Below are positions 1-64,000 of a DNA stretch of 64,000 nucleotides, piece by piece (position 1 is the stretch's first letter; every line of letters begins with the position of its first letter). Source of the stretch: Ectothiorhodospira haloalkaliphila ATCC 51935 (lineage in GTDB: Bacteria > Pseudomonadota > Gammaproteobacteria > Ectothiorhodospirales > Ectothiorhodospiraceae). Position numbers and translations under genes: made by a program. The stretch spans positions 173,729-237,728 of the forward strand of contig NZ_KK214996.1 in NCBI RefSeq assembly GCF_000633935.1, in the 5' to 3' direction. The notes beneath the pieces are model-generated. The model ran no database searches. It saw nothing but the letters and a program-made list of their open reading frames with translations, and was not told where the DNA came from.

Positions 1-374
1 ATCACCAGATCCCGCAACAGGTAGGGATAGATCCGGTGGCCCTCCCCCGGTCGACTGGTGCGCGGCCTCGGATACACTGCGTGCAGGCCCATCTGGCGCA
101 TCAGCCGCTGGACTCGCTTGCGGTTTACCGGGTGGCCCAAGCGGTTGAGATAGGCCCTCATCCGCCGTGAACCATAGAACGGCCTTCGCAGGTATTCCTC
201 GTCAATCAGGCGCATCAACTCCAAGTCGCTATCCTGGGCTGGCTTGGGCCGGTAGTAGACCGAGGAACGACTGATGTCGAGCAACTGACACTGTCGCCGC
301 ACGCTGACATCAACCGCCCGTGGCTCCACCAAGGCCTGTCGCTGGGCCCGGCTCAACGACCGAGCCTGCGCGAT
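1..374 (-). CDS. IS3-family transposase OrfB, partial (frameshift product)
   Basis: Reads in the -1 frame relative to orfA and stays open to the window edge. The visible part includes the HTH_21-type start of OrfB (SRSSVYYRP, then LIDEEYLRRPFYGSRRMRAYL, a helix-turn-helix region that precedes the DDE rve core in this family). The catalytic DDE residues lie outside the window. It has no convincing start of its own, so it is probably made as an OrfAB fusion by slippage at 374-380. The boundary with orfA given here is that slippage point, not a start codon. Confidence 0.75.
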   Translation of the reverse strand, partial: MAQARSLSRAQRQALVEPRAVDVSVRRQCQLLDISRSSVYYRPKPAQDSDLELMRLIDEEYLRRPFYGSRRMRAYLNRLGHPVNRKRVQRLMRQMGLHAVYPRPRTSRPGEGHRIYPYLLRDLV

Positions 375-640
375 AAAAAATCCCGTTCCACCGTCAGCTT
401 GCCGATCTCACGGTACAGGGTGTCGATCTCCTCCTGGGTCTTCTGGGCCGCTTTGCCGCCGCCCTTGCCCTCGAAGATCCCCGTCGCCTTGTCCAGCAAC
501 TCACGCCGCCACTGACTCACCATGGTCGGATGGATCTCGAAGCGGGCTGCCAGCTCCGAGGTGGTCTGCTCCCCTTTGAGGGCCTCAAGGGCCACCTTGG
601 CCTTGAAGTCGGCACTGTATTGCTTGCGTTTCCTGCTCAT
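353..640 (-). CDS. IS3-family transposase OrfA (HTH_Tnp_1)
   Basis: A 95-residue DNA-binding subunit of an IS3-family transposase. It begins MSRKRKQYSADFKAKVALEAL and has the classic helix-turn-helix TSELAARFEIHPTMVSQW at about residues 27-44, followed by a leucine/acidic region (EEIDTLYREIGKLTVERDF) that forms the coiled coil used for multimerisation. Length is typical of the family. It ends at a TGA only 18 nt downstream of the slippery heptamer. The start has a purine-rich AGGAGAATCTGATC leader. Confidence 0.88.
   Translation of the reverse strand: MSRKRKQYSADFKAKVALEALKGEQTTSELAARFEIHPTMVSQWRRELLDKATGIFEGKGGGKAAQKTQEEIDTLYREIGKLTVERDFLSRRLGR
374..380 (-). promoter_or_regulatory. Programmed -1 frameshift heptamer T TTT TTA
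   Basis: On the minus strand the orfA frame reads GAT TTT TTA TCG, giving the X XXY YYZ heptamer T TTT TTA. A -1 slip here moves ribosomes into the orfB frame, which is open from this point leftwards. IS3 elements are known to use A6G or similar heptamers to make OrfAB transposase; the T-rich form fits the same rule. The stimulatory structure was not identified. Confidence 0.6.
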
Positions 641-981
641 GATCAGATTCTCCTGTCGGAATGATCAGAGCTTAACCCCTGGTCCGAATTTTGGGGTCCA
701 CCTCACAGTCGGCGGATGCCTCTGAGTCTGTGCGGTGATCACACAGGCCATGGCTTTGAGTCGATGCGGCCGGTTTGTTAGATGGATTCACAGTGAACGT
801 CCTCCACAGGAGCGAAACGGGGGCCAGGTTGCTGGGCACAGCATAGCCCCCTCCCCCTCTCCCGCGCATGCGGGGGAATACGTAGGTAGAACACCGGATA
901 CCGGCGGCAATACAGCAGGCCTAGCCTTTACACCGTAGGGCGCGAAAGCGCCTGCATCCAGACAATCCGGAGGATTCAGAC

Positions 982-1428
982 ATGAACACCCGTATCGACA
1001 CAAATCACTATGAAGCCACCTCTCAAAACGTCAATGCCCTCCTTGCGCGCCACAGCCACTGGCTCCTGCGCGCCGGGTTTGCCAGTGTCTTTTTGTTTCA
1101 CGGGGTGGAGAAGTTCGTCATGGGCATTGGCGGCTTTGCCGCCATGATGAACCTGCCGGTGACGGTCGCCTTCCTGGTCGCTATGGCGGAGGTGCTGGCG
1201 GGCGTGGGCATCATTGTCGGTGCCACCGTGCGTAACCGCCTTGGTGACATCGTCACGCGACTGGCGGGGCTGGCCGCCGCGCCGGTGTTGGTTGGCGCCA
1301 TCGCCATGGTCCATTGGGGGCAGTGGAGTTTCGTCGCCAGCGACAGTCACCCCATGGGCGGCATGGAGTTCCAGGTGGTGCTCTTGTTGCTGGCACTGAG
1401 CTTCATCCTGCGCGGCAACCAATCCTGA
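982..1428 (+). CDS. DoxX family membrane protein
   Basis: A 148-residue inner-membrane protein of the DoxX family. After a soluble N-terminus of about 27 residues come four hydrophobic segments: LRAGFASVFLFHGVEKF with the family FHGxxKF signature, VAFLVAMAEVLAGVGIIVGA, LAAAPVLVGAIAMVHW, and a final VVLLLLALSFIL. DoxX relatives are linked to thiosulfate:quinone oxidoreductase in archaea and to redox stress elsewhere, but the substrate here cannot be assigned. CGGAGGATTCAGAC precedes the ATG. It lies 74 bp before a type II NADH dehydrogenase, so the two may be co-transcribed as a quinone-related pair. Confidence 0.88.
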   Translation: MNTRIDTNHYEATSQNVNALLARHSHWLLRAGFASVFLFHGVEKFVMGIGGFAAMMNLPVTVAFLVAMAEVLAGVGIIVGATVRNRLGDIVTRLAGLAAAPVLVGAIAMVHWGQWSFVASDSHPMGGMEFQVVLLLLALSFILRGNQS

Positions 1429-1502
1429 GTCACCACGACTGATCGGGGCTTGGGCGAAGCCTGATTCGCCAGGCCCCGGTCACTCACCGGGGAGCATGAG
1501 TC

Positions 1503-2867
1503 ATGACCCTGATCTCGAACAGTGCCAACCACCGCCATCGCGTGGTGATCCTGGGTGCCGGATTCGCCGGACTGAGCGCAGCACTGAAGCTCGCCCGGGC
1601 ACCGGTGGATATCGTCATCATCGATCGTCACAACTACCATCTTTTTCAACCCCTGCTCTATCAGGTGGCCACCGCGGCCCTGTCCCCGGCTGACATCGCC
1701 GCGCCCATTCGTGGCATTGTCGGCCGGTTTCCCAACGTCCGCGTATTGCTTGACACCGTCGAGGATGTCGATCGACGGACACGTCGGGTTTACACCGCAG
1801 GTGGGCGCCACGTGCCCTACGACGACCTCATCGTGGCCACCGGGGCCACGCACAACTATTTCGGCAAGGACCACTGGCAGCAGTGGGCACCCGGTCTCAA
1901 ACGCATCGAAGATGCCATCGAACTGCGCCGACGCATCCTGCTGGCCTTCGAGCAGGCGGAAATGGAAGAGGACATCGCCACACGGGAGGCCCTGATGACC
2001 TTTGTGGTCGTGGGAGGCGGCCCTGCTGGCGTAGAAATGGCCGGGGCCGTGGCCGAACTGGCCCGGTTCACTCTGGCAAGGGATTTTCGGAATATTCAGC
2101 CTGAGAACGCCCGAGTCGTCCTGGTGGATGCCAACGAACGCCTGCTTCGCCCCTTTCCACCCTCCTTGTCGCGAAAGGCCGCCAAGACCCTCGGTCGGTT
2201 GGGCGTGGAACTGATCCTGAATGCCCGGGTGGACGGGATGGATGCAAACTGCGTCAGGATCGGGTCGCGCGTGCTCCCGACACACACGGTCATCTGGAGC
2301 GCCGGGGTTCGCGCCTCCCCTGCCGGACGATGGCTCAAGGTGGAAACCGACCCGGCGGGACGAATACCGGTCGACGAGACACTGCGTCTGCCCCAGGACC
2401 CGACCATCTACGTATTGGGCGACGTCGCCAGCCACCGCAACCCGGACGGATCCCATACCCCGGGCGTGGCGCCCGCCGCCAAGCAAATGGGGCGTTATGC
2501 GGCGCGTCACATTGCCTCGCGCCTCAGGGACCGTCCTGCTCCCGGCCCCTTCCGTTTTCGTAATCCGGGCCAACTGGCCACCATCGGTCGCCACTCGGCA
2601 CTGGGCCATTTCGGCCGCTTGAAGGTCTCGGGCTATCCAGGCTGGTGGCTGTGGGGTCTGGCTCATATCTATTTCCTGATCGGCTTTCGCAATCGCCTGA
2701 TGGTGGCAGCCAACTGGTTCTGGTCCTATCTCACCTTCGGCCGCGGCGTCCGCCTCATCACCGGCGATATGCCATCCATCGCAATATCGACTCGAGAGAC
2801 TGCGCATCCTCCATCCTCAAGACACACGCCAACGGCAAAATCAGCCGGCCCAGGAGGCTCGTCATGA
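1503..2867 (+). CDS. ndh: Type II NADH dehydrogenase (NDH-2)
   Basis: A 454-residue FAD-dependent NADH:quinone oxidoreductase that passes electrons to the quinone pool without pumping protons. It has two dinucleotide folds: FAD-binding VILGAGFAGLSAAL near residue 14 and NADH-binding VVVGGGPAGVEMAG near residue 168. FAD-contact motifs follow (NYHLFQPLLYQVATAALSP early, and VLGDVASH near residue 304). The C-terminal PGWWLWGLAHIYFLIGFRNR is the membrane-anchoring segment typical of NDH-2. The ATG at 1503 was chosen over an out-of-frame ATG at 1496; GGGGAGC precedes it. Its TGA overlaps the ATG of tal (ATGA), so it is translationally coupled to the pentose-phosphate genes. Confidence 0.9.
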   Translation: MTLISNSANHRHRVVILGAGFAGLSAALKLARAPVDIVIIDRHNYHLFQPLLYQVATAALSPADIAAPIRGIVGRFPNVRVLLDTVEDVDRRTRRVYTAGGRHVPYDDLIVATGATHNYFGKDHWQQWAPGLKRIEDAIELRRRILLAFEQAEMEEDIATREALMTFVVVGGGPAGVEMAGAVAELARFTLARDFRNIQPENARVVLVDANERLLRPFPPSLSRKAAKTLGRLGVELILNARVDGMDANCVRIGSRVLPTHTVIWSAGVRASPAGRWLKVETDPAGRIPVDETLRLPQDPTIYVLGDVASHRNPDGSHTPGVAPAAKQMGRYAARHIASRLRDRPAPGPFRFRNPGQLATIGRHSALGHFGRLKVSGYPGWWLWGLAHIYFLIGFRNRLMVAANWFWSYLTFGRGVRLITGDMPSIAISTRETAHPPSSRHTPTAKSAGPGGSS

Positions 2868-4030
2868 CACACGCATTGCATCAACTACAAACTGCCGGGC
2901 AATCGCCGTGGCTGGACGCCATTGACCGCACCATGATCGCCGACGGCACCCTGGAACGCCTTATCCGGGAAGACGGGTTATGCGGTATCACCTCCAATCC
3001 GGCCATCTTTCAGAAGGCCTTCGCCGCCGGCGATGGTTATGAGCGGGCTATTGAGAGCAAAGTGGAACAGGGTGAACTTGATCCGCTCAGCGTGTACGAG
3101 TCACTGGCTTTGAAGGATATTCGCGAGGCCGCCGATCTGCTGGCACCCGTGCATGCGAGGACCTCGGGGGCGGATGGTTATGTGAGCCTGGAAGTGTCCC
3201 CCACATTAGCGGAGTCAGCCCGGGAGACCTACCAGGAGGCGCACCGACTCTGGAAGGCACTGGAACGCCCCAATGTCATGATCAAGATCCCCGGGACCCG
3301 CGAGGGCCTCGAGGCTGTCGAAGACCTGATCGCCGATGGCATCAACGTGAATGTGACCTTGTTATTTGACCGGGCTCTGTATCGGCGGGCGGCAGAGTCG
3401 TATCAGCGTGGTCTGGAACGTCGTGCCGTATCGGGCAAGCCCCTGAACACGATTTCTTCGGTCGCCAGTTTCTTCATCAGCCGCATCGACACGGCGGTGG
3501 ACGCGACCTTGCAGCAAAGGCTCGATACGAGGCTTTCCGGCGAAAATGCCCGCCAGGCCAAAGAACTCGTGGGCCAGGTCGCCGTGGCCAATGCCCGCCT
3601 GGCTTACCGGGATTACCTTGGCATCCTGGCCACGCCCCGCTGGAGGGCACTGGCGGAAATGGGCGCACGACCGCAGCGCCTGTTGTGGGCCAGCACCGGC
3701 ACCAAAAGCAAGGTGATGTCGGACGTGCATTATGTGGAATCCCTGATCGGATCACAGACAGTCAACACCATGCCCCCGGAAACCTTCTGGGCATTCCGCG
3801 ATCATGGCCAGGTCAACCCGACATTATCGGAGGGCGTGGCCAAGGCCGAACACGCTTTAACGAGACTGAGCCTGTTGGGTATTCCTCTGAATAGTATTAC
3901 GGCGCGGCTGCGCCAAGAGGGGATCGACGGCTTCAAATCGGCCTACGCCCAGTTACTTGAAACCGTTGCAGGCAAGATTGAGGCAAATACCCATCCCACC
4001 ACAGGAGAACACCCATGCAAATTGGCATGA
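2864..4030 (+). CDS. tal: Transaldolase
   Basis: A 388-residue transaldolase of the longer (mycobacterial/cyanobacterial-like) type, which moves a dihydroxyacetone unit between sugar phosphates in the non-oxidative pentose phosphate pathway. Family motifs are GITSNPAIFQKAF near residue 43, VSLEVSPTLA near residue 107, the Schiff-base region MIKIPGTREGLEAVEDL near residue 138, NVTLLF, SVASFFISRID and LLWASTGTKSK. An upstream in-frame extension is ignored because AGGAGG lies 7 bases before the ATG at 2864. The gene overlaps ndh by 4 bp and gnd by 16 bp, so the cluster is tightly coupled. Confidence 0.95.
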   Translation: MTHALHQLQTAGQSPWLDAIDRTMIADGTLERLIREDGLCGITSNPAIFQKAFAAGDGYERAIESKVEQGELDPLSVYESLALKDIREAADLLAPVHARTSGADGYVSLEVSPTLAESARETYQEAHRLWKALERPNVMIKIPGTREGLEAVEDLIADGINVNVTLLFDRALYRRAAESYQRGLERRAVSGKPLNTISSVASFFISRIDTAVDATLQQRLDTRLSGENARQAKELVGQVAVANARLAYRDYLGILATPRWRALAEMGARPQRLLWASTGTKSKVMSDVHYVESLIGSQTVNTMPPETFWAFRDHGQVNPTLSEGVAKAEHALTRLSLLGIPLNSITARLRQEGIDGFKSAYAQLLETVAGKIEANTHPTTGEHPCKLA

Positions 4031-4992
4031 TCGGACTCGGGCGCATGGGCGCCAACATGGCGCGACGCCTGGCACGCAATGGCCATGAGTGTGTGGTCTA
4101 TAACCGGGATCCGCAGGTCGCCAATGCCCTGGCACAGGAACAACCCGGGGTGCACCCGACGGAATCCCTGGACGAACTTGCGGCAACCTTGCGTCCCCCT
4201 CGCAGCATCTGGCTGATGGTCCCGGCCGGCGCCGTCACTGACACGGTCATCGAGACACTGACCCCGTATCTGAGCCCGAAGGATGTGCTCGTGGACGGTG
4301 GCAACAGTTATTTCAAGGACACTGTTCGCCGCTCACAGGCGCTGGCCGAGAAGGGCATTTTTCTGCTGGATGCAGGGACCAGTGGCGGAGTCTGGGGCCT
4401 GGAGCGTGGCTACTGTCTCATGGTGGGGGGCGCCGAGGCGGCCTTCCAGCAATTGGAGCCCGCGCTGGAAACCCTGGCCCCCGGCACCGACCACAGTTCT
4501 CGCACGCCAGGGCGCAAGGGCTCGGTGGAGCCAGCGGAGAAGGGTTATCTGCACTGCGGTCCACCGGGGGCCGGGCACTACGCCAAGATGATTCATAACG
4601 GCATCGAGTATGGCCTCATGCAGGCCTATGCCGAGGGCTTCAACATCCTTGAGAGTGCGGGGACGCCCGAGGCACCCGAGCCCTATCGGTATGAATTCGA
4701 TGTGGCTGCGATTGCCGAGCTGTGGCGCCGCGGCAGCGTGGTGGAATCATGGCTTCTGGACCTGACGGCGGCCGCCCTTCATGCCGATCCGGACCTGGAT
4801 GGCTTTACCGGCCACGTCCAGGACTCAGGCGAGGGACGCTGGACCGTCCTGACCGCTGTGGAACAGGCCGTGCCGGCCCAAGTGCTCACTGCGGCGCTGT
4901 ACGCGCGTTTTCGTTCACGCCAGGAATCGAGTTTCTCCGACAGGATCCTGTCGGCCATGCGTCATCAGTTCGGTGGCCATGCCGAGCCCTGA
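4015..4992 (+). CDS. gnd: 6-phosphogluconate dehydrogenase (decarboxylating), short form
   Basis: A 325-residue enzyme that oxidises and decarboxylates 6-phosphogluconate to ribulose 5-phosphate. The N-terminal Rossmann motif GLGRMGANMARRL is followed by YNRDP, an NRxP turn compatible with NADP binding. LVDGGNSYFKDT near residue 97, the substrate motif SGGVWGLERG near residue 123 and GAGHYAKMIHNGIEYG near residue 186 (catalytic Lys and HNGIEYG) are intact. The length fits the short GndA/YqeC-like family (about 300-330) rather than the 470-residue form. The start at 4015 overlaps the end of tal by 16 bp with AGGAG about 5 bases upstream. Confidence 0.95.
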   Translation: MQIGMIGLGRMGANMARRLARNGHECVVYNRDPQVANALAQEQPGVHPTESLDELAATLRPPRSIWLMVPAGAVTDTVIETLTPYLSPKDVLVDGGNSYFKDTVRRSQALAEKGIFLLDAGTSGGVWGLERGYCLMVGGAEAAFQQLEPALETLAPGTDHSSRTPGRKGSVEPAEKGYLHCGPPGAGHYAKMIHNGIEYGLMQAYAEGFNILESAGTPEAPEPYRYEFDVAAIAELWRRGSVVESWLLDLTAAALHADPDLDGFTGHVQDSGEGRWTVLTAVEQAVPAQVLTAALYARFRSRQESSFSDRILSAMRHQFGGHAEP

Positions 4993-5027
4993 TGAGTTGA
5001 AATCATGCCCTTGCAGGAGTCCGTTCC

Positions 5028-6548
5028 ATGCACAGCCCAACCCCTTCAGTATCTCGATCCCCCGCCTCCGGGCTGATGGTGATCTACGGCGCGTCGGGCG
5101 ATCTTGCCCAGCGCAAACTTTTCCCCGCCCTCCATCACCTGGCCCGGGACGGCTTGCTAACGGATGAGTTCGGGGTGATCGGCGTGTCATCCAAGGCCTT
5201 CACCGAACAAGGCTTTCGCGATCACCTGGATGAAACCGTCCGCCCGCATCTTGAGGGCGGACTCGATGAGACCAGCTGGCGCTGGCTCCTGAAACGAGTG
5301 AGCTATGTTTCCGTGGACTGGGAGGATCCCGACGACTTCAAGTGCCTGGCCCAGCAGGTGCGCGAGATGGACGCACGCTGGGGGACCGATAGCAACCACG
5401 CGCACTATCTGGCCACGCCCCCCAGTCGCTTTGCGTCCCTTGTGGCACATCTTTGTGAAGCCAACATCCTGAGGCGGGATCCGCAGGCACGGGAACGCGT
5501 GATCATCGAAAAACCCTTTGGCCATGACCTGGATTCGGCCATCGCACTGAACAGACGTCTGCTGGAAACCCTGGACGAGGCCCAGATCTACCGGATCGAT
5601 CACTATCTGGGCAAGGAGACTGTGCAGAATCTGATGGTGTTTCGCTTTGCCAACGCCATCTTCGAGCCCATCTGGAATCGCCGCTACGTGGACCACGTGC
5701 AAATCACCGTGGCCGAGGACCTGGGGATCGGCCATCGCGCCGGTTATTACGACGGCGCTGGGGCACTCAGGGACATGGTCCCCAACCACATGATGCAACT
5801 GCTCTCCTTGATTGCCATGGAGCCACCCGCCTCTTTCAATGCCGAAGCCGTGCGCAATGCCAAGGGGGACGTGCTCAGGGCTATCCCGCTCTTCACCGCC
5901 GATCAGGTCGCCCAGAGGACGGTTCGGGGTCAGTATGGTCCCGGGCAGATTTCCGAGGAAGGGGACGTGCACGGCTACCGCGAAGAAGAAGGCATCGCAC
6001 CGGATTCCCCCACGGAAACCTTCGCCGCCCTGCGTCTGGAGATCGACAACTGGCGCTGGGCCGGTGTGCCATTTTATCTGCGGACCGGAAAACGCATGCC
6101 CATGCGGCAAACAGAGATCGTGATTCAGTTCAAGTCGGTACCTTCCATGATGTTCCGCAGCACCGGCGTGGAGGATCTGGCCCCGAACCGACTGCTGTTG
6201 CGGATCCAGCCCAGAGAGGCCATCGTCCTGAGCTTTGGCGCCAAGCGGCCCGGACCCTCGATACGCATCGCCGACGCTGATCTGGAATTCTGCTATCGGG
6301 ATCGCTTTGGTCTGGGGCCCAGTACCGGGTATGAGACCCTGCTGTTCGATGCATTGCGTGCCGATGCCACCCTGTTTCAGAGGGCCGACAGTATCGAGGG
6401 CGGCTGGGCGGTCATTGACCCGATCCTTCGGGTCTGGGATGACAGCTCGCCCGGAGATTTCCCCAACTACGCTGCTGGCACGTGGGGCCCCGAGGCGGCC
6501 GATCGTCTCATGCAACAGGATGGCCGACAGTGGAACAATCAACCCTGA
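5028..6548 (+). CDS. zwf: Glucose-6-phosphate 1-dehydrogenase
   Basis: A 506-residue enzyme for the first, NADP-linked step of the oxidative pentose phosphate pathway. It carries the nucleotide-binding IYGASGDLAQRKLFPAL near residue 18, the active-site RIDHYLGKETVQNL near residue 187, and EKPFGHDL, RTGKRM and GYETLLFDA motifs in the family order. Length is normal. The start at 5028 has GCAGGAG 8-14 bases upstream; it follows gnd by 35 bp and precedes pgl by 4 bp. Together with gnd and pgl it completes the oxidative branch, giving the cluster a role in NADPH supply. Confidence 0.96.
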   Translation: MHSPTPSVSRSPASGLMVIYGASGDLAQRKLFPALHHLARDGLLTDEFGVIGVSSKAFTEQGFRDHLDETVRPHLEGGLDETSWRWLLKRVSYVSVDWEDPDDFKCLAQQVREMDARWGTDSNHAHYLATPPSRFASLVAHLCEANILRRDPQARERVIIEKPFGHDLDSAIALNRRLLETLDEAQIYRIDHYLGKETVQNLMVFRFANAIFEPIWNRRYVDHVQITVAEDLGIGHRAGYYDGAGALRDMVPNHMMQLLSLIAMEPPASFNAEAVRNAKGDVLRAIPLFTADQVAQRTVRGQYGPGQISEEGDVHGYREEEGIAPDSPTETFAALRLEIDNWRWAGVPFYLRTGKRMPMRQTEIVIQFKSVPSMMFRSTGVEDLAPNRLLLRIQPREAIVLSFGAKRPGPSIRIADADLEFCYRDRFGLGPSTGYETLLFDALRADATLFQRADSIEGGWAVIDPILRVWDDSSPGDFPNYAAGTWGPEAADRLMQQDGRQWNNQP

Positions 6549-6552
6549 GCCG

Positions 6553-7302
6553 ATGGTGAGTCCAATGCTTGCACGAATAGACCATAACAGGGTCTTCGAC
6601 GACCTTGACAGCCTGGCAAACACCGCCGCCATCGATTGCCTGAGATTGGCCAACGACATGATCACCGAACGGGGGCGTTTCCACATTGCCCTCTCCGGTG
6701 GTCGCACGCCTCAGCGCTTGTATGAACAACTGGCAGACCGTATCAAAGAGACCGACTGGTCCCGCTGGCATATTTGTTTCGGCGACGAACGCTGCGTGCC
6801 CCCCGATCATCCCCGCAGCAACGCGGGCATGGCCCGCAAGGCCTGGCTCTCTCGAGTACCGATCCCGTCATCCCAGGTACACATCATGTTCAACGCCGGT
6901 AACGATCCCGAAAACGCCGCAGCAGCATACGCGGCCCACCTGCAATCATTGCCAAGGACTGCTGACGGGTGTTGGCCGATCTTTGATCTGGCCCTGATGG
7001 GTTTGGGATCGGACGGTCACGTCGCCTCATTATTCCCGCACTCGGATGCCCTGCGTGAAGATCGCCGCCCCGTCGTCGCGGTGCCCCCCCCGGAGGGGGA
7101 AGAATGGCGGATCACCCTCACCTATCCAGTCTTCAATCATGCCCGGAATCTCTGGTTCCTGGTGGCAGGTTCGGATAAACGCGAGGTGATGGCACGTATC
7201 CAGAGGGGGGAGAACCTGTCCACGCCCCTACCGATACAGCGTCTGACACCTCAGGCGCAGCCTCGTTGGTATCTCGATCGGACGGCCGTCATCCCATCAT
7301 GA
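6553..7302 (+). CDS. pgl: 6-phosphogluconolactonase
   Basis: A 249-residue lactonase that hydrolyses 6-phosphogluconolactone, the product of Zwf, to 6-phosphogluconate, the substrate of Gnd. Family motifs are FHIALSGGRTPQRLYEQL near residue 37, WHICFGDERCVPPDHPRSN near residue 71, and LALMGLGSDGHVASLFP near residue 149 with the catalytic His. The ATG at 6553 is 4 bp after the zwf stop; a second in-frame ATG at 6565 is also possible. A much longer in-frame upstream extension overlaps zwf and is rejected. It is the last gene of the run and is followed by a hairpin at 7342. Confidence 0.94.
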   Translation: MVSPMLARIDHNRVFDDLDSLANTAAIDCLRLANDMITERGRFHIALSGGRTPQRLYEQLADRIKETDWSRWHICFGDERCVPPDHPRSNAGMARKAWLSRVPIPSSQVHIMFNAGNDPENAAAAYAAHLQSLPRTADGCWPIFDLALMGLGSDGHVASLFPHSDALREDRRPVVAVPPPEGEEWRITLTYPVFNHARNLWFLVAGSDKREVMARIQRGENLSTPLPIQRLTPQAQPRWYLDRTAVIPS

Positions 7303-7341
7303 ATTCTCAACGGATCGAGATCTTGAAGGGACCTCCAATCG

Positions 7342-7373
7342 CCCCTGAAAGCGCCCACTGGCGCCTCCAGGGG
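7342..7373. terminator. Hairpin between convergent genes, likely bidirectional terminator
   Basis: CCCCTG and GCGCC pair with GGCGC and CAGGGG around a short loop, giving an interrupted stem of 11 pairs followed by TTT. It lies between the 3' end of pgl and the 3' end of the minus-strand gene at 7385, where a shared terminator is expected. The U-tract is short, so termination efficiency is uncertain. Confidence 0.5.
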
Positions 7374-7384
7374 TTTGGCGACCA

Positions 7385-7741
7385 TCACTCGACCGTGGGA
7401 ACGAAGGCCTGAAGCTGGGGATCGTAGTGACTACCCGTAATGTTGGCCGGCTCGGCAGGGCTGGAGGGTGCGGGTGAACGGAGCGAACCCACCGGCTGGC
7501 CCTCGACCTTGCCCACAAAGGCCTGCAGGTGGGGGTCATAGACTGAACCCACTACCGTATTGCCCTTGGTGGCTTTCGCGTCGCTGGGCGGTGTGGTCAG
7601 GGTGGTCTGGTATGCCGCGCCCGCCGGCACATAGGTCTGCAACAGGTGATCCCACTCCGAGCCAATGGCCTGGCCCGTGGTGGCGATGATCATCGTGGCG
7701 GTGCCGGCAATGAGACTGTTTTTCAAGGTCAGGATTTTCAT
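7385..7741 (-). CDS. Small exported protein with three YDPxLQAFV-type repeats
   Basis: A 118-residue protein of unknown function. A signal peptide (MKILTLKNSLIAGTATMIIATTGQAIGS) predicts export. The mature part holds three copies of one short motif: WDHLLQTYVPAG, YDPHLQAFVGKV and YDPQLQAFVPTV, the last at the very C-terminus. The linker between copies is rich in Thr, Ser, Pro and Ala (for example APSSPAEPA). Two in-frame upstream ATGs exist; the one at 7741 is chosen because AAGGAG lies 7 bases before it. It is monocistronic, convergent with pgl, and has no recognised family. Confidence 0.7.
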   Translation of the reverse strand: MKILTLKNSLIAGTATMIIATTGQAIGSEWDHLLQTYVPAGAAYQTTLTTPPSDAKATKGNTVVGSVYDPHLQAFVGKVEGQPVGSLRSPAPSSPAEPANITGSHYDPQLQAFVPTVE

Positions 7742-7979
7742 GGTCATTCTCCTTCCAATCGCGGTTTCGGATCTCATCCCAAGGCGGTGTTGCCGTGTGC
7801 CTTGAGCTTGATTTCAGAATAGGCCGCGTCACCCCTGACCAACATTCGGATGAATACCTACAGTGCTAATACTTAGGCACGCCCCTGATCATGACTGAGA
7901 CGTCCGTTCAGTTGATGGGTTAAGACCACCCAACTCGGCAGGCTTCGCAACAGGGCTTCCCTGAGGAGCGTGAACCAAT

Positions 7980-9404
7980 ATGAAACATTCACACGACCTG
8001 ATCCTCATCGGCGGCGGCGTGGGCGGACTCATCATTACCAGCGTTGCCGGGCAGTTGGGCCTTGACGTCGTGCTCATCGAACGTCGCGAGAGGCTTGGCG
8101 GTGACTGCCTCCACTACGGCTGTGTGCCGAGCAAGACCCTGATCCGCTCGGCGGCGGTGGCCCATCAGATACGGCACGCCGATCGATACGGTCTGGAACC
8201 AGTGGCGTCGGAGGTCGATCTGGGCCGCGTGATGGATCGGGTGCGAGCATCCATCAACACCCTGGGCGAGCACGACGACCCGGAACGGTTTCGCAACTAT
8301 GGGGTGTCCGTGCGCTTCGGGGCCGCCCGATTTGTCGACCCGCACACTGTCCAGATCAACGGCGAGCAGATTCGGGGACGGCGCCTGGTCATCGCCACGG
8401 GCTCACGACCGGCGGTGCCCCCCATTCCCGGCCTGGATGGAATCGATTACTGGACCAACGAGACCATCTTTGACCAGCGCCAGCTACCCGAGCGGCTAGC
8501 GGTTCTGGGAGGGGGGCCCGTGGGCGTGGAACTGGCTCAGGCCTTCTCTCGGCTGGGTAGCCGGGTCACGGTGCTGCAGCGTCCCTCCTCGCTTCTGCCA
8601 CGGGAAGACCCGGAAATGACACGAGCGCTTGAGCGTCAACTCAGCAATGAAGGCCTGTCCGTGGCCACGGGCAGCACGGTGGAATCCGTTGCCTCCGAAG
8701 ACGGCGAGATTTGCTTGCAGGGGCAAAATGCCGAGGGTGGCTTTCAGGTGACAGCCGACGCAGTACTTGTCGCTGCTGGCCGACGCGCCCAGATCGACGA
8801 TCTGGGCCTGGAAGCGGCCGGGGTGAAGGTGAAGAACGGGCTGATCCGCGTCGATCGACGCATGCGGACCAGCCAGCGCCACATCTTTGCTTGCGGTGAC
8901 TGCTGCGGGCCGTATCCCTTTACTCATGTCGCCGAGTACCAGGCCGGCATCATCATCGCCAATGCCGTCTTCCGCCTTCCCAAGCGCGCCGACTACCGAG
9001 TGGTGCCCTGGGTCACCTACACGGCGCCCGAACTGGCGCGAGTGGGACTGACCGAGGCCGAGGCCCGATCCAGGGGCATGGGCGTCCAGGTTGCCCGGTT
9101 TTCCTTCCGTGACGTGGACCGGGCGGTGTGTGATGGTGAAACGGCCGGCTCGGCCAAACTGGTCATCCAAAAGGAACGGCTGGTGGGCGCCACCCTACTG
9201 GGGGCACAGGCCGGTGAGTTGATCCATGAACTGGTACTGGCCATGCAAACCCGCCTCAAGGTCGGGCAGATCTCGGCCACGATTCACGCCTACCCCACCC
9301 GCGCGCAGGTCCATCGACGAGCGATCAATACGCTTTACGCTTCTAAGCTCTTCTCGCCGCGCACGCGAAGCCTCGTCCGTTGGATCCAGCGGATACTCCC
9401 TTGA
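7980..9404 (+). CDS. Mercuric reductase-like FAD disulfide oxidoreductase
   Basis: A 474-residue member of the class I pyridine nucleotide-disulfide oxidoreductases (MerA/dihydrolipoyl dehydrogenase family). The FAD motif LIGGGVGGLIITSVAG and the redox pair GGDCLHYGCVPSK (Cys43 and Cys48) are intact, as are the NADPH motif VLGGGPVGVELAQAF near residue 174 and the FAD motif IFACGDCCGPYPFTHVAEYQA near residue 301. The dimerisation domain ends in a basic RWIQRILP tail. The N-terminal heavy-metal domain and the C-terminal cysteine pair of true MerA are absent, so mercury reduction is not supported. It stands alone, 238 bp after the divergent small repeat gene. Confidence 0.85.
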   Translation: MKHSHDLILIGGGVGGLIITSVAGQLGLDVVLIERRERLGGDCLHYGCVPSKTLIRSAAVAHQIRHADRYGLEPVASEVDLGRVMDRVRASINTLGEHDDPERFRNYGVSVRFGAARFVDPHTVQINGEQIRGRRLVIATGSRPAVPPIPGLDGIDYWTNETIFDQRQLPERLAVLGGGPVGVELAQAFSRLGSRVTVLQRPSSLLPREDPEMTRALERQLSNEGLSVATGSTVESVASEDGEICLQGQNAEGGFQVTADAVLVAAGRRAQIDDLGLEAAGVKVKNGLIRVDRRMRTSQRHIFACGDCCGPYPFTHVAEYQAGIIIANAVFRLPKRADYRVVPWVTYTAPELARVGLTEAEARSRGMGVQVARFSFRDVDRAVCDGETAGSAKLVIQKERLVGATLLGAQAGELIHELVLAMQTRLKVGQISATIHAYPTRAQVHRRAINTLYASKLFSPRTRSLVRWIQRILP

Positions 9405-9814
9405 AACAGCCTCAAAACCTGAAGGCCCTGAAGGAGAGCCGGCCCGCTAAGGGCGCTGTGGTTTCGATACGATTTCCTTGACCAGCTCCCATTATGCATC
9501 GGAAAGCTCGTACCGCCCTGCCATGAGGCCTCGCCCAACGGAAAATCCGTCTCGCCACCCTCTTGCGGACCGATTTCAGTGGCATGCGCTGCCGCCGCTG
9601 CTCAGGACGGGCCTCCCTTGGGACTTGACAGGTATCCGGCGGACGAAGGGATCTTGCAGCGGAGCTTCTCGAAAATTTGACACACAAGGCTGTTTGGATC
9701 GTGTCTGCCAATATCCCATGGGTCTATTGGTCGACAAGGAGTCGACTTGCCCAAGTGCGAAAGCGGGCGGATCCTGGATGCATCCAGCAAAACGAACCTG
9801 CGCGAGACACTGCC
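9405..9814. other. Intergenic region, promoter of the 9815 operon expected
   Basis: About 410 bases without a convincing gene. TTGACA at 9625-9630 is a possible -35 element but no matching -10 was found at normal spacing. Open frames here on either strand have no start signal or family features. Confidence 0.4.
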
Positions 9815-12292
9815 ATGTCTGCAATGACACCGGTTCCGGCTTGGTATGGTCACAGGAAGGCGTGGTCCTTCATGGGCGCGCTTCCCGTCAGCCCCCTGCT
9901 GACCGCCGGCTTGATCCTCATACTGTTCTGGTCCGCCCTTGCGCCCCAGCCCGTTCGGGCCGAGCCCCCGGAGACGTCGGAAGCCCTGATGCGCTTGCAG
10001 GCGGAGGGCGACCTGACGGTGCGTGCCCTGCGGGCCTGGGGGGCGTTGCCGGAGCGCTACATGCCCATGCTCCTGAAACTGCAGGGCCAGGGCCTGGATA
10101 TCCTCGGGCTGGATGGGAAGCAGGTGGCCGCCCTGGCCGAGCGCGCCCGAACCGAGGATGGGCTTGAGGGGCACCGGGATGATCTGCAGACTCTGGCCCG
10201 TCTGATGGCCGATCTGGGCAAGACGCCGCCGGAGCGGGTCACCAAGGTCTTCTCTGGTTACATGGATGAGTACTGGGAAGCGTTCGGTTATAACGCGAAC
10301 CTGAATCCCCGACCGGAGTTCCTTGATGAGTACGGGGCCTTTTCCGATGCGACCCTGAAGATCGACACCCAGGATGCCAGGAGGATTGCTGTCGGGATGC
10401 GGTCCGTCGAACCCCTTTTCCATCCCCCGTACGCCCATGACACCCACGAGGCGCGTATCACCCTGGCGGTGGATCCACAGGGCACCAGCAATCCTGTACT
10501 GTCGCTGCTTGCCCCGGACCAACTGGACGAGAACGAAGGCCGGGCACACGCCTTTCGTCTCGCACTGGCCACACCGGATGAGGAGCCTGTCAAACTGAGT
10601 CTCACCTCCAGGCCCGGTGGGGGGCAGAACCACCGCCTGGCCGAGGTCGAACTGGATGGGCCGATACCCGATCGTGTCACGCTGGCCCTGCGACCCGGGG
10701 GTGAGGTTCTGGTCCTGGACGATGAAGAACGTCTTTTGCTGGAGGTCATGGCGCCGGATCTGCTGGCGCTTGAGCCATGGCATGTGGTGGTCATGGCTTC
10801 TGCCCGCGAGAGCAATACGCCGGGCCGACTGTCACTGCGCTCCGTGGCCATCGCGGAGAGGGACCTGCTGCTGACACATGATCCCCATGCGTTGGTCGAG
10901 GCGCCGACGAAGACCGTGCTGTTCAGCGGCGAAATCCTGGGGCGACACTGGGAAACCTTTGCCGCCACACGGCATGCCTATCTGCAATACCTGTCGATGC
11001 ATGAGGGCGGTTTGCGAGTGGATGCCCCGGCGGACCAGGGACGGGTGATGGCCGGCATCCGCTCGGTGCATCCGCTGCTCTGGCTGGACCGGTTTCAGGG
11101 TATGGCAACCCAGGACCTCACCTTCCACCTCCGCCCCGAACAGACCACCGGGCTGGTGGTGGCCCTGACCACCGAGTTGGGGAACGAACGCCGCGAACCC
11201 TCAGACCCCTTCTATCTCATGCACTGGAGACGTGACGGCCAGGAGGGATACAAGGCCCACGTCCAGACCCGCCGGAACGCGTCATTGCTGGAGTCGGAAC
11301 CGGAGGCGATGCCCGAAAGCCTCACCTTCAGGCTGACCCCCGAGGGCGTTCGCCTGCTGGCCCCCGGATTTCCCGATACCCTGACGCCCTGGGATGCGCT
11401 GGCCTCCGGCCAGGGTCTGTATCTGTACGTGTATTCCCGGGCCGAGGAAAACGACGCACCGGTGGCGCTGGCGCTCGACCGGATCACCCTCAAGCGCTCG
11501 CCGGGGCCCCGCATGTACGCCGGCGTGCCCCAGCCGGGTGTGTCGGAGTTGCCCATGACCGCCCTCTTTTCGGGCCAGGAAGATGCCCTCTGGGACAATC
11601 ACGCCCGCAGCGGCATGGAGTTTGACGATTATGCCCGATACACCGAAGCCGGACTGGAAGTGGACGTGCCGGCGAGCTACCGCAACAGTCGTGCGGGCAT
11701 CGTTTCCAGCGAGCGGGTGATCAACCTGGATGGGCGTCTGGATCGCACGGCCTACCGGGTGCGGCTGAGGTTCGATCCGGACAGGACGGACGGCTTCCAG
11801 GTCCTGTTTGCCAACGATCCGGTCACCGGCGCCGGTGCCGATGCCCCGGGCGTGAGCCTGGTCAGGCATCGGCATAATCGATTGACCGGGAAGTACGTCC
11901 TGGAGTTGAAGAAGGGAAGATCCTCCTGGTTTCGCGAGATTGATGCGGCCTGGATGGGCGCCCATTGGGACGGCACGGTGGATATCGAACTGGGAGAGCA
12001 CTCCATGCAGGTCAGCCTGCCGGGCGGGCTCAGCCTCCGCGGCACGGGGTTTTCCATTTCCGATTCCACGCGCTGGCACATGACGGTGCGCTCCATGTCC
12101 GAAGGCGGCCAGACCACCTCCTGGGACCGCATGGCACCGGCGCGCATGGTCCTGCGTGAGATCGAGGCGGGCTGGGTCACCCCCATGGGCATGTCTGCCG
12201 CCGATTACTGGGAATTGCGTGATCCGGATGACTTCGACCCTGAAGCCTATTTGAAGGCCCTGATGTCCGGGCCCGGGAGTGACTTGCCATGA
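9815..12292 (+). CDS. Large exported protein with three internal repeats, unknown function
   Basis: An 825-residue protein not assignable to any family I recognise. A long N-terminal segment with a hydrophobic core (LLTAGLILILFWSALA, then PVRA before EPPE) looks like a signal peptide or anchor. A helical region (residues 50-140) precedes three diverged repeats that start near residues 143, 366 and 580 and are about 220 residues apart. Each opens with FSG, a conserved Trp, an acidic/aromatic stretch and then LxVDxP and AGxRSxxPL-like segments; the predicted all-beta content suggests a jelly-roll or lamin-G-like fold (inference). The ATG at 9815 was chosen because it gives the signal peptide. 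It overlaps the next gene by ATGA, so the two are coupled. Confidence 0.8.
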   Translation: MSAMTPVPAWYGHRKAWSFMGALPVSPLLTAGLILILFWSALAPQPVRAEPPETSEALMRLQAEGDLTVRALRAWGALPERYMPMLLKLQGQGLDILGLDGKQVAALAERARTEDGLEGHRDDLQTLARLMADLGKTPPERVTKVFSGYMDEYWEAFGYNANLNPRPEFLDEYGAFSDATLKIDTQDARRIAVGMRSVEPLFHPPYAHDTHEARITLAVDPQGTSNPVLSLLAPDQLDENEGRAHAFRLALATPDEEPVKLSLTSRPGGGQNHRLAEVELDGPIPDRVTLALRPGGEVLVLDDEERLLLEVMAPDLLALEPWHVVVMASARESNTPGRLSLRSVAIAERDLLLTHDPHALVEAPTKTVLFSGEILGRHWETFAATRHAYLQYLSMHEGGLRVDAPADQGRVMAGIRSVHPLLWLDRFQGMATQDLTFHLRPEQTTGLVVALTTELGNERREPSDPFYLMHWRRDGQEGYKAHVQTRRNASLLESEPEAMPESLTFRLTPEGVRLLAPGFPDTLTPWDALASGQGLYLYVYSRAEENDAPVALALDRITLKRSPGPRMYAGVPQPGVSELPMTALFSGQEDALWDNHARSGMEFDDYARYTEAGLEVDVPASYRNSRAGIVSSERVINLDGRLDRTAYRVRLRFDPDRTDGFQVLFANDPVTGAGADAPGVSLVRHRHNRLTGKYVLELKKGRSSWFREIDAAWMGAHWDGTVDIELGEHSMQVSLPGGLSLRGTGFSISDSTRWHMTVRSMSEGGQTTSWDRMAPARMVLREIEAGWVTPMGMSAADYWELRDPDDFDPEAYLKALMSGPGSDLP

Positions 12293-14385
12293 ACACACGG
12301 GCCCGCCTCTCATTCATGCTTCCCGTGCTGCTGATGCTGTCCCTGGGCATGGCCCTGCCTGTCACTGCCGATCAGCGGTTCATGGACAAGGAGGACCACC
12401 CGGCGCTGAAAAGGATCATCGGCATGGATTACGAGCGCCAGAAACAGGTGTTTGAACGCATCGGCATCCCGGTTTCGGATGACTTTTACCATTGCCTTTG
12501 CAGCCGCGCCAGGTATGGGTCAAGCACCACCAGCACCTCTTACCACCCCGCAGCCCTGCCCGGCTGGGATGACATGTACATCTGCGGCCGACCGGGCGGG
12601 CCGTGCATGACCCGAGGGTTTGGCTGCTGGAGAAATCCGCTTCCCTCCGACCCCCGTATATGGCGCTTCTGTTCCGGGAGGGATGGCTACGCCGGTGAAG
12701 ACATCCTCGAGGACCTGCTGGGGGCGCTTTCCGAGCTGCCCCAGGCAGGGATCGATTATGGACAAAAATTGGACGAGTGCCGCGAACACCACTCCCTGCG
12801 CACAAGCCCCGACAGCATCCGCGACTTCCAGTACGGCTATGACTACCTGGCCAGCCAGGGTGTGCCGGTACTGCCGCCGCCGTCGTCCGTAACCCGGGAA
12901 CTGCAGCGCGAGGCCGAGTACGACCGTCAGGATCTGCAACGCAGACTCTCCCGGATCGAGCAGCGGGTGGAGAAGGAACTGGAAGTCAGCCTCGTGCAGG
13001 AACTGGGCAAGGAGCTGATCACCCACAAGCATACCCACACGGCGATCGCCGAACTGGCGCGGGCCGTCAACAAGACCGCCCAGCAGGAACTGAGCAAAGA
13101 ACTCGAAGACTTGCAGAAGGCTTCGAACGGGGATCAAGGCCAGATCATTGTCCTGCAGTCACGACTGAACCGGGCCGAGCAGGAAGGCGCCAGGATTGAA
13201 ACCCTGCTCACCGGGCTGGGGGCCGCGCAGGATGCCCACAAGCTGCCGGGCATCTTCTCCGATGCCACCTCCGGGGATCCGCGACAGATGGGCCAGGCCC
13301 TCATCGACACGACCGACCTGGTGGAAAAGTACTTCAAGAAGTACCAGAAAAGCACCGGTGCGGCAGCCCGGCAATGGCGGGACATGGCTGCGCAGGGGCT
13401 GAGCCCGGAGGATGCCCGGCGGTTTGAGCAGATCATCGAGAATGAACAGGTGATCAACACCGCACTTTCCGGCGTGAGCACCGCCCTGAAGGCGGGTAAG
13501 TGGGGCGCCTATGCCTACGATGCCTATCAGGACTACAAGAGGCTGCGGGCCGAGGCTGACCGGATGGCGGCTTCCGGTCGCTACACCGAGGCACAGGCTC
13601 GCATGCTCAACGCCTTCAACGTCATGAGTGATCTCTCCAGGCGCGCCGCCGGCCGCCTGCCGCCCGGTATCAGCGAGATGTCACAGTTCTATGCCGAGGC
13701 CCTGGCGCTGCCCGGTCAGGTGGATCAGATGATGCGGGAGCTGGTCGATCGACACGATGTGATGGCAGATATCTCCGGCACCCAGGCCCAGACCGAGGCC
13801 ATGCGCCGATTCGGCGAGGCGCATCCCAATGCCAGCCTGGACCGGGATGACTACCTGTTCCGCCAGGCGGGGCTTTCCGCCTATATCCACCAACCGGGAG
13901 GGGGGCAGCGGGGTATCGACAGGCCCTATGTGCTGCTCCCCAGGGCCGATGCCGATCCCATCTACATCGATCAGCGCACGCGGGATCGGCTGATGGAGGC
14001 CGCCTACTACTTTCCCCTGGCCAACGACCGGCGCATGACCGATGCCGATGTGGAGGAACTTCTGAGAAACGTGGGAGACGCGGGGACATCCCTGGCCATC
14101 GACGACTGGCGTCGGGCCGCCGAAAAACGGCTCAAGGATGCCGCCTACGCTGGACAGCGGGCCGAACTGATCGGTCCCGACGAGATCAGCATGCAGACCC
14201 TGACGGCGTTCAGCAGCGTGGTGTGGGAAAGTCTCCCCGAGCGCTGCCAGTTCAGCCGATCCACCGAAAAACGCCTGCTGCGGGCCTATGCCCGGCAACC
14301 GGAAGCCGTCGAGTCATGGATCCGCGAGCATGGGCTGGCGCTGACCGTGGCTGAGGCGCGCAGAGACGCGCGGCAGGGGCAATAG
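12289..14385 (+). CDS. Large exported coiled-coil protein, unknown function
   Basis: A 698-residue protein with a clear signal peptide (MLPVLLMLSLGMALPVTADQ at residues 6-25). The first 170 mature residues are rich in Cys, Trp and Pro (HCLCS, ICGRPGGPC, GFGCW, RFCSG, DECREH), which suggests disulfides outside the cytoplasm. Residues about 195-310 form a charged heptad-like coiled coil (LQREAEYDRQDLQRRL, RIEQRVEKELE). The rest is alpha-helical with no recognised motif. No homologous family is recognised. It overlaps the preceding gene by 4 bp, implying that the two work together, perhaps as a periplasmic or surface complex (inference). Confidence 0.8.
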   Translation: MNTRARLSFMLPVLLMLSLGMALPVTADQRFMDKEDHPALKRIIGMDYERQKQVFERIGIPVSDDFYHCLCSRARYGSSTTSTSYHPAALPGWDDMYICGRPGGPCMTRGFGCWRNPLPSDPRIWRFCSGRDGYAGEDILEDLLGALSELPQAGIDYGQKLDECREHHSLRTSPDSIRDFQYGYDYLASQGVPVLPPPSSVTRELQREAEYDRQDLQRRLSRIEQRVEKELEVSLVQELGKELITHKHTHTAIAELARAVNKTAQQELSKELEDLQKASNGDQGQIIVLQSRLNRAEQEGARIETLLTGLGAAQDAHKLPGIFSDATSGDPRQMGQALIDTTDLVEKYFKKYQKSTGAAARQWRDMAAQGLSPEDARRFEQIIENEQVINTALSGVSTALKAGKWGAYAYDAYQDYKRLRAEADRMAASGRYTEAQARMLNAFNVMSDLSRRAAGRLPPGISEMSQFYAEALALPGQVDQMMRELVDRHDVMADISGTQAQTEAMRRFGEAHPNASLDRDDYLFRQAGLSAYIHQPGGGQRGIDRPYVLLPRADADPIYIDQRTRDRLMEAAYYFPLANDRRMTDADVEELLRNVGDAGTSLAIDDWRRAAEKRLKDAAYAGQRAELIGPDEISMQTLTAFSSVVWESLPERCQFSRSTEKRLLRAYARQPEAVESWIREHGLALTVAEARRDARQGQ

Positions 14386-14571
14386 GGGATATCAGCCGCC
14401 GCTTCGAGAGGAAATCCCGGCATAACGGACCCACAGCGGGCCATCTTCCTGGTCAGGAACGAGCCCGTTCCTGCGTTCCGTCACAAGACCCTGCTGCAAC
14501 TGGTGCAGGAAGGGCGGACCGAGGATGTGATCGGCTATCTGGAGTCGATCAGCGCCGGGTTCGTCGGGTGA
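14386..14571 (+). pseudogene. DUF2384/MbcA-like antitoxin C-terminal remnant
   Basis: The frame downstream of the 698-residue gene stop stays open to a TGA at 14571 and has no start. Its end reads FRHKTLLQLVQEGRTEDVIGYL, resembling the C-terminal part of MbcA/ParS-like (DUF2384) antitoxins, where xxxKTxxxLVxEGRxxxVxxYL is a common pattern. The toxin gene is missing. Identification is by memory of the motif only. Confidence 0.35.
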
Positions 14572-14760
14572 TCCTCGTCGACCTGCCTTCCGGCCCCACC
14601 TTTCTGTCTCAGGAGGATCATCGGCGGTCCGGGGTCGAGTTCACCCTCTCGTCCTCATCAAACTCATTCACGCGGGGATCCAGATGCAGGGTCTCCTGGG
14701 TGAGGCCCTGAATGGCCTCCAGGCCCACGAAGGCCGGTTGCGGTTCAGCCACGGGGGCAG

Positions 14761-14851
14761 ACCGATGCTGCTGGCATACACGGGCGCGAGGGTGCCGAAG
14801 GCACCATTGGCCAACCCCACACCGAAGCAGGCCATCACGGCGAGATGAAAT
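14761..14851 (-). pseudogene. MFS transporter fragment (central transmembrane part)
   Basis: The minus strand encodes HLAVMACFGVGLANGAFG followed by TLAPVYASSIGLP, the pattern of the seventh transmembrane segment of YcaD-like MFS transporters. There is no start and the frame is lost on both sides. Its proper upstream neighbour in such a protein matches the piece found at 25450-25690, 10.6 kb away on the other strand. Confidence 0.5.
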
Positions 14852-14970
14852 CCTGCGCCTGGCGAAGCAGAACACGCTCATGCCGCGAATGCCCTAGGGT
14901 TCGGGCCAGGGGTGGACCAATTGGCTCAAAGCGTTAGGATGCAGGACTGATCCTGTCACCGACATCGCCC

Positions 14971-15051
14971 GTGTTTCCAACCCTCACATCCGTCTCCAGC
15001 CTGCTTCTGGGCATGGGCATCCTGGCCCGGCACCTGAATGGGGGGCAATGA
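14971..15051 (+). pseudogene. MFS transporter fragment (first transmembrane segment)
   Basis: Twenty-six codons ending in TGA read FPTLTSVSSLLLGMGILA and then diverge. This resembles the start of YcaD-like MFS transporters, where TSVSSLLLGMGILA forms the first helix. It lies on the opposite strand from the piece at 14761-14851. Confidence 0.45.
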
Positions 15052-15166
15052 TGTTTCGTTGACGAAACGGTGCCAGCAGCAATCGCCCGATGGCCCGCCC
15101 GGGTGTCAGCCAGCGGATGCGGCTACCATGGCGACGATCGTTCAGCACGCGGTCGGTGAGCCTCAA

Positions 15167-18100
15167 TCACCCTGGGGGAGAGGCACCACCGTAGAAACGT
15201 TCCGGGCCCAGTTTCTGGAGCAGGATCCGGGAGACCTGGTCTTCGTCCAGGTTACCTTGGGCAGAAAACAGGGGCTGGATGCGGCCCTGACCGCCGGCTT
15301 CCTCCATGAGACGACCGCTCATGGCATCTCCCATGCTGGACACCATGCAGCCCTCCGGGGCCACATTGAAAACGATGTCGTAACCAGCCTCCAGTTTACC
15401 CAGGGCCTCACCCACATAGGGGGATAACTCTCCACCGGGCCGGCCGGTTGGGATCAATCGACGTGACCGATCCAGTGCCTGCGCCATGCTCTCCGGCAGC
15501 GGTAATCCTGCCGCCCGGTACAGGGGGCGAGCCAGCCAGTGGCGGAACCCCCATTCCACCCCCAGGGCCCCGAGGAAACGGCCGGCACGGGCGTTGCGCA
15601 GGCGCCGCAGCGATGACCGTGTGCCCGGATCAGTGGCCCGGGACAAGCGTACATGGCTCTCGCGGACCGTCTCCAGACTGCGCCAACGCCGACTCGCATT
15701 CTTGTAGTCCAGATAGGACCACACGGGCGTGTAGGTCAGGTGGAAACGGCCTGGGCCAAGCAGCCTGAGCAGACAGTCGAACAGGGCCTCCACCTGGGCC
15801 ACCCGCATGTACGTCTCGCCTTCCACGTGGATCTTCAACAGTGATGCCGCAGGCGGTGGATGCGTCACCCAGCGCCGGGCAAAATCCCGCAGTGGCCGCT
15901 GCAGCGAACGCCGGTGACGGCGCCATGCCGGCCACCAGGTCAACGCCCCCTCCGGCGCCTTGCACTCACGCTGGATCTGGAAGAGGGTCGCCGTCAACGC
16001 CCGATATTCCCCTCGCAAACCCGCCAGGGCGTCGGTGTCGGGGCAGCAAGCCGCCGCCTCGAAGAGCAGCTGGTGACAGACCCCCTGCAGCACCGCGCCC
16101 TGCATGCAACGCAGCAACACCGTCCTGCCCAGGCCCACGTCAAACCTCTGATCTTCCAGCCCCACCAGAAACCTCAGCAGATCTTCCGCCTCGTCCTCGC
16201 CGACCTGATCGCGCAGCGGGCCCGTATCCCGGTGGAACAGGAGCTTGTGGGTTTCCACATACTGACCCTGGCGACAGGGGCCCATCCCCTTGTTGTTGAA
16301 CACCAGCAGGCGGCGCTTGCCGTAAAGCGGGGATTCTGGATCCTCGCGCAAACGGCGGAACCGTTCCACCAGGGCGAGTGTGTCTCCATAGACGGCGGCC
16401 AGCGGGGCACACACCGACTCGCCCGCCGCGGCGCGGCCATGGCGGATGGTGGCCTCCAGATCGTAGGTGTCGTCGTAGTTGTCCAGGCAGGTCAGCGGGG
16501 TGCTCTGCAGCACTGAAGTCACGAAACGATTGTCGGCCAGGGTCGGCAGTGCCAGCACGTCGCGGGTCGGATCGATACCGTCGGACAGGTCCGTGAGCCG
16601 TTGCAGGGTACGCACCTCGAAGCCTTCTTCCGGAGCCTGCCATACACCCTGGGACAGGTACTGCCGCACCTGCTGGGCATGGGTGTTGACCCGGTTTTCC
16701 AGGTGGGCGAGTTCCTGGATGGCCGCATCCGACTGAATCAGCAGAAAGGGCCTTTGCCGCGCAAATTCCGACATCAGCGGCAGGCTGACGCTATCGGGCC
16801 CGCAGAGGAAGGTGGAGACGAAGACCAGGGCCAGCGGCTGGCGGCCCGGGGCCTCCAGTTGCCGGAACAAGCGCCGCAATCGCCGATGACGCAGCCGGGC
16901 ATGCAGCTGGCCCCGACTGACCGCCCTCACCAGGGTGGCCATGACCTGGGGATTGCGCCAGTAGAGGTGGGTCAGATCGTCATCCACCGTCACATCCAGG
17001 GCATGCGCGGGCACGGGGACCAGTCCGCGGTCACGCAGCAGGCGGCCGGCATGACTGTCGTAAAGCCCCGGGGTGAGGATGTATTCCCGGCCCAGGACCA
17101 GCGCAACCTCCTGCCCCTGCCCCACGGCCTCTTCCAGCTGGTCGGCCAGGCTATCCTGAAGTGTCTGGCGCCAGGCCCGCTGACCGGCCAGTGCCTGCGC
17201 GATGGCCGTTTCAAGGCGTGCCAGATCCACCTCGAGGCGATAGTGCGTGAATACGGTTCGCAGCTGCGGCAGCAACTGCGCCGCCAGCGCGGCAGGATCG
17301 GGATGGCGCAGGTTCAGGTGGAACAGCTGGATCCGTGCCCCGGGCTGCGCCTCCTGAGCCATGGCCCGTGCAGTGGCCAGTCCCCCCTGGTTGATGGTGC
17401 AACTGCGCCCAAGGCCAGCCCCATTGAGCGGCAGGAACTCGATCTGCGGCGCCAGGATGTATCCGTGGGGCTCGGCGGCCAGCCGGATCAGCTGGCCCAC
17501 CACCCCCAGATGCGGGGCGCAGGTATCGACGCGGAATCGCGACTGCCCGGCCAGTACATCCTCGGTCCGCGGCGTGTCCACCTGTACCGGCACGCCCAGT
17601 TGACTGAACAGTTCGGCGAAAAACCCCGCCCACTCGGACACGGCGAACGCGCGGGGAATGATCAGGCGATCCGGCGCCTGACTTTGCGGCAACCGCTCAT
17701 GGCTTTGCCGCCAGAGCGACTGGTAGGGGTCGGCCACCCGGGCTGTGTCCCGGTCCTTCTTGCGTCCCGTGGCCTCGTTGATGGCGCTGCAGCCGCCAAG
17801 GGTGAGGCGCAGCATGCCCTGTTGCGGGTCCAGGGTCTTGAGAAGGGTGCGATGGCAGCGGGCATCGGGATCCCCGCACACGGCCCCCTTGCAGGTGATG
17901 ATGTGCTTGTCGTACTCCCGCTGGATGAAGGTGTCCAGGTCCAGGGTGACGGCATCAGCGGTCTCATCCGCTGCCGGCAACAAGCCCAGACAGGCCCGGT
18001 GGCCAGGCAAGGGCGGGATCAGGCCGTAAACCTTCTCCCCGATCAGACGCTGCAGGCGACTGATCACCGCCGTGGGCAGGGGGTGGCCCAGCATCGGCTG

Positions 18101-19813
18101 GCCGTGCAGCAGCACCACGGAACGCGGCGGCAGGTGGATCTGGTTCCATAGCGTGCGGGCCATGTTCTCCACCACCGCCCAGCAGGCGGAGGCCAGGATC
18201 ACGTCATTGCCCACGCCACGCGCCTGCAGGGTACGGGCGTGCTCCAGGAGGAACACCGAACAGGTGGCATCCAGGTGGTGGGCGCCCGGGGCCGATAGGG
18301 CCTGTGTATAAGCCTCGGAGGCGGAAGACAGACCAAACAGGCTGGCCAGCGTGTCCATCAGGCTGCCGGTGCCGGCGGAGCACTTGATGTTCATGGCATT
18401 GTCGAACAGGTCGCCACCTTCCAGCAGCAGGGTGGAGATCTTCGTGTCCTCCCCGCCGATGTCCACCAGGATGCACCAACGGGTGTCCACGTCATGCCCG
18501 GCCTCGGCCAGGTGGCGCACGTGCTCGCGAGCCGCCTCCAGGGAGCCCCGTGCGTGGGCATAATTTTCCACCATCACCGACACCCGTCCATCCAGCGCCG
18601 GGTAGAGCCGGGTGAGTGCTTCGCGTACCTGGTAGCGGGCACTGCCGGTGATGCCGATGCGCCCCACGTTGAGTTCACGGTGACCGGCGTCGCACAGGGC
18701 GGTGAACAGGGCCTTCAATGTGGCGATGGTCTCGCCGGCATTGCTCTGCGACGCGGCGTGCAGCAGGCGGCCATCGTCGGCGGCCCTGACCACCATCTTG
18801 GCCATGGTGGAGCCCACGTCCAGGCCGATGTTCACCGGATGACCCGGGGGCCAGCCCTGCGGATCCAGGGCCGGTGCGGTCTGGCGGTGCAACTGTTGCC
18901 GTTCCTGGAGTTCTGCTTCCAGGGTGTGAAAGGCCGGATGGTCGAAGACCAGCCTCACCGGATCGGGCGGTGCTGACGGGATCATCGGGTCCGGTTCCGA
19001 TTCATCCAGGGCCCGCAGACCTTCCAGGGACAGGTTGGCGTCAGCGAGGTGGGTGATATGGCGCACACCGGCGTCGCCGAGGGCATCCCGGGCGCAATCC
19101 CGGGCAAAGGCCCAGCGGAACAGACCGCCACTCAGCAGCACCCGGTCCACGGGCAGGGGCAGCCGTCGACAGGCCTTGTTGACCTCGGATTTCAGTGTGA
19201 CCGCCAGGGCGTGGGCCACCGGGATACCCTGATTCTTGTCGGAGATGGTGGCCGACGCCCCGAACACGCCACAACGATCGGCTCGCACCGGCAGGGCCAT
19301 GCGCCGCTCCCGGCCCGTCTCGCCCAGATACTCGGCAAGCACCGTATCCACAGCTTGGGCGGGGACATCCAGTTTTTGCAGAACACGGCTGAGGTTCGTG
19401 CCCGAGCCGGCACCACAGCGTGGGTGCGTCACCAGCCCGGCGTCCCCGGCGCCACCATCGAGGTCCAGACGCAGGGCCAGATAGCCGGAAGCGGAGATTT
19501 CCAGGAGACCCAGCCTCTGCCCGGGGTAGTCACGCTGCTGGCGCACCCGCAGGGCGGCCCACAGGGCGGCGGCGGGCAGGACCGAGGAACCGTGCCCCAG
19601 CAACTGACGCACCGGCTCGGCGAGTTTTCCCGTGAGGCGCACTGCAGCCCGTTGACTCGCTTCCTGCAGTCCACTCTCGCGTACCTGCCTGGGCAGATGG
19701 TGACCGGTCTCCAGCTGCCATTCACGCGCTGGTGCCCCCTGGACATACAACACGGCCCTGACCTGGCTGACGCCGGCGTCGATGTAGAGCCTGGTCGAAT
19801 CTTTTCGCGACAT
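15167..19813 (-). CDS. 2-hydroxyacyl-CoA dehydratase activase-related fusion protein
   Basis: A 1548-residue cytoplasmic protein of the BcrAD/BadFG/HgdC activase group fused to DUF2229/HgdB-like parts. The N-terminus (residues 8-320) is a degenerate ASKHA ATPase fold (RLYIDAGVSQVRAVLY). A second, intact ASKHA domain starts near residue 325: GLDVGSTMAKMVV, LVDIGGEDTK, then KCSAGTGS near residue 476 and DATCSVF near residue 517, the two cysteines that hold the shared [4Fe-4S] cluster in HgdC. From about residue 715 a DUF2229-like region follows (FAVSEWAGFFAELFSQLG, VDTCAPHLGVVGQL), then a long C-terminal HgdB-like part. The ATG at 19813 was chosen to begin at SRKDSTRLYIDAG. Activases use ATP to inject an electron into a dehydratase; no partner dehydratase genes are adjacent. 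Confidence 0.85.
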   Translation of the reverse strand: MSRKDSTRLYIDAGVSQVRAVLYVQGAPAREWQLETGHHLPRQVRESGLQEASQRAAVRLTGKLAEPVRQLLGHGSSVLPAAALWAALRVRQQRDYPGQRLGLLEISASGYLALRLDLDGGAGDAGLVTHPRCGAGSGTNLSRVLQKLDVPAQAVDTVLAEYLGETGRERRMALPVRADRCGVFGASATISDKNQGIPVAHALAVTLKSEVNKACRRLPLPVDRVLLSGGLFRWAFARDCARDALGDAGVRHITHLADANLSLEGLRALDESEPDPMIPSAPPDPVRLVFDHPAFHTLEAELQERQQLHRQTAPALDPQGWPPGHPVNIGLDVGSTMAKMVVRAADDGRLLHAASQSNAGETIATLKALFTALCDAGHRELNVGRIGITGSARYQVREALTRLYPALDGRVSVMVENYAHARGSLEAAREHVRHLAEAGHDVDTRWCILVDIGGEDTKISTLLLEGGDLFDNAMNIKCSAGTGSLMDTLASLFGLSSASEAYTQALSAPGAHHLDATCSVFLLEHARTLQARGVGNDVILASACWAVVENMARTLWNQIHLPPRSVVLLHGQPMLGHPLPTAVISRLQRLIGEKVYGLIPPLPGHRACLGLLPAADETADAVTLDLDTFIQREYDKHIITCKGAVCGDPDARCHRTLLKTLDPQQGMLRLTLGGCSAINEATGRKKDRDTARVADPYQSLWRQSHERLPQSQAPDRLIIPRAFAVSEWAGFFAELFSQLGVPVQVDTPRTEDVLAGQSRFRVDTCAPHLGVVGQLIRLAAEPHGYILAPQIEFLPLNGAGLGRSCTINQGGLATARAMAQEAQPGARIQLFHLNLRHPDPAALAAQLLPQLRTVFTHYRLEVDLARLETAIAQALAGQRAWRQTLQDSLADQLEEAVGQGQEVALVLGREYILTPGLYDSHAGRLLRDRGLVPVPAHALDVTVDDDLTHLYWRNPQVMATLVRAVSRGQLHARLRHRRLRRLFRQLEAPGRQPLALVFVSTFLCGPDSVSLPLMSEFARQRPFLLIQSDAAIQELAHLENRVNTHAQQVRQYLSQGVWQAPEEGFEVRTLQRLTDLSDGIDPTRDVLALPTLADNRFVTSVLQSTPLTCLDNYDDTYDLEATIRHGRAAAGESVCAPLAAVYGDTLALVERFRRLREDPESPLYGKRRLLVFNNKGMGPCRQGQYVETHKLLFHRDTGPLRDQVGEDEAEDLLRFLVGLEDQRFDVGLGRTVLLRCMQGAVLQGVCHQLLFEAAACCPDTDALAGLRGEYRALTATLFQIQRECKAPEGALTWWPAWRRHRRSLQRPLRDFARRWVTHPPPAASLLKIHVEGETYMRVAQVEALFDCLLRLLGPGRFHLTYTPVWSYLDYKNASRRWRSLETVRESHVRLSRATDPGTRSSLRRLRNARAGRFLGALGVEWGFRHWLARPLYRAAGLPLPESMAQALDRSRRLIPTGRPGGELSPYVGEALGKLEAGYDIVFNVAPEGCMVSSMGDAMSGRLMEEAGGQGRIQPLFSAQGNLDEDQVSRILLQKLGPERFYGGASPPG

Positions 19814-19867
19814 GCTCCAAGTGTGGTGCATCTTGAGAGCGGTGTGAACGCTCACTGGTGTGAAACC

Positions 19868-19960
19868 ACAATCTTGATCCAGCAAATCATGGACAGCGAG
19901 GAGCGTCTGCGCCGGATCGCCCAGGCGATGCCGGGGGTCATCTACCAGTTCGCGCACGAT
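19868..19960 (+). pseudogene. PAS-domain sensor fragment, copy 1
   Basis: The plus strand reads SEERLRRIAQAMPGVIYQF, the start of a PAS sensor domain, and then loses the pattern. Bases 19901-19952 are nearly identical to 25324-25375, where the PAS reading continues further. No start or output domain is present. It lies between the activase promoter region and the ceramidase-like gene. Confidence 0.55.
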
Positions 19961-20006
19961 CGCCAGTCCCAGGCCAAAGCCGGGTGGGATGGATTAAGCT
20001 ACCCCC

Positions 20007-20777
20007 ATGAGGATGCACTGGCAAACCGGTCTGTTGTTGGCGGTGACGCTCCTGGTCCTGCTGGGTGTTCTCGCACTGCCGCCCTTGCCTCAGCCCGAGA
20101 GTTACCATGACTTCGCGGCCGACGGGGCGTGGCTGGGGATCCCCAATGTCGCCGACGTGGTCTCCAATCTGGCCTTTGTGTGGGTCGGTCTGCTGGGAGT
20201 GATCTGGGTGACCCGCCACCCTCACCGGTTTCGCGAAGCGCACCAGTACTGGCCCTATCTGACGTTTTTCGGCGCTGTGATACTGGTAGGGATCGGATCG
20301 GCTTATTACCACTGGGCCCCGGATCATGGGCGGCTGTTCTGGGACCGCCTGGCCATGAGCCTGGCTTTCATGGCCATCCTGGCGGCGATCCTGTCGGACC
20401 GGGTCGGTGCCTGTCGGGGTACTGTCGTCCTGCCGGCCTTGCTGCTGGTCGGCGCCCTCGGCGCCATTCATTGGTACTGGAGCGAACTTCAGGGAACCGG
20501 CGATCTGCGCCTGTACATGCTCACCCAGGCCCTGCCCCTGGTATTGGGTCCGCTGATGGTACTGCTTCATCCCAGTATTTACACACGCGACAAGGATTTA
20601 CCGGTGGCGGTGGTCTGGTACCTACTGGCGCTGGGGGCCGATCGACTCGACCATCCCATCCACGACCTCACGGGCGGCCTCCTGAGCGGCCACACCCTCA
20701 AGCACCTGCTAGCCGCCCTGAGCGTCTACTGGATCCTGCGCATGCTGCGCCGACGCCAATGGCGCCCGCGGGCTTGA
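20007..20777 (+). CDS. Ceramidase-like (CREST superfamily) membrane hydrolase
   Basis: A 256-residue polytopic membrane protein of the alkaline ceramidase/CREST family. Seven hydrophobic stretches are visible. Signature residues include NVADVVSNLAFVWVG near residue 47 (Ser), GSAYYHWAPDHGRLFWDRLAM near residue 94 (first His and Asp) and the C-terminal SGHTLKHLLAALSVYW (two His), which together form the family zinc site. Bacterial members are mostly uncharacterised; an amide hydrolase acting on a lipid is an inference. Start may be 20007 or 20013. It is followed by fatty acid desaturase and cyclopropane synthase genes on the same strand, which supports a lipid role. Confidence 0.82.
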   Translation: MRMHWQTGLLLAVTLLVLLGVLALPPLPQPESYHDFAADGAWLGIPNVADVVSNLAFVWVGLLGVIWVTRHPHRFREAHQYWPYLTFFGAVILVGIGSAYYHWAPDHGRLFWDRLAMSLAFMAILAAILSDRVGACRGTVVLPALLLVGALGAIHWYWSELQGTGDLRLYMLTQALPLVLGPLMVLLHPSIYTRDKDLPVAVVWYLLALGADRLDHPIHDLTGGLLSGHTLKHLLAALSVYWILRMLRRRQWRPRA

Positions 20778-20893
20778 TCAATCGCCCTGACCGGGTCAGC
20801 GCCTGTACCATGCTCTCCGGCAGCGATCATCCTGCCGCCCGGTACAGGGGGCGGGCCAGCCAGTGGCGCAACCCCCATTCCACCCCCATGGCC
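20776..20893. repeat. Duplicated piece of the activase gene 3' region
   Basis: These 118 bases align without gaps to 15452-15569, inside the activase-related gene, with roughly 88 percent identity by eye. On the minus strand both copies encode HWLARPLYRAAG. The second copy starts exactly at the stop codon of the ceramidase-like gene and has no open continuation, so it is a recombination scar or the remnant of a paralogue. Confidence 0.75.
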
Positions 20894-21035
20894 TGGCTCC
20901 ACACCACTCGGTACTGGTGACCAAGTACATGCAGGCCAAAAAATACGGCGGCACGCGGCATTTTGCTGGAGTTCGGCTGTCCTAGTAGGCGGGTGTAAGG
21001 CGTATTCATCCTGGTGCCCCGCTCTCTTCTTGTCC

Positions 21036-22175
21036 ATGCAGGTATTTCCCGTGCCCAGAATCAATCCCCCCGTGGCCTGGTCCACTTCACTGTTTTTTGC
21101 GTTCACCAATCTGTTGGCGTTGACCGTGGTGCCCTGGTGGGGATTCACCCAAGGGTACAGCGGATGGGCCTGGCTGGCCTTCGGGGTGCTGCTGGCCCTG
21201 GGGGGTATGAGTATCACCGTGGGGTATCATCGCCTCTGGGCCCACCGAACCTTCAAGGCCCGCTGGCCCCTGCGAATGTTGCTGGCTGTGTTCGGCGCCA
21301 TGGCATTGCAGAACAGCATCTACAATTGGGCGGCCCGGCATCGCAATCATCACCGGTACGTGGATGATGTGGATCGCGACCCCCACTCCGTTCGGTCTGG
21401 ATTCTGGCACGCACACATAGGCTGGATGTTGCGGGAGTGGCCCGCGAGCCAGCCCGATTTCAGCACCGTGAAGGACCTCACCCGAGACCCGATTGCGCGC
21501 TTTCAGCACCGGTACTACTGGCTGCTGGCCTGGTCCACCAATCTGCTGTTCCCCCTGACCCTGGGCTTGATGCTCGGGGATGTGGTCGGCATGCTGCTGC
21601 TGGCGGGGGTTTTGCGGCTGGTGGTCAGCCACCATTTCACCTTTTTCATCAACTCTCTGGCCCATACCTGGGGCAAACGCCCCTATAGCGATGACAATAC
21701 GGCCGTGGACAATGCCCTGGTGGCTCTGGTGACCTGGGGTGAGGGCTACCACAACTATCACCATGCCTTTCAGTCGGACTACCGCAATGGAATTCACTGG
21801 TGGCAGTACGATCCCTCCAAGTGGTTCATCAACCTGTGCGCCTGGGTGGGGTTGGCGCACGACCGTCGGCGCGTCCCCCGCTTCAGGATCCAGCGGGCCC
21901 GCATTTCCACCCAGTTTGCAAGGCTTCGGGCGCGACTTGAGGTCACGGGTGTGGCCCCTAGCTGGAGTGAGGCCCTGGACAGGGAATATCATCAGTTCAA
22001 AGAGACCGTAACCCAGTGGCAGCAGTGGCAGGCACGCCGGGTACAGGTCGGGCGAGAGGCGCTACGCGACCGCTGGACACGCATCGAAATGCGAACGGCC
22101 TACAAGGAACTGGAGTATCGCCTGCGGATGCAGCGCCAGCGTCTGCGGGTACTGCATGCAGCTCTCTCCCAATGA
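21036..22175 (+). CDS. Acyl-CoA/acyl-lipid delta-9 fatty acid desaturase
   Basis: A 379-residue integral-membrane desaturase. All three histidine boxes of the di-iron site are present: HRLWAHR near residue 68, RHRNHHR near residue 105 and GYHNYHHAF near residue 244. Four transmembrane stretches surround them (for example LLALTVVPWWGF and LRMLLAVFGAMAL). The C-terminal 70-80 residues are a charged helical extension (REALRDRWTRIEMRTAY) seen in many proteobacterial members. A TTG at 21030 could also start the protein; the ATG at 21036 is preferred. It introduces a double bond into membrane acyl chains, the substrate for the neighbouring cyclopropane synthase. Confidence 0.9.
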   Translation: MQVFPVPRINPPVAWSTSLFFAFTNLLALTVVPWWGFTQGYSGWAWLAFGVLLALGGMSITVGYHRLWAHRTFKARWPLRMLLAVFGAMALQNSIYNWAARHRNHHRYVDDVDRDPHSVRSGFWHAHIGWMLREWPASQPDFSTVKDLTRDPIARFQHRYYWLLAWSTNLLFPLTLGLMLGDVVGMLLLAGVLRLVVSHHFTFFINSLAHTWGKRPYSDDNTAVDNALVALVTWGEGYHNYHHAFQSDYRNGIHWWQYDPSKWFINLCAWVGLAHDRRRVPRFRIQRARISTQFARLRARLEVTGVAPSWSEALDREYHQFKETVTQWQQWQARRVQVGREALRDRWTRIEMRTAYKELEYRLRMQRQRLRVLHAALSQ

Positions 22176-22278
22176 ACAGGCTCAATGCCCCCCCGGAAGC
22201 GAATTCCCCGGTTGATCTTATGCCAATTAGCACTAGACTCAGCTAGAAGCCAACCGTGGGTCAACTTGGGGGGCGGAG

Positions 22279-23520
22279 ATGATGTGGCTCGATCGACAAC
22301 TCCGGCGGCAGGTACGCGAAGGCTGCCTTGCTTTGCACCTGCCCGATGGCTCCAGCAAACGGTTCGGTGACGGGGAACCCCAGGTCAACCTGCATGTACA
22401 TGACCGCAAGGTATTGCAACGCTTGGCCTGGGACCCGGCGCTGAACTTCGGTGAAACCTACATGGAAGGCGGCTGGGATCCAGGGCCCGAAGGTCTGCGG
22501 CCCTTGGTGCACCAGGTCATGCGCAATTTTGCCCCCGCGTTCCGAAAACGTCGCAGCCTGCCTCTGGTCGTCCTGCGCAGGCTATGGGAGCAGGGTAACC
22601 GCATCACCCGCAGCTACGGGAATATTTCCCATCACTACGATCTGGAAGAGTGGTTGTTCCGGCGCTTTCTGGACCGGGACATGTACTACTCCTGTGCCTA
22701 TTTCCGCCGTCCGGACATGACCCTGGAGGAAGCCCAGCAGGCCAAGGCAGACATGATTCGGCGCAAGCTGCTGCTGCAGCCCGGCATGCGCGTTCTGGAC
22801 ATCGGCAGTGGTTGGGGCAGCATGGCGTTCCATCTGGCAGAACATGCGGATGTCCAGGTGGACGGTGTCACCCTCTCCCGCGAGCAGTTGCGCGCCGCCA
22901 GTGCCGAGGCCGAGCGCCGCGGGCTGTCGGACCGGGTGCATTTCCATCTCCAGGACTATCGGGAACACCGTGGGCAGTACGATCGTATCGTCAGCGTGGG
23001 CATGTTCGAGCATGTGGGGCAGCCCTACTACCGGCGCTACTTCCAGCAGGTTCACGATCTGCTCAAGCCCGAGGGCGTGGCGCTGCTGCACACCATCGGT
23101 CGCGTGGACCCACCGGGCAAGACCAACGCCTGGCTGGCCAAGAACATCTTTCCCGGTGGCTACACGCCTGCGCTGTCAGAAGTGGCAGCCGCGGTGGAAA
23201 AAACCCCGCTGATGGCCACCGACGTGGACGTATGGCGCCTGCACTATGCCGAGACCCTGGCCGAGTGGTATCGGCGTTTCCAGGCCATTCGCGACGAGGC
23301 CGCCGAACATTTCGATGAGCGCTTCTGCCGCATGTGGGAGTTCTATCTGGCCACCTGCGAGGGCAGTTTCCGTTACTGGGGCCAGGTGGTGTTCCAGGTC
23401 CAGTTGGCCAGAATCCATGGGGTGATTCCCGAAACCCGGGATTATCTGTACCAGTCGGAGCCCGCCCACAACATCAGGCACGCCGAAGAGGACGCAGATA
23501 CAGGCAAGGCGATTGCCTGA
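22279..23520 (+). CDS. cfa: Cyclopropane-fatty-acyl-phospholipid synthase
   Basis: A 413-residue S-adenosylmethionine-dependent enzyme that methylenates double bonds of membrane lipids. The SAM motif VLDIGSGWGSMAFHLAEH lies near residue 173, followed by GVTLSREQL, the family motif FEHVGQPYYRRYFQ near residue 250 and the C-terminal WEFYLATCEGSFRYWGQVVFQVQLA. The N-terminal lipid-binding domain has FGETYMEGGWD near residue 57. GGGGCGGAG precedes the double ATG at 22279/22282. It lies about 100 bp after the desaturase, suggesting joint control of membrane fluidity and acid tolerance. Confidence 0.94.
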   Translation: MMWLDRQLRRQVREGCLALHLPDGSSKRFGDGEPQVNLHVHDRKVLQRLAWDPALNFGETYMEGGWDPGPEGLRPLVHQVMRNFAPAFRKRRSLPLVVLRRLWEQGNRITRSYGNISHHYDLEEWLFRRFLDRDMYYSCAYFRRPDMTLEEAQQAKADMIRRKLLLQPGMRVLDIGSGWGSMAFHLAEHADVQVDGVTLSREQLRAASAEAERRGLSDRVHFHLQDYREHRGQYDRIVSVGMFEHVGQPYYRRYFQQVHDLLKPEGVALLHTIGRVDPPGKTNAWLAKNIFPGGYTPALSEVAAAVEKTPLMATDVDVWRLHYAETLAEWYRRFQAIRDEAAEHFDERFCRMWEFYLATCEGSFRYWGQVVFQVQLARIHGVIPETRDYLYQSEPAHNIRHAEEDADTGKAIA

Positions 23521-23578
23521 ATTGAGGCACATGGGCGACACGAAGACGGCCGGCAAAGGCGTGCTCGTTGCTCTGTCC

Positions 23579-23668
23579 TCAAAGGTCGTACGCCAGGAAC
23601 AGCCGACGGCGGCTGGGCAGGTCCAGCGCGGCGGAAGGCTCATCCAAAAGCATCAGCCTTGGATGCTG
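23579..23668 (-). pseudogene. ABC transporter ATPase fragment (Walker B)
   Basis: Thirty codons on the minus strand read HPRLMLLDEPSAALDLPSRR and end at a TGA. This is the Walker B and D-loop part of an ABC transporter ATPase. The Walker A half and the rest are missing. It lies between the cyclopropane synthase gene and the Zur-like site. Confidence 0.65.
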
Positions 23669-23737
23669 CGATCAACATCCAGTTGACGGAAAACGCCCAT
23701 GAGCGTTCAGCGTTTCGTGGTTGGATCACCCAGGATA

Positions 23738-23752
23738 GGTTATGTTATAACC
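23738..23752. promoter_or_regulatory. Putative Zur operator
   Basis: GGTTAT-GTT-ATAACC is a 15-bp inverted repeat. Its core GTTAT-N3-ATAAC equals the core of the gammaproteobacterial Zur box. It lies 44 bp before a dksA paralogue that is followed by COG0523 and DUF1826 genes, a set known from Zur regulons. Zur would repress the operon when zinc is ample. Confidence 0.72.
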
Positions 23753-23795
23753 ACCCCGTATTACCTGACTCTAGCACTCGGATAGAGGCGCCCGC

Positions 23796-24203
23796 ATGCT
23801 GACGACCCGCGAACTGCTCCAGATGCCAGACAGCGAGTACATGAACGAGGCGCAACTCGCCTATTTCCGCGCCGAGTTACAGAAGATGCGCGCTGAAATC
23901 ATCAATGATATTCGCATCACCACAGATCACTTGCGCGAGACCCCGCGAGCAGCGGACGAACTGGACCGTGCCGCAAGGGAGGAGGAGCAGAGTCTGGAAA
24001 TCCGTTTGCGAGAGCGCGAGGCCACCTTGTTGCGCAAGATCGATCAGGCCATGAAACGCATCCAGGATGGAACCTATGGCTACTGCGATGTGACCGGAGA
24101 GCCCATCGGCCTGAGGCGCCTTCTGGCCAGACCTACCGCCACCCTCAGCATTGAGGCCAAGCAACAGGCGGAAACCCGGGAAAGGAGTTACCGAAGCCCT
24201 TGA
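23796..24203 (+). CDS. DksA paralogue lacking the zinc-finger cysteines (DksA2-like)
   Basis: A 135-residue member of the DksA/TraR family, which binds RNA polymerase through its secondary channel and works with ppGpp. A coiled-coil arm (residues 20-90) is followed by the globular [20 protein letters not shown] and [12 protein letters not shown]. Of the four zinc-binding cysteines of canonical DksA only the first remains: the positions read Cys97, Thr100, Ser118, Ala121. Such zinc-independent paralogues can replace DksA in zinc starvation. The Zur-like site upstream and the COG0523 gene downstream agree with that. Loss of the third cysteine (Ser118) goes further than the two-cysteine DksA2 of Pseudomonas. 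Confidence 0.85.
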
Positions 24204-24249
24204 GTTCTTCCTCCACCTCTTCCATTCAATATCCCATGGAGTGCAGTCC

Positions 24250-24624
24250 ATGAAGCCGCTTCCCGTGACCGTTCTGTCCGGATTCCTCGGTGCAGGAAAA
24301 ACCACATTGCTCAATCACGTATTGCGCAACCGATGCGGCATGCGGGTGGCCGTGATCGTCAACGACATGAGTGAGGTCAACATTGATGCGGCTCTCGTCA
24401 GATCAGGCGACACGAATCTCTCCCGGACTGAAGAGCAGATGGTGGAGATGACCAATGGGTGCATCTGCTGCACCTTGCGCGAAGATCTGTTGCTGGAGGT
24501 CCGCCGACTCGCCGAAGAAGGGCGCTTTGATTTCCAAAAGGCCAGCCAGGCGCCGGGGTGGGTCCAGGAAATGATGGGGATCCATACTCCCGAGACCAAG
24601 GCCCATACCGGGGAAGCCCCATGA
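24250..24624 (+). pseudogene. COG0523 (CobW/ZigA-like) metallochaperone GTPase, internally deleted
   Basis: Only 124 residues of a protein normally about 400 long. The first part is intact: P-loop [27 protein letters not shown] and the metal motif [11 protein letters not shown] at residues 70-80. After EEGRFDF near residue 95 the sequence jumps to [21 protein letters not shown], which in full-length ZigA-like proteins follows the GTP-binding half. The IESTGISEP switch region, the NKxD guanine motif and the whole C-terminal domain are missing. The frame stays open through the junction, so a short protein could still be made, but GTPase function is unlikely. Its stop overlaps the DUF1826 start (ATGA). 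Confidence 0.78.
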
Positions 24625-25265
24625 GCGTGGCAGACACCGCAGATATGCCGTTGGCGCCCGTTGCCGGCATTCTGACCACGGAACAGCCGCAAGACTTCTC
24701 GCTGATTCACCGGCTTGATTGCAGCATGGTGCGATGGCAGCGGCGGCCGGTTGAACACGAGCAAGAATTGATTCGCCTCGCCGCTCCAGAATCACCCAGG
24801 CTCAAGAGCGTCGTGGTGCTGGACGCATTGCATGACCTGCTGAAGGGCCAATTGGGTGCTTCCAGAGCGATGCAATGGCTTGCGGCCGACATCCAACTGC
24901 TGGCGAGTCATTTTCAGCGCGTGTCGGGACATACGCTCCTGGATATCAGCCTGGACACCATCAGCCGTCAGGAGTGCCCCTATTTTCATATAGATAATAT
25001 GGATTTACGGCTGGTATGCACCTATCTGGGGACAGGCACAGAATACCTGGACGACAGTCAAGCGGATAGAGACTGGTTGGGACAGGGCGAGAACGAGAAG
25101 GTCTGCTGTGGCAATCAACCTCATCAGGCCGCGCCCATGGATGTCCTTCTCATGAAGGGGCGCACTTACCCAGGGCCATCAGACCGAGCCCAGGTGCATC
25201 GGTCCCCCGAGCCATCTCCTGGGCAGCCCGAGCGTCTGCGACTGCGAATCGATGGTGCATCGTGA
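24621..25265 (+). CDS. DUF1826 family protein
   Basis: A 214-residue protein of the DUF1826 family, function unknown, usually found beside COG0523 genes in Zur regulons. Family features are [20 protein letters not shown] near residue 115 with TEYL following, [12 protein letters not shown] near residue 175 and [20 protein letters not shown] near the C-terminus. Conserved Cys and His residues in these blocks could bind metal (inference). The ATG at 24621 overlaps the stop of the truncated COG0523 gene, so the gene is coupled to it and should be under the same Zur-like operator. Confidence 0.75.
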
Positions 25266-25299
25266 CCAAGCCTTTTGGATGCGATCCGTGCAAGCCAGC

Positions 25300-25690
25300 G
25301 GAATGTTCAAGATCGACAACCGGGAGCGTCTGCGCCGGATCGCCCAGGCGGTGCCGGGGGGCATCCACCAGTTCGAGCGTCGCCCGGATGGCAGCACGCG
25401 CATGCCCTATGTCAGCCGCAAGTTGTGGGAGTTGTACGACATTGATCCGGAAATCGTGATCTTTGCCTTCTACATGATGATCTGCCTGGTGATGCTGGGC
25501 GTGGGACAGTTTTTGGTGCTGATCTAGGGGCCGGGCCACCTGGCCAGTTTTGCCCTGGTGGCCATCCTGCTCTGCCTGGGCTTGATCCCCATCGCTCTGC
25601 CCCCGGCCCTGCCGCCTATCCCATCAAGGCCCAGCCTCTGTCACTGAAGGCGCTCTACCACAGGACCCCAGTGGGCGTGATCTGCGCGCC
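25300..25690 (+). pseudogene. PAS fragment joined to MFS transporter fragment
   Basis: The frame reads a PAS start (RERLRRIAQAVPGGIHQF, then MPYVSRKLWELYDIDPE) and passes directly at about 25446 into IVIFAFYMMICLVMLGVGQF, a transmembrane helix of a YcaD-like MFS transporter. A TAG stops the frame at 25525. Downstream, GHLASFALVAILLCLGLIPI continues the MFS pattern, then a frame change leads to YPIKAQPLSLKALYHRTPVG. Two unrelated genes were thus joined and then decayed. Confidence 0.65.
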
Positions 25691-25728
25691 GTGAGTGGTT
25701 TTCGGTGTTCATTTCAGACCCTTTAGGC

Positions 25729-25985
25729 ATTGAGATTTTCAATAGTCACCCGCCCTAGCCCCGTCTATAGTCCAGCCGCTGCCGAAACCGGTTCCTGTAC
25801 AGGTTCGACAGCGGCTTCAGATCCGCCAGGGCCTGGAGCGTGCCGATGTCGGCACGGTGATTCACGTGAGCGGCCCAGATCCGGGCAATGCTGACTCGAT
25901 CGGGATGGGACTCAATCCGCTCCAGCGATGCATACGGCGCGACCCATCCTGGCTCCAGGGTGCGATACAACCAACCGATGGCACC
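25729..25985. repeat. 257-bp duplication, copy A (MOSC gene 3' end)
   Basis: Nearly identical to 31737-31993, with only a handful of differences. It starts at ATTGAGATTTTC and ends at GATGGCACC in both places. The copy includes 24-26 bp beyond the stop codon of the MOSC gene and about the last 77 codons. Direct orientation and 6.0 kb apart. Confidence 0.9.
25755..25985 (-). pseudogene. MOSC (YiiM-like) protein C-terminal fragment
   Basis: Encodes the last 70-77 residues of the MOSC protein at 31763-32425, beginning near LYRTLEPGWVAPYASLERI and keeping the original stop. An ATG at 25970 is internal. The N-terminal MOSC core is missing, so this copy is non-functional. Confidence 0.85.
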
Positions 25986-26109
25986 TCAGGGAGCACTACC
26001 GTGGAAAGCACATGCAGCACCTTGATAGTCCGTGAAGCAGGTGGCGCACCCGGCAAAGCTTGTGTTTTCGATACCTGTCATTCTCCAACGGGCCTCGCTC
26101 GGCCATACG

Positions 26110-26805
26110 TCACCGGCGAATGACAGTCACTCCCTTCGGGCAGCGTTCAAGTACAAGGTCCCGGATCAGGCTGAAATCGGCAGCCTGGGCATAGATCAGG
26201 TTTCGTGTCATTTTGCTTGCAATCAGCTTGATCACGCGCTTGCGCTCGTAGACCACGACCTTACGGATACGTTTGAACGGGGTGTGCATGCTCTTGCGGG
26301 ACAAGGCGAGCAGGCTCGCGCCGGCGGCTGAAGGGTTGCCGGAGGCCAGCCCTGCCAGGAAACCTACCCGCGCCATCAGATCCGTGCGCTTGACTCCCCT
26401 GGATGGCATCTCGATGTGATCGATACCCTTGTCATCCATCTCAAACAGGATGGAATAGCGTCCGCCGCTCATCAGAACGTAGATCGGATAAGCGATGATC
26501 ATCAGACAGAGCATGATGCCGGCAACGATCGCATAGACCTGGCCAAAGGCCCGTAAACCCGGCATGAATGACCCTTCCAGGGTCTCGATCACCAGGAGCA
26601 GCAGGGCCGGCATCAGGGCCGCCAGCAGGATGATTTTGAGAAGCATCATGGGGATGACGGTATCCCGCCATAGACTGACATCATGGAGCCATCGGTACTC
26701 CTTGCCGCGCCGGGTGATGTTTTCCGAAACTCTCTCGACGCTGGGGCCGACTGAATCTGGTGACCCATCGGCGGCGTCTCGGGTCATGGTGGTACTGTCT
26801 TTCAT
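26110..26805 (-). CDS. Hypothetical inner-membrane protein
   Basis: A 231-residue protein with two adjacent transmembrane segments: LLKIILLAALMPALLLLVIE near residue 56 and YAIVAGIMLCLMIIAYPIYVLM near residue 91. The cytoplasmic C-terminal half is basic with GVKRTDLMARVGFLAGLASG and KVVVYERKRVIKLIA. I recognise no family. The start could be 26805 or an internal ATG at 26787. It is flanked on both sides by decayed DNA, so it may be the sole surviving gene of its former neighbourhood. Confidence 0.6.
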   Translation of the reverse strand: MKDSTTMTRDAADGSPDSVGPSVERVSENITRRGKEYRWLHDVSLWRDTVIPMMLLKIILLAALMPALLLLVIETLEGSFMPGLRAFGQVYAIVAGIMLCLMIIAYPIYVLMSGGRYSILFEMDDKGIDHIEMPSRGVKRTDLMARVGFLAGLASGNPSAAGASLLALSRKSMHTPFKRIRKVVVYERKRVIKLIASKMTRNLIYAQAADFSLIRDLVLERCPKGVTVIRR

Positions 26806-27464
26806 GATTCTCTATCCAGCCCTTGTGTTTGTGGCGTGACCATCTTCAGTCAATACTGGGCCCCCAGCCGCCAAATGGATTTCTCACCCCCTGAGACGGC
26901 GGTCGTTCTACCAGCACACCGGTTTTAAGGCCACGCTCGAACTCATATTGATTTATCGATCTCGCCATCCCGGTAGTAGGTCTATACGCCGTGCGGGACG
27001 AATCGCAGGGTCGGTGCCTGGTCTGGCGAACCAACCAGTAATCTTCGGCGCTCATCCAGTATGATCTTCTCGACATAACTGCCCCGGCTTTGCTGCCTTC
27101 AATCGAGTGTTCACACAGCTTCAGGCTTGCGCTTCCGGATAGCGGGAAACGCGGCTCACATCCTGAGCCCTCGCGCAGGGCCTGGACACAGGCGGTGTGG
27201 ATTCCCGTGGCTCTGGCCCCGGGAATCACCCCCAACTGCTGCTTGGAAAGGCTCAAATTTCATGGATGAACGCCATCAGGTACCCTGAACGCTGGTTGGC
27301 CACCGATCACAGCATCCTTCGCAGATCGCGCCCCTGCCAGGGCGGATTTCCGGTCGGGCAGACGAGGTTGGCCACGGATTCAGGTAAAAGATCGCCGGAT
27401 TTTATCTTAAGCTCATAATCAGGATCGGTATCAGGTAATAAGGCTTTATTCCAATGTCGTCAAT
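26806..27464. other. Region without recognisable gene
   Basis: About 660 bases. Open frames on both strands lack ribosome-binding sites and family features. Short stretches such as minus-strand EKIILDERRRLLV near 27050 look like remnants of coding DNA but cannot be named. From 27380 the composition becomes AT-rich (TTTTATCTTAAGCTCATAATC), in contrast to its surroundings. Confidence 0.4.
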
Positions 27465-27845
27465 TTAGGCCGCCATCCCAGGTAATGGGTTGACGTATTT
27501 CGACTTTCTCGGATTGGAGCGACCAGGCCGAATCATTTCCTGATCCCGGACGATCCAGGCCAGGAGCTCAAGGATTGAAGCCAAGGGGTCCTGGGATCGC
27601 CGGAGCGCATGGAACTGCTCACGGAACCTTAGGATCGTCGCCCGGAAGTTGATGCAGTAATCTCGAAAGCGGTGGGCCGTCATCTGCCGGGCCACCGGCT
27701 GAGACCGAGCAACACTTATGGCGGCCAGGATGAGCGTCAGGAAGCGGGCGTAGATTTCCTGGTACACGTTCCACCGGTCGCGGGTTCGAAATCGCTCCAT
27801 TCCGAGCCAAGCCTTGAGGGATTTGTAGAATTCTTCGATACCCCA
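27465..27845 (-). pseudogene. IS4-like transposase C-terminal remnant
   Basis: The minus strand reads WGIEEFYKSLKAWLGMERF followed by VYQEIYARFLTLILAA and HRFRDYCINF. This resembles the end of IS4-family transposases, where RWxIExFYKxLK contains the catalytic Glu (YREK-like region) and EIYARFL follows. A stop lies immediately upstream in frame, and nothing of the N-terminal DDE domain is found nearby. Confidence 0.6.
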
Positions 27846-28060
27846 TTACCAAGACCGCCATAAAAGTATTTTGACAAGCCCAGAAACGCCGTCAATACTC
27901 GACGTCTGGATCCTAGTGAAACGTGGGCAGCGGCAACTCTAGGAGGTCGCGGCGTAGTCCTGGGTCCGGGATCGGAACCGAGGCAGGAGGTACGACCAGT
28001 TTAGAAGAAGTTCTGGCATCGGCTCGAGCCAGATGCACGGTCAATTTGGGGGGAAGAGGC

Positions 28061-28978
28061 ATGACTAAGGCAATCCAATCCGGCGCGCGGAGTCGAGCAT
28101 GGCTGAAGCGGGTAGCAATGATCACCAGCCTGGCGGTGCTGCTCAGCGGCTGCATGGCAACTATGGATAGGCAGGGCCAAGGCACCGTCATTGGAGCCCT
28201 TGGCGGCGCGATAGTCGGCAGTCAGCTTGACGGGAAGAGGGGCGCCGCTGTGGGAGCTATCATAGGTGGCGGAGCGGGCTACCTGATTGGCCGGCACTTG
28301 GACGAGCAGGAAGCTGCCCTGCGCAACGAACTGGGTCAGCAGATGAGCGATGGGAGCGTTTCGCTGGAGCGCACGGGAGGCAACGAGGCAATGGTGTTGT
28401 CGATGCGGGGCAACGTGTTATTCGGCACGGGTAGCGCAAGTGTGAGTCCAACCGCCTACGACTCGCTAAACCGCCTCGCCCGGGCTTGGCACGATAACCC
28501 TGACCTCAACATTATTATTACCGGTCACACGGACAATGTTGGTCCACTCGAATTCAACCGCGATCTGAGCGCGCGGCGAGCCGAGAACGTTGCCCTATAT
28601 CTTGTCAAGCGCGGAGTACCATACCGCAATCTATACACCCGAGGGGCGGGCGAACTCGCGCCGGTGGCTAACAACAACACTGCCCGTGGTCGCAGCCAAA
28701 ACCGCCGGGTCGATTTGGTGTTTTATCCAGCGAGCGTGCCGCCGCCAGAGGTTCGGTTGGTCTACACACATGACACAGAGCCGCGTTCGACCGAGCCGCG
28801 TGTGGCCACCCATCAGCCACAATCGGGGCCGCCGCATCAGCGCCCTGAGGCCGCGTACGCCTTCACAGATGAAGATAGAGCCTTGGCTCAGCGCCAGCAG
28901 CAAGAAGTCCGGGGCTCGGAGGAAACCGAACCACTATCGCCGATTCGGTCGGCATCCGAATTGGTTAAGCATCTATGA
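28061..28978 (+). CDS. OmpA-family lipoprotein with glycine zipper
   Basis: A 305-residue outer-membrane lipoprotein. The signal sequence (VAMITSLAVLLSGC) ends in a lipobox with the lipidated Cys near residue 30. A glycine-zipper segment (GTVIGALGGAIVGSQLDG, then GAAVGAIIGGGAGYLIG) follows at residues 42-80. The OmpA-like peptidoglycan-binding domain spans about residues 110-230, with ITGHTDNVGPLEFNRDLSARRAENV and the conserved RSQNRRVDL. A Pro/Gln/Glu-rich tail of about 75 residues is unusual. The ATG at 28061 (GGGGGAAGAGGC upstream) is chosen so that the signal peptide is proper. Its stop is 11 bp before the next gene, so they form an operon. Confidence 0.88.
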   Translation: MTKAIQSGARSRAWLKRVAMITSLAVLLSGCMATMDRQGQGTVIGALGGAIVGSQLDGKRGAAVGAIIGGGAGYLIGRHLDEQEAALRNELGQQMSDGSVSLERTGGNEAMVLSMRGNVLFGTGSASVSPTAYDSLNRLARAWHDNPDLNIIITGHTDNVGPLEFNRDLSARRAENVALYLVKRGVPYRNLYTRGAGELAPVANNNTARGRSQNRRVDLVFYPASVPPPEVRLVYTHDTEPRSTEPRVATHQPQSGPPHQRPEAAYAFTDEDRALAQRQQQEVRGSEETEPLSPIRSASELVKHL

Positions 28979-28989
28979 GGGGTAATGTC

Positions 28990-29763
28990 ATGAGCATGAG
29001 AAAGCATAACGGTAGTGCCATTGGCAGCGTACTTGGCCTGATCGCGCTGATCGTGGTCGGGCTGTTTGTTGTCCGGGAATTCGCCCCCGGCTTATGGACC
29101 AAGGTCGAGAATGTATACCGCGACACGGTTGGCTGGACTGAGGAGGCTCGGCGCGCCGACCCGGTGGGCTATCTGGAGCACGCACGGGGCGAGATGCAGC
29201 AAAACCTGGATCGTATCGGGAGCATCATCCGCGACCTTGAGGCAAAAGCCCTTCGGCTGCGTCAGGAAAAGACCCGCCTACGCAGCGACCACGGTCAATA
29301 TCAGGAGCTGCTTAACCGCGCCAAGACTGTGTATCAGGAGGCCGAGGCGGGCGCGCGCGAGTATCCGGTCGACTTCGCCGGTGCCCGGTATAGCCGCGAG
29401 GATTTCATGCGCCAGACGGCCATCATTTTGAGCGAGTCCAAGCTGGCCGAGCGCCGTATCCAAGACATGAAGTCCGCGGACGAGGGCATCAGCAGGGCTA
29501 TACGCGACATGTATGAGAAGCGCGCCAAGCTGAGGGGTGGATTGGCCGACATCGGCACCACCATCGTGATCGCTGAGGCTAATGCTGCGTCCCAGGAGGT
29601 CCAGGATACCCTTGACACGGTGGCCACCGTCGCCAGCGACATTGACTCTTACCTCCGGGCCTACGACAGCGGCGACATCTCGGTCCGCTCCGCGGACGAG
29701 ATCATCGAGCGGGAGGGCAGAGGAGCCATCGACGCTGATGTTGAGGACTTCCTCTCGAGTTGA
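28990..29763 (+). CDS. Membrane-anchored coiled-coil protein, unknown function
   Basis: A 257-residue protein with one N-terminal transmembrane helix (IGSVLGLIALIVVGLFVV, residues 11-28) and a long charged helical part predicted to form coiled coils (residues 55-110 and 150-220; for example LEAKALRLRQEKTRLRSDH). No family was recognised; the shape recalls PspA-like or envelope-spanning scaffold proteins. The ATG at 28990 follows GAGGGG; a weaker in-frame ATG at 28975 overlaps the OmpA gene stop. Operon context with an OmpA lipoprotein suggests an envelope function (inference). Confidence 0.72.
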   Translation: MSMRKHNGSAIGSVLGLIALIVVGLFVVREFAPGLWTKVENVYRDTVGWTEEARRADPVGYLEHARGEMQQNLDRIGSIIRDLEAKALRLRQEKTRLRSDHGQYQELLNRAKTVYQEAEAGAREYPVDFAGARYSREDFMRQTAIILSESKLAERRIQDMKSADEGISRAIRDMYEKRAKLRGGLADIGTTIVIAEANAASQEVQDTLDTVATVASDIDSYLRAYDSGDISVRSADEIIEREGRGAIDADVEDFLSS

Positions 29764-30570
29764 GCGGGCGAATCGGCGTGCGGCGTGAGTAACTTACCCC
29801 GATCACCGTGGCCGCTCTGCCTCAAGGTTGCGGCACGGGGTCGGGAGGAGGGTTGTTGCGGGGTGTGGACGTCGGCGAACCGATTCTGGACTGCTGCAAT
29901 GTCGCGCTGTTACGTGCCACCCTATCCGATGAGGCCACTTCACCCGTCCCACGCTCTCTGAATTGCGATGAGCATTGACGAGCATGCCCTCCAGTAGGGG
30001 TTTTCGGATCCAGAACAGACTTCTTTCCAGCGACCATGGCCTCACTACCCGCTGTCGTCGGAGGATATGGTCAACATACCGGCAAAGTCGCACTTTTTCG
30101 TGCGCTCCGGGGAGTGGGTGCAGCACCCTTGATCATTGTCTTTCCTGTGCCCATCCCCTCAACGACGGGCTGCTTCCAAGCGCCAGCTCCTCCGTTGCCG
30201 CCACCTCCGTCACTGCGCGGGCGGTTGGCGCCGCCGATCAGTTCGTCATCACCGCGCCAGGCAAAGCGGGCAGGGAATCCGGCGTGGCGACTGCTCGAGG
30301 CAGGGCTTTGTCAGGGTCATTCGGCAATGATTTCATCACGGATTCAGGAAAAAGGGCATTCCCGGCGAGTGCTGGAAGAGACTCCTGAGGAAACGTTGAT
30401 AAGTGAGAATATGTAAATATTAATCGGCTCTCATATTAGAGTCGGCGGATATCTTTCAGGTCCTTGACTACAACCGAGTATTGAACTAAGGATTTATTCC
30501 ACGCCAGAGACTATTGGCGTGGTTCCCAATCCTGGGCTGGTAAAATACTAATAAGTTGAGGAGAGGAGTC
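29764..30570. other. Region without intact gene, AT-rich toward the right
   Basis: About 800 bases. Open frames in the GC-rich left part have no start signals or recognisable motifs. From about 30400 the DNA is clearly AT-rich and probably holds the promoter of the rhodanese gene: TTGACT at 30464-30469 with a weak TAAGGA 17 bases later. A perfect inverted repeat at 30499-30522 is listed separately. Confidence 0.45.
30499..30522. promoter_or_regulatory. Perfect 8-bp inverted repeat in rhodanese leader
   Basis: CCACGCCA and TGGCGTGG flank an 8-base loop, 48 bases before the ATG at 30571 and just downstream of a possible promoter. It could be an operator or a 5'-UTR hairpin; no U-tract follows, so termination is not indicated. 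Confidence 0.45.
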
Positions 30571-31299
30571 ATGTATACGCCGACCAAGAGATCACTTCTG
30601 TCTCTAGTTGTCCTGTTGTTTGTTGCTTCAGCCAGCACATCAAAGGCTGAGGAACCGCCGTGCCCGTTCGACGAAAGCAGGTCGGGACTCTGTGGCTACT
30701 ACCATTCACAGATAAGTCCCTCCGAGGCCTATATCAAGGCGGTTTTACCGCAAGGTCGTTGGAGTAACCCCTTGCAGCGGCCAGTCATCCTTGATGTGAG
30801 GAGTATACCTGAGTACAAGGCGGGTCATCCTGAAGGGGCCTATAACGTGCCATATCCGTTCATTTATCAAACATGCGAGATACGGCATCCTGATGGTGCT
30901 TGTGCTTCATCCGGCGAGCGGATTCCTCAAGACGATGTTGCTTTCGTGCAATATGTCCAGCGCATCATTCCCCGAAAGGATACACCCATCTACACCTTGT
31001 GCAGAACCGGCGTACGCAGCGTGGGTGCTGCAAATCTCCTGACCGACGCGGGTTATACCCATGTGAGGAACATTTGGGAGGGCTTTGTAGGCATTCACTT
31101 GACAGCCCCCAAGGTGATCGATTTTGATGCCGACGGCAATGCTATTCGAGAAAACCTCATCGTTGATCTAAACCATGACGGTGTCATCGATGACAGGGAT
31201 AAAAATGGTTGGCGTTACCACTATGGACTCCCATATGTGACTCGGCTGCGGCCGCAACTTATCTATAGGGATGTGGCTTATATGTATTGGTGGGACTAA
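30571..31299 (+). CDS. Exported rhodanese-domain protein with EF-hand-like loop
   Basis: A 242-residue periplasmic protein. A signal peptide (SLLSLVVLLFVASASTSKAEE) precedes one rhodanese domain: PVILDVRSIPEYKAGHPEGA near residue 71 and the active loop TLCRTGVRSVGAANLL near residue 143 with the catalytic Cys followed by x4-Arg. After the domain comes DLNHDGVIDDRD near residue 206, matching the 12-residue calcium loop of EF-hand/dockerin motifs. Such proteins bind or transfer sulfane sulfur. GAGGAGAGGAG precedes the ATG. Lower GC than its neighbours suggests horizontal acquisition. No operon partners. Confidence 0.85.
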   Translation: MYTPTKRSLLSLVVLLFVASASTSKAEEPPCPFDESRSGLCGYYHSQISPSEAYIKAVLPQGRWSNPLQRPVILDVRSIPEYKAGHPEGAYNVPYPFIYQTCEIRHPDGACASSGERIPQDDVAFVQYVQRIIPRKDTPIYTLCRTGVRSVGAANLLTDAGYTHVRNIWEGFVGIHLTAPKVIDFDADGNAIRENLIVDLNHDGVIDDRDKNGWRYHYGLPYVTRLRPQLIYRDVAYMYWWD

Positions 31300-31736
31300 T
31301 CGTTTTCCCGCTCTGAAAAACCCAGAAAAATTTCGCTGTGCTTGATGGCGGTGGGGCGCATGGGCGCCCCATCGTGGTTTGATTCTGTAACCGTCCAAGG
31401 CCAGCATGGTCATGGCCCCGGCCGGCAGGCAATTTCTGCACGAGGTTGGCCTATTGGCTGGATAGACCACAAGACCAAGACCAGCAGCCCCCGGCCCAGT
31501 GAGGGAGGTTTCGATCCGCGCCCCTTTGTTACGTCCCGCACTGATCCCTCTTACCACCGCCTCCTCATCCCTGGCTCCTTGAGGGCCTGTTAGAGCGCAT
31601 CCTGGCCTTCAATCCGGGACATCCGGGACATCCGGGTCAAAGAATCCAATTGCATGACAGGTGTCCATCAGATCGAGACGCCGGCCAGCATCACGCCCCG
31701 ACTGGGGCCATTTTTAATCCTTCTATCCGATAGGTA
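31300..31736. other. Intergenic region with a short tandem repeat
   Basis: About 440 bases without a gene. Bases 31612-31636 hold 2.8 tandem copies of the 9-mer ATCCGGGAC. No promoter or terminator stands out. Confidence 0.5.
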
Positions 31737-31993
31737 ATTGAGATTTTCAATAGTCACCCGCCCTAGCCCCGTCTATAGTCCAGCCGCTGCCGAAACCGGT
31801 TCCTGTACAGGTTCGACAACGGCTTCAGATCCGCCAGGGCCTCGAGCGTGCCGATGTCGGCATGATGATTCACGTGAGCGGCCCAGATCCGGGCAATGCT
31901 GACTCGATCGGGATGGGACTCAATCCGCTCCAGCGATGCATACGGCGCGACCCATCCTGGCTCCAGGGTGCGATACAACCAACCGATGGCACC
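31737..31993. repeat. 257-bp duplication, copy B (within the intact MOSC gene)
   Basis: The presumed parent of copy A at 25729-25985. It includes the stop codon and the last part of the MOSC gene plus 26 bp of downstream DNA. Confidence 0.9.
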
Positions 31994-32425
31994 GCTGTCG
32001 GACATGCGACGTGTCAGCCTCGGTGCCTCATGACGGGCCTCCAGGGTGCTGCAGGGGGAGCGGGGCTGGCTCACCTGGATCACCGCTTCCCCCCAGCGAA
32101 AGCAATCACCAATGCAGACCTCCCCCTCCGAAAGGCCGTCGGTACTGAGATTCTCGCCAAAGGATCCGGGCACCAGCTCACCTTCCAGGAAGGGATAATG
32201 CTTGACCCAAAGGGCATAGTGCTCCGCCGGGTAATGGCACACCGTGCGGTTCGGCCCACCATGATGCTTCCGGTTCACCACCCCATCACCCTGGAAACCC
32301 TCCCAATCCAGCCATGCGGGCACATCAGCCGCCTGCTTGTCCATGGCAGAGGGGCGACCACTGGCTTCCACGATCAGCGGGCGGTCACGCAGGAACGGGC
32401 CTCGAGCGGGCCAGATTTCGTTCAT
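31763..32425 (-). CDS. MOSC-domain protein, YiiM-like
   Basis: A 220-residue member of the MOSC (molybdenum cofactor sulfurase C-terminal) family, YiiM/3-alpha type. Such proteins bind a pterin-molybdenum cofactor and reduce N-hydroxylated compounds. Motifs include HHGGPNRTVCHYPAEHYALW near residue 50, GSFGENLSTDGLSEGEVCIGD near residue 80 and QPRSPCSTLEARH near residue 114, which holds the conserved Cys. The C-terminal 3-alpha domain has SIARIWAAHVNH. The ATG at 32425 (GGGGAG upstream) is chosen; an in-frame upstream extension is unlikely. Its 3' end was duplicated to 25.7 kb. Confidence 0.88.
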   Translation of the reverse strand: MNEIWPARGPFLRDRPLIVEASGRPSAMDKQAADVPAWLDWEGFQGDGVVNRKHHGGPNRTVCHYPAEHYALWVKHYPFLEGELVPGSFGENLSTDGLSEGEVCIGDCFRWGEAVIQVSQPRSPCSTLEARHEAPRLTRRMSDSGAIGWLYRTLEPGWVAPYASLERIESHPDRVSIARIWAAHVNHHADIGTLEALADLKPLSNLYRNRFRQRLDYRRG

Positions 32426-32507
32426 GTATCTCCCCAGGGTAATGCAGCCGCAATACCTTATAGAGTGAGCCTGCAGACTGCATTTCGAGCCGTGATGCTG
32501 ATCGATG

Positions 32508-33218
32508 CTATGCCGCCGCACCCGCCGCCAGGTGCGGCGACCATGCGCTGAGATCGCCGGTGACATTCACCACCCGAAAACGCACGAAGATCGATTCCGA
32601 GAGCCAGTCCTGCTGGCGTGCTGCGCGCAGGGTGCGATGGTGTGGGCTCTTGTGGTAGGCGAAGGCGCGCATTTGTTCAGTGTCCTGCCACAGAGTGAAG
32701 GTGGCCAGCGTGCGCAGGGGCGTCTCACCAAAGCCGATATGGAACCAGCAGCCGGGGACCTGGTGCAGGTGCTGGCGGATCGCGGGCACGGCGCTCCAAA
32801 AGGATCGAACCCGGTTACGACGCACACGCGCGTGGGTGAGGACCGCCACGGGTCCATCCGTTGCGCGCTCGCCGCTGTACTCGAACGGCTCGCGCCCGGC
32901 CCAGGTGCCATGGCCCGAGAGGGGTCGCAACTCGATATGCAGTTGTGCCTCGCTGGGCCCGGCGATGCGCCGATAGAAACGGCTTTGCCGCAGTCGCTGA
33001 TCATCGGCAGCGTCTGGCAACCCGCTTAGCAGGCAGTAGGTGCGCGGATCGGGCAGGATCGAAAAACCATCGCCCCCGCCGCAGCCCATGAGCCTGATGT
33101 CGCCAGCGGGCACATCGGGGCCGATGAACAGGCGGCGAAAACCCATGAAGAGAAAGGCTGCCGGGCTGTAGCCGAGCGGATAACGGAAAAAGCTGAAGGT
33201 GACGCGATCGGTCGACAT
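32508..33218 (-). CDS. Spheroidene monooxygenase (CrtA)-like protein
   Basis: A 236-residue protein resembling the CrtA/DUF3291 group. Recognisable are SFFRYPLGYSPAAFLFMGF at the N-terminus, LTHARVRRNRVRSFWSAVPAI near residue 128, GCWFHIGFGETPLRTLATFTLW near residue 155 and HHRTLRAARQQDWLSESIFVRFRV near the C-terminus. CrtA oxidises carotenoids in purple bacteria, but no other carotenoid gene is in the window, and many CrtA-like proteins are outside carotenoid pathways. It ends 82 bp before the MOSC gene start on the same strand. Confidence 0.7.
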   Translation of the reverse strand: MSTDRVTFSFFRYPLGYSPAAFLFMGFRRLFIGPDVPAGDIRLMGCGGGDGFSILPDPRTYCLLSGLPDAADDQRLRQSRFYRRIAGPSEAQLHIELRPLSGHGTWAGREPFEYSGERATDGPVAVLTHARVRRNRVRSFWSAVPAIRQHLHQVPGCWFHIGFGETPLRTLATFTLWQDTEQMRAFAYHKSPHHRTLRAARQQDWLSESIFVRFRVVNVTGDLSAWSPHLAAGAAA

Positions 33219-33437
33219 GGATTGGGCGTGGCTAGCGTTAGTTTGCGGGTGGTCTGAATGCGTTGCTATGTGATTCCACCTCTCAAAGCTTAGGTCATCG
33301 CGGCGAAATACCGAAGTCTCAGGGAAAAAATACTCATATTCGGCGTAGCGTGCGGATTCCGGTTGTTGGGCAAGGTCTGTGGCATGCGCTCACTTCCTGC
33401 ACCAGAAGGCGGCCACGGGATCGCGGAATATGCGTCA

Positions 33438-34604
33438 TCACTGGCGTAGCCGCAACGGCATACCCACCGTGAACTGCAGGTCCGGCGAATCCGCGGTTAC
33501 GCCAATGCCCAGACCGAAATCCACTGTGAAATCCGGAGACGTGGAGTAGGACGCACCCACATTGAACGTCGAGGTCACCAGGGAGGATCCGGGGATACGC
33601 GCATCGTCAATCCGGCTACTGGCAGACACCTGCTGGGAAAATCCGAAGCTGATGGACGTGTCCAGGTTCAGCGCCAGCGCCAGACCCACCTGCGCACCGA
33701 CGGTATTACCGCTGCGAAACCGACCCGCCTCGATGTCCACACCCTCATTATAAGTGTAGGACAGTCCGCCAAAGAAAACGGCCGGATCCGTCACATGCAC
33801 CAAGGTCAGCGAGCCGGCATAACTGTTGAAACCGCTGCCCAGGGAAAGCTGTCGACCCGGCTCCTGGTCGAAGGGGTTATCACCGGTCGTGGTCTTCCAA
33901 CGCAGGCTACCCAGCAGATCGGGCCACCTTTCCGAGCCCCTGATCAATTGATGAGACAAGGCAAGTTCGATATCACCCAGCCCCTGAGCGGACTGGGTGC
34001 TCTCCTCGTTTTCGGCAGTGACCACCTGACGGCGCTGCCATCCCCAGGGAATGCGCGCCTCCAGCTGCCAGTCTTCAGGCAACCCGATGCGTCCGGTGAA
34101 CGTGGTCTGGGCGATATCGGTGCGGACCCGCTCATTGACAATGTCCCCGACCACCAGAACCGGCAGGATGGTGAAGCCGTCGATGACGATACGATCGCTG
34201 GAACTGCTGATGTAACTGAAGCCCAGGTCTGCTTCGAAGGTTCCAGGCGGCAGCAGCAGACCGCCACGATCGATGAGGGTTTGTTCGAACGCGGCCCGAA
34301 TCAGGCGTTCCTGTTCACGACGCTCTTCCTCCGCGGCTTCCTGGACGGCCTGTTCCAGGGCCTCCTGTTGCGGATCGGGTTCCCTGATCTGTGCCGGGCC
34401 CGGCGCAGATGGGTGCAGATGGGATTCCAGTTCGTCAAGACGGTCGATAAGATGCCGGATGACGTCATCACGCACGACGATGGCCCGTCGCAGTTCCCGC
34501 AACTCCTCCTGCAATTGATCGATGCGTTCATCGGCCATGGCCATGGTGGCAGGCACACCGCTCACCGCCACGATGCATAGCCACGACATCCCCCGCCTGG
34601 ACAT
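33438..34604 (-). CDS. FapF-like outer-membrane beta-barrel with coiled-coil plug
   Basis: A 388-residue predicted porin. After a signal peptide (MSWLCIVAVSGVPATMAMADE) a heptad coiled coil (RIDQLQEELRELRRAIV, residues 26-65) and a helical linker rich in Glu/Arg (QAVQEAAEEERREQERL) lead into a barrel of alternating polar/aromatic strands from about residue 115 (FEADLGFSYIS) to the end; the last strand ends FTVGMPLRLRQ. This is the architecture of FapF, the secretion pore for Fap amyloid. The ATG at 34604 is used (AGGAGG 3 bases away); 34589 is an alternative. It is the last gene of the operon, 23 bp after the C39 peptidase. Confidence 0.72.
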   Translation of the reverse strand: MSRRGMSWLCIVAVSGVPATMAMADERIDQLQEELRELRRAIVVRDDVIRHLIDRLDELESHLHPSAPGPAQIREPDPQQEALEQAVQEAAEEERREQERLIRAAFEQTLIDRGGLLLPPGTFEADLGFSYISSSSDRIVIDGFTILPVLVVGDIVNERVRTDIAQTTFTGRIGLPEDWQLEARIPWGWQRRQVVTAENEESTQSAQGLGDIELALSHQLIRGSERWPDLLGSLRWKTTTGDNPFDQEPGRQLSLGSGFNSYAGSLTLVHVTDPAVFFGGLSYTYNEGVDIEAGRFRSGNTVGAQVGLALALNLDTSISFGFSQQVSASSRIDDARIPGSSLVTSTFNVGASYSTSPDFTVDFGLGIGVTADSPDLQFTVGMPLRLRQ

Positions 34605-34627
34605 CCCCCTCCTGGTCGGAGGCACCC

Positions 34628-35335
34628 TCACGGGGTCACCGGGAGATGGCGTATGGCCGGTGGCACTGGTCCACCCGCCCTCAGCAGGCGGTGAACATAG
34701 TCCAGGTTGGGTAGTGGCGTGTTCAGCGCATTGGGAGCCAGCGGTCCTTGTCCCGGGTCCCATGGCGATTGGCCCACCTCCCGCACGAAGAACCCGATAC
34801 GACTGGACCAGGCCTCGTCAAACTGTGCCAGCGACAGGGTGAGGTTGCCGAAGGCCGGATCACCAATCAGGACACGGTTTCCGGCGCGGCCCCGGAACAC
34901 CACGAAATGATCCAGGTCCCGATAGCGAATGGGGAGAATCGCAGGCACCGGGCTGTGTTCCAGATCCTCCAGGGTCAATTGTGCGTAGCCCTCTGCCTGA
35001 TAGCCCACGGCCTCGGCGAAGCGCTTGAGATCGAGAAGGGAGAATCCGCCACGTGCCCTGACCCTCTCCGGGTCTGTGTTGGCCAGGATACTGACGGCAA
35101 TCGTGGCCTCACTGAAGGGGTCGCCAAAATGGTAGGTGAGAATGGTGCTCAAGGCAGCCGATCCACAGCTGACATCCCACCCCTGGCGCACCAATCCTGC
35201 CTCACGCAACTGCTTGAGGGGCATCACGTCGGTGGAAACGCGACCCGCTGCGGTCGGAAGTGGCGTGCCCCCATCCACCACCGGGCTTGCTGTCGCAAGC
35301 ACCGATATCAGCAGCGCGGGGGCGACGGCTTTCAT
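34628..35335 (-). CDS. C39-family cysteine peptidase, FapD-like
   Basis: A 235-residue periplasmic peptidase. An N-terminal signal peptide (ALLISVLATASPVVDGG) precedes a C39 domain with the oxyanion Gln51 and nucleophile Cys57 (QGWDVSCGSAALSTIL), His143 (LDHFVVFRG) and Asp159 (IGDPAFGN), so the active site looks intact. C39 peptidases cut after double-glycine-type leaders; FapD of Pseudomonas is the C39 member of the Fap amyloid operon. Its start overlaps the upstream gene by 4 bp. It probably processes or polices the three secreted repeat proteins encoded before it. Confidence 0.82.
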   Translation of the reverse strand: MKAVAPALLISVLATASPVVDGGTPLPTAAGRVSTDVMPLKQLREAGLVRQGWDVSCGSAALSTILTYHFGDPFSEATIAVSILANTDPERVRARGGFSLLDLKRFAEAVGYQAEGYAQLTLEDLEHSPVPAILPIRYRDLDHFVVFRGRAGNRVLIGDPAFGNLTLSLAQFDEAWSSRIGFFVREVGQSPWDPGQGPLAPNALNTPLPNLDYVHRLLRAGGPVPPAIRHLPVTP

Positions 35336-35766
35336 CTGGGGCCTCCCAGCGCCGCTGGGGACGTTGCCAACTCCCTCTGGAGATTGATCTGCTGCATCTG
35401 ACCGACCACGGAGTCGATATTGACGTTCAGATTCAGCAAGACATTCACGGGTGAGTTGACCGCGTTGATGTTGATCAGCGAGGAAAGGTTCTGCTGAGCA
35501 TTGTCTCCCAGTATCAGCAGGGCCTGGGGGTTGGAGCGGCCGTCCAGAAGCGCAGCCTGACCTTGAACATGGATGTGACTGCCCCGCCGGGTGGTTCTTG
35601 CTGCCTCGAACCGGGCCAGCTCCTGGGAATCCCCCATCACCGCACCGGCCACCACGCGATCCAGCCAGGCATCATCCATCAGTCGAGGCGACTGGGCATG
35701 CGCGGTTCCCGCCATCCAGAGGGTGCAAGCCAGCAGCCATGTCTTGCGAGATTGGATGGGCATCAT
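35332..35766 (-). CDS. Small exported Fap-like repeat protein
   Basis: A 144-residue protein with a signal peptide (TWLLACTLWMAGTAHAQS). Next comes WLDRVVAGA, a leader-like motif also seen in the two larger proteins of the operon, and then one copy of the Asn/Ala/Val-rich repeat (DNAQQNLSSLININAVNS, then NVLLNLNVNIDSVV, residues 87-122). It may be a minor fibre subunit or nucleator like FapA/FapB (inference). ATGA overlaps join it to both neighbours. Start 35766 or 35763. Confidence 0.72.
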   Translation of the reverse strand: MMPIQSRKTWLLACTLWMAGTAHAQSPRLMDDAWLDRVVAGAVMGDSQELARFEAARTTRRGSHIHVQGQAALLDGRSNPQALLILGDNAQQNLSSLININAVNSPVNVLLNLNVNIDSVVGQMQQINLQRELATSPAALGGPR

Positions 35767-37526
35767 TGAAACCCCTGCACAAAGGTGTTGCTTTGGCTCA
35801 CGGCCAAGGGATTCCCTTGCGTGGCACGTACGTGGGCGGGGGTGCGCGCCACGTTGGTGGCCCCTCCCATGAGCGAGGTGGTGACGTTGGCAGCATTCAA
35901 CGCTCGCAAAGTCTGCTGAGCGCCCCCGTGCACCTGAACGACATGGTAGGTCTCCACCCGGGACTGACTTCCGGACAGGGTGATCAGGTCCGCCCGGGCT
36001 CCGACCAATTCACCGCCGGTCGTCTGCTCTGTCTGTTCCCTCCGGGACCACCGATCCTGCTCCCATTGATGCTCCCAGGTGTGGGTTTGCTTCTCCAGCA
36101 CGCGCTCGAATGACTCCAGGCGCTCGATGGATTGGGTGCCGCAGGACTGCGCGGATCGGGTTAGACAGAGGATGCCATCGGTCAGGTCAGCCCGCATGCC
36201 GAATTCTGTCGACCAGGGCGGACCCTGCTCACCGCCCGGGTCAAACCAGTCTCCCAGGGAGATTTCAAAGCGGGCATCGGGAAGTGACAGATCCAGTTCC
36301 AGGGACTGCAGCGGGCGACCGGGCAGCAGCTCCAGGGCTGCGGAGGTCAATATGCCGGCAACGGGTTCCAGATCCAGGACGAAGGATTCAGTGATGCCTG
36401 GCAGCGAGAGGCCCAGATTGAGATCAACCCCCGTCTGGGGTGTCTGCATCTCGAAACGACCACTGCCCACGGCCGCGATCCCTTGGCCCAGCTTGATATC
36501 CAGGTCCTGGAGCGGGTTGGCGCCTGCGAGGCGGATCTCGCCCACATCCAACGACGCGGTGGTGCGATTGCCCACATTGAAGTCAAGGTCGGCGCGGACG
36601 CAGCCGCCCAAACATAGCTCTCCACGCACGGTGGGAAGATCTGGAGGGGGGAGGCTGATTTGCCCCAGGTTCACCACCAGATCATCTCCCTCCCCCCGAA
36701 TCGAGGCCGGCGTCACCTGGGCACCCTGGATTTGCAGACCCGAAAACTCGGCACCGAGACCGAACCTTGCGGGTTCTTCTCCGGTAAACCAGTCAAATGA
36801 GACGGCGGGGAGTGTCAGTGAGGGCAGCGTGCAGGTGGGGGCACCGCACAGATCCAGCCCCACCTCCCAATCACGCCCCAGGCTGTCGCCGGGTACGGCA
36901 GCGTTGTAATGGGCACGGGTGCGGACCTGACTCAGTTCCTGGTCCACGCGCGTATCCATGCGTGATTGGCGATCCCCAATGCCTTGCCGTAACTGGGTCG
37001 CTTCCCAGCGGCGGCTGTCCTGACCACTGGTGGTGGCACCAAGTTGAGCCCCGTCCGCGCCCTCCTGCACAAAATGATTGGTCTGATCCACCCGGGAGAT
37101 GGGCCCTCCAACGGCCCCACCCTCAAAGACATTCAGGCCGGTGATGGCGTCGGCTCGGGCGACGTTAACCACATTCAACCCGGTCAGACCGGACTGGGCA
37201 GCGCCCCCCAACTGGACCTGATTCAGCGATTCCCGGTCGAACACGGCGCCTCCAGCCACCACGCCAGACACGTCGCCCGGTGGCGGGGGTAATCCTGCCT
37301 CCATGGAAGCAGCGCCCTGCACCCCGGCGCGGGCCCGGTCCGGAAGGGGACGATCGGGAGGTCCGATGGCGCTCTGGCCGGGCTGCTGTACCAGCATCCC
37401 CGAGGCCTGAACCCGGTCCAGTGCCAAGTCATCCAGCGCCCTGGGTGCCGCCGCAAGGGTCGGCGTCAACGCAAGGCCCAGCGCCATCCCGATGGGTACC
37501 CTCAGTAGACCCTGGGACACACTCAT
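35763..37526 (-). CDS. Large exported Fap-like repeat protein
   Basis: A 587-residue protein with a signal peptide (MALGLALTPTLAAAP) and a leader-like motif LALDRVQASG at residues 34-43. A repeat (SGLTGLNVVNVARADAITG, then LNVFEG) lies at about residues 110-155 and a related one (QQTLRALNAANVTTSL, ending VSQSNTFVQG) at the C-terminus. The 380-residue middle is a beta-rich domain with three Cys pairs (LCGAPTC, LCLGGC, LCLTRSAQSC). Repeat-linker-repeat organisation resembles FapC, but the linker is long and Cys-containing. GGAGG precedes the ATG at 37526. It is followed without a gap by the small repeat protein. Confidence 0.72.
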   Translation of the reverse strand: MSVSQGLLRVPIGMALGLALTPTLAAAPRALDDLALDRVQASGMLVQQPGQSAIGPPDRPLPDRARAGVQGAASMEAGLPPPPGDVSGVVAGGAVFDRESLNQVQLGGAAQSGLTGLNVVNVARADAITGLNVFEGGAVGGPISRVDQTNHFVQEGADGAQLGATTSGQDSRRWEATQLRQGIGDRQSRMDTRVDQELSQVRTRAHYNAAVPGDSLGRDWEVGLDLCGAPTCTLPSLTLPAVSFDWFTGEEPARFGLGAEFSGLQIQGAQVTPASIRGEGDDLVVNLGQISLPPPDLPTVRGELCLGGCVRADLDFNVGNRTTASLDVGEIRLAGANPLQDLDIKLGQGIAAVGSGRFEMQTPQTGVDLNLGLSLPGITESFVLDLEPVAGILTSAALELLPGRPLQSLELDLSLPDARFEISLGDWFDPGGEQGPPWSTEFGMRADLTDGILCLTRSAQSCGTQSIERLESFERVLEKQTHTWEHQWEQDRWSRREQTEQTTGGELVGARADLITLSGSQSRVETYHVVQVHGGAQQTLRALNAANVTTSLMGGATNVARTPAHVRATQGNPLAVSQSNTFVQGFQ

Positions 37527-37596
37527 GATCCGAGCCTCCCTGTTGGTCAAGGGCGGCGGGACACAGCCCCACCGCCACCCTTATTTGACGGCGATC

Positions 37597-38808
37597 TCAG
37601 CGGCTGTGGCTGATGACGTTGGTCTGCGTCAGATTGAGGGATTGCCCCCCGCCGGCATTGAGCGCTCCGGAGCGTTGGGTGGCCACATTGACGCCGTTGG
37701 CCACGGCGCTGCCGGCGGCATTGACCACATTCATTGCCCGCACATCAGCCTGGGCATTGCCTGCCAGCACCACCAGGTAGCTGGATTCCACCGTCAGATC
37801 TGAACTGTCCACCACGATGTACTCAGCCTGAGCGTCTCGCAGCACGAAGGGTGCCCGGATTCGTTCATCCAGTGCCGTGTCCCAGGAGCGCTCGCTGACC
37901 TCACTGCTCTCGTGGCTTTGAGCAGTGGAGCGGTCCACCATGTCCATGATCTCCTCTTCAAAGCGCCCCTCGGCCTGGCAGGAGCCGTTCTGGACCGCAC
38001 ACCCTGCCCCCTCGAATTCCACCGTCATCTCGGGCAGCCTGAGGTTGACCCTCACCTCTCCTTCAAAGGAGACATCCCCGGGCAGCGAGACACCTCCACC
38101 TGACTCGAACGTGAACTCACCGGCATCAAAGTGCACACCGAGATCACCGGCACCCGACAGACCCCGTCCGGCCTGTATCTCCTGCCCCAGCACCGTCGAC
38201 TTGGCGTTCACGCGACCACTGCTCTCGTTGCTGCGCGCGAAGGAATGCGTCTCCACGTTGGTAATGTTCTCGGATGACGCCAGCTCTGAGGACTCAAAAC
38301 TGGAGCCGCTGTCCGACGTTACCCGGTCGATATTGGCCTCGATTCGCTCGTAGGATGGCACTGATGCCACGCGGCGCTGTTCCTGGACGATGTCGTTGAT
38401 CTGTGCCACGTTGAAGTGCGCACCGTCCATGATGTCGGCGGTGGTCTCGGCCCGCCCGTCAAAGACGTTGATGCCGTTGGCAATGGTGCTCTCGGCCCCT
38501 GTGACCAGGTTCATCGCCCGGGCGTTGGCCTGAGCGCCCTCAAGTAACTCAACATGACCTGTTGAGTTCAGCGTCGCCGAGGAGTCGTTTCCGACGATGG
38601 CCCCTCCGCTGGCACTGAGGGGGTGACCAGAGGCAACCCCTGCCGTAATGTTATCCATCTCTTCCAGATTCAGTTGGGAAGGTCCGGATTGGGAAGCCAC
38701 AACCGGTGCGGTTGCTCCGACCAGCGCCAGCGTCACGGCCACCGGGAGCACCCGGGGTGCGTGGAGAAAAAAACGTTGCTTGCTCAAGCCCTCAGTTCTG
38801 CGCCTCAT
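37597..38808 (-). CDS. Large exported Fap-like repeat protein, first gene of the operon
   Basis: A 403-residue protein. The N-terminus has a basic stretch and a hydrophobic core (VLPVAVTLALVGATAPVVAS), then LEEMDNITAG, similar to the leader-like motif of its neighbours. Two copies of one repeat lie at residues 92-142 (AQANARAMNLVTGAE, IANGINVF) and 350-403 (AQADVRAMNVVNAAG, VANGVNV). The linker is Ser/Glu-rich and includes a Cys pair (GCAVQNGSC). The repeats and end placement recall FapB/FapC amyloid subunits. It lies 70 bp before the 587-residue gene and starts the five-gene operon; the promoter should lie at 38809-38912. Confidence 0.72.
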   Translation of the reverse strand: MRRRTEGLSKQRFFLHAPRVLPVAVTLALVGATAPVVASQSGPSQLNLEEMDNITAGVASGHPLSASGGAIVGNDSSATLNSTGHVELLEGAQANARAMNLVTGAESTIANGINVFDGRAETTADIMDGAHFNVAQINDIVQEQRRVASVPSYERIEANIDRVTSDSGSSFESSELASSENITNVETHSFARSNESSGRVNAKSTVLGQEIQAGRGLSGAGDLGVHFDAGEFTFESGGGVSLPGDVSFEGEVRVNLRLPEMTVEFEGAGCAVQNGSCQAEGRFEEEIMDMVDRSTAQSHESSEVSERSWDTALDERIRAPFVLRDAQAEYIVVDSSDLTVESSYLVVLAGNAQADVRAMNVVNAAGSAVANGVNVATQRSGALNAGGGQSLNLTQTNVISHSR

Positions 38809-38912
38809 AACCCACCCTCCCGTCGCCAGAATTCAACATAACGCGTCAAACGGAAGATAGCAGAGTATTGACATAACGCAATGAAATGCGATCGCGTCTT
38901 TCGGCGCCTAAG

Positions 38913-39470
38913 TCATCGCGGTGAGTACAGCGCAGCTTTGCCCAAGGAGTGAGGGCTGGCCAGGTCAAGCTTTTTCTCCAATGGCGATACAACGCAGACC
39001 TCGGCCGGCACGATACCCCGCTCGAGCAGGTCCGATGCCGGTCGAGCATAGTAGGCGCTGAGCAAATCCAGATTCGCATATACGAACTCGGACCGATCCC
39101 TGGGAAAGGGGCGGGTGCTGATGCTCCCGAGGTGTGCCAGGTTGACTGCGCCGCCGTGAAACGAACCACTGCGCCATTGGATATCCGTTTGCCCTTCCGA
39201 AGGCACGGACTCCAGCACCAGCAAATGGGGATAGGCGCGTTTGGGGGGATGAGGATGCGCCCGGGGCGCGGGATAAGAAATGATGTCCAGCAGCCGGTAG
39301 GGCTGACCTTCCTTGCGGAAGGCCCCATTGAAGGACACAAAAGACACATACAGACTTTGGCCGATCCGGGATCTTAGATCCTCCACCAAACGGTAGTAGC
39401 GGGAGGAAGGCCAGAGCGTTCCTTCAGAATCGCTTTGCATGGTAGGTAACGCGACGTCTTGCCTGGCCAT
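38913..39470 (-). CDS. Hypothetical protein
   Basis: A 185-residue protein without a signal peptide or membrane segment and with no recognised family. It is rich in Pro, Ser, Arg and His (PAPRAHPHPPKRAYPH) and has a probable alpha/beta core (SLYVSFVSFNGAF, HLLVLESVP, FVYANLDLLSAYYARP). GAGGGGG precedes the ATG at 39470. It lies just upstream of the Fap-like operon on the same strand, with 104 bp between, so it might be a regulator or first gene of the transcript, but nothing in the sequence shows it. Confidence 0.6.
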   Translation of the reverse strand: MARQDVALPTMQSDSEGTLWPSSRYYRLVEDLRSRIGQSLYVSFVSFNGAFRKEGQPYRLLDIISYPAPRAHPHPPKRAYPHLLVLESVPSEGQTDIQWRSGSFHGGAVNLAHLGSISTRPFPRDRSEFVYANLDLLSAYYARPASDLLERGIVPAEVCVVSPLEKKLDLASPHSLGKAALYSPR

Positions 39471-39567
39471 GACATCCCCCTCATCCTGGTCTGCACGAGG
39501 TGGAGGATAGCAATGGCCTCAGCGCGCGAAAAATACTCACACTCCGCGTGAGGTTCACCCGACAAGC

Positions 39568-40026
39568 TCAGGGCTGTGGCTGCTGACCGCCCAGAAGCCA
39601 CCCCATGCTTTCGAATCCCACCACCGTAGCCACCAGGGTAATCAACGACCAGACTGCGAGACTCAGGGTCATCCAGACCACAGTCAAACGTCGGTCCGCG
39701 TGCATGGCCAGCGCCATGACCGCGGCCAGGTGGATACCGGTGAGCACCGGGCCCGCGAATGCGACCCCTGGCAGACCATAGCGGTCCCACACACGCTGCG
39801 CCCTTGGGCTCCAGCGCCTTCGAATGGGTCCCCGGCGCCCCTCCCACCAGCGGAACAGGGCGATGATGCCGAACACTGGCAGGGCGTTGCCAACGAAACT
39901 CACGATCGTCACCGGCACCGGAGACAACCCGAAACCGACGGCCACCGGGATCACGACCATGATCTCGAGCCAGGGCGTGGCTGCAGCAAGAAAAACCAGG
40001 GAATATTGCCAAAGAAGATCGGGCAT
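39568..40026 (-). CDS. Small multidrug-export family membrane protein
   Basis: A 152-residue inner-membrane protein of the Sm_multidrug_ex family. It has LVFLAAATPWLEIMVVIPVAVGFGL at the N-terminus with the family PWLE motif, GNALPVFGIIAL near residue 46, GVAFAGPVLTGIHLAAVMALAM near residue 88 and a last helix (VWSLITLVATVVGF). The export function is a family name rather than proven here. The ATG at 40026 is chosen over a longer frame whose extra residues are not hydrophobic. Confidence 0.75.
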   Translation of the reverse strand: MPDLLWQYSLVFLAAATPWLEIMVVIPVAVGFGLSPVPVTIVSFVGNALPVFGIIALFRWWEGRRGPIRRRWSPRAQRVWDRYGLPGVAFAGPVLTGIHLAAVMALAMHADRRLTVVWMTLSLAVWSLITLVATVVGFESMGWLLGGQQPQP

Positions 40027-40215
40027 GGGGTGATCAGGAATGCACGGGGGGAACGGACAAGGGGCACGCAGTGTAGACGAAACAGGACGTCCCCGCGATC
40101 TCAATGGCCTGGCCTCTTTGCCCGTTCTGCATTGCAACACCTGGAGGTCGGGTCCACACTCCATATAGCCGGACAAACGGTGCCCCTTTCCGTCTGAAAA
40201 CGGAGGCCAGCGATC

Positions 40216-42861
40216 ATGACAGCATCCGATATCAACGCGTTGCTCGGGTCCCGCGAATTACCAGGAGCCCGGGAAGCGCTGTTGGAGATGACTCGCGATG
40301 GATCCCGCAGCTGGCGGCGTGAAGAGTTGCTGGACATGGCTGGCAGGCTGTCGGCAGGTCTGACCGCCGCCGGCCTGAAGACCGGTGACCGAGTGGCCCT
40401 GATGGCACCCAATAGCGCCCCTTGGGTAGCGGTGGCGTTGGGTGTCATGCGGGCGGGGGGCGTACTCGTTCCCCTGGACACTCAAATGCCGGGCGAGGAC
40501 CTGGCCCATGCCCTCAACGACTGCCGGCCAGGCACGATCCTGACCACTGACAAGCTGCTTTCCCGGTTGCCGAAACAGATTGAGGCTGACGTTTGGCTTC
40601 TGGACAAGGACACCACCGATGACCGTTCCTGGCGGAACCTCGTGGCCGACAGTCCTGCGCCGACCCGGGCGAGCAGCCAGGACACTGCAGCCATCTTCTA
40701 CACCTCAGGCACCACAGGGCCACCCAAGGGGGTGCCCCTGTCCCATGCCAACCTGGCCACCAACGTGCAGGCCCTGTGCGACCAGTCCCTGGCAGAGGAT
40801 CGGGATCGGGTACTGGTCCCCCTGCCCTTTCATCATGTCTATCCCTTTACTGTGGGGATTCTCACCCCCCTCACCCTGGGGGCACCGCTGATCATTCCAT
40901 ATTCACTGGTAGGGCCGCAGATTGTCCGTGCCCTGCGTGACGGTGAAGCCACGGTGATGCTCGGTGTGCCCAGGCTCTACGAGGCCATCTGGACTGCTCT
41001 GGAACAAAGGGTGACCGGGCGCGGCCGTACCGCAGCCCGACTCTTTCACGGCATGCTAAGGGTTTCCATGATGGCCCGCCGGGGGCCGGGATGGCGTCTG
41101 GGGCGACGCCTGTTCGCCGGCCTGCATCGGCGCATGGCACCGCGGCTACGTCTGGTGGTTGCCGGGGGAGCGGCCCTGGATCCGGGACTCGGGCGTCGCT
41201 TGCAGGCGCTGGGATGGGAGGTGGCCACGGGTTACGGGCTGAGCGAGACGGCGCCGATCCTCACCTATAACCCACCGGATCGGGTTCGTCTGGAAAGCGC
41301 CGGACTGCCGCTGCCCGGGGTGGAACTGGCCATTGATGGCCAGGAGGATGCCGGCGAGGTGATGGCCCGTGGACCGAATGTGTTTGCCGGTTATCTCAAC
41401 CTGCCCGAGAAGAGCCGGGAGGTGCTGGACGATGATGGATGGTTCCGCACCGGTGACACCGGCTGGATTGATGAAGACGGTTTTCTCCACTTGGGAGGCC
41501 GCACTTCGGCCATGATCCTGCTCTCCGGAGGCGAGAACGTGGATCCCGAGAAAGTGGAAAAACAGATGGAGAAGGCCCCTGAGATCCGTGAAGCAGGGGT
41601 GCTGGCCCATGACGACCGCCTGGCAGCGGTGGTGGTGCCCGAACCGGAACTCCTGCGCGAAGTCGAGGGGGATGAACTCAACAAACGCCTCAAGAGCGCC
41701 ATGGAAACGGCCACTCAGGATCTACCCACTCACCACCGTCCCGGCACATTGAAGATCAGCCTCGATCCCCTGCCCCGCACACGGCTGGGTAAGCTGCGTC
41801 GCCACAAGCTGGAAGAACGCTTCGAGGACCTGGGCGAGGGCGCAGCCCCAAAGGGTGAAGCCAAGCCGATTGATCCCGAGGCCATGGGCCCGGAGGATCA
41901 GCAATTGCTGTCGGATCCCAGCGTGGAGAAGGCCTGGCAGTATCTGGCCGAGCGTTTCCATGACCGGCGGCTCACGCCGGACAGCGGCCTGTACCAGGAC
42001 CTGGGGCTGGACTCCCTGGCCTGGGTGGATTTAACCCTGGCGCTGCGTGACCGCATCGGCGTGGAAATGGAGGATGAGGCCATCTCACGGGTACAGAGCG
42101 TACGGGATCTGCTACGTGAGGTGGCTGCGGCCGGCGAAGCCGAGCAGGGTGACGAGCAGGATCTGCAAACCGCCCTCAAAGACCCCGAGCAACACCTGGA
42201 CGACGCGGCGCGGCGCTGGCTGGCACCTCGCGGATCCATACGCCAGTTCATCGGCCTGATTCTGCTGGGCATCACTCGATTGGGAATCCGGCTCCTGTAT
42301 CGTCTGGAGGTGGAGGGGCGCATCCCCCGTCAAGGAGGCCCTTACGTGCTGGCCCCGCGACACCTGAGTGCCCTGGATCCGCTGGTGCTCACCCGGGTTC
42401 TCACCTGGCGGCAGATACGCACGTTGTATTGGGCCGGATGGACCGGGATGATGTTCTCCAGCCGTCTCGCCCGGACCTTCAGTCGGATCGTCGGGATCCT
42501 GCCCATCGACCCGGGGAGATCCCCTCGACGCAGTCTGGCATTGGCGGTCACCTCTCTTGAGCGCGGGCATAGCCTGGTTTGGTTTCCGGAGGGACGCCGT
42601 TCCCGAGATGGTCGGTTGCAACCTTTTCGGCCCGGGATCGGCAGTCTGCTGCTGGCGCGACCAGCACCGGTGATTCCCGTGCACATCGAAGGCACAGGCA
42701 AGGCGTTACCCCCCGGGCGGCGCTGGCCCCGACCGGGACGGTTGCGCATCGTCATCGGTGAGCCGCTGGAACCCGGCAGCCTGGGCAGCGAACCTCGGGA
42801 GATTGCCCGGCACCTTCAGGATGCGGTGGCCGCCCTGGGCGAACCCGGCGACACGCGTTGA
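40216..42861 (+). CDS. Triple fusion: AMP-dependent acyl synthetase, acyl carrier domain, acyltransferase
   Basis: An 881-residue protein with three domains. Residues 1-520 are an acyl-activating enzyme: YTSGTTGPPKGVPLSHAN near residue 160, GYGLSETAP near residue 340, RTGDTGWIDEDGFLHLGGR near residue 412 and the C-terminal TRLGKLRRHKL with the catalytic Lys. Residues 565-640 form an acyl carrier domain with the Ser in GLDSLAW. Residues 680-880 are a PlsC-like acyltransferase with HLSALD (HX4D) and FPEGRRSRDG. It may load a fatty acid onto its own carrier and pass it to a lysophospholipid, similar in idea to Aas. CGGAGG precedes the ATG. Monocistronic. Confidence 0.88.
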   Translation: MTASDINALLGSRELPGAREALLEMTRDGSRSWRREELLDMAGRLSAGLTAAGLKTGDRVALMAPNSAPWVAVALGVMRAGGVLVPLDTQMPGEDLAHALNDCRPGTILTTDKLLSRLPKQIEADVWLLDKDTTDDRSWRNLVADSPAPTRASSQDTAAIFYTSGTTGPPKGVPLSHANLATNVQALCDQSLAEDRDRVLVPLPFHHVYPFTVGILTPLTLGAPLIIPYSLVGPQIVRALRDGEATVMLGVPRLYEAIWTALEQRVTGRGRTAARLFHGMLRVSMMARRGPGWRLGRRLFAGLHRRMAPRLRLVVAGGAALDPGLGRRLQALGWEVATGYGLSETAPILTYNPPDRVRLESAGLPLPGVELAIDGQEDAGEVMARGPNVFAGYLNLPEKSREVLDDDGWFRTGDTGWIDEDGFLHLGGRTSAMILLSGGENVDPEKVEKQMEKAPEIREAGVLAHDDRLAAVVVPEPELLREVEGDELNKRLKSAMETATQDLPTHHRPGTLKISLDPLPRTRLGKLRRHKLEERFEDLGEGAAPKGEAKPIDPEAMGPEDQQLLSDPSVEKAWQYLAERFHDRRLTPDSGLYQDLGLDSLAWVDLTLALRDRIGVEMEDEAISRVQSVRDLLREVAAAGEAEQGDEQDLQTALKDPEQHLDDAARRWLAPRGSIRQFIGLILLGITRLGIRLLYRLEVEGRIPRQGGPYVLAPRHLSALDPLVLTRVLTWRQIRTLYWAGWTGMMFSSRLARTFSRIVGILPIDPGRSPRRSLALAVTSLERGHSLVWFPEGRRSRDGRLQPFRPGIGSLLLARPAPVIPVHIEGTGKALPPGRRWPRPGRLRIVIGEPLEPGSLGSEPREIARHLQDAVAALGEPGDTR

Positions 42862-42977
42862 CAAAAAGGAAGCGCGGCCAGGCCAGTCACTCACTTTTCA
42901 GTGCACCGAATCCGTAATATCGTGAGTCCATTCCTGAGTTGATGCAGGGCCTGATCCGGGCACCCCCAAGGGCAACC

Positions 42978-44669
<1,692 letters not shown>

Positions 44670-44945
44670 GGCGAATGCGTTGACGCAGCCAGCCATCTGC
44701 CTGCCGGATGGGGTCTATCTGGAAGTCACCACACGGGAAGTGGACGGAAGAGGCCACGGATCTGGCCCGAAAGAAGCCTGGCCAGGGAGACTTCGTCCTG
44801 GGTGATGGAGTCCGGGATCCCGGCTTCGATACAGACGAAGTGGCGGCGCTGGGCGCGAACGAAAGCAGCACTTGACCCGAGCCCGCAGGCTCCCGCAACG
44901 TTGAGACTGCCTGCGTGGCTTGTTCCCCATCATGAGGATTCTCCC

Positions 44946-45698
44946 ATGCACTTCCGACAGCTCTTTGAACCGGACTCTTCCACTTTCACCTACCTGCTGG
45001 CCTGCCCCGATACCGGGGTCACGGCGCTGATCGATCCCGTGCTGGAAACCGTGGACAGGGATCTGGAAGTGCTGCAGTCCATGGGACTGACCCTGGATTT
45101 TGCGGTGGAAACCCATATCCACGCGGACCACATCACCGGGGCGCAGCGCCTCAAGCAAGCCACCGGCTGCCAGATCGCGGGGCCGGCGCTGGACGAAATC
45201 CCCTGCCGTGATGTAGGTCTGCGCGAGGGCGAGCCATTCAAGCTGGGCAGCATCACCCTGAACCCGCTGTTCACCCCCGGGCACACCGACACCCACCACG
45301 CCTACCTGCTGGATCACCACGGTCTCAAGCTGCTGTTCTCGGGCGATGCCCTGCTGATCGAGAGCTGCGGACGCACCGATTTTCAGTCCGGCGACGCCCA
45401 CGTGCTCTACCACAGCATCCAGGACAAATTCTTCAGCCTGCCTGACGAAACCCTGGTCTACCCCGCCCACGATTACGAGGAACGGCGCATCACCACCATC
45501 GGCCAGGAAAAGCTGCGCAACCCCCGCCTGGGGAAAGGCCGCAGCGAGGCCGAGTTCGTGAAGATCATGCACGACATGGACCTGCCCTACCCCCGCAAGA
45601 TCGATTTCGCGGTCCCCGGCAACGAACAATGCGGCGCCTGCCCGGACAACGTACCCGAAGAGATGCGCGGCTTGTGCGAGGCGAGTCGGCAGGGGTAG
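44946..45698 (+). CDS. Persulfide dioxygenase-like metallo-beta-lactamase protein (ETHE1 family)
   Basis: A 250-residue metallo-beta-lactamase-fold enzyme of the ETHE1/Blh group, which oxidises glutathione persulfide to sulfite. Iron ligands are visible: THIHADHITGA near residue 58, TPGHTDTHHAY near residue 112, SGDALLIESCGRTDF near residue 130 and YPAHDYEERRITTI near residue 174. The extension after the fold (NEQCGACPDNVPEEMRGLC) has three cysteines. GAGGA precedes the ATG at 44946. The 276 bp before it hold no clear gene. In sulfur-oxidising bacteria such enzymes act with rhodaneses; an exported rhodanese is encoded at 30571. Confidence 0.88.
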   Translation: MHFRQLFEPDSSTFTYLLACPDTGVTALIDPVLETVDRDLEVLQSMGLTLDFAVETHIHADHITGAQRLKQATGCQIAGPALDEIPCRDVGLREGEPFKLGSITLNPLFTPGHTDTHHAYLLDHHGLKLLFSGDALLIESCGRTDFQSGDAHVLYHSIQDKFFSLPDETLVYPAHDYEERRITTIGQEKLRNPRLGKGRSEAEFVKIMHDMDLPYPRKIDFAVPGNEQCGACPDNVPEEMRGLCEASRQG

Positions 45699-45724
45699 TG
45701 CGGAACAAGAAACCTTGTTCCGCA
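45699..45724. terminator. Perfect 11-bp hairpin between convergent genes
   Basis: TGCGGAACAAG and CTTGTTCCGCA pair perfectly around the loop AAAC. It starts right after the stop of the dioxygenase-like gene and faces the convergent ETF-QO gene at 45862. No U-run follows, so it may be a Rho-assisted or mRNA-protecting structure rather than an intrinsic terminator. Confidence 0.6.
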
Positions 45725-45861
45725 GCAGGCAACCCGATCAGCGCGTCGAGCTAGGGTGAAGTCCGGCGATCAAAGAAATACCGCCCCCCTAGCTGCCTGG
45801 AGGCCTTGAGCACGGCTTGGTCAGCAAAACGGCAGGGTTGGGTGCGGTGCTTGGCACTGTC

Positions 45862-47499
45862 TCACATGCCAGGATAGTTGGGTCCATCTCCACCTTGAGG
45901 CACCACCCAGTCGATATTCTGGTCCGGATCCTTGATATCACAGGTCTTGCAGTGCACGCAGTTCTGGGCGTTGATCTGCAGACGCGACCCATTGGCATCC
46001 CCGGTCTCCACATATTCATATACGCCCGCGGGGCAATAGCGGGCTTCCGGCCCCGCGTAAACCGGGAGATTCAGAGCAGTAGGCCGATTTTCGTCTCTCA
46101 GCTTGAGGTGGATCGGTTGACCCTCTTCGTGGTTCGTGTTGGAAAGAAAAACCGAAGAGAGGCGGTCGAAGGTGATGGCCCCATCAGGACGGGGATAATC
46201 GATGGGCTGGCAATCCCTGGCGGGACGCAGGCGCTCATGGTCGGCGTGATGGCGCAGGGTCCAGGGAGCGCGACCACGAAAGACATAGGTATCCACCGCC
46301 GCGTGGGCCAGTCCAGCCCAGAGACCCCAGCGAAAACCGGGGCGGATGTTACGGGCTCGGTGGAGTTCCCGGATCACCCAGGTATTGTCGAGGCGGCTAC
46401 GGAAATCGCTGGCTTCGGCACCGCCGGCCGGTGACGAGGTCAGCAGATCGAAAACGGTCTCTGCCGCCGTGATGCCACTCTTCATGGCATTGTCGCTGCC
46501 CTTGATGCGTGGCACGTCGAGAAAGCCCGCCGTGTCCCCCACCAGCAGGCCGCCGGGGAAGCTGAGTTTCGGCAGGCCCTGCAGCCCCCCCTCCACCAGC
46601 GCCCGGGCCCCATAGGCGATGCGTTTGCCACCTTCGAATACGGGCCGGATGGCCGGATGGGTCTTGAAGCGCTGCATTTCCTCGAAGGGGCTCAGGTAGG
46701 GATTTTCGTAGTCCAGCCCCACAATGAAGCCCACCGCCACCCGATTGTCCTCCAGATGGTAAAGAAACCCGCCGCCATAGGTGCGGGTATCCAGTGGCCA
46801 GCCCACGGAGTGGATCACCTGACCAGGCCGGTGCCGGGTCGGGTCCACTTCCCAGACTTCCTTGATGCCCAGTCCGTAGGTCTGTGGTCCCACCCCTTCG
46901 CGCAGACGGAAGCGGTCGATGAGCGTCTTGGTCAGGGAGCCATGACAGCCCTCGCAAAAAAGCGTCTGGCGGGCATGGAGTTCCACGCCGGGCTCGAAGC
47001 GTGGGCCCTCGCTGCCATCCGGGTTGCGGCCCATGTCCGCGGTGGCCACGCCCTTGACCGCCCCCTGCTCGTCATGGAGCACCTCGGCTGCCGGAAATCC
47101 GGGCAGCACTTCCACGCCCAGGGCCTCGGCCTGTTCCGCCAGCCAGCGACAGAGATTGCCCAGGCTGATGATGTAATTGCCCTGGTTGTGCATCTGTGGT
47201 GGCGTGGGCAGTCGCAGGGCACGGCCCTGGGTCAGCAGCAGGAACTGGTCCTCGCTGACGGCGGTGTTCAGGGGGGCGCCCCGTTCTCGCCAGTCCGGCA
47301 GCAGTTCATGCAGGGCCCGGGGCGCGAACACCGCGCCCGAGAGGATATGGGCACCCACCTCGGAGCCCTTTTCCAGCACACAGACTGACAGATCCTGTCC
47401 TGTCTGCTTGGCCTGCTGACGCAGACGGATGGCCGCCGCCAGCCCGGCTGGACCGGCACCAACGATGACCACGTCGAATTCCATGCTCTCACGTTCCAC
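45862..47499 (-). CDS. Electron transfer flavoprotein-ubiquinone oxidoreductase
   Basis: A 545-residue membrane-bound enzyme that takes electrons from ETF and reduces ubiquinone. The FAD motif VVIVGAGPAGLAAAIRL opens the protein; GSEVGAHILSGAVFAPRAL follows. The C-terminal 4Fe-4S ligands are in ARYCPAGVYEY and QNCVHCKTCDIKDP, with the end GGDGPNYPGM typical of the family. Start 47499 or the ATG 15 bases downstream (MEFDVVIVG). It is the last gene of the leftward operon after etfB and etfA, closing the path from acyl-CoA dehydrogenases (such as LiuA) to the respiratory chain. Confidence 0.95.
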   Translation of the reverse strand: MERESMEFDVVIVGAGPAGLAAAIRLRQQAKQTGQDLSVCVLEKGSEVGAHILSGAVFAPRALHELLPDWRERGAPLNTAVSEDQFLLLTQGRALRLPTPPQMHNQGNYIISLGNLCRWLAEQAEALGVEVLPGFPAAEVLHDEQGAVKGVATADMGRNPDGSEGPRFEPGVELHARQTLFCEGCHGSLTKTLIDRFRLREGVGPQTYGLGIKEVWEVDPTRHRPGQVIHSVGWPLDTRTYGGGFLYHLEDNRVAVGFIVGLDYENPYLSPFEEMQRFKTHPAIRPVFEGGKRIAYGARALVEGGLQGLPKLSFPGGLLVGDTAGFLDVPRIKGSDNAMKSGITAAETVFDLLTSSPAGGAEASDFRSRLDNTWVIRELHRARNIRPGFRWGLWAGLAHAAVDTYVFRGRAPWTLRHHADHERLRPARDCQPIDYPRPDGAITFDRLSSVFLSNTNHEEGQPIHLKLRDENRPTALNLPVYAGPEARYCPAGVYEYVETGDANGSRLQINAQNCVHCKTCDIKDPDQNIDWVVPQGGDGPNYPGM

Positions 47500-47520
47500 A
47501 GGGCACCTCCGGCGTTGGGT

Positions 47521-48462
47521 TCAGGATTTGAGGGCGCGAAGCCCGTCCCGCAGGGCGGGCAGCACCTCGAACAGGTCACCCACCAGGGCGTAGTCGGCCA
47601 TCTGGACCATGGGGGCCTCCTCGTCACGGTTGATGGCCACCACCACCTTGCTGTCCTTCATGCCGGCCCAATGCTGGATGGCTCCGGAGATCCCCACGGC
47701 GATGTACAGCTCGGGCGCAACCACCTTGCCGGTCTGCCCCACCTGGTAGTCGTTGGGCACGAACCCGGCATCCACGGCCGCACGGGAGGCGCCGATGGCA
47801 GCATTGAGCTCGTCGGCCAGGGACTCCAGCAGCTGGAAGCCCTCGGCACTGCCAACACCGCGCCCACCGGAGACCACCACCCTGGCCGCCCCCAGTTCCG
47901 GGCGTTCCGACTCGGTGAGCGATTCCTCCACGAAGCGTGACAGCCCCGGATCCTGGGCCGCCGGCACCGTCTCGATCGACGCCGAGCCGCCCTCGCCCAC
48001 CGGGTCAAAGGCCGTGGGACGTACCGTGATGACCCTGATCGGATCCTCGCAAATCACCCGCGCCATGACATTGCCGGCATAGATGGGCCGCTCGAAGGTG
48101 GTCGGACCCTCGATTCCGGTGATGTCCGACACCTGGGCTACATCCAGACGGGCCGCCACCCGGGGCATGAAGTCCTTGCCCTGGGTGGTGGCCGCGGCCA
48201 GTACTGCCGAGTAGTCAGAGGCCAGCGAGATGACCAGCTCAGCCAGGGGTTCGGCCAGCTGGTGAGCATAGGTCGGGTCGTCACAGAGCAGTACACGGCT
48301 CACACCCTCCAGTGCCGCCGCCGCTTCACCCACGGCCTGGCAGTCCTGCCCGGCCACCAGGACATCCACGGCATCACCCAGGGCAAGCGCAGCACTCACC
48401 GTCCTGCGGGTGACATCGGCCAGATGTCGATGATCATGTTCCGCCACTACCAGCACTGTCAT
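47521..48462 (-). CDS. etfA: Electron transfer flavoprotein alpha subunit
   Basis: A 313-residue FAD-binding subunit of ETF. Family motifs are [22 protein letters not shown] near residue 195, [21 protein letters not shown] near residue 228 and [21 protein letters not shown] near residue 277. It forms a heterodimer with EtfB and receives electrons from acyl-CoA dehydrogenases. It is 1 bp from the etfB stop and 21 bp before the ETF-QO start. Confidence 0.96.
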
Positions 48463-48463
48463 G

Positions 48464-49213
48464 TCAGATCACCTGTGCTTCATTCTTGAGCTTGTCCAGC
48501 AATTCCCCCACGTCGGCGACGCGCACACCCGGCTTGCGCGCGGGCGGTTCGGCCACGCTGACCATGCGGATGCCGCTGCGGGTATCCACCCCGAGGCTGT
48601 CCAGGGGACGGCGATCCAGGGGTTTTTTCTTTGCCTTCATGATATTGGGGAGCTTGAGATAGCGAGGCTCGTTGAGTCGCAGATCAGTGCTCACCACCGC
48701 CGGCAGCCCCAGGGCCACGGTGCGGGTGCCTCCATCCACTTCCCGGGTGACGATCACCTCGCCGTCGCCCATCTCCAGCCGACAGGCGAAGGTACCCTGC
48801 CCCCAGCCCACACGTGCAGCGAGCATCTGCGCCGTCTGGTTGCAGTCATCATCGATGGCCTGCTTACCCATCAGCACGAGATCGGGGGACTCTTCCCCCA
48901 CCACGGCAGCCAGGGCGCGACTGATCACCACCGGCGCCAGGCTTTCCTCCGTTTCCAGCAGCAGCGCCCGGTCGGCGCCGAATGCCAGGGCCGTGCGCAG
49001 TGTGTCCTGGGCCGCGGCCGGGCCGATGCTGACTGCCACCACCTCGGTGGCCACGCCGGCCTCGCGAAGCCGCACCGCCTCCTCCATGGCGATTTCGTCG
49101 AAGGGGTTCATGGACATCTTCAGGTTGGCAATGTCCACACCGCTGCCATCGGAGCGTGGGCGCACCCGAACGGTGTAATCCACCACGCGCTTGACCGGTA
49201 CGAGTACCTTCAT
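48464..49213 (-). CDS. etfB: Electron transfer flavoprotein beta subunit
   Basis: A 249-residue AMP-binding subunit of ETF. Motifs: KVLVPVKRVVDYTVRVRP at the start, NPFDEIAMEEAVRLRE near residue 36, VLMGKQAIDDDCNQTAQMLAA near residue 114 and LPAVVSTDLRLNEPRYLKLPNIMKAKKK near residue 165. AGGAGTGGCCC precedes the ATG. Follows the universal stress protein gene by 27 bp. Confidence 0.96.
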   Translation of the reverse strand: MKVLVPVKRVVDYTVRVRPRSDGSGVDIANLKMSMNPFDEIAMEEAVRLREAGVATEVVAVSIGPAAAQDTLRTALAFGADRALLLETEESLAPVVISRALAAVVGEESPDLVLMGKQAIDDDCNQTAQMLAARVGWGQGTFACRLEMGDGEVIVTREVDGGTRTVALGLPAVVSTDLRLNEPRYLKLPNIMKAKKKPLDRRPLDSLGVDTRSGIRMVSVAEPPARKPGVRVADVGELLDKLKNEAQVI

Positions 49214-49240
49214 GGGCCACTCCTCAATAAGAAAGATATG

Positions 49241-50062
49241 TCAGGCGTTACCGTTTTCGTCGGGGCGCAGCACCAGCACCGGCGAACGGGCCGAGTGCAC
49301 CACCTCACGGGCAAAGCTGCCCATGATCACGCGCTGCAGCCCCGTACGCCCGTGGGTGGTCATGGCGATCACCGCCCCCTGTATCAGTGCCGAGTACTCC
49401 ACCACGGCCCGGGCAACGTCCTTGCCGTGAAGCACGTCCCAGTTGGCCTGCACCCCGTATTTTTCTGGCATGTGGTCCGCCATGCGGCGCAGGTAGACCC
49501 ACTCCCCCGAGTCCGCGCCGGGACCGCCATGGCCAAAGCTGGGCTTGAGCACCTGGATCAGGCGCACATCCGCGCCGATCGAGCGTGCAAAAGCCACCGC
49601 CGACGGTAACACGGCCTCGGAGAGCGGGGATCCATCCAGGCAGATCAGCACCGTGCGGATGGGCCCCGTCCACTCCTCGGATAGATCCGGGCCGGCCAGC
49701 AGCAGCGGCCGACGCGACTGACGCAGCACATGCCCGGCGACACTGCCCACCACCGCCTCGCCCACGGCCCCCCGGGCGTGTGTGGACATGACCAGGGGGC
49801 TGTCCGGCTCGGCACTCATGGCCTGCATCAGTCCGTCGGTCACCGAAGCGTGGACGACGACTTCCACCTGGGCATCGTTGAGCCCACGGGCGGCCAGAAT
49901 GCTCTGCAGCAAGGCCTTGCGTTCGGTGCTGTCCGCCTCGCGCGGCACCACCGAAACCAGCCGGACGCGGGCACCCAACTGACCGGCCAGGGAGAGGCCG
50001 GGCTTGAGGGCCGCCTGGGAACGGGCGGAGGAATCCAGGGGAATGGTAACAGTGGCGGACAT
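49241..50062 (-). CDS. Tandem universal stress protein
   Basis: A 273-residue protein with two UspA domains. The first (residues 1-135) begins TVTIPLDSSARSQAALKPGLSL, and MSTHARGAVGEAVVGSVAGHV is its nucleotide-site region. The second begins RTVLICLDGSPLSEAVLPSAV near residue 143 and ends TTHGRTGLQRVIMGSFAREVV and SPVLVLRP, the ATP-binding G-x2-G-x9-G(S/T) pattern. AAGGAG precedes the ATG at 50062. Its place between livF and etfB is unusual and suggests a link with starvation control of the operon (inference). Confidence 0.92.
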   Translation of the reverse strand: MSATVTIPLDSSARSQAALKPGLSLAGQLGARVRLVSVVPREADSTERKALLQSILAARGLNDAQVEVVVHASVTDGLMQAMSAEPDSPLVMSTHARGAVGEAVVGSVAGHVLRQSRRPLLLAGPDLSEEWTGPIRTVLICLDGSPLSEAVLPSAVAFARSIGADVRLIQVLKPSFGHGGPGADSGEWVYLRRMADHMPEKYGVQANWDVLHGKDVARAVVEYSALIQGAVIAMTTHGRTGLQRVIMGSFAREVVHSARSPVLVLRPDENGNA

Positions 50063-50097
50063 GGCGCACTCCTTGATAGCAGCAATCGAATCCGGCA

Positions 50098-50934
50098 TCA
50101 GGCAAGCCAGCGCTTGCGACGCCGGTAATGTTTGACGTTGAGGTAATCCACCTTGCCGGACCCACCCAGGTAGAACTCCTGTACATCGGGGTTCTCCCGC
50201 ATGACGGCGGCATCGGCGCTCATCACCACGTGGCCGTTCTCCAGCAGGTAAGCGTAATCCACCACCTCCAGGGCGGCCGCGGCGTTCTGTTCCACCAGCA
50301 GCACGCTGACCCCCTGCTCCTTGTTGATCTCACGGATGATCTGGAAGATCTCCTGCACCAGCAGCGGCGAGAGGCCCAGGCTGGGCTCGTCCAGCATGAT
50401 CAGTTCAGGCTCCGTCATGAGGGCACGGCCGATGGCGAGCATCTGCTGCTCACCCCCCGACAGGTAGCCGGCCTTGCTGCGGGCCCGCTCCTTGAGCCGG
50501 GGAAAGTAATTGAACACCTGCTCCTTGAGTTCCTGATAGCGCTGGCGGCTGCCGCGGGTGGCATAGGCGGCCAGCAGGTTGTCCTCCGGTGACAGGTGCT
50601 CGAAGATGCGCCGTCCCTCAAGGACGTGCACCAGGCCGCGGGCAACCCGTTTTGGCGGCGACAGCGACAGCATGTCCTGACCCTGAAAGCTGAGCGCCCC
50701 CCGGGTCACCAAGCCGCGCTCCGGGGCCAGCAGGCCACTGATGGCCTTGAGGGTGGTGCTCTTGCCGGCGCCGTTGCTGCCCAGAAGGGCGATCATCTGC
50801 CCTTTGTGGATCTTCAGTGAAACGCCCTTGATGGCCAGGAAGACCTTGTCGTAGATCACTTCCACGTTGGCCAGTTCGAGCAGAGGCTGGCCGGCGTCGG
50901 CGACCGGCGCGGTTTGACTGGCAGTATTCTGCAT
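50098..50934 (-). CDS. livF: Branched-chain acid ABC transporter ATPase, LivF-like
   Basis: A 278-residue ATPase. Walker A ALLGSNGAGKSTTLKAI near residue 50, the Q-loop region, the signature YLSGGEQQMLAIGRAL near residue 155 and Walker B LIMLDEPSLGLSPLLV are all present. The C-terminal DVQEFYLGGSGKVDYLNVKHYRRRKRWLA tail is longer than in E. coli LivF, a feature of the phenylacetate/acyl-type Liv systems. Separated from livK by 73 bp that hold a strong hairpin. Confidence 0.92.
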   Translation of the reverse strand: MQNTASQTAPVADAGQPLLELANVEVIYDKVFLAIKGVSLKIHKGQMIALLGSNGAGKSTTLKAISGLLAPERGLVTRGALSFQGQDMLSLSPPKRVARGLVHVLEGRRIFEHLSPEDNLLAAYATRGSRQRYQELKEQVFNYFPRLKERARSKAGYLSGGEQQMLAIGRALMTEPELIMLDEPSLGLSPLLVQEIFQIIREINKEQGVSVLLVEQNAAAALEVVDYAYLLENGHVVMSADAAVMRENPDVQEFYLGGSGKVDYLNVKHYRRRKRWLA

Positions 50935-50972
50935 GGGATCACCCCTTTCCTGTCATGGATACCCGTCGGGCC

Positions 50973-50996
50973 GCCGGGGCGCTCGTCCGCCCCGGC
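50973..50996. promoter_or_regulatory. Stem-loop between livK and livF
   Basis: GCCGGGGCG and CGCCCCGGC form a perfect 9-bp GC stem with loop CTCGTC, starting 12 nt after the livK stop on the minus strand. Such hairpins behind the binding-protein gene of ABC operons usually protect the upstream message and lower the expression of the ATPase behind. Confidence 0.5.
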
Positions 50997-51007
50997 GACA
51001 TGGGGGC

Positions 51008-52255
51008 TCAGCGGCCTTCGCGGAAGCCGGCGGCGTCCTTCTCGATCTCTTCCCAGACGATATCCTGGTGAGCCGCGTACCAGTCGGTCAGCGGTTCCCA
51101 GGCCTCGCCATTCCAGGCGGACACGCGACCGTAACCACCCCCTTGATGATCATCCGCGGTGATGGTGATGGGCGGCATCATGCCTCTGGCATCGAAGTTC
51201 TCGATCATGCGGAAGCCATCACGCAGTTTTTCACCGGTCAGCGGAGCCCCGAACTCCTGCATGGCCAGGCGCGCGGCCTCCACGGCCACTGCCATGGTGG
51301 CAACGCCGATGTTGTAATAGGTGGTGCCCACATTGTTCGCGGAACCCTGGCCGCGGCCCGGTTCGATCACGTGTTCCATGATGTCCTGGATGATCGGGTG
51401 ATCGGTGCCCGTGCCCACGGCCTCGAAGCGCTTGACGCCGTTCATGTGGTTACCGCCCACGTTGCGCGCATCCGTCTCCGCCAGCCATACCACCGAGAGG
51501 ATGTTCTCCTGACGGATACCGTTGCGGATGGCTTCACGCACCGACACCTGCTGGCCGCCACCGGCGCCCCAGATGATCACGTGGTCAGGCCGGTAGCGAC
51601 GCAAATCGGACCAGGTGGCCGACTGTTCGGTGCCGGGGCTGGGATAAGCGAAGGCACGCAGTTCAAAGTCCTTCTTCTCGGCCAGATCACGCAGCACGGG
51701 GATGGGCTCGCGGCCAAAGGGAGAATCGATATGCACCAGCGCGATCCGCTTGCCTTCAAGACCTCCCTGGTGCTGATCAATGTAGTCCGCCAGCACCGTG
51801 GCCTGTGACCAGTAAGTGGCCATCATCGGGAAGACGAAGGGGAAGGTTTCACCTTCGCTGGCATCACCACGACCGTGCAACGCGGTGATCATCACCACCT
51901 CGTCACTCAGCACCCGGTTCACCGCGGCACGGGACACCGGCGTACTGAAGAAATCCACCAGCACCGCACCTTCCCGACGGGCGCGGTTATAGGCCTCCAG
52001 GCCCCGCTGGGGTTCGTTGGCGGTGTCCCGCACGATGGTCTCGATCATGTGGCCTTCGATGCCACCGGTCTCGTTCACGAGCCGCAGATAGTCCCTCTGG
52101 CCCTGATGATACTCATCGGTCACAAAGGTGTAGACGGCGGTAAAGTCCTGCAACAGCGCGAACTTGATGGGCTCCTTCTCGGCCTGGGCGGTGCCGCTCA
52201 GGCCCAGGGCCGCGGCTCCGGCCATGCCGGCCAGCCATCGGGTGAATGGTTTCAT
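51008..52255 (-). CDS. livK: Branched-chain acid ABC transporter substrate-binding protein
   Basis: A 415-residue periplasmic protein of the Peripla_BP_6 type. The signal peptide (WLAGMAGAAALGLSGTAQAEK) is followed by IKFALLQDFTAVYTFVTDEYHQG, VRDTANEPQRGLEAYNRA near residue 65 and VLVDFFSTPVSRAAVNRVLSD. The ligand may be a carboxylic acid rather than an amino acid, since two acyl-CoA synthetases share the operon. GGAGGAG lies 9 bases before the ATG at 52255; an earlier ATG at 52264 is less likely. Confidence 0.92.
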   Translation of the reverse strand: MKPFTRWLAGMAGAAALGLSGTAQAEKEPIKFALLQDFTAVYTFVTDEYHQGQRDYLRLVNETGGIEGHMIETIVRDTANEPQRGLEAYNRARREGAVLVDFFSTPVSRAAVNRVLSDEVVMITALHGRGDASEGETFPFVFPMMATYWSQATVLADYIDQHQGGLEGKRIALVHIDSPFGREPIPVLRDLAEKKDFELRAFAYPSPGTEQSATWSDLRRYRPDHVIIWGAGGGQQVSVREAIRNGIRQENILSVVWLAETDARNVGGNHMNGVKRFEAVGTGTDHPIIQDIMEHVIEPGRGQGSANNVGTTYYNIGVATMAVAVEAARLAMQEFGAPLTGEKLRDGFRMIENFDARGMMPPITITADDHQGGGYGRVSAWNGEAWEPLTDWYAAHQDIVWEEIEKDAAGFREGR

Positions 52256-52284
52256 GACGCACACTCCTCCAAGGTTTTCTATGC

Positions 52285-52300
52285 CCTCCCCACGGGGAGG
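52285..52300. promoter_or_regulatory. Short hairpin between livM and livK
   Basis: CCTCCC and GGGAGG flank CACG in the 47-bp gap between the livM stop and the livK start. With the hairpin at 50973 it brackets the livK message, which might raise its stability. Confidence 0.4.
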
Positions 52301-52302
52301 TA

Positions 52303-53376
52303 TCAGCTCTGGGTATGACGGAAAGGCCAGACCACGAAGTACTTGCGCAGGTTGTCGTAGATCTTGGCCAATCCCAGGGGCTCATACAGCAACACACCGA
52401 TGATCAATGCCCCGTAGACCATCAGCGGAATGTGAGCGATCAGATTGAACGAGATGGGAATCCACTCGTAGGTGGCCAGGAAGGCCAGTACATTGGTGAG
52501 CACAATGGGCAGCAGGAGCACGAAGCCGGCCCCCAGATACGCGCCGATGACGCTGCCCAGGCCACCCACCAGCACCATGGCCACCAGCTGGATGGAGACA
52601 TTGAAGCCGAACTGCTCGGGCGTGACCGCCTGGTAGTAGCAGAAGGCCAGGATGGCGCCGGTGACCCCCCCCAGGAAGGAGGCGGCAAAGAAGGCCAGCA
52701 GCTTGTATCTCACCGGATCCACCCCGATCACCGCCGCGGCGAAATCCTTGTCCCGCACCGCCACCAGCGCCCGACCAAAGCTGGTGCGCTTGATGTTGAG
52801 CAGCAGCAGGGTCACCACCACGGTCCACAACAGTGCCATGTAGTAGAGCGAGGCGTCACTCTGCAGGGGCATGAACAGGAAGGTGACATCGGGGGTGCTC
52901 AGAGTGGCCTGGGCGCCCCCGGAGATGGCGGGCACATTGATGATCACCCACTCCACCAGGTATTGCATGGCGAGGGTGGCCATCACCAGATAGAGCCCCT
53001 TCACCCGTAGCGCCGCGGCCCCGAAGATCACGCCGATGAAGGCCGACATCAGGCCCGCCCCCAGCAGGGCGAACTCGAAGGGAACACCGGCGCGCGTGAG
53101 ATGGATGCTGGTATAGGCGCCGATGGCCAGCACGGCGGCAAAGCCGAAGTGCAGTTGCCCCGCCATGCCCATCAACAGGGTCAGCGACAGGGCGGCCGCG
53201 GTCCAGATCAGCCATGGCAGCATGTAGCTGGTGAGATAGAGATCGGACAGGAAGAACGGTGCCAGCAGTGCCAGTGCCACCAGTAACTGCATGATGCGGC
53301 GGTCGGCGGTCACCGGCCACAGGGCCCGCGACGAGGCATAGCGCGTATGCTTGATTCCGGACAGTCGATAGAACAT
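52303..53376 (-). CDS. livM: Branched-chain acid ABC transporter permease LivM
   Basis: A 357-residue inner-membrane permease with about ten hydrophobic segments. The family motif GMAGQLHFGFAAVLAIGAYTS lies near residue 69, and the EAA-like loop IKRTSFGRALVAVRDKDFAAAVIGVDPVRYKLLAF near residue 192. It pairs with LivH. 5 bp after the livH stop. Confidence 0.93.
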   Translation of the reverse strand: MFYRLSGIKHTRYASSRALWPVTADRRIMQLLVALALLAPFFLSDLYLTSYMLPWLIWTAAALSLTLLMGMAGQLHFGFAAVLAIGAYTSIHLTRAGVPFEFALLGAGLMSAFIGVIFGAAALRVKGLYLVMATLAMQYLVEWVIINVPAISGGAQATLSTPDVTFLFMPLQSDASLYYMALLWTVVVTLLLLNIKRTSFGRALVAVRDKDFAAAVIGVDPVRYKLLAFFAASFLGGVTGAILAFCYYQAVTPEQFGFNVSIQLVAMVLVGGLGSVIGAYLGAGFVLLLPIVLTNVLAFLATYEWIPISFNLIAHIPLMVYGALIIGVLLYEPLGLAKIYDNLRKYFVVWPFRHTQS

Positions 53377-53381
53377 GGCGC

Positions 53382-54269
53382 TCAGACCCTCTCGATATCT
53401 TCACGGCCGAAGATGCCGTGGGGGCGGAAAATGATGGTCAGCAGGATGATCAGGGAGGTCACCACATCACGCGTGCCGCCCCCCACCAGTGGATCCACAT
53501 ACCCGGGAATGACGCTACCGAGGATGCCGACGATCAGCCCCGCCACGAACACGCCGTAGATGCTGTCCAGTCCCCCGAGGATGACCACCGCCACCGCCGG
53601 AAAGAGCAAAGCGGTCAGGGTCCAGTCCACCCCCTGCACCGATCCCCACATGGCGCCCGCGGCCACGGCAGAGATGCCGGCCAGACCCCAGGAGATGGCC
53701 ACGGCCCGTTCCACAGAGATACCCACAGACCAGCTGGAAACGTGATCATCGGAGACCGCCCGCAGCTTCGTGCCGATGCGGGTGCGGAAGAACAGCAGGG
53801 CGCCGGCCACCATCAGGCCGCCAATGATTCCGCCCACCAGGTATTCCCGATTGATGAACACATCGCCGACGATGATGGGCATCATGTCCAGACCCAGGTC
53901 CAGGCTCTTGGGGGAGGCCCCCAGCAGGCCGGGGCCGAGGCCTCGCAGCAGGCTTTCCAGGCCCAGGGTGAGCATGACCACCATGATGATGGGCTGCCCC
54001 ACCATCTTGCGCAGCAGCAGGCGCTCGGTGACCATGCCGAACAGAAACATGCCGACGATGGCCAGCAGGATGGCAAACACGATCGGTATGCCCAGCAGGT
54101 GGGCGAACATCCAGATGAGGTAGGCGGCGATCATCACCATGGCCCCCTGGGCCAGGTTGGGAACCCCGGAGGATTTGTAGATCAGCACGATGCCCAGGGC
54201 GACCAGGCTGTACATCAGGCCGGTCAGGGCGCCGTTGATGATCAATTCGATCAGGAACTGGATATCCAC
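53382..54269 (-). CDS. livH: Branched-chain acid ABC transporter permease LivH
   Basis: A 295-residue permease. It begins IQFLIELIINGALTGLMYSLVALGIVLIYKSSGVPNLAQGAMVM, the standard LivH start, and has the loop RTRIGTKLRAVSDDHVSSWSVGISVERAVAISWGLAG near residue 166. It lies 3 bp after the stop of the acyl-CoA synthetase, so the transporter genes are interrupted by, but co-transcribed with, that enzyme. Confidence 0.93.
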   Translation of the reverse strand: MDIQFLIELIINGALTGLMYSLVALGIVLIYKSSGVPNLAQGAMVMIAAYLIWMFAHLLGIPIVFAILLAIVGMFLFGMVTERLLLRKMVGQPIIMVVMLTLGLESLLRGLGPGLLGASPKSLDLGLDMMPIIVGDVFINREYLVGGIIGGLMVAGALLFFRTRIGTKLRAVSDDHVSSWSVGISVERAVAISWGLAGISAVAAGAMWGSVQGVDWTLTALLFPAVAVVILGGLDSIYGVFVAGLIVGILGSVIPGYVDPLVGGGTRDVVTSLIILLTIIFRPHGIFGREDIERV

Positions 54270-54272
54270 TGC

Positions 54273-56252
54273 TTAAGCCTCCTCTGCAACATGGGCCGGG
54301 GTGACGTCAGAGACCATCAGGTGGCGCTTGAGCGTCCCCGATGCGCCGGTTTCATAGCTGATCCGGGCCTCGTACTCGATGGCTTGTCGACCGTCGTACA
54401 GGGCCTCGATGATGGGTGCGTAATGCTGGTCGATGACCTTGCGCTTGAGCTTGCGGGTGCGCGTCACTTCGCCATCGTCGGGATCGAACTCCTTGTGCAA
54501 ATTGACGAAACGGCGGATCTGCAGGCCCTCTGGCAGGACGGTGTTGACATGGGCCACCTCGCCATTGATCAGGCCGTACACTTCCGGCTTCTGGGACAGG
54601 TCGGCAAAGGAGGTGTAGGCAACGCCATGCTCCTCGGCCCAGTGCCCCACGGCCTCCATGTCGATCACGATCAAGGCCGCCAGGAACGCCCGTTCCCGGC
54701 CCAGGATGCAGGCATCCTTGATGTACTGGCTGAACTTGAGGCGGTTTTCCACATAGGTGGGAATGAACCGGTGGCCCGCCTCGGTGTACACCACCTCGGA
54801 AACCCGGCCCAGCACCACCAACTGTCCGTCTTCCTCCAGATAGCCTGCATCGCCGGTGTGCATCCAGCCATCCTGCAGGGTTTCCTGTGTGGCATCGGGG
54901 TTGTTGAAATACCCGTCGAAGATGTTGTCGGCGCGCACCAGGATCTCGCCATCCCTGTTGATCTTGAGATCCACGCCGGGGAACGGCTTGCCGGCGGTGT
55001 GCAGACTGATGGAGTCCGGCGGCTGGGCCACGCACAGGGCGCAGTTTTCCGTCTGGCCATAGAACTGGCGCAGATTCAGGCCCAGGGCCCGGAAGAACAG
55101 GAACACGTCCTCGCCAATGGCCTCGCCGGCCGTGTAGGGCCGTTCCACCCGGCTCAGTCCCAGGTGATCCTTGATGGGGCCGTAGATGAGCACTTCCCCC
55201 ACCCCGCGCCAGAAGCGCTCCAGGGTCCCGGGGGCCTGGCCTTCCAGGCGGCGGCGCTCCAGTTCCACCGCAAAGGGCATGAAGTGATGGTAAAGACGCC
55301 GCTTGAGCGGCGAGGACTCATTGATGCCCACCTGAATGCGGGTGAGCATGTTGGACCAGGCCCGTGGCGAGCTGAAGTACAGTGTCGGGGCGATCTCCCG
55401 CAGGTCGTGCAGCGCGGTTTCCTGCTTCTCGGGGATGTTGACGCAAAAGCGCAGTGCCAGCGCCGCCCCCACGGTGAAGATGAAGTCTCCCACCCAGGCC
55501 ATGGGCAGGTAGGCCATGTGCACCTCACCCTCGCGGAAATAGCCCGCGGCCGAGGCATTGCGCACCCCCGAGAGGATATGGCCATGCTTGAGCGGCACGC
55601 CCTTCGGCGCGCCGGTGGTGCCCGATGAGTGCAGCAGCACGGCGATGTCATGCACCGATGCGCGGCTTTGCAGATCCTCGTCCAGGCCCGGACGGTTCTC
55701 CCTTTCCTGCCGGCCCTGGGCCATCAGATCCAGGGCACTCACCGCCCCCTCGGGCTCTTCTCCCTTCAGGCCCCGGTCGTCGTCGAAGACGATCAGGTGC
55801 AGATTGTCGTAGCCGCTCTCGCGGATGGACAGCAGCTTGTCCACCTGCTCCTGATCCTCCACCAGGGCACAGCGGATGGCCTCCGCTTCCATCTGACCCT
55901 GGAGCTCGGCGGGATTGGTGTCCGGGTAGGCCGGCGAGGGAATGGCCTTGAGGCACACGGCGGCCAGCATGCCGAAGTAGAGGGCCGGTCGGTTATCGCC
56001 CACCACCAGGATACGGTCGCCGGCGCGCACCCCACGGGCCTCCAGCCCGGCGGCCAGGTTCATGACATGATCCAGATAGTCTTGCCAGGTGTACTCGTGC
56101 CAGATGCCTCGGTGACGTTCACGCAGGGCGACTTCGCCCGCGTGCTCCCGGGCGTTGTGAACCAGCAACTGGATCAGATGATCGTCTTCCCGCCAGTCTG
56201 GATGCAGGGCGTCCACAGGCGGATCTTCGCGGTATTGTCTCTCAGGCTGCAT
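54273..56252 (-). CDS. Long-chain-type acyl-CoA synthetase inside the liv operon
   Basis: A 659-residue AMP-forming acyl-CoA ligase. Motifs are intact: LLHSSGTTGAPKGVPLKHGH near residue 202, YGQTENCALC near residue 396, MHTGDAGYLEEDGQLVVLGR near residue 470 and VTRTRKLKRKVI near the C-terminus. It activates the imported acid (aliphatic or aromatic) with CoA; the exact chain is not predictable. The ATG at 56252 is chosen; it overlaps the livG stop by 11 bp. Placement between livG and livH is known from acyl-type Liv clusters of betaproteobacteria. Confidence 0.92.
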   Translation of the reverse strand: MQPERQYREDPPVDALHPDWREDDHLIQLLVHNAREHAGEVALRERHRGIWHEYTWQDYLDHVMNLAAGLEARGVRAGDRILVVGDNRPALYFGMLAAVCLKAIPSPAYPDTNPAELQGQMEAEAIRCALVEDQEQVDKLLSIRESGYDNLHLIVFDDDRGLKGEEPEGAVSALDLMAQGRQERENRPGLDEDLQSRASVHDIAVLLHSSGTTGAPKGVPLKHGHILSGVRNASAAGYFREGEVHMAYLPMAWVGDFIFTVGAALALRFCVNIPEKQETALHDLREIAPTLYFSSPRAWSNMLTRIQVGINESSPLKRRLYHHFMPFAVELERRRLEGQAPGTLERFWRGVGEVLIYGPIKDHLGLSRVERPYTAGEAIGEDVFLFFRALGLNLRQFYGQTENCALCVAQPPDSISLHTAGKPFPGVDLKINRDGEILVRADNIFDGYFNNPDATQETLQDGWMHTGDAGYLEEDGQLVVLGRVSEVVYTEAGHRFIPTYVENRLKFSQYIKDACILGRERAFLAALIVIDMEAVGHWAEEHGVAYTSFADLSQKPEVYGLINGEVAHVNTVLPEGLQIRRFVNLHKEFDPDDGEVTRTRKLKRKVIDQHYAPIIEALYDGRQAIEYEARISYETGASGTLKRHLMVSDVTPAHVAEEA

Positions 56253-57045
56253 CTTGAGTCTTCCCGATGTAGGCCGCGACCACGGCAGGATCATTGATGG
56301 CCTCGCGAGTGGGGCCCTCGGCGATCTTCTCCCCGTTGTTGAGCACCACCGCCCGATTGCAGATAGCGGTGACCACATCCATGTGGTGCTCGATGAGAAG
56401 CATGGTGACGCCCATGGCATCGCGGGCATCCAGGATGAAGCGCACCATGTATTCCTTCTCTTCCTGGTTCATGCCGGCCATGGGCTCGTCCAGGACCAGG
56501 AAGCGGGGCTCGGCGCACAGTGCCCGGGCCAGTTCGACGCGCTTTTGCATGCCCAGGGGGATCACGTCCACGGGCTCGTCACGCACGCTCTCCAGCTGCA
56601 GCAGGTCGATGACCTCCTCCACCTTGACCCGGTGCGCCACTTCCTCCTTCTGCGCCCACCACCAGTAGAACAGTGAGGCCAGAGAGCTGGGACGCATGAA
56701 GATGTGTCGTCCCAGCAGGATGTTGTCCAGCACGCTCAGCCCCTTGAACAGGGCCACGTTCTGGAATGTGCGGGCAATGCCCTTCTGGGCAATCCGATGA
56801 GGCCGCAAACCGTTGATGGGCTCGCCAAGAAAGCGAATCGAACCCTGCTGGGGCGGATAGAAGCCGGTGACAGCATTGACGAGAGTTGTCTTGCCCGAGC
56901 CATTCGGCCCCACCAGGCCAAAGATCTCACCCTCCCTCACCGTCAGGGAGATGCCTTTCAGTGCCTGGAGGCCACCGAACCAACGGCATACCTCCTCGCA
57001 TTCCAGTACGGTCTGCTGGCCGACGATTTCCTGCGTTTTCGTCAT
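56242..57045 (-). CDS. livG: Branched-chain acid ABC transporter ATPase, LivG-like
   Basis: A 267-residue ATPase. Walker A GLVGPNGSGKTTLVNAVTG near residue 43, ARTFQNVALFKGLSVLDNILLGRH (the LivG-type Q-loop region), IPLGMQKRVELARAL (an LGMQKR signature instead of SGGQQR, as in some LivG paralogues), and Walker B FLVLDEPMAGMNQEE near residue 175. GGAGGAACGAGGC precedes the ATG at 57045. A long in-frame upstream extension is rejected as it is low-complexity and lacks a binding site. Confidence 0.9.
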   Translation of the reverse strand: MTKTQEIVGQQTVLECEEVCRWFGGLQALKGISLTVREGEIFGLVGPNGSGKTTLVNAVTGFYPPQQGSIRFLGEPINGLRPHRIAQKGIARTFQNVALFKGLSVLDNILLGRHIFMRPSSLASLFYWWWAQKEEVAHRVKVEEVIDLLQLESVRDEPVDVIPLGMQKRVELARALCAEPRFLVLDEPMAGMNQEEKEYMVRFILDARDAMGVTMLLIEHHMDVVTAICNRAVVLNNGEKIAEGPTREAINDPAVVAAYIGKTQDAA

Positions 57046-57157
57046 GCCTCGTTCCTCCAAGTACCTGATGTGGTTTTCCCGTGCCGGGCCAACGCACCGT
57101 TGTGGCTGTTCCCGTCCCCAAGGTCGGGTCACGCACGCGGGGCGCGCACCCCTCCGT

Positions 57158-57183
57158 CGCGCATCACCCGGAGGCGATGCGCG
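57158..57183. promoter_or_regulatory. Stem-loop between acyl-CoA synthetase and livG
   Basis: CGCGCATC and GATGCGCG form a perfect 8-bp stem with a 10-base loop in the 194-bp gap between the first synthetase and livG. It could attenuate or separate expression of the transporter part; there is no U-tract. Confidence 0.4.
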
Positions 57184-57239
57184 CCCTGTTGTTCTTGTGG
57201 TTCCTGAATGCCCTGCCTCGCACCGGGACCGGCGCTGGC

Positions 57240-58937
57240 TCAATGTCCCCCGCCAGGATCCCGAAGCCCAAGATCCTTCAGGCTCTCGTCACGCAGCATG
57301 AATTTGAGTGCTCGCCCGGTGCTGCTGGGGAAGGATGCGTAAAACCGCACGTAGCGCGGGATCTTGAAATGGGCGATCTGCTCGCGGCAGTAGTCCTGCA
57401 GCATTTGTGCGGTGAGCGTTTCCTCACCGCTCTGGAGTTCCATGCAGGCGCAGACCACCTCGCCCAAGCGTTCGTCCGGGACGCCCACCACCACCGCGTC
57501 GCGAACCCGCGGATGGCCACGCAGATAATCCTCGATCTCCTGGGGATAGATGTTCTCGCCCCCGCGAATGATCACGTCCTTGACGCCGCCCACGATCCGG
57601 CAATAGCCCGCCTCGTCCAGCCGGGCCAGGTCGCCGGTGTGCAGCCAGCGTGCCGTATCCACGACGCGAGTGGTCAGATCGGGATCGCCCCAGTAGCCCC
57701 GCATGACGTTGTAGCCACGCACGCACAGCTCGCCCACCTCGCCCAGCGGCACGATGCGGCCCTCACTGTCGATGATCTTGGCTTCCTGATGCGGTCGAAT
57801 GGTGCCCACGGTGGACAGTCGGTGCTCGACTGCATCGTCCACGTCGCTCATGAAGGAGATGGGCGAAGACTCGGTCATGCCATAACCGATGGTCACTTCG
57901 GTCATGTGCATGCGGTTCATCACCTGGTCCATGGTGTCCGGCGGACACGGGGCCCCCGCCATGATGCCGGTGCGCAGCGTGGACAGATCGAAGCCGGCAA
58001 ACTCCTCGTGGTCCAGCATGGCCTTGAACATGGCCGGCACACCATACAAAGCGGTGCACCCTTCCTTCTGCACCGCTTGCAGGGTGTCCAGTGGCTCGAA
58101 GGCTTCTCCGGGGTAGATCATGGCACTGCCATGGGTCAGGCAGGCCATGTTGCCCATCACCAGACCGAAGCAGTGAAACAGCGGCACCGGGATGCAAACG
58201 CGGTCCTCTTCGCTCAGGCGAAGCGTGCGACCCACCGTCAGACCATTATTGATGATGTTGTGGTGGGTCAGCGTCGTGCCGGCCGGCTCGCCGCCCATGG
58301 CATTGCTGAACTGGATATTGGCCGGCGCATCAAAGTCCACCAGGGCGCTCAGGGAGCGCACGCGCTCCAGGGTGTCGGCATTGGGCGCCCGCAGCAACTC
58401 GGAGAAGTTGATCATCCCGGGCGTGGACGCCGACCCCACCCGGATCACCCGCTCAAGACTCGGTACCGCCTCGCAACGAAGCGCCCCTTCCCCCGCGCTG
58501 GCCAGCTCCGGGAAGAGTTCGTTCACCATCTTCAGGTAATCGCTGCTCTTGAACTGGTCCTGGATGATCAGTGCGCGCGCTTGCACCCGATTGAGGGACC
58601 GCTCTAATTCCGCCTTGCGAGCACCCGGGTTTACGTTAACGGAAACCATGCCGATCCGCGCAGCGGCAAACATGGCCAGTGCCCACTCGCTCCGGTTCAT
58701 CATCCAGATGGCCACCCGATCGCCCGGCTCCAGCCCAAGCTCCAGATAGGCGGCGGCCAGCGCATCCACCTGCTGATCCAGTTCAGACCATGTCCAGCGC
58801 CTGCCTTGCTGGCAATCCACCAGGGCCAGCCCCTCGGGCCATACCGTGGCCAGATGATGGAGTTGCTCACCCACGGTGACGCCCCACAAGGGCTCGGTGC
58901 CCGCACCGCACACATAACTAAGTCTCTGACCTGACAT
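57240..58937 (-). CDS. Acyl-CoA synthetase homologue with altered catalytic motifs
   Basis: A 565-residue AMP-binding protein, first gene of the leftward operon. Normal parts are YGMTESSPISFM near residue 361, LHTGDLARLDEAGYCRIVGG near residue 429 and GGENIYPQEIEDYL. The phosphate-binding loop that should read TSGTTGxPKG reads SNAMGGEPAG (residues about 207-216) while the following TLTHHN is kept, so the catalytic Lys and Thr/Ser of the loop are lost. At the C-terminus the TGK Lys of the A10 motif is Arg (SSTGRALKFMLR). LiuR regulons often contain an acyl-CoA synthetase here; whether this protein still adenylates is doubtful. GGAGG precedes the ATG. Confidence 0.85.
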   Translation of the reverse strand: MSGQRLSYVCGAGTEPLWGVTVGEQLHHLATVWPEGLALVDCQQGRRWTWSELDQQVDALAAAYLELGLEPGDRVAIWMMNRSEWALAMFAAARIGMVSVNVNPGARKAELERSLNRVQARALIIQDQFKSSDYLKMVNELFPELASAGEGALRCEAVPSLERVIRVGSASTPGMINFSELLRAPNADTLERVRSLSALVDFDAPANIQFSNAMGGEPAGTTLTHHNIINNGLTVGRTLRLSEEDRVCIPVPLFHCFGLVMGNMACLTHGSAMIYPGEAFEPLDTLQAVQKEGCTALYGVPAMFKAMLDHEEFAGFDLSTLRTGIMAGAPCPPDTMDQVMNRMHMTEVTIGYGMTESSPISFMSDVDDAVEHRLSTVGTIRPHQEAKIIDSEGRIVPLGEVGELCVRGYNVMRGYWGDPDLTTRVVDTARWLHTGDLARLDEAGYCRIVGGVKDVIIRGGENIYPQEIEDYLRGHPRVRDAVVVGVPDERLGEVVCACMELQSGEETLTAQMLQDYCREQIAHFKIPRYVRFYASFPSSTGRALKFMLRDESLKDLGLRDPGGGH

Positions 58938-59348
58938 CAGGACTGACCTCCTGCCTTTGGTTTGGCGCCGGTTGATCCCGGTCTGATTATGGGGTTATCT
59001 GTAATAAGGTTATAGGCAATTTAGTTACCGTTTACGTCCACGTCAACCCTTTTTTGCTGTATTCTGTACGGGCTTTTCCACCAGGCCGCTGACAACCGCT
59101 TCACAACGCACCATCCCGGTGCATGACGGAAAACCATGGGTAGCGGCCAGAGAGACCGGCGTGATCGATAAAAAAAGATCGCTGCAATGCAGCATGCAGC
59201 GCTTCACCCGCCCCAGGTTTCACGTACAATGAAAGCACTTCGGATGAATCCCCCCTTTCCGGACCCACCGAAGTGACGTTGACGTTTGCGGCATTTCCCC
59301 AAGCCCCCTCCCCCGGAGTGGCCGGCAAGAGCCGACGGAGGTTCATAC
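58938..59348. other. Divergent promoter region of the liv/etf operon and liuR
   Basis: About 410 bases. The left part (58975-59050) is AT-rich and has the leftward promoter: minus-strand TTGACG, 17 bases, TAAATT, overlapped by a LiuR-like site. The right part is GC-rich with no clear gene; a minus-strand frame at 59101-59346 has no binding site and no family. Confidence 0.5.
59031..59046. promoter_or_regulatory. Putative LiuR operator, leftward operon
   Basis: TTTACGT-CC-ACGTCAA, an inverted repeat with one mismatch. It overlaps the predicted -35 and spacer of the promoter for the gene at 58937. The same pattern occurs twice before liuA. Confidence 0.65.
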
Positions 59349-59864
59349 ATGACTCAACCCCAGCCCGCCTTTAAGGAAAGCGATGCCCATGGCACCACGT
59401 TCACGATCGGTGAACTGGCCCGGGAGTTCGGCATCACCACCCGCGCCATTCGTTTCTACGAGGATGAGGGCCTGCTCTCCCCCTTGCGCATGGGCACCAA
59501 GCGCCTGTACCGCCGCCGGGATCGTGCGCGCCTGAAGTTGATCCTGCGTGGCAAACGACTGGGATTCACGCTGAGCGAGATGCGCGAGGCATTCGACCTC
59601 TACGACGATGCCCACGGGGAGTCCCGGCAACTGCGCTATTACCTGAAGGTGCTGGACGAAAAGCGCGAGCATCTCCTCCGTCAACGGGAGGACCTGGAAG
59701 AGACCCTCAAGGAACTGGAGCACTCCTATGCTCACTGCGAGCAGTTACTCTCAGCCCAGGAGAAGGCGAAACAGGACCGCAAAGCGGATACGGCCAACCC
59801 CGAGCCTCCCGGCGACATCGACAGGCCCGATGGCGGCGAGGCCAGACTCAAGACAGGCTCCTGA
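59349..59864 (+). CDS. liuR: MerR-family transcriptional regulator LiuR
   Basis: A 171-residue regulator. The winged helix (FTIGELAREFGITTRAIRFYEDEGLLSPLR, residues 18-48) and YRRRDRARLKLILRGKRLGFTL are typical of MerR regulators, followed by a dimerisation coiled coil (KREHLLRQREDLEETLKELEH). It lacks the Cys residues of metal sensors. In proteobacteria this subfamily (LiuR) represses the leucine and branched-chain acid degradation genes and responds to a CoA intermediate. The operon it should control follows 139 bp downstream. GGAGG precedes the ATG. Confidence 0.88.
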   Translation: MTQPQPAFKESDAHGTTFTIGELAREFGITTRAIRFYEDEGLLSPLRMGTKRLYRRRDRARLKLILRGKRLGFTLSEMREAFDLYDDAHGESRQLRYYLKVLDEKREHLLRQREDLEETLKELEHSYAHCEQLLSAQEKAKQDRKADTANPEPPGDIDRPDGGEARLKTGS

Positions 59865-59925
59865 GGCCATCACAAGGGATGGCGCCTTGCCGACATACCC
59901 TTCACGCCCGGACAATTAATGCCGT

Positions 59926-59962
59926 TTACGTTAACGTAATACTGTATTGACGTTTACGTGAA
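59926..59962. promoter_or_regulatory. Two putative LiuR operators before liuA
   Basis: TTACGTTAACGTAA (59926-59939) is a perfect 14-bp palindrome. TTGACGT-TT-ACGTGAA (59947-59962) is the same motif with one mismatch. Together with 59031 they give the pattern TTKACGT-N2-ACGTNAA. They lie 42-78 bp before the liuA start. Confidence 0.72.
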
Positions 59963-60003
59963 CTGAATATAGGCTTCCGGAAAACCATTGAAAGGACCGC
60001 GCC

Positions 60004-61170
60004 ATGAGCCACCACCCTACCCTCGACTTCGACCTGGGCGATGAAATCAACATGCTGCGTGATGCAGTCGCGGAATTTGCCGCCGCCGAAATCGCGCCAC
60101 GGGCGGCCGAAATCGACCAGAACAACGAGTTTCCTCAGGATCTGTGGCCCAAGCTGGGCGAGATGGGGTTGCTGGGGATCACCGTCAGCGAAGAATACGG
60201 CGGCAGTGGCATGGGCTACCTGGCCCACATGGTCGCCATGGAGGAGATCTCCCGCGCCTCCGCGTCGGTGGCTCTCTCCTATGGCGCGCACTCCAACCTC
60301 TGCGTCAACCAGATCAAGCTCAACGGTAGCGAGGAACAAAAGCAGCGCTACCTGCCCAAGCTGATCACCGGCGAGCACGTGGGCGCTCTGGCCATGTCCG
60401 AACCGGGCGCGGGCTCCGATGTGGTGGGCATGCGTCTGCGGGCGCGGCGGGAAGGTGATCGCTACGTGCTCAACGGCAACAAGATGTGGATCACCAACGG
60501 CCCCGAGGCCAGCACCTATGTGGTCTATGCCAAGACCGATCCCGACGCCGGCCCCAAGGGCATCACGGCCTTTCTGGTCGAAAAGGGTACCCCCGGGTTC
60601 TCCACCGCCCAGAAGCTGGACAAGCTGGGCATGCGCGGCTCGAACACCTGCGAGCTGATTTTCGACCACTGCGAGGTGCCCGCGGAGAACATCCTGGGCC
60701 GTGAGGGCGAAGGCGTGAAGGTGCTCATGTCCGGCCTGGACTATGAGCGCGCAGTGCTGGCCGCTGGCCCACTGGGCATCATGGCCGCCTGCCTGGACGT
60801 GGTCCTGCCCTATGTGCATGAACGCAAGCAGTTCAATCAGGCCATCGGGGAGTTCCAGTTGATGCAGGGCAAGCTGGCGGACATGTATGTGGGCCTGAAT
60901 GCCTCCCGGGCCTATGTCTATAGCGTCGGTCGCGCCTGCGACCGGGGGCAGACCACGCGCAAGGATGCGGCCGGGGCCATCCTGTTTGCCGCCGAGAAGG
61001 CCACCGCCATGGCCCTGGAGGCCATCCAGTGCCTGGGGGGCAACGGCTACATCAATGAATACCCCACCGGTCGACTGCTGCGTGATGCCAAGCTCTACGA
61101 AATCGGAGCCGGCACCTCCGAGATCCGGCGCATGCTGATCGGACGGGAACTGTTCAAGGAAACCCGCTGA
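60004..61170 (+). CDS. liuA: Isovaleryl-CoA dehydrogenase
   Basis: A 388-residue FAD enzyme that oxidises isovaleryl-CoA to 3-methylcrotonyl-CoA in leucine breakdown and gives electrons to ETF. Family motifs: [18 protein letters not shown] near residue 125, [13 protein letters not shown] near residue 157, [18 protein letters not shown] near residue 243 with the catalytic Glu of isovaleryl-CoA dehydrogenases, and [35 protein letters not shown] near the C-terminus. AAAGGACCGCGCC precedes the ATG. First gene of the liu operon. Confidence 0.93.
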
Positions 61171-61224
61171 GGCCGTCCCAGTGCGCCCGGCACCCAATGA
61201 GCAAACTGGTGGGCAGGGAAACCG

Positions 61225-62832
61225 ATGAGCGTCATCAAAAGCAAGATCAACACAAGATCCGAGGAGTTCACCGCCAACCGGGCGGCCATGTCGACCCTGG
61301 TGGAGGATCTGCGCCAGCGTGTGGCACAGGTCAGCGCCGGCGGCAGTGAAGGGGCCCGTGAACGCCATCTGTCCCGGGGCAAATTGCTGCCCCGGGAACG
61401 CATACGGGTACTGCTGGATCCCGGCTCCCCCTTCCTCGAGATCTCCCAGCTGGCCGCCTGCGGGCTGTACGACGACGAGGTGCCCTCCGCGGGGGTCATC
61501 GCCGGCATCGGCCGGGTGTCAGGTCGCGAATGCATGATTGTGGCCAACGATGCGACGGTCAAGGGCGGCACCTACTATCCCATCACCGTCAAGAAACACC
61601 TGCGGGCACAGGAAATCGCCCAGCAGAACCGCCTGCCCTGCATCTATCTGGTGGACTCCGGCGGCGCCAACCTGCCCAACCAGGACGAGGTGTTCCCGGA
61701 CCGGGATCACTTTGGGCGCATCTTCTACAATCAGGCGGTCATGTCGTCCCAGGGCATCCCGCAGATCGCGGTGGTCATGGGCTCCTGCACGGCAGGCGGC
61801 GCCTACGTGCCGGCCATGGCCGAGGAAAGCATCATCGTCAAGGAACAGGGCACCATCTTCCTGGCCGGACCGCCGCTGGTGAAGGCGGCCACCGGCGAGG
61901 TGGTCACCGCCGAGGAACTGGGGGGTGCCGATGTGCATGCCAAGGTCTCCGGGGTGGCTGACCATTACGCCCTCAATGATGCCCATGCCCTGGGCCTGGC
62001 CCGTCGCTGCGTCAGTCGCCTCAATGGTGACAAGCAGGTGAGTCTGGACCTGCGACCCTCGCGGCCACCGCGCTACAGCCCGGAGGAAATGGGCGGCATC
62101 ATCCCCACCGACACCCGCAAACCCTTCGATGTCCGCGAAGTCATCGCGCGCATCGTCGACGGCTCCGAACTGGATGAATTCAAGGCCTTGTACGGCACCA
62201 CCCTGGTGTGCGGCTTTGCCCACATTCATGGCTACCCGGTGGGTATCGTGGCCAACAACGGCGTCCTCTTCTCCGAATCCGCCCTCAAGGGGGCCCATTT
62301 CATCGAGATGTGCAGCCAGCGCGGCATTCCCCTGGTGTTCCTGCAGAACATCACGGGCTTCATGGTGGGTCGCCGGTACGAGTCCGGTGGCATCGCCAAG
62401 GATGGGGCCAAGATGGTCACGGCGGTGGCCTGTGCCCGGGTGCCCAAGTTCACCGTCATCATCGGGGGCAGCTTCGGGGCCGGCAATTACGGGATGTGCG
62501 GACGCGCCTATTCGCCGCGCTTCCTGTGGATGTGGCCCAACGCCCGCATCTCGGTGATGGGCGGCGAGCAGGCGGCGGGCGTGATGGCGCAGGTGAGGCG
62601 AGACACCCTGGAACGCCAGGGCAAGGCCTGGTCCAGCGAGGAAGAGGAAGCCTTCAAGGCCCCCATACGTGCACAGTACGAGCACCAGGGTCACCCCTAC
62701 TATGCCACGGCACGCCTCTGGGACGACGGCGTCATTGATCCCACAGACACCCGCATGGTGCTGGCGCTGGGCATTTCCGCCAGCCTCAACGCCCCCATCG
62801 AGGAGACCCGTTTCGGGCTCTTCCGCATGTGA
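61225..62832 (+). CDS. liuB: Methylcrotonyl-CoA carboxylase, carboxyltransferase (beta) subunit
   Basis: A 535-residue carboxyltransferase that moves CO2 from biotin to 3-methylcrotonyl-CoA. Typical segments: [28 protein letters not shown] near residue 48, [28 protein letters not shown] near residue 143, [17 protein letters not shown] near residue 186, and [41 protein letters not shown] near residue 414. It forms a complex with LiuD. Starts 54 bp after liuA. Confidence 0.96.
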
Positions 62833-62846
62833 CCTGGAGGAAGATC

Positions 62847-63647
62847 ATGGCGAACGATATGTTGCTGGTCCATGCCGAAGCCGGCGTTGCCACCATCACC
62901 CTGAACCGCCCGGATCGTCACAATGCCTTTGACGATGCGCTGATTGGGGAACTGACCCGCACCCTTGTGACGCTGGAGCAGGATCTGGCGGTCAGGGCCG
63001 TGGTGCTCACCGGGGCGGGCAAGAGCTTTTCCGCTGGCGCCGACATCCACTGGATGAAGCGCATGGTCGACTACAGCGAAGAGGAAAACCATCGCGACGC
63101 CCTGGCCCTGGGACAGCTGATGGACACCCTCTATCGGCTCGACAAGCCCACCGTGGCATGCGTCAACGGTGCCGCCATGGGGGGTGGCGTGGGCCTGGTG
63201 GCGGCCTGTGATGTGGCCCTGGCGGCCCCCCGAGCCCGATTCTGCCTCTCGGAGGTTCGTCTGGGCCTCATCCCGGCCACCATTTCCCCCTATGTGATCG
63301 CGGCCATGGGCGAGCGTCAGGCACGGCGCTACTTCACCACAGCGGAGTTGTTCGATGCGGAGTGTGCCCGGCAGATGGGCCTGGTGCATGAAGTGGCCGT
63401 GGACGAGGCAGACCTGGACCAGATACTGGCACGACTTCTGGAGCAGCTGACCCAGAACGGCCCCCAGGCCATGTCCGCCGCCAAGGCCCTGGTGCGGGAC
63501 GTGGCAGGCCAACCCATTGATGCCGGGCTGCTTGAGGAGACCGCGACCCGGATCGCCCGGATCCGCGTCAGCGGGGAAGGCCAGGAGGGGCTGGGCGCCT
63601 TTCTTGAAAAGCGCTCGCCGGTCTGGCCCATGCCCGGTGCGGCTTGA
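62847..63647 (+). CDS. liuC: Methylglutaconyl-CoA hydratase
   Basis: A 266-residue crotonase-fold enzyme that hydrates 3-methylglutaconyl-CoA to HMG-CoA. Motifs: [20 protein letters not shown] near residue 16, [22 protein letters not shown] near residue 61 and [20 protein letters not shown] near residue 107 (oxyanion hole), [20 protein letters not shown] near residue 133 with the catalytic Glu. TGGAGG precedes the ATG at 62847; the earlier in-frame GTG overlaps liuB. 14 bp after liuB. Confidence 0.92.
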
Positions 63648-63709
63648 GTGGACCCCTTTCATTGCCTCCATGTGAGGCACCATGCGATTCACCTGACAGG
63701 GACTGGAGC

Positions 63710-64000
63710 ATGTTCGACAAGATACTGATCGCCAACCGGGGGGAAATCGCCTGCCGGGTCGAGCGGACCTGCCGGCGACTGGGAATCCGCACCGTTGCGG
63801 TGTACTCCGAGCCGGACAGTCAGGCCATGCACGTGAAGGCCTGTGATGAAGCCTGGCCCATCGGCCCCGCCGCAGCACGGGAAAGCTACCTGAACCAGGC
63901 GCGGATCATCGAGGTGGCCCGGGAGAGCGGCGCCCAGGCCATTCACCCGGGCTACGGCTTCCTCTCGGAAAACGCCGAATTCGCCCGAGCCTGCCGGGAT
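63710..64000 (+). CDS. liuD: Methylcrotonyl-CoA carboxylase, biotin (alpha) subunit, partial
   Basis: The first 97 residues of a biotin carboxylase that runs off the window. [20 protein letters not shown] opens the domain and [19 protein letters not shown] near residue 79 is the family motif. Its biotin carboxyl carrier end lies outside. It would pair with LiuB. CTGGAGC precedes the ATG. Confidence 0.95.

Follow-up and report, generated by a model that had tools for sequence, protein, structure and literature searches.

A probable leader-directed export operon pairing a FapD-type peptidase and a FapF-type pore with distinct repeat proteins in Ectothiorhodospira haloalkaliphila

We analyzed a 64,000-nucleotide stretch of the genome of Ectothiorhodospira haloalkaliphila ATCC 51935 (the window) and find that five minus-strand genes at 33438-38808 form, by homology, an operon of the protease-and-pore family behind Pseudomonas amyloid fibers, equipped with different repeat proteins. 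It is quite probable that this is a FapD/FapF-type export operon, whose structural proteins would be exported by Sec, relieved of a leader by the peptidase D, passed through the pore F and assembled on the surface; cleavage, secretion and fiber formation are what we infer from the evidence below. The most informative feature of the operon is a C39-type leader on all three repeat proteins, which was absent from the original prediction of a variant Fap-like amyloid operon.

Results

Five genes and three repeat proteins

The genes A, B, C, D and F follow each other with 4-base overlaps of the ATGA type at B/C and C/D and with gaps of 70 bases between A and B and 23 bases between D and F, confirming the coordinates and the pattern of ATGA overlaps or short gaps originally described. 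By inspection, all five products have signal-peptide-like N-termini. Gene A (37597-38808) encodes a 403-residue Sec-exported repeat protein in which two repeat units (residues 78-124, at 38437-38577, and 338-390, at 37639-37797) flank a linker in which two Cys residues, C270 and C277, are conserved as a pair. The 587-residue exported product of B (35763-37526) has its repeats close to either end (residues 98-148, at 37083-37235, and 523-574, at 35805-35960) and a Cys pair, C454/C462, that is kept in orthologs, while the 144-residue exported product of C (35332-35766) has a single partial unit (residues 83-123, at 35398-35520). D (34628-35335) encodes a 235-residue exported C39 cysteine peptidase homologous to FapD and FilB, and F (33438-34604) a 388-residue FapF-type outer-membrane barrel with an N-terminal coiled coil. 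All these features lie on the minus strand. The emphasis once placed on much larger, Cys-containing linkers was overstated. FapC homologs average 377 ± 143 residues (PMC3792158); by that measure A is unremarkable in size and B alone is large, and a CxxC motif is present in Pseudomonas FapC (PMC6173800).

The repeat unit of A and B is about 50 residues long and has the form [VL]xLxGxAQxxxRAxNxVNAxxSxVANGxNV, with one copy near each end of the protein. The two proteins match beyond chance, with a phmmer E-value of 6e-7 between the window proteins and of 2.6e-12 when an ortholog of B is used, and hhalign gives a probability of 99.7% for the A family against the B family. The unit in C corresponds to the first two thirds of the A/B unit. 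A profile built from A/B units only finds two C orthologs at E 0.001-0.006 and misses the window's own C, and hhalign of the repeats minus the leader gives P 3.6e-5 for C over 33 columns; the evidence for C is weaker once tested without circularity. The observation that one repeat recurs in three exported proteins is confirmed: the repeats align above chance by phmmer and hhalign in A and B, and C holds a partial copy with a weaker match.

None of A, B and C has an NCBIfam match or a Pfam match better than the family cut-off, and a PDB search with A gave no meaningful match. AlphaFold models have pLDDT values of 32 for A (six-sequence alignment) and 29 for B (four-sequence alignment), too low to be informative about the fold. 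A scan for sigma-70 promoters gave no match above chance, and viral contigs gave no relatives. Composition gives no signal of horizontal transfer, the G+C content being 62.8% in the operon and 62.7% in the window. Just upstream, on the same strand, lies a 185-residue ORF (38913-39470) that has no Pfam or NCBIfam match and is not seen at two of the orthologous loci (L106 and L109).

The peptidase and the pore

D matches the Pfam family Peptidase_C39 (E 3e-17) and, among NCBIfam models, FilB at 2.7e-33 (115 bits) and FapD at 9e-27 (93.8 bits, with an equivalog cut-off of 330). The C39 catalytic set of Gln, Cys, His and Asp is intact, as originally noted, in the form of Q51, C57, H143 and D159. 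By sequence, D is an exported periplasmic C39 peptidase, homologous to FapD at the family level. F matches NCBIfam FapF at 2e-40 (138.8 bits, where the equivalog cut-off is 700) and, over the barrel, solved FapF structures (PDB 5o65, E 3.7e-23), which identifies it by homology as a FapF-type pore. With both profiles matching, D and F respectively, the earlier FapD/FapF assignment is right at the family level. One of the two leader-docking residues of PCAT1, I59, apparently corresponds to a Lys in D, as read by eye from a distant pairwise alignment, so the mode of leader binding may differ in D. A third C39 gene in the genome (L030) has no FapF gene adjacent to it.

A C39-type leader behind the signal peptide

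In A, B and C the Sec signal peptide is directly followed by a bacteriocin-type leader of the form LxxxxLDxxTAG, all three encoded on the minus strand: LNLEEMDNITAG in A (residues 46-57, 38638-38673), LDDLALDRVQAS in B (residues 31-42, 37401-37436) and MDDAWLDRVVAG in C (residues 30-41, 35644-35679). The published C39 consensus, in which position -4 is hydrophobic, is L(-12)xxxE(-8)L(-7)...G(-2)G(-1), and its segment from -10 to -4 docks as a helix (PMC6363468, PMC6959990). Like those of C39 substrates, the leaders found here are hydrophobic at -4, have Leu or another hydrophobic residue at -12 and -7 and end in small residues at -2 and -1. The double-glycine-type pattern [LM][STDN]xxx[LM]Dxx[IV]xA[GS], which we adapted from the published consensus, matches all 14 independent A/B/C proteins, compared with 1.6% of shuffled N-termini and 0 of 60 segments elsewhere in the same proteins. 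Over all fetched loci, with signal-peptide-like ORFs picked by a crude rule, it is present in 22 of 167 such ORFs lying close to the peptidase and on the same strand as it, and in 2 of 248 elsewhere. Peptidase D probably cuts the leader tags of A, B and C.

A 39-position profile covering signal peptide and leader only, with training proteins all from FapD-FapF loci, detects the three repeat proteins (A, B, C) of the window's genome with E-values of 2e-14, 7e-11 and 9e-11, the next best match being at 0.5. Six of 369 genomes of the class were reported: the four training sources, G160 and G171. The match in G160 is to the signal peptide alone, and there is no C39 gene. G171 provides the sole truly blind locus, and this is a FapD-FapF operon (L135, 7199-11710). 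Three small A/S/Y-rich secreted proteins with the leaders LSDSALDNITAG, LNENQMDSVTAG and LTDADMDSITAG come first, then a C39 peptidase matching D at E 2e-39 and a FapF homolog matching F at 7e-21 and a FapF profile at 3e-41; the trees place both inside the clade of the window operon. The FapF-model search, at the threshold used, had missed this pore; the operon came to light through the leader profile alone, which offers a way to further operons of this class. The cargo proteins have no Pfam family match and no visible similarity to the bodies of A, B and C, indicating that quite different cargo can share one route.

Orthologs and phylogeny

Nine further genomes of the genus were sampled, and a near-copy of the operon, with a FapF that is 98% identical, is present in just one, that of a sister species (G007). 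In G007 the operon is followed immediately downstream by a segment of about 3.5 kb, including two sulfite-reductase-subunit-like genes, that the window's genome does not have at this position (window 32499-33243 against L031 2359-3105). Five-gene orthologs occur in three metagenome-assembled genomes: L106 (Pseudomonadales, record label CSSed), L109 and L108, the last being the same locus as L077 and having its A ortholog split by a frameshift (1-1199). A fourth such genome, L107, has a four-gene form with one A-like protein, C, D and F. The operon is rare: a query with B reaches 1 other genome among the 369 of the class sample, and a query with the A alignment adds no further genome in the phylum sample. 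A match of the C-protein profile in genome G680 was spurious.

The six operon loci form one group in both trees (support 100/97 for FapD and a weak 79/49 for FapF), which loci L100 and L102 join with good support (FapF 100/98, FapD 95/93). This combined clade stands apart from the Fap clade, from a confirmed Fil operon of the sample and from a clade named here after a second cluster in the window's genome (L029). At L100 (4731-8007) and L102 (7808-10056), FapD-FapF pairs accompany leadered secreted proteins of 94-113 residues, with no FapE. The L029 cluster (G000:C2:786000-803000, genes at about 794-798 kb) is conserved in many relatives. It encodes an S/N/D-rich 492-residue protein, a 122-residue protein, a C39 peptidase and a 186-residue protein with the leader VPDHELADQRGG, and its FapF gene, which has a regulator-like gene next to it, lies on the opposite strand.

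Relation to Fap and the FapE leader

No NCBIfam match to FapB, FapC or FapE was found in the window or in the orthologs, and a Fap-repeat profile of 67 units from 23 FapB/FapC-type proteins reaches the A/B/C proteins with a best E of 0.08 and an hhalign probability of 1.8%. FapE has no match in A-C. There is no ORF between D and F, and because there is no room for one we regard FapE as absent at the locus, in line with the earlier remark that no FapE was obvious. A genome-wide FapE search gave no match, and its positive controls likewise gave none. The searches for the FapB/FapC repeat and for FapE came back empty, and on that ground the operon appears not to be a member of Fap, though it would work like the Fap secretion machinery. 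The label of a Fap variant was too specific, given these failed models, scores far under the equivalog cut-offs and a separate clade.

In Pseudomonas, secretion is lost in the FapD mutant C38A, and FapE is the only protein whose N-terminus is removed completely; the authors, who saw no canonical C39 sequence, described the FapD target as unclear (PMC5557850). A 2018 review, which also describes fapD-fapF pairs in five further phyla, states that the FapD substrate is yet to be determined (PMC6173800), and in a 2025 review FapD is merely thought to process FapE and FapF (PMC12822426). In the open-licence literature we found no paper naming this leader. Leaderless iterative profiles of the FapE body drifted into FapB, FapC and small proteins, and we therefore defined the FapE position purely by location after the peptidase. 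Proteins in this position carry [LIVMF]x4[LMV]x3RG[GRK] in 36 of 37 loci, against a background of 61 in 1827 ORFs of similar length, and the sole exception is a Fil-like locus (L037). Leader counts of 12/12 and 17/17 were set aside, as the lists had partly been picked from motif hits. The motif is also present in a Vibrio locus (L117) outside the 37, and examples are LADGELAHLRGR in Aeromonas caviae FapE and LTDDEMSSLRGG in Photobacterium. None of 23 FapB/FapC-type proteins has it. The end of the leader differs by clade, with RG[R/K] in Fap, RGG in the L029-type and xAG in the window operon; canonical FapE departs from classical C39 substrates in having R or K at -1. A leader of the same kind on Pseudomonas-type FapE suggests what FapD recognizes, and the comparison yields an exact predicted site for a peptidase whose target the literature describes as unclear.

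The drift of the leaderless FapE-body profiles into FapB, FapC and the small proteins of the L029 type is a hint that these substrates and FapE may share ancestry. In one canonical Fap operon (L078), a small exported ORF at 14267-14581, upstream of the gene in the FapA position, contains the leader-like VEDSELHEISGK, and a comparable small ORF at L079 contains ADEELSSMRGTG; these may possibly be further peptidase substrates.

Discussion

In the mechanism that we propose, all five proteins would cross the inner membrane via Sec. Periplasmic D would bind the leader through the hydrophobic residues at -12, -7 and -4 and cut after A-G, or after A-S in B, and A, B and C, once released and still unfolded, would leave through F. 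Outside the cell they would assemble through the repeat AQxxxRAxNxVN...ANGxNV, probably into a fiber or a surface layer. Homology and the leader evidence point to Sec export, leader trimming and export through F; surface assembly is the least certain step.

In another reading, the pore and the repeat proteins could form a surface layer or an adhesin without cross-β structure, with the leader mechanism kept and only the end point different. The repeat lacks the Fap signature, the conserved Cys pairs in the linkers could belong to folded domains, and the small proteins exported at the sister loci have bodies unrelated to these; nothing decisive counts against it, although β-rich, N-containing repeats fit cross-β assembly. 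We consider this possible, at odds of roughly one in three. A true Fap amyloid, in which the FapB/FapC repeats have diverged beyond recognition and FapE has been lost, would explain the shared peptidase and pore families, the repeat proteins directly upstream of the peptidase and the repeats flanking long linkers, and FapB, FapC and FapE homologs are indeed highly variable (PMC3792158). The failure of the Fap-repeat profile and of the NCBIfam models in window and orthologs, the separate clade in both trees and a leader on every subunit, where FapB and FapC have none, make it unlikely.

Cleavage itself could be in doubt if the leader were an uncut docking tag for the peptidase or pore and D acted as a chaperone, a role known for C39-like domains without catalytic activity in some type I secretion systems (PMC5557850). 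The catalytic residues of D are all intact, however, and secretion in Pseudomonas requires the catalytic Cys of FapD (PMC5557850), so that this reading is distinctly unlikely. That the locus is a Fil-type pilus operon, as in Acinetobacter filA-F, is very improbable: D does score highest with FilB (115 bits, against 94 for FapD), but FilA, FilD and FilF, present in the sampled Fil operon, have no match at the locus or its orthologs, F prefers FapF (139 bits against 64), and Fil branches far off in the FapF tree.

Beyond the preferred export operon, we lean slightly towards a broader proposal, that FapD peptidases and FapF pores are a general leader-directed route for which Fap, Fil, the L029-type clusters, the window operon and the small-cargo operons are sets of cargo, with the FapE leader as the recognition site of FapD. 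If true, Sec-exported proteins would be recognized in the periplasm through a portable C39 leader.

Like the Pseudomonas Fap operon (fapABCDEF), the window operon combines a periplasmic C39 peptidase, a FapF-type pore and exported repeat proteins, but it has no recognizable FapA, FapB, FapC or FapE, a different repeat and a separate FapD/FapF clade. The leader, which canonical FapE carries but FapB and FapC lack, is here on every structural protein. Acinetobacter Fil shares the pairing of a C39 peptidase (FilB) with a FapF-like pore (FilC), and a FilA relative at L039 has a weakly similar N-terminus (MTDTAMSNATGQ); the window operon lacks FilA, FilD and FilF and is distant in the trees. The L029-type cluster likewise has FapD and FapF homologs and a leadered exported protein, but differs in its S/N/D-rich main protein, in an RGG leader carried by the protein in the FapE position, in the opposite-strand FapF and in its clade. 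The sister operons L100, L102 and L135 have the FapD/FapF clade, the leader LxxxxMDxxxAG and the lack of FapE in common with the window operon and differ in their small cargo of 94-143 residues, which lacks the A/B/C repeat. The C39 family and the leader consensus of L(-12), L(-7), a hydrophobic -4 and small residues at -2 and -1 are shared with double-glycine bacteriocin precursors and the peptidase-containing ABC transporters that process them, whereas here processing would be periplasmic, following Sec export and with no ABC transporter, and the cargo would consist of large structural proteins.
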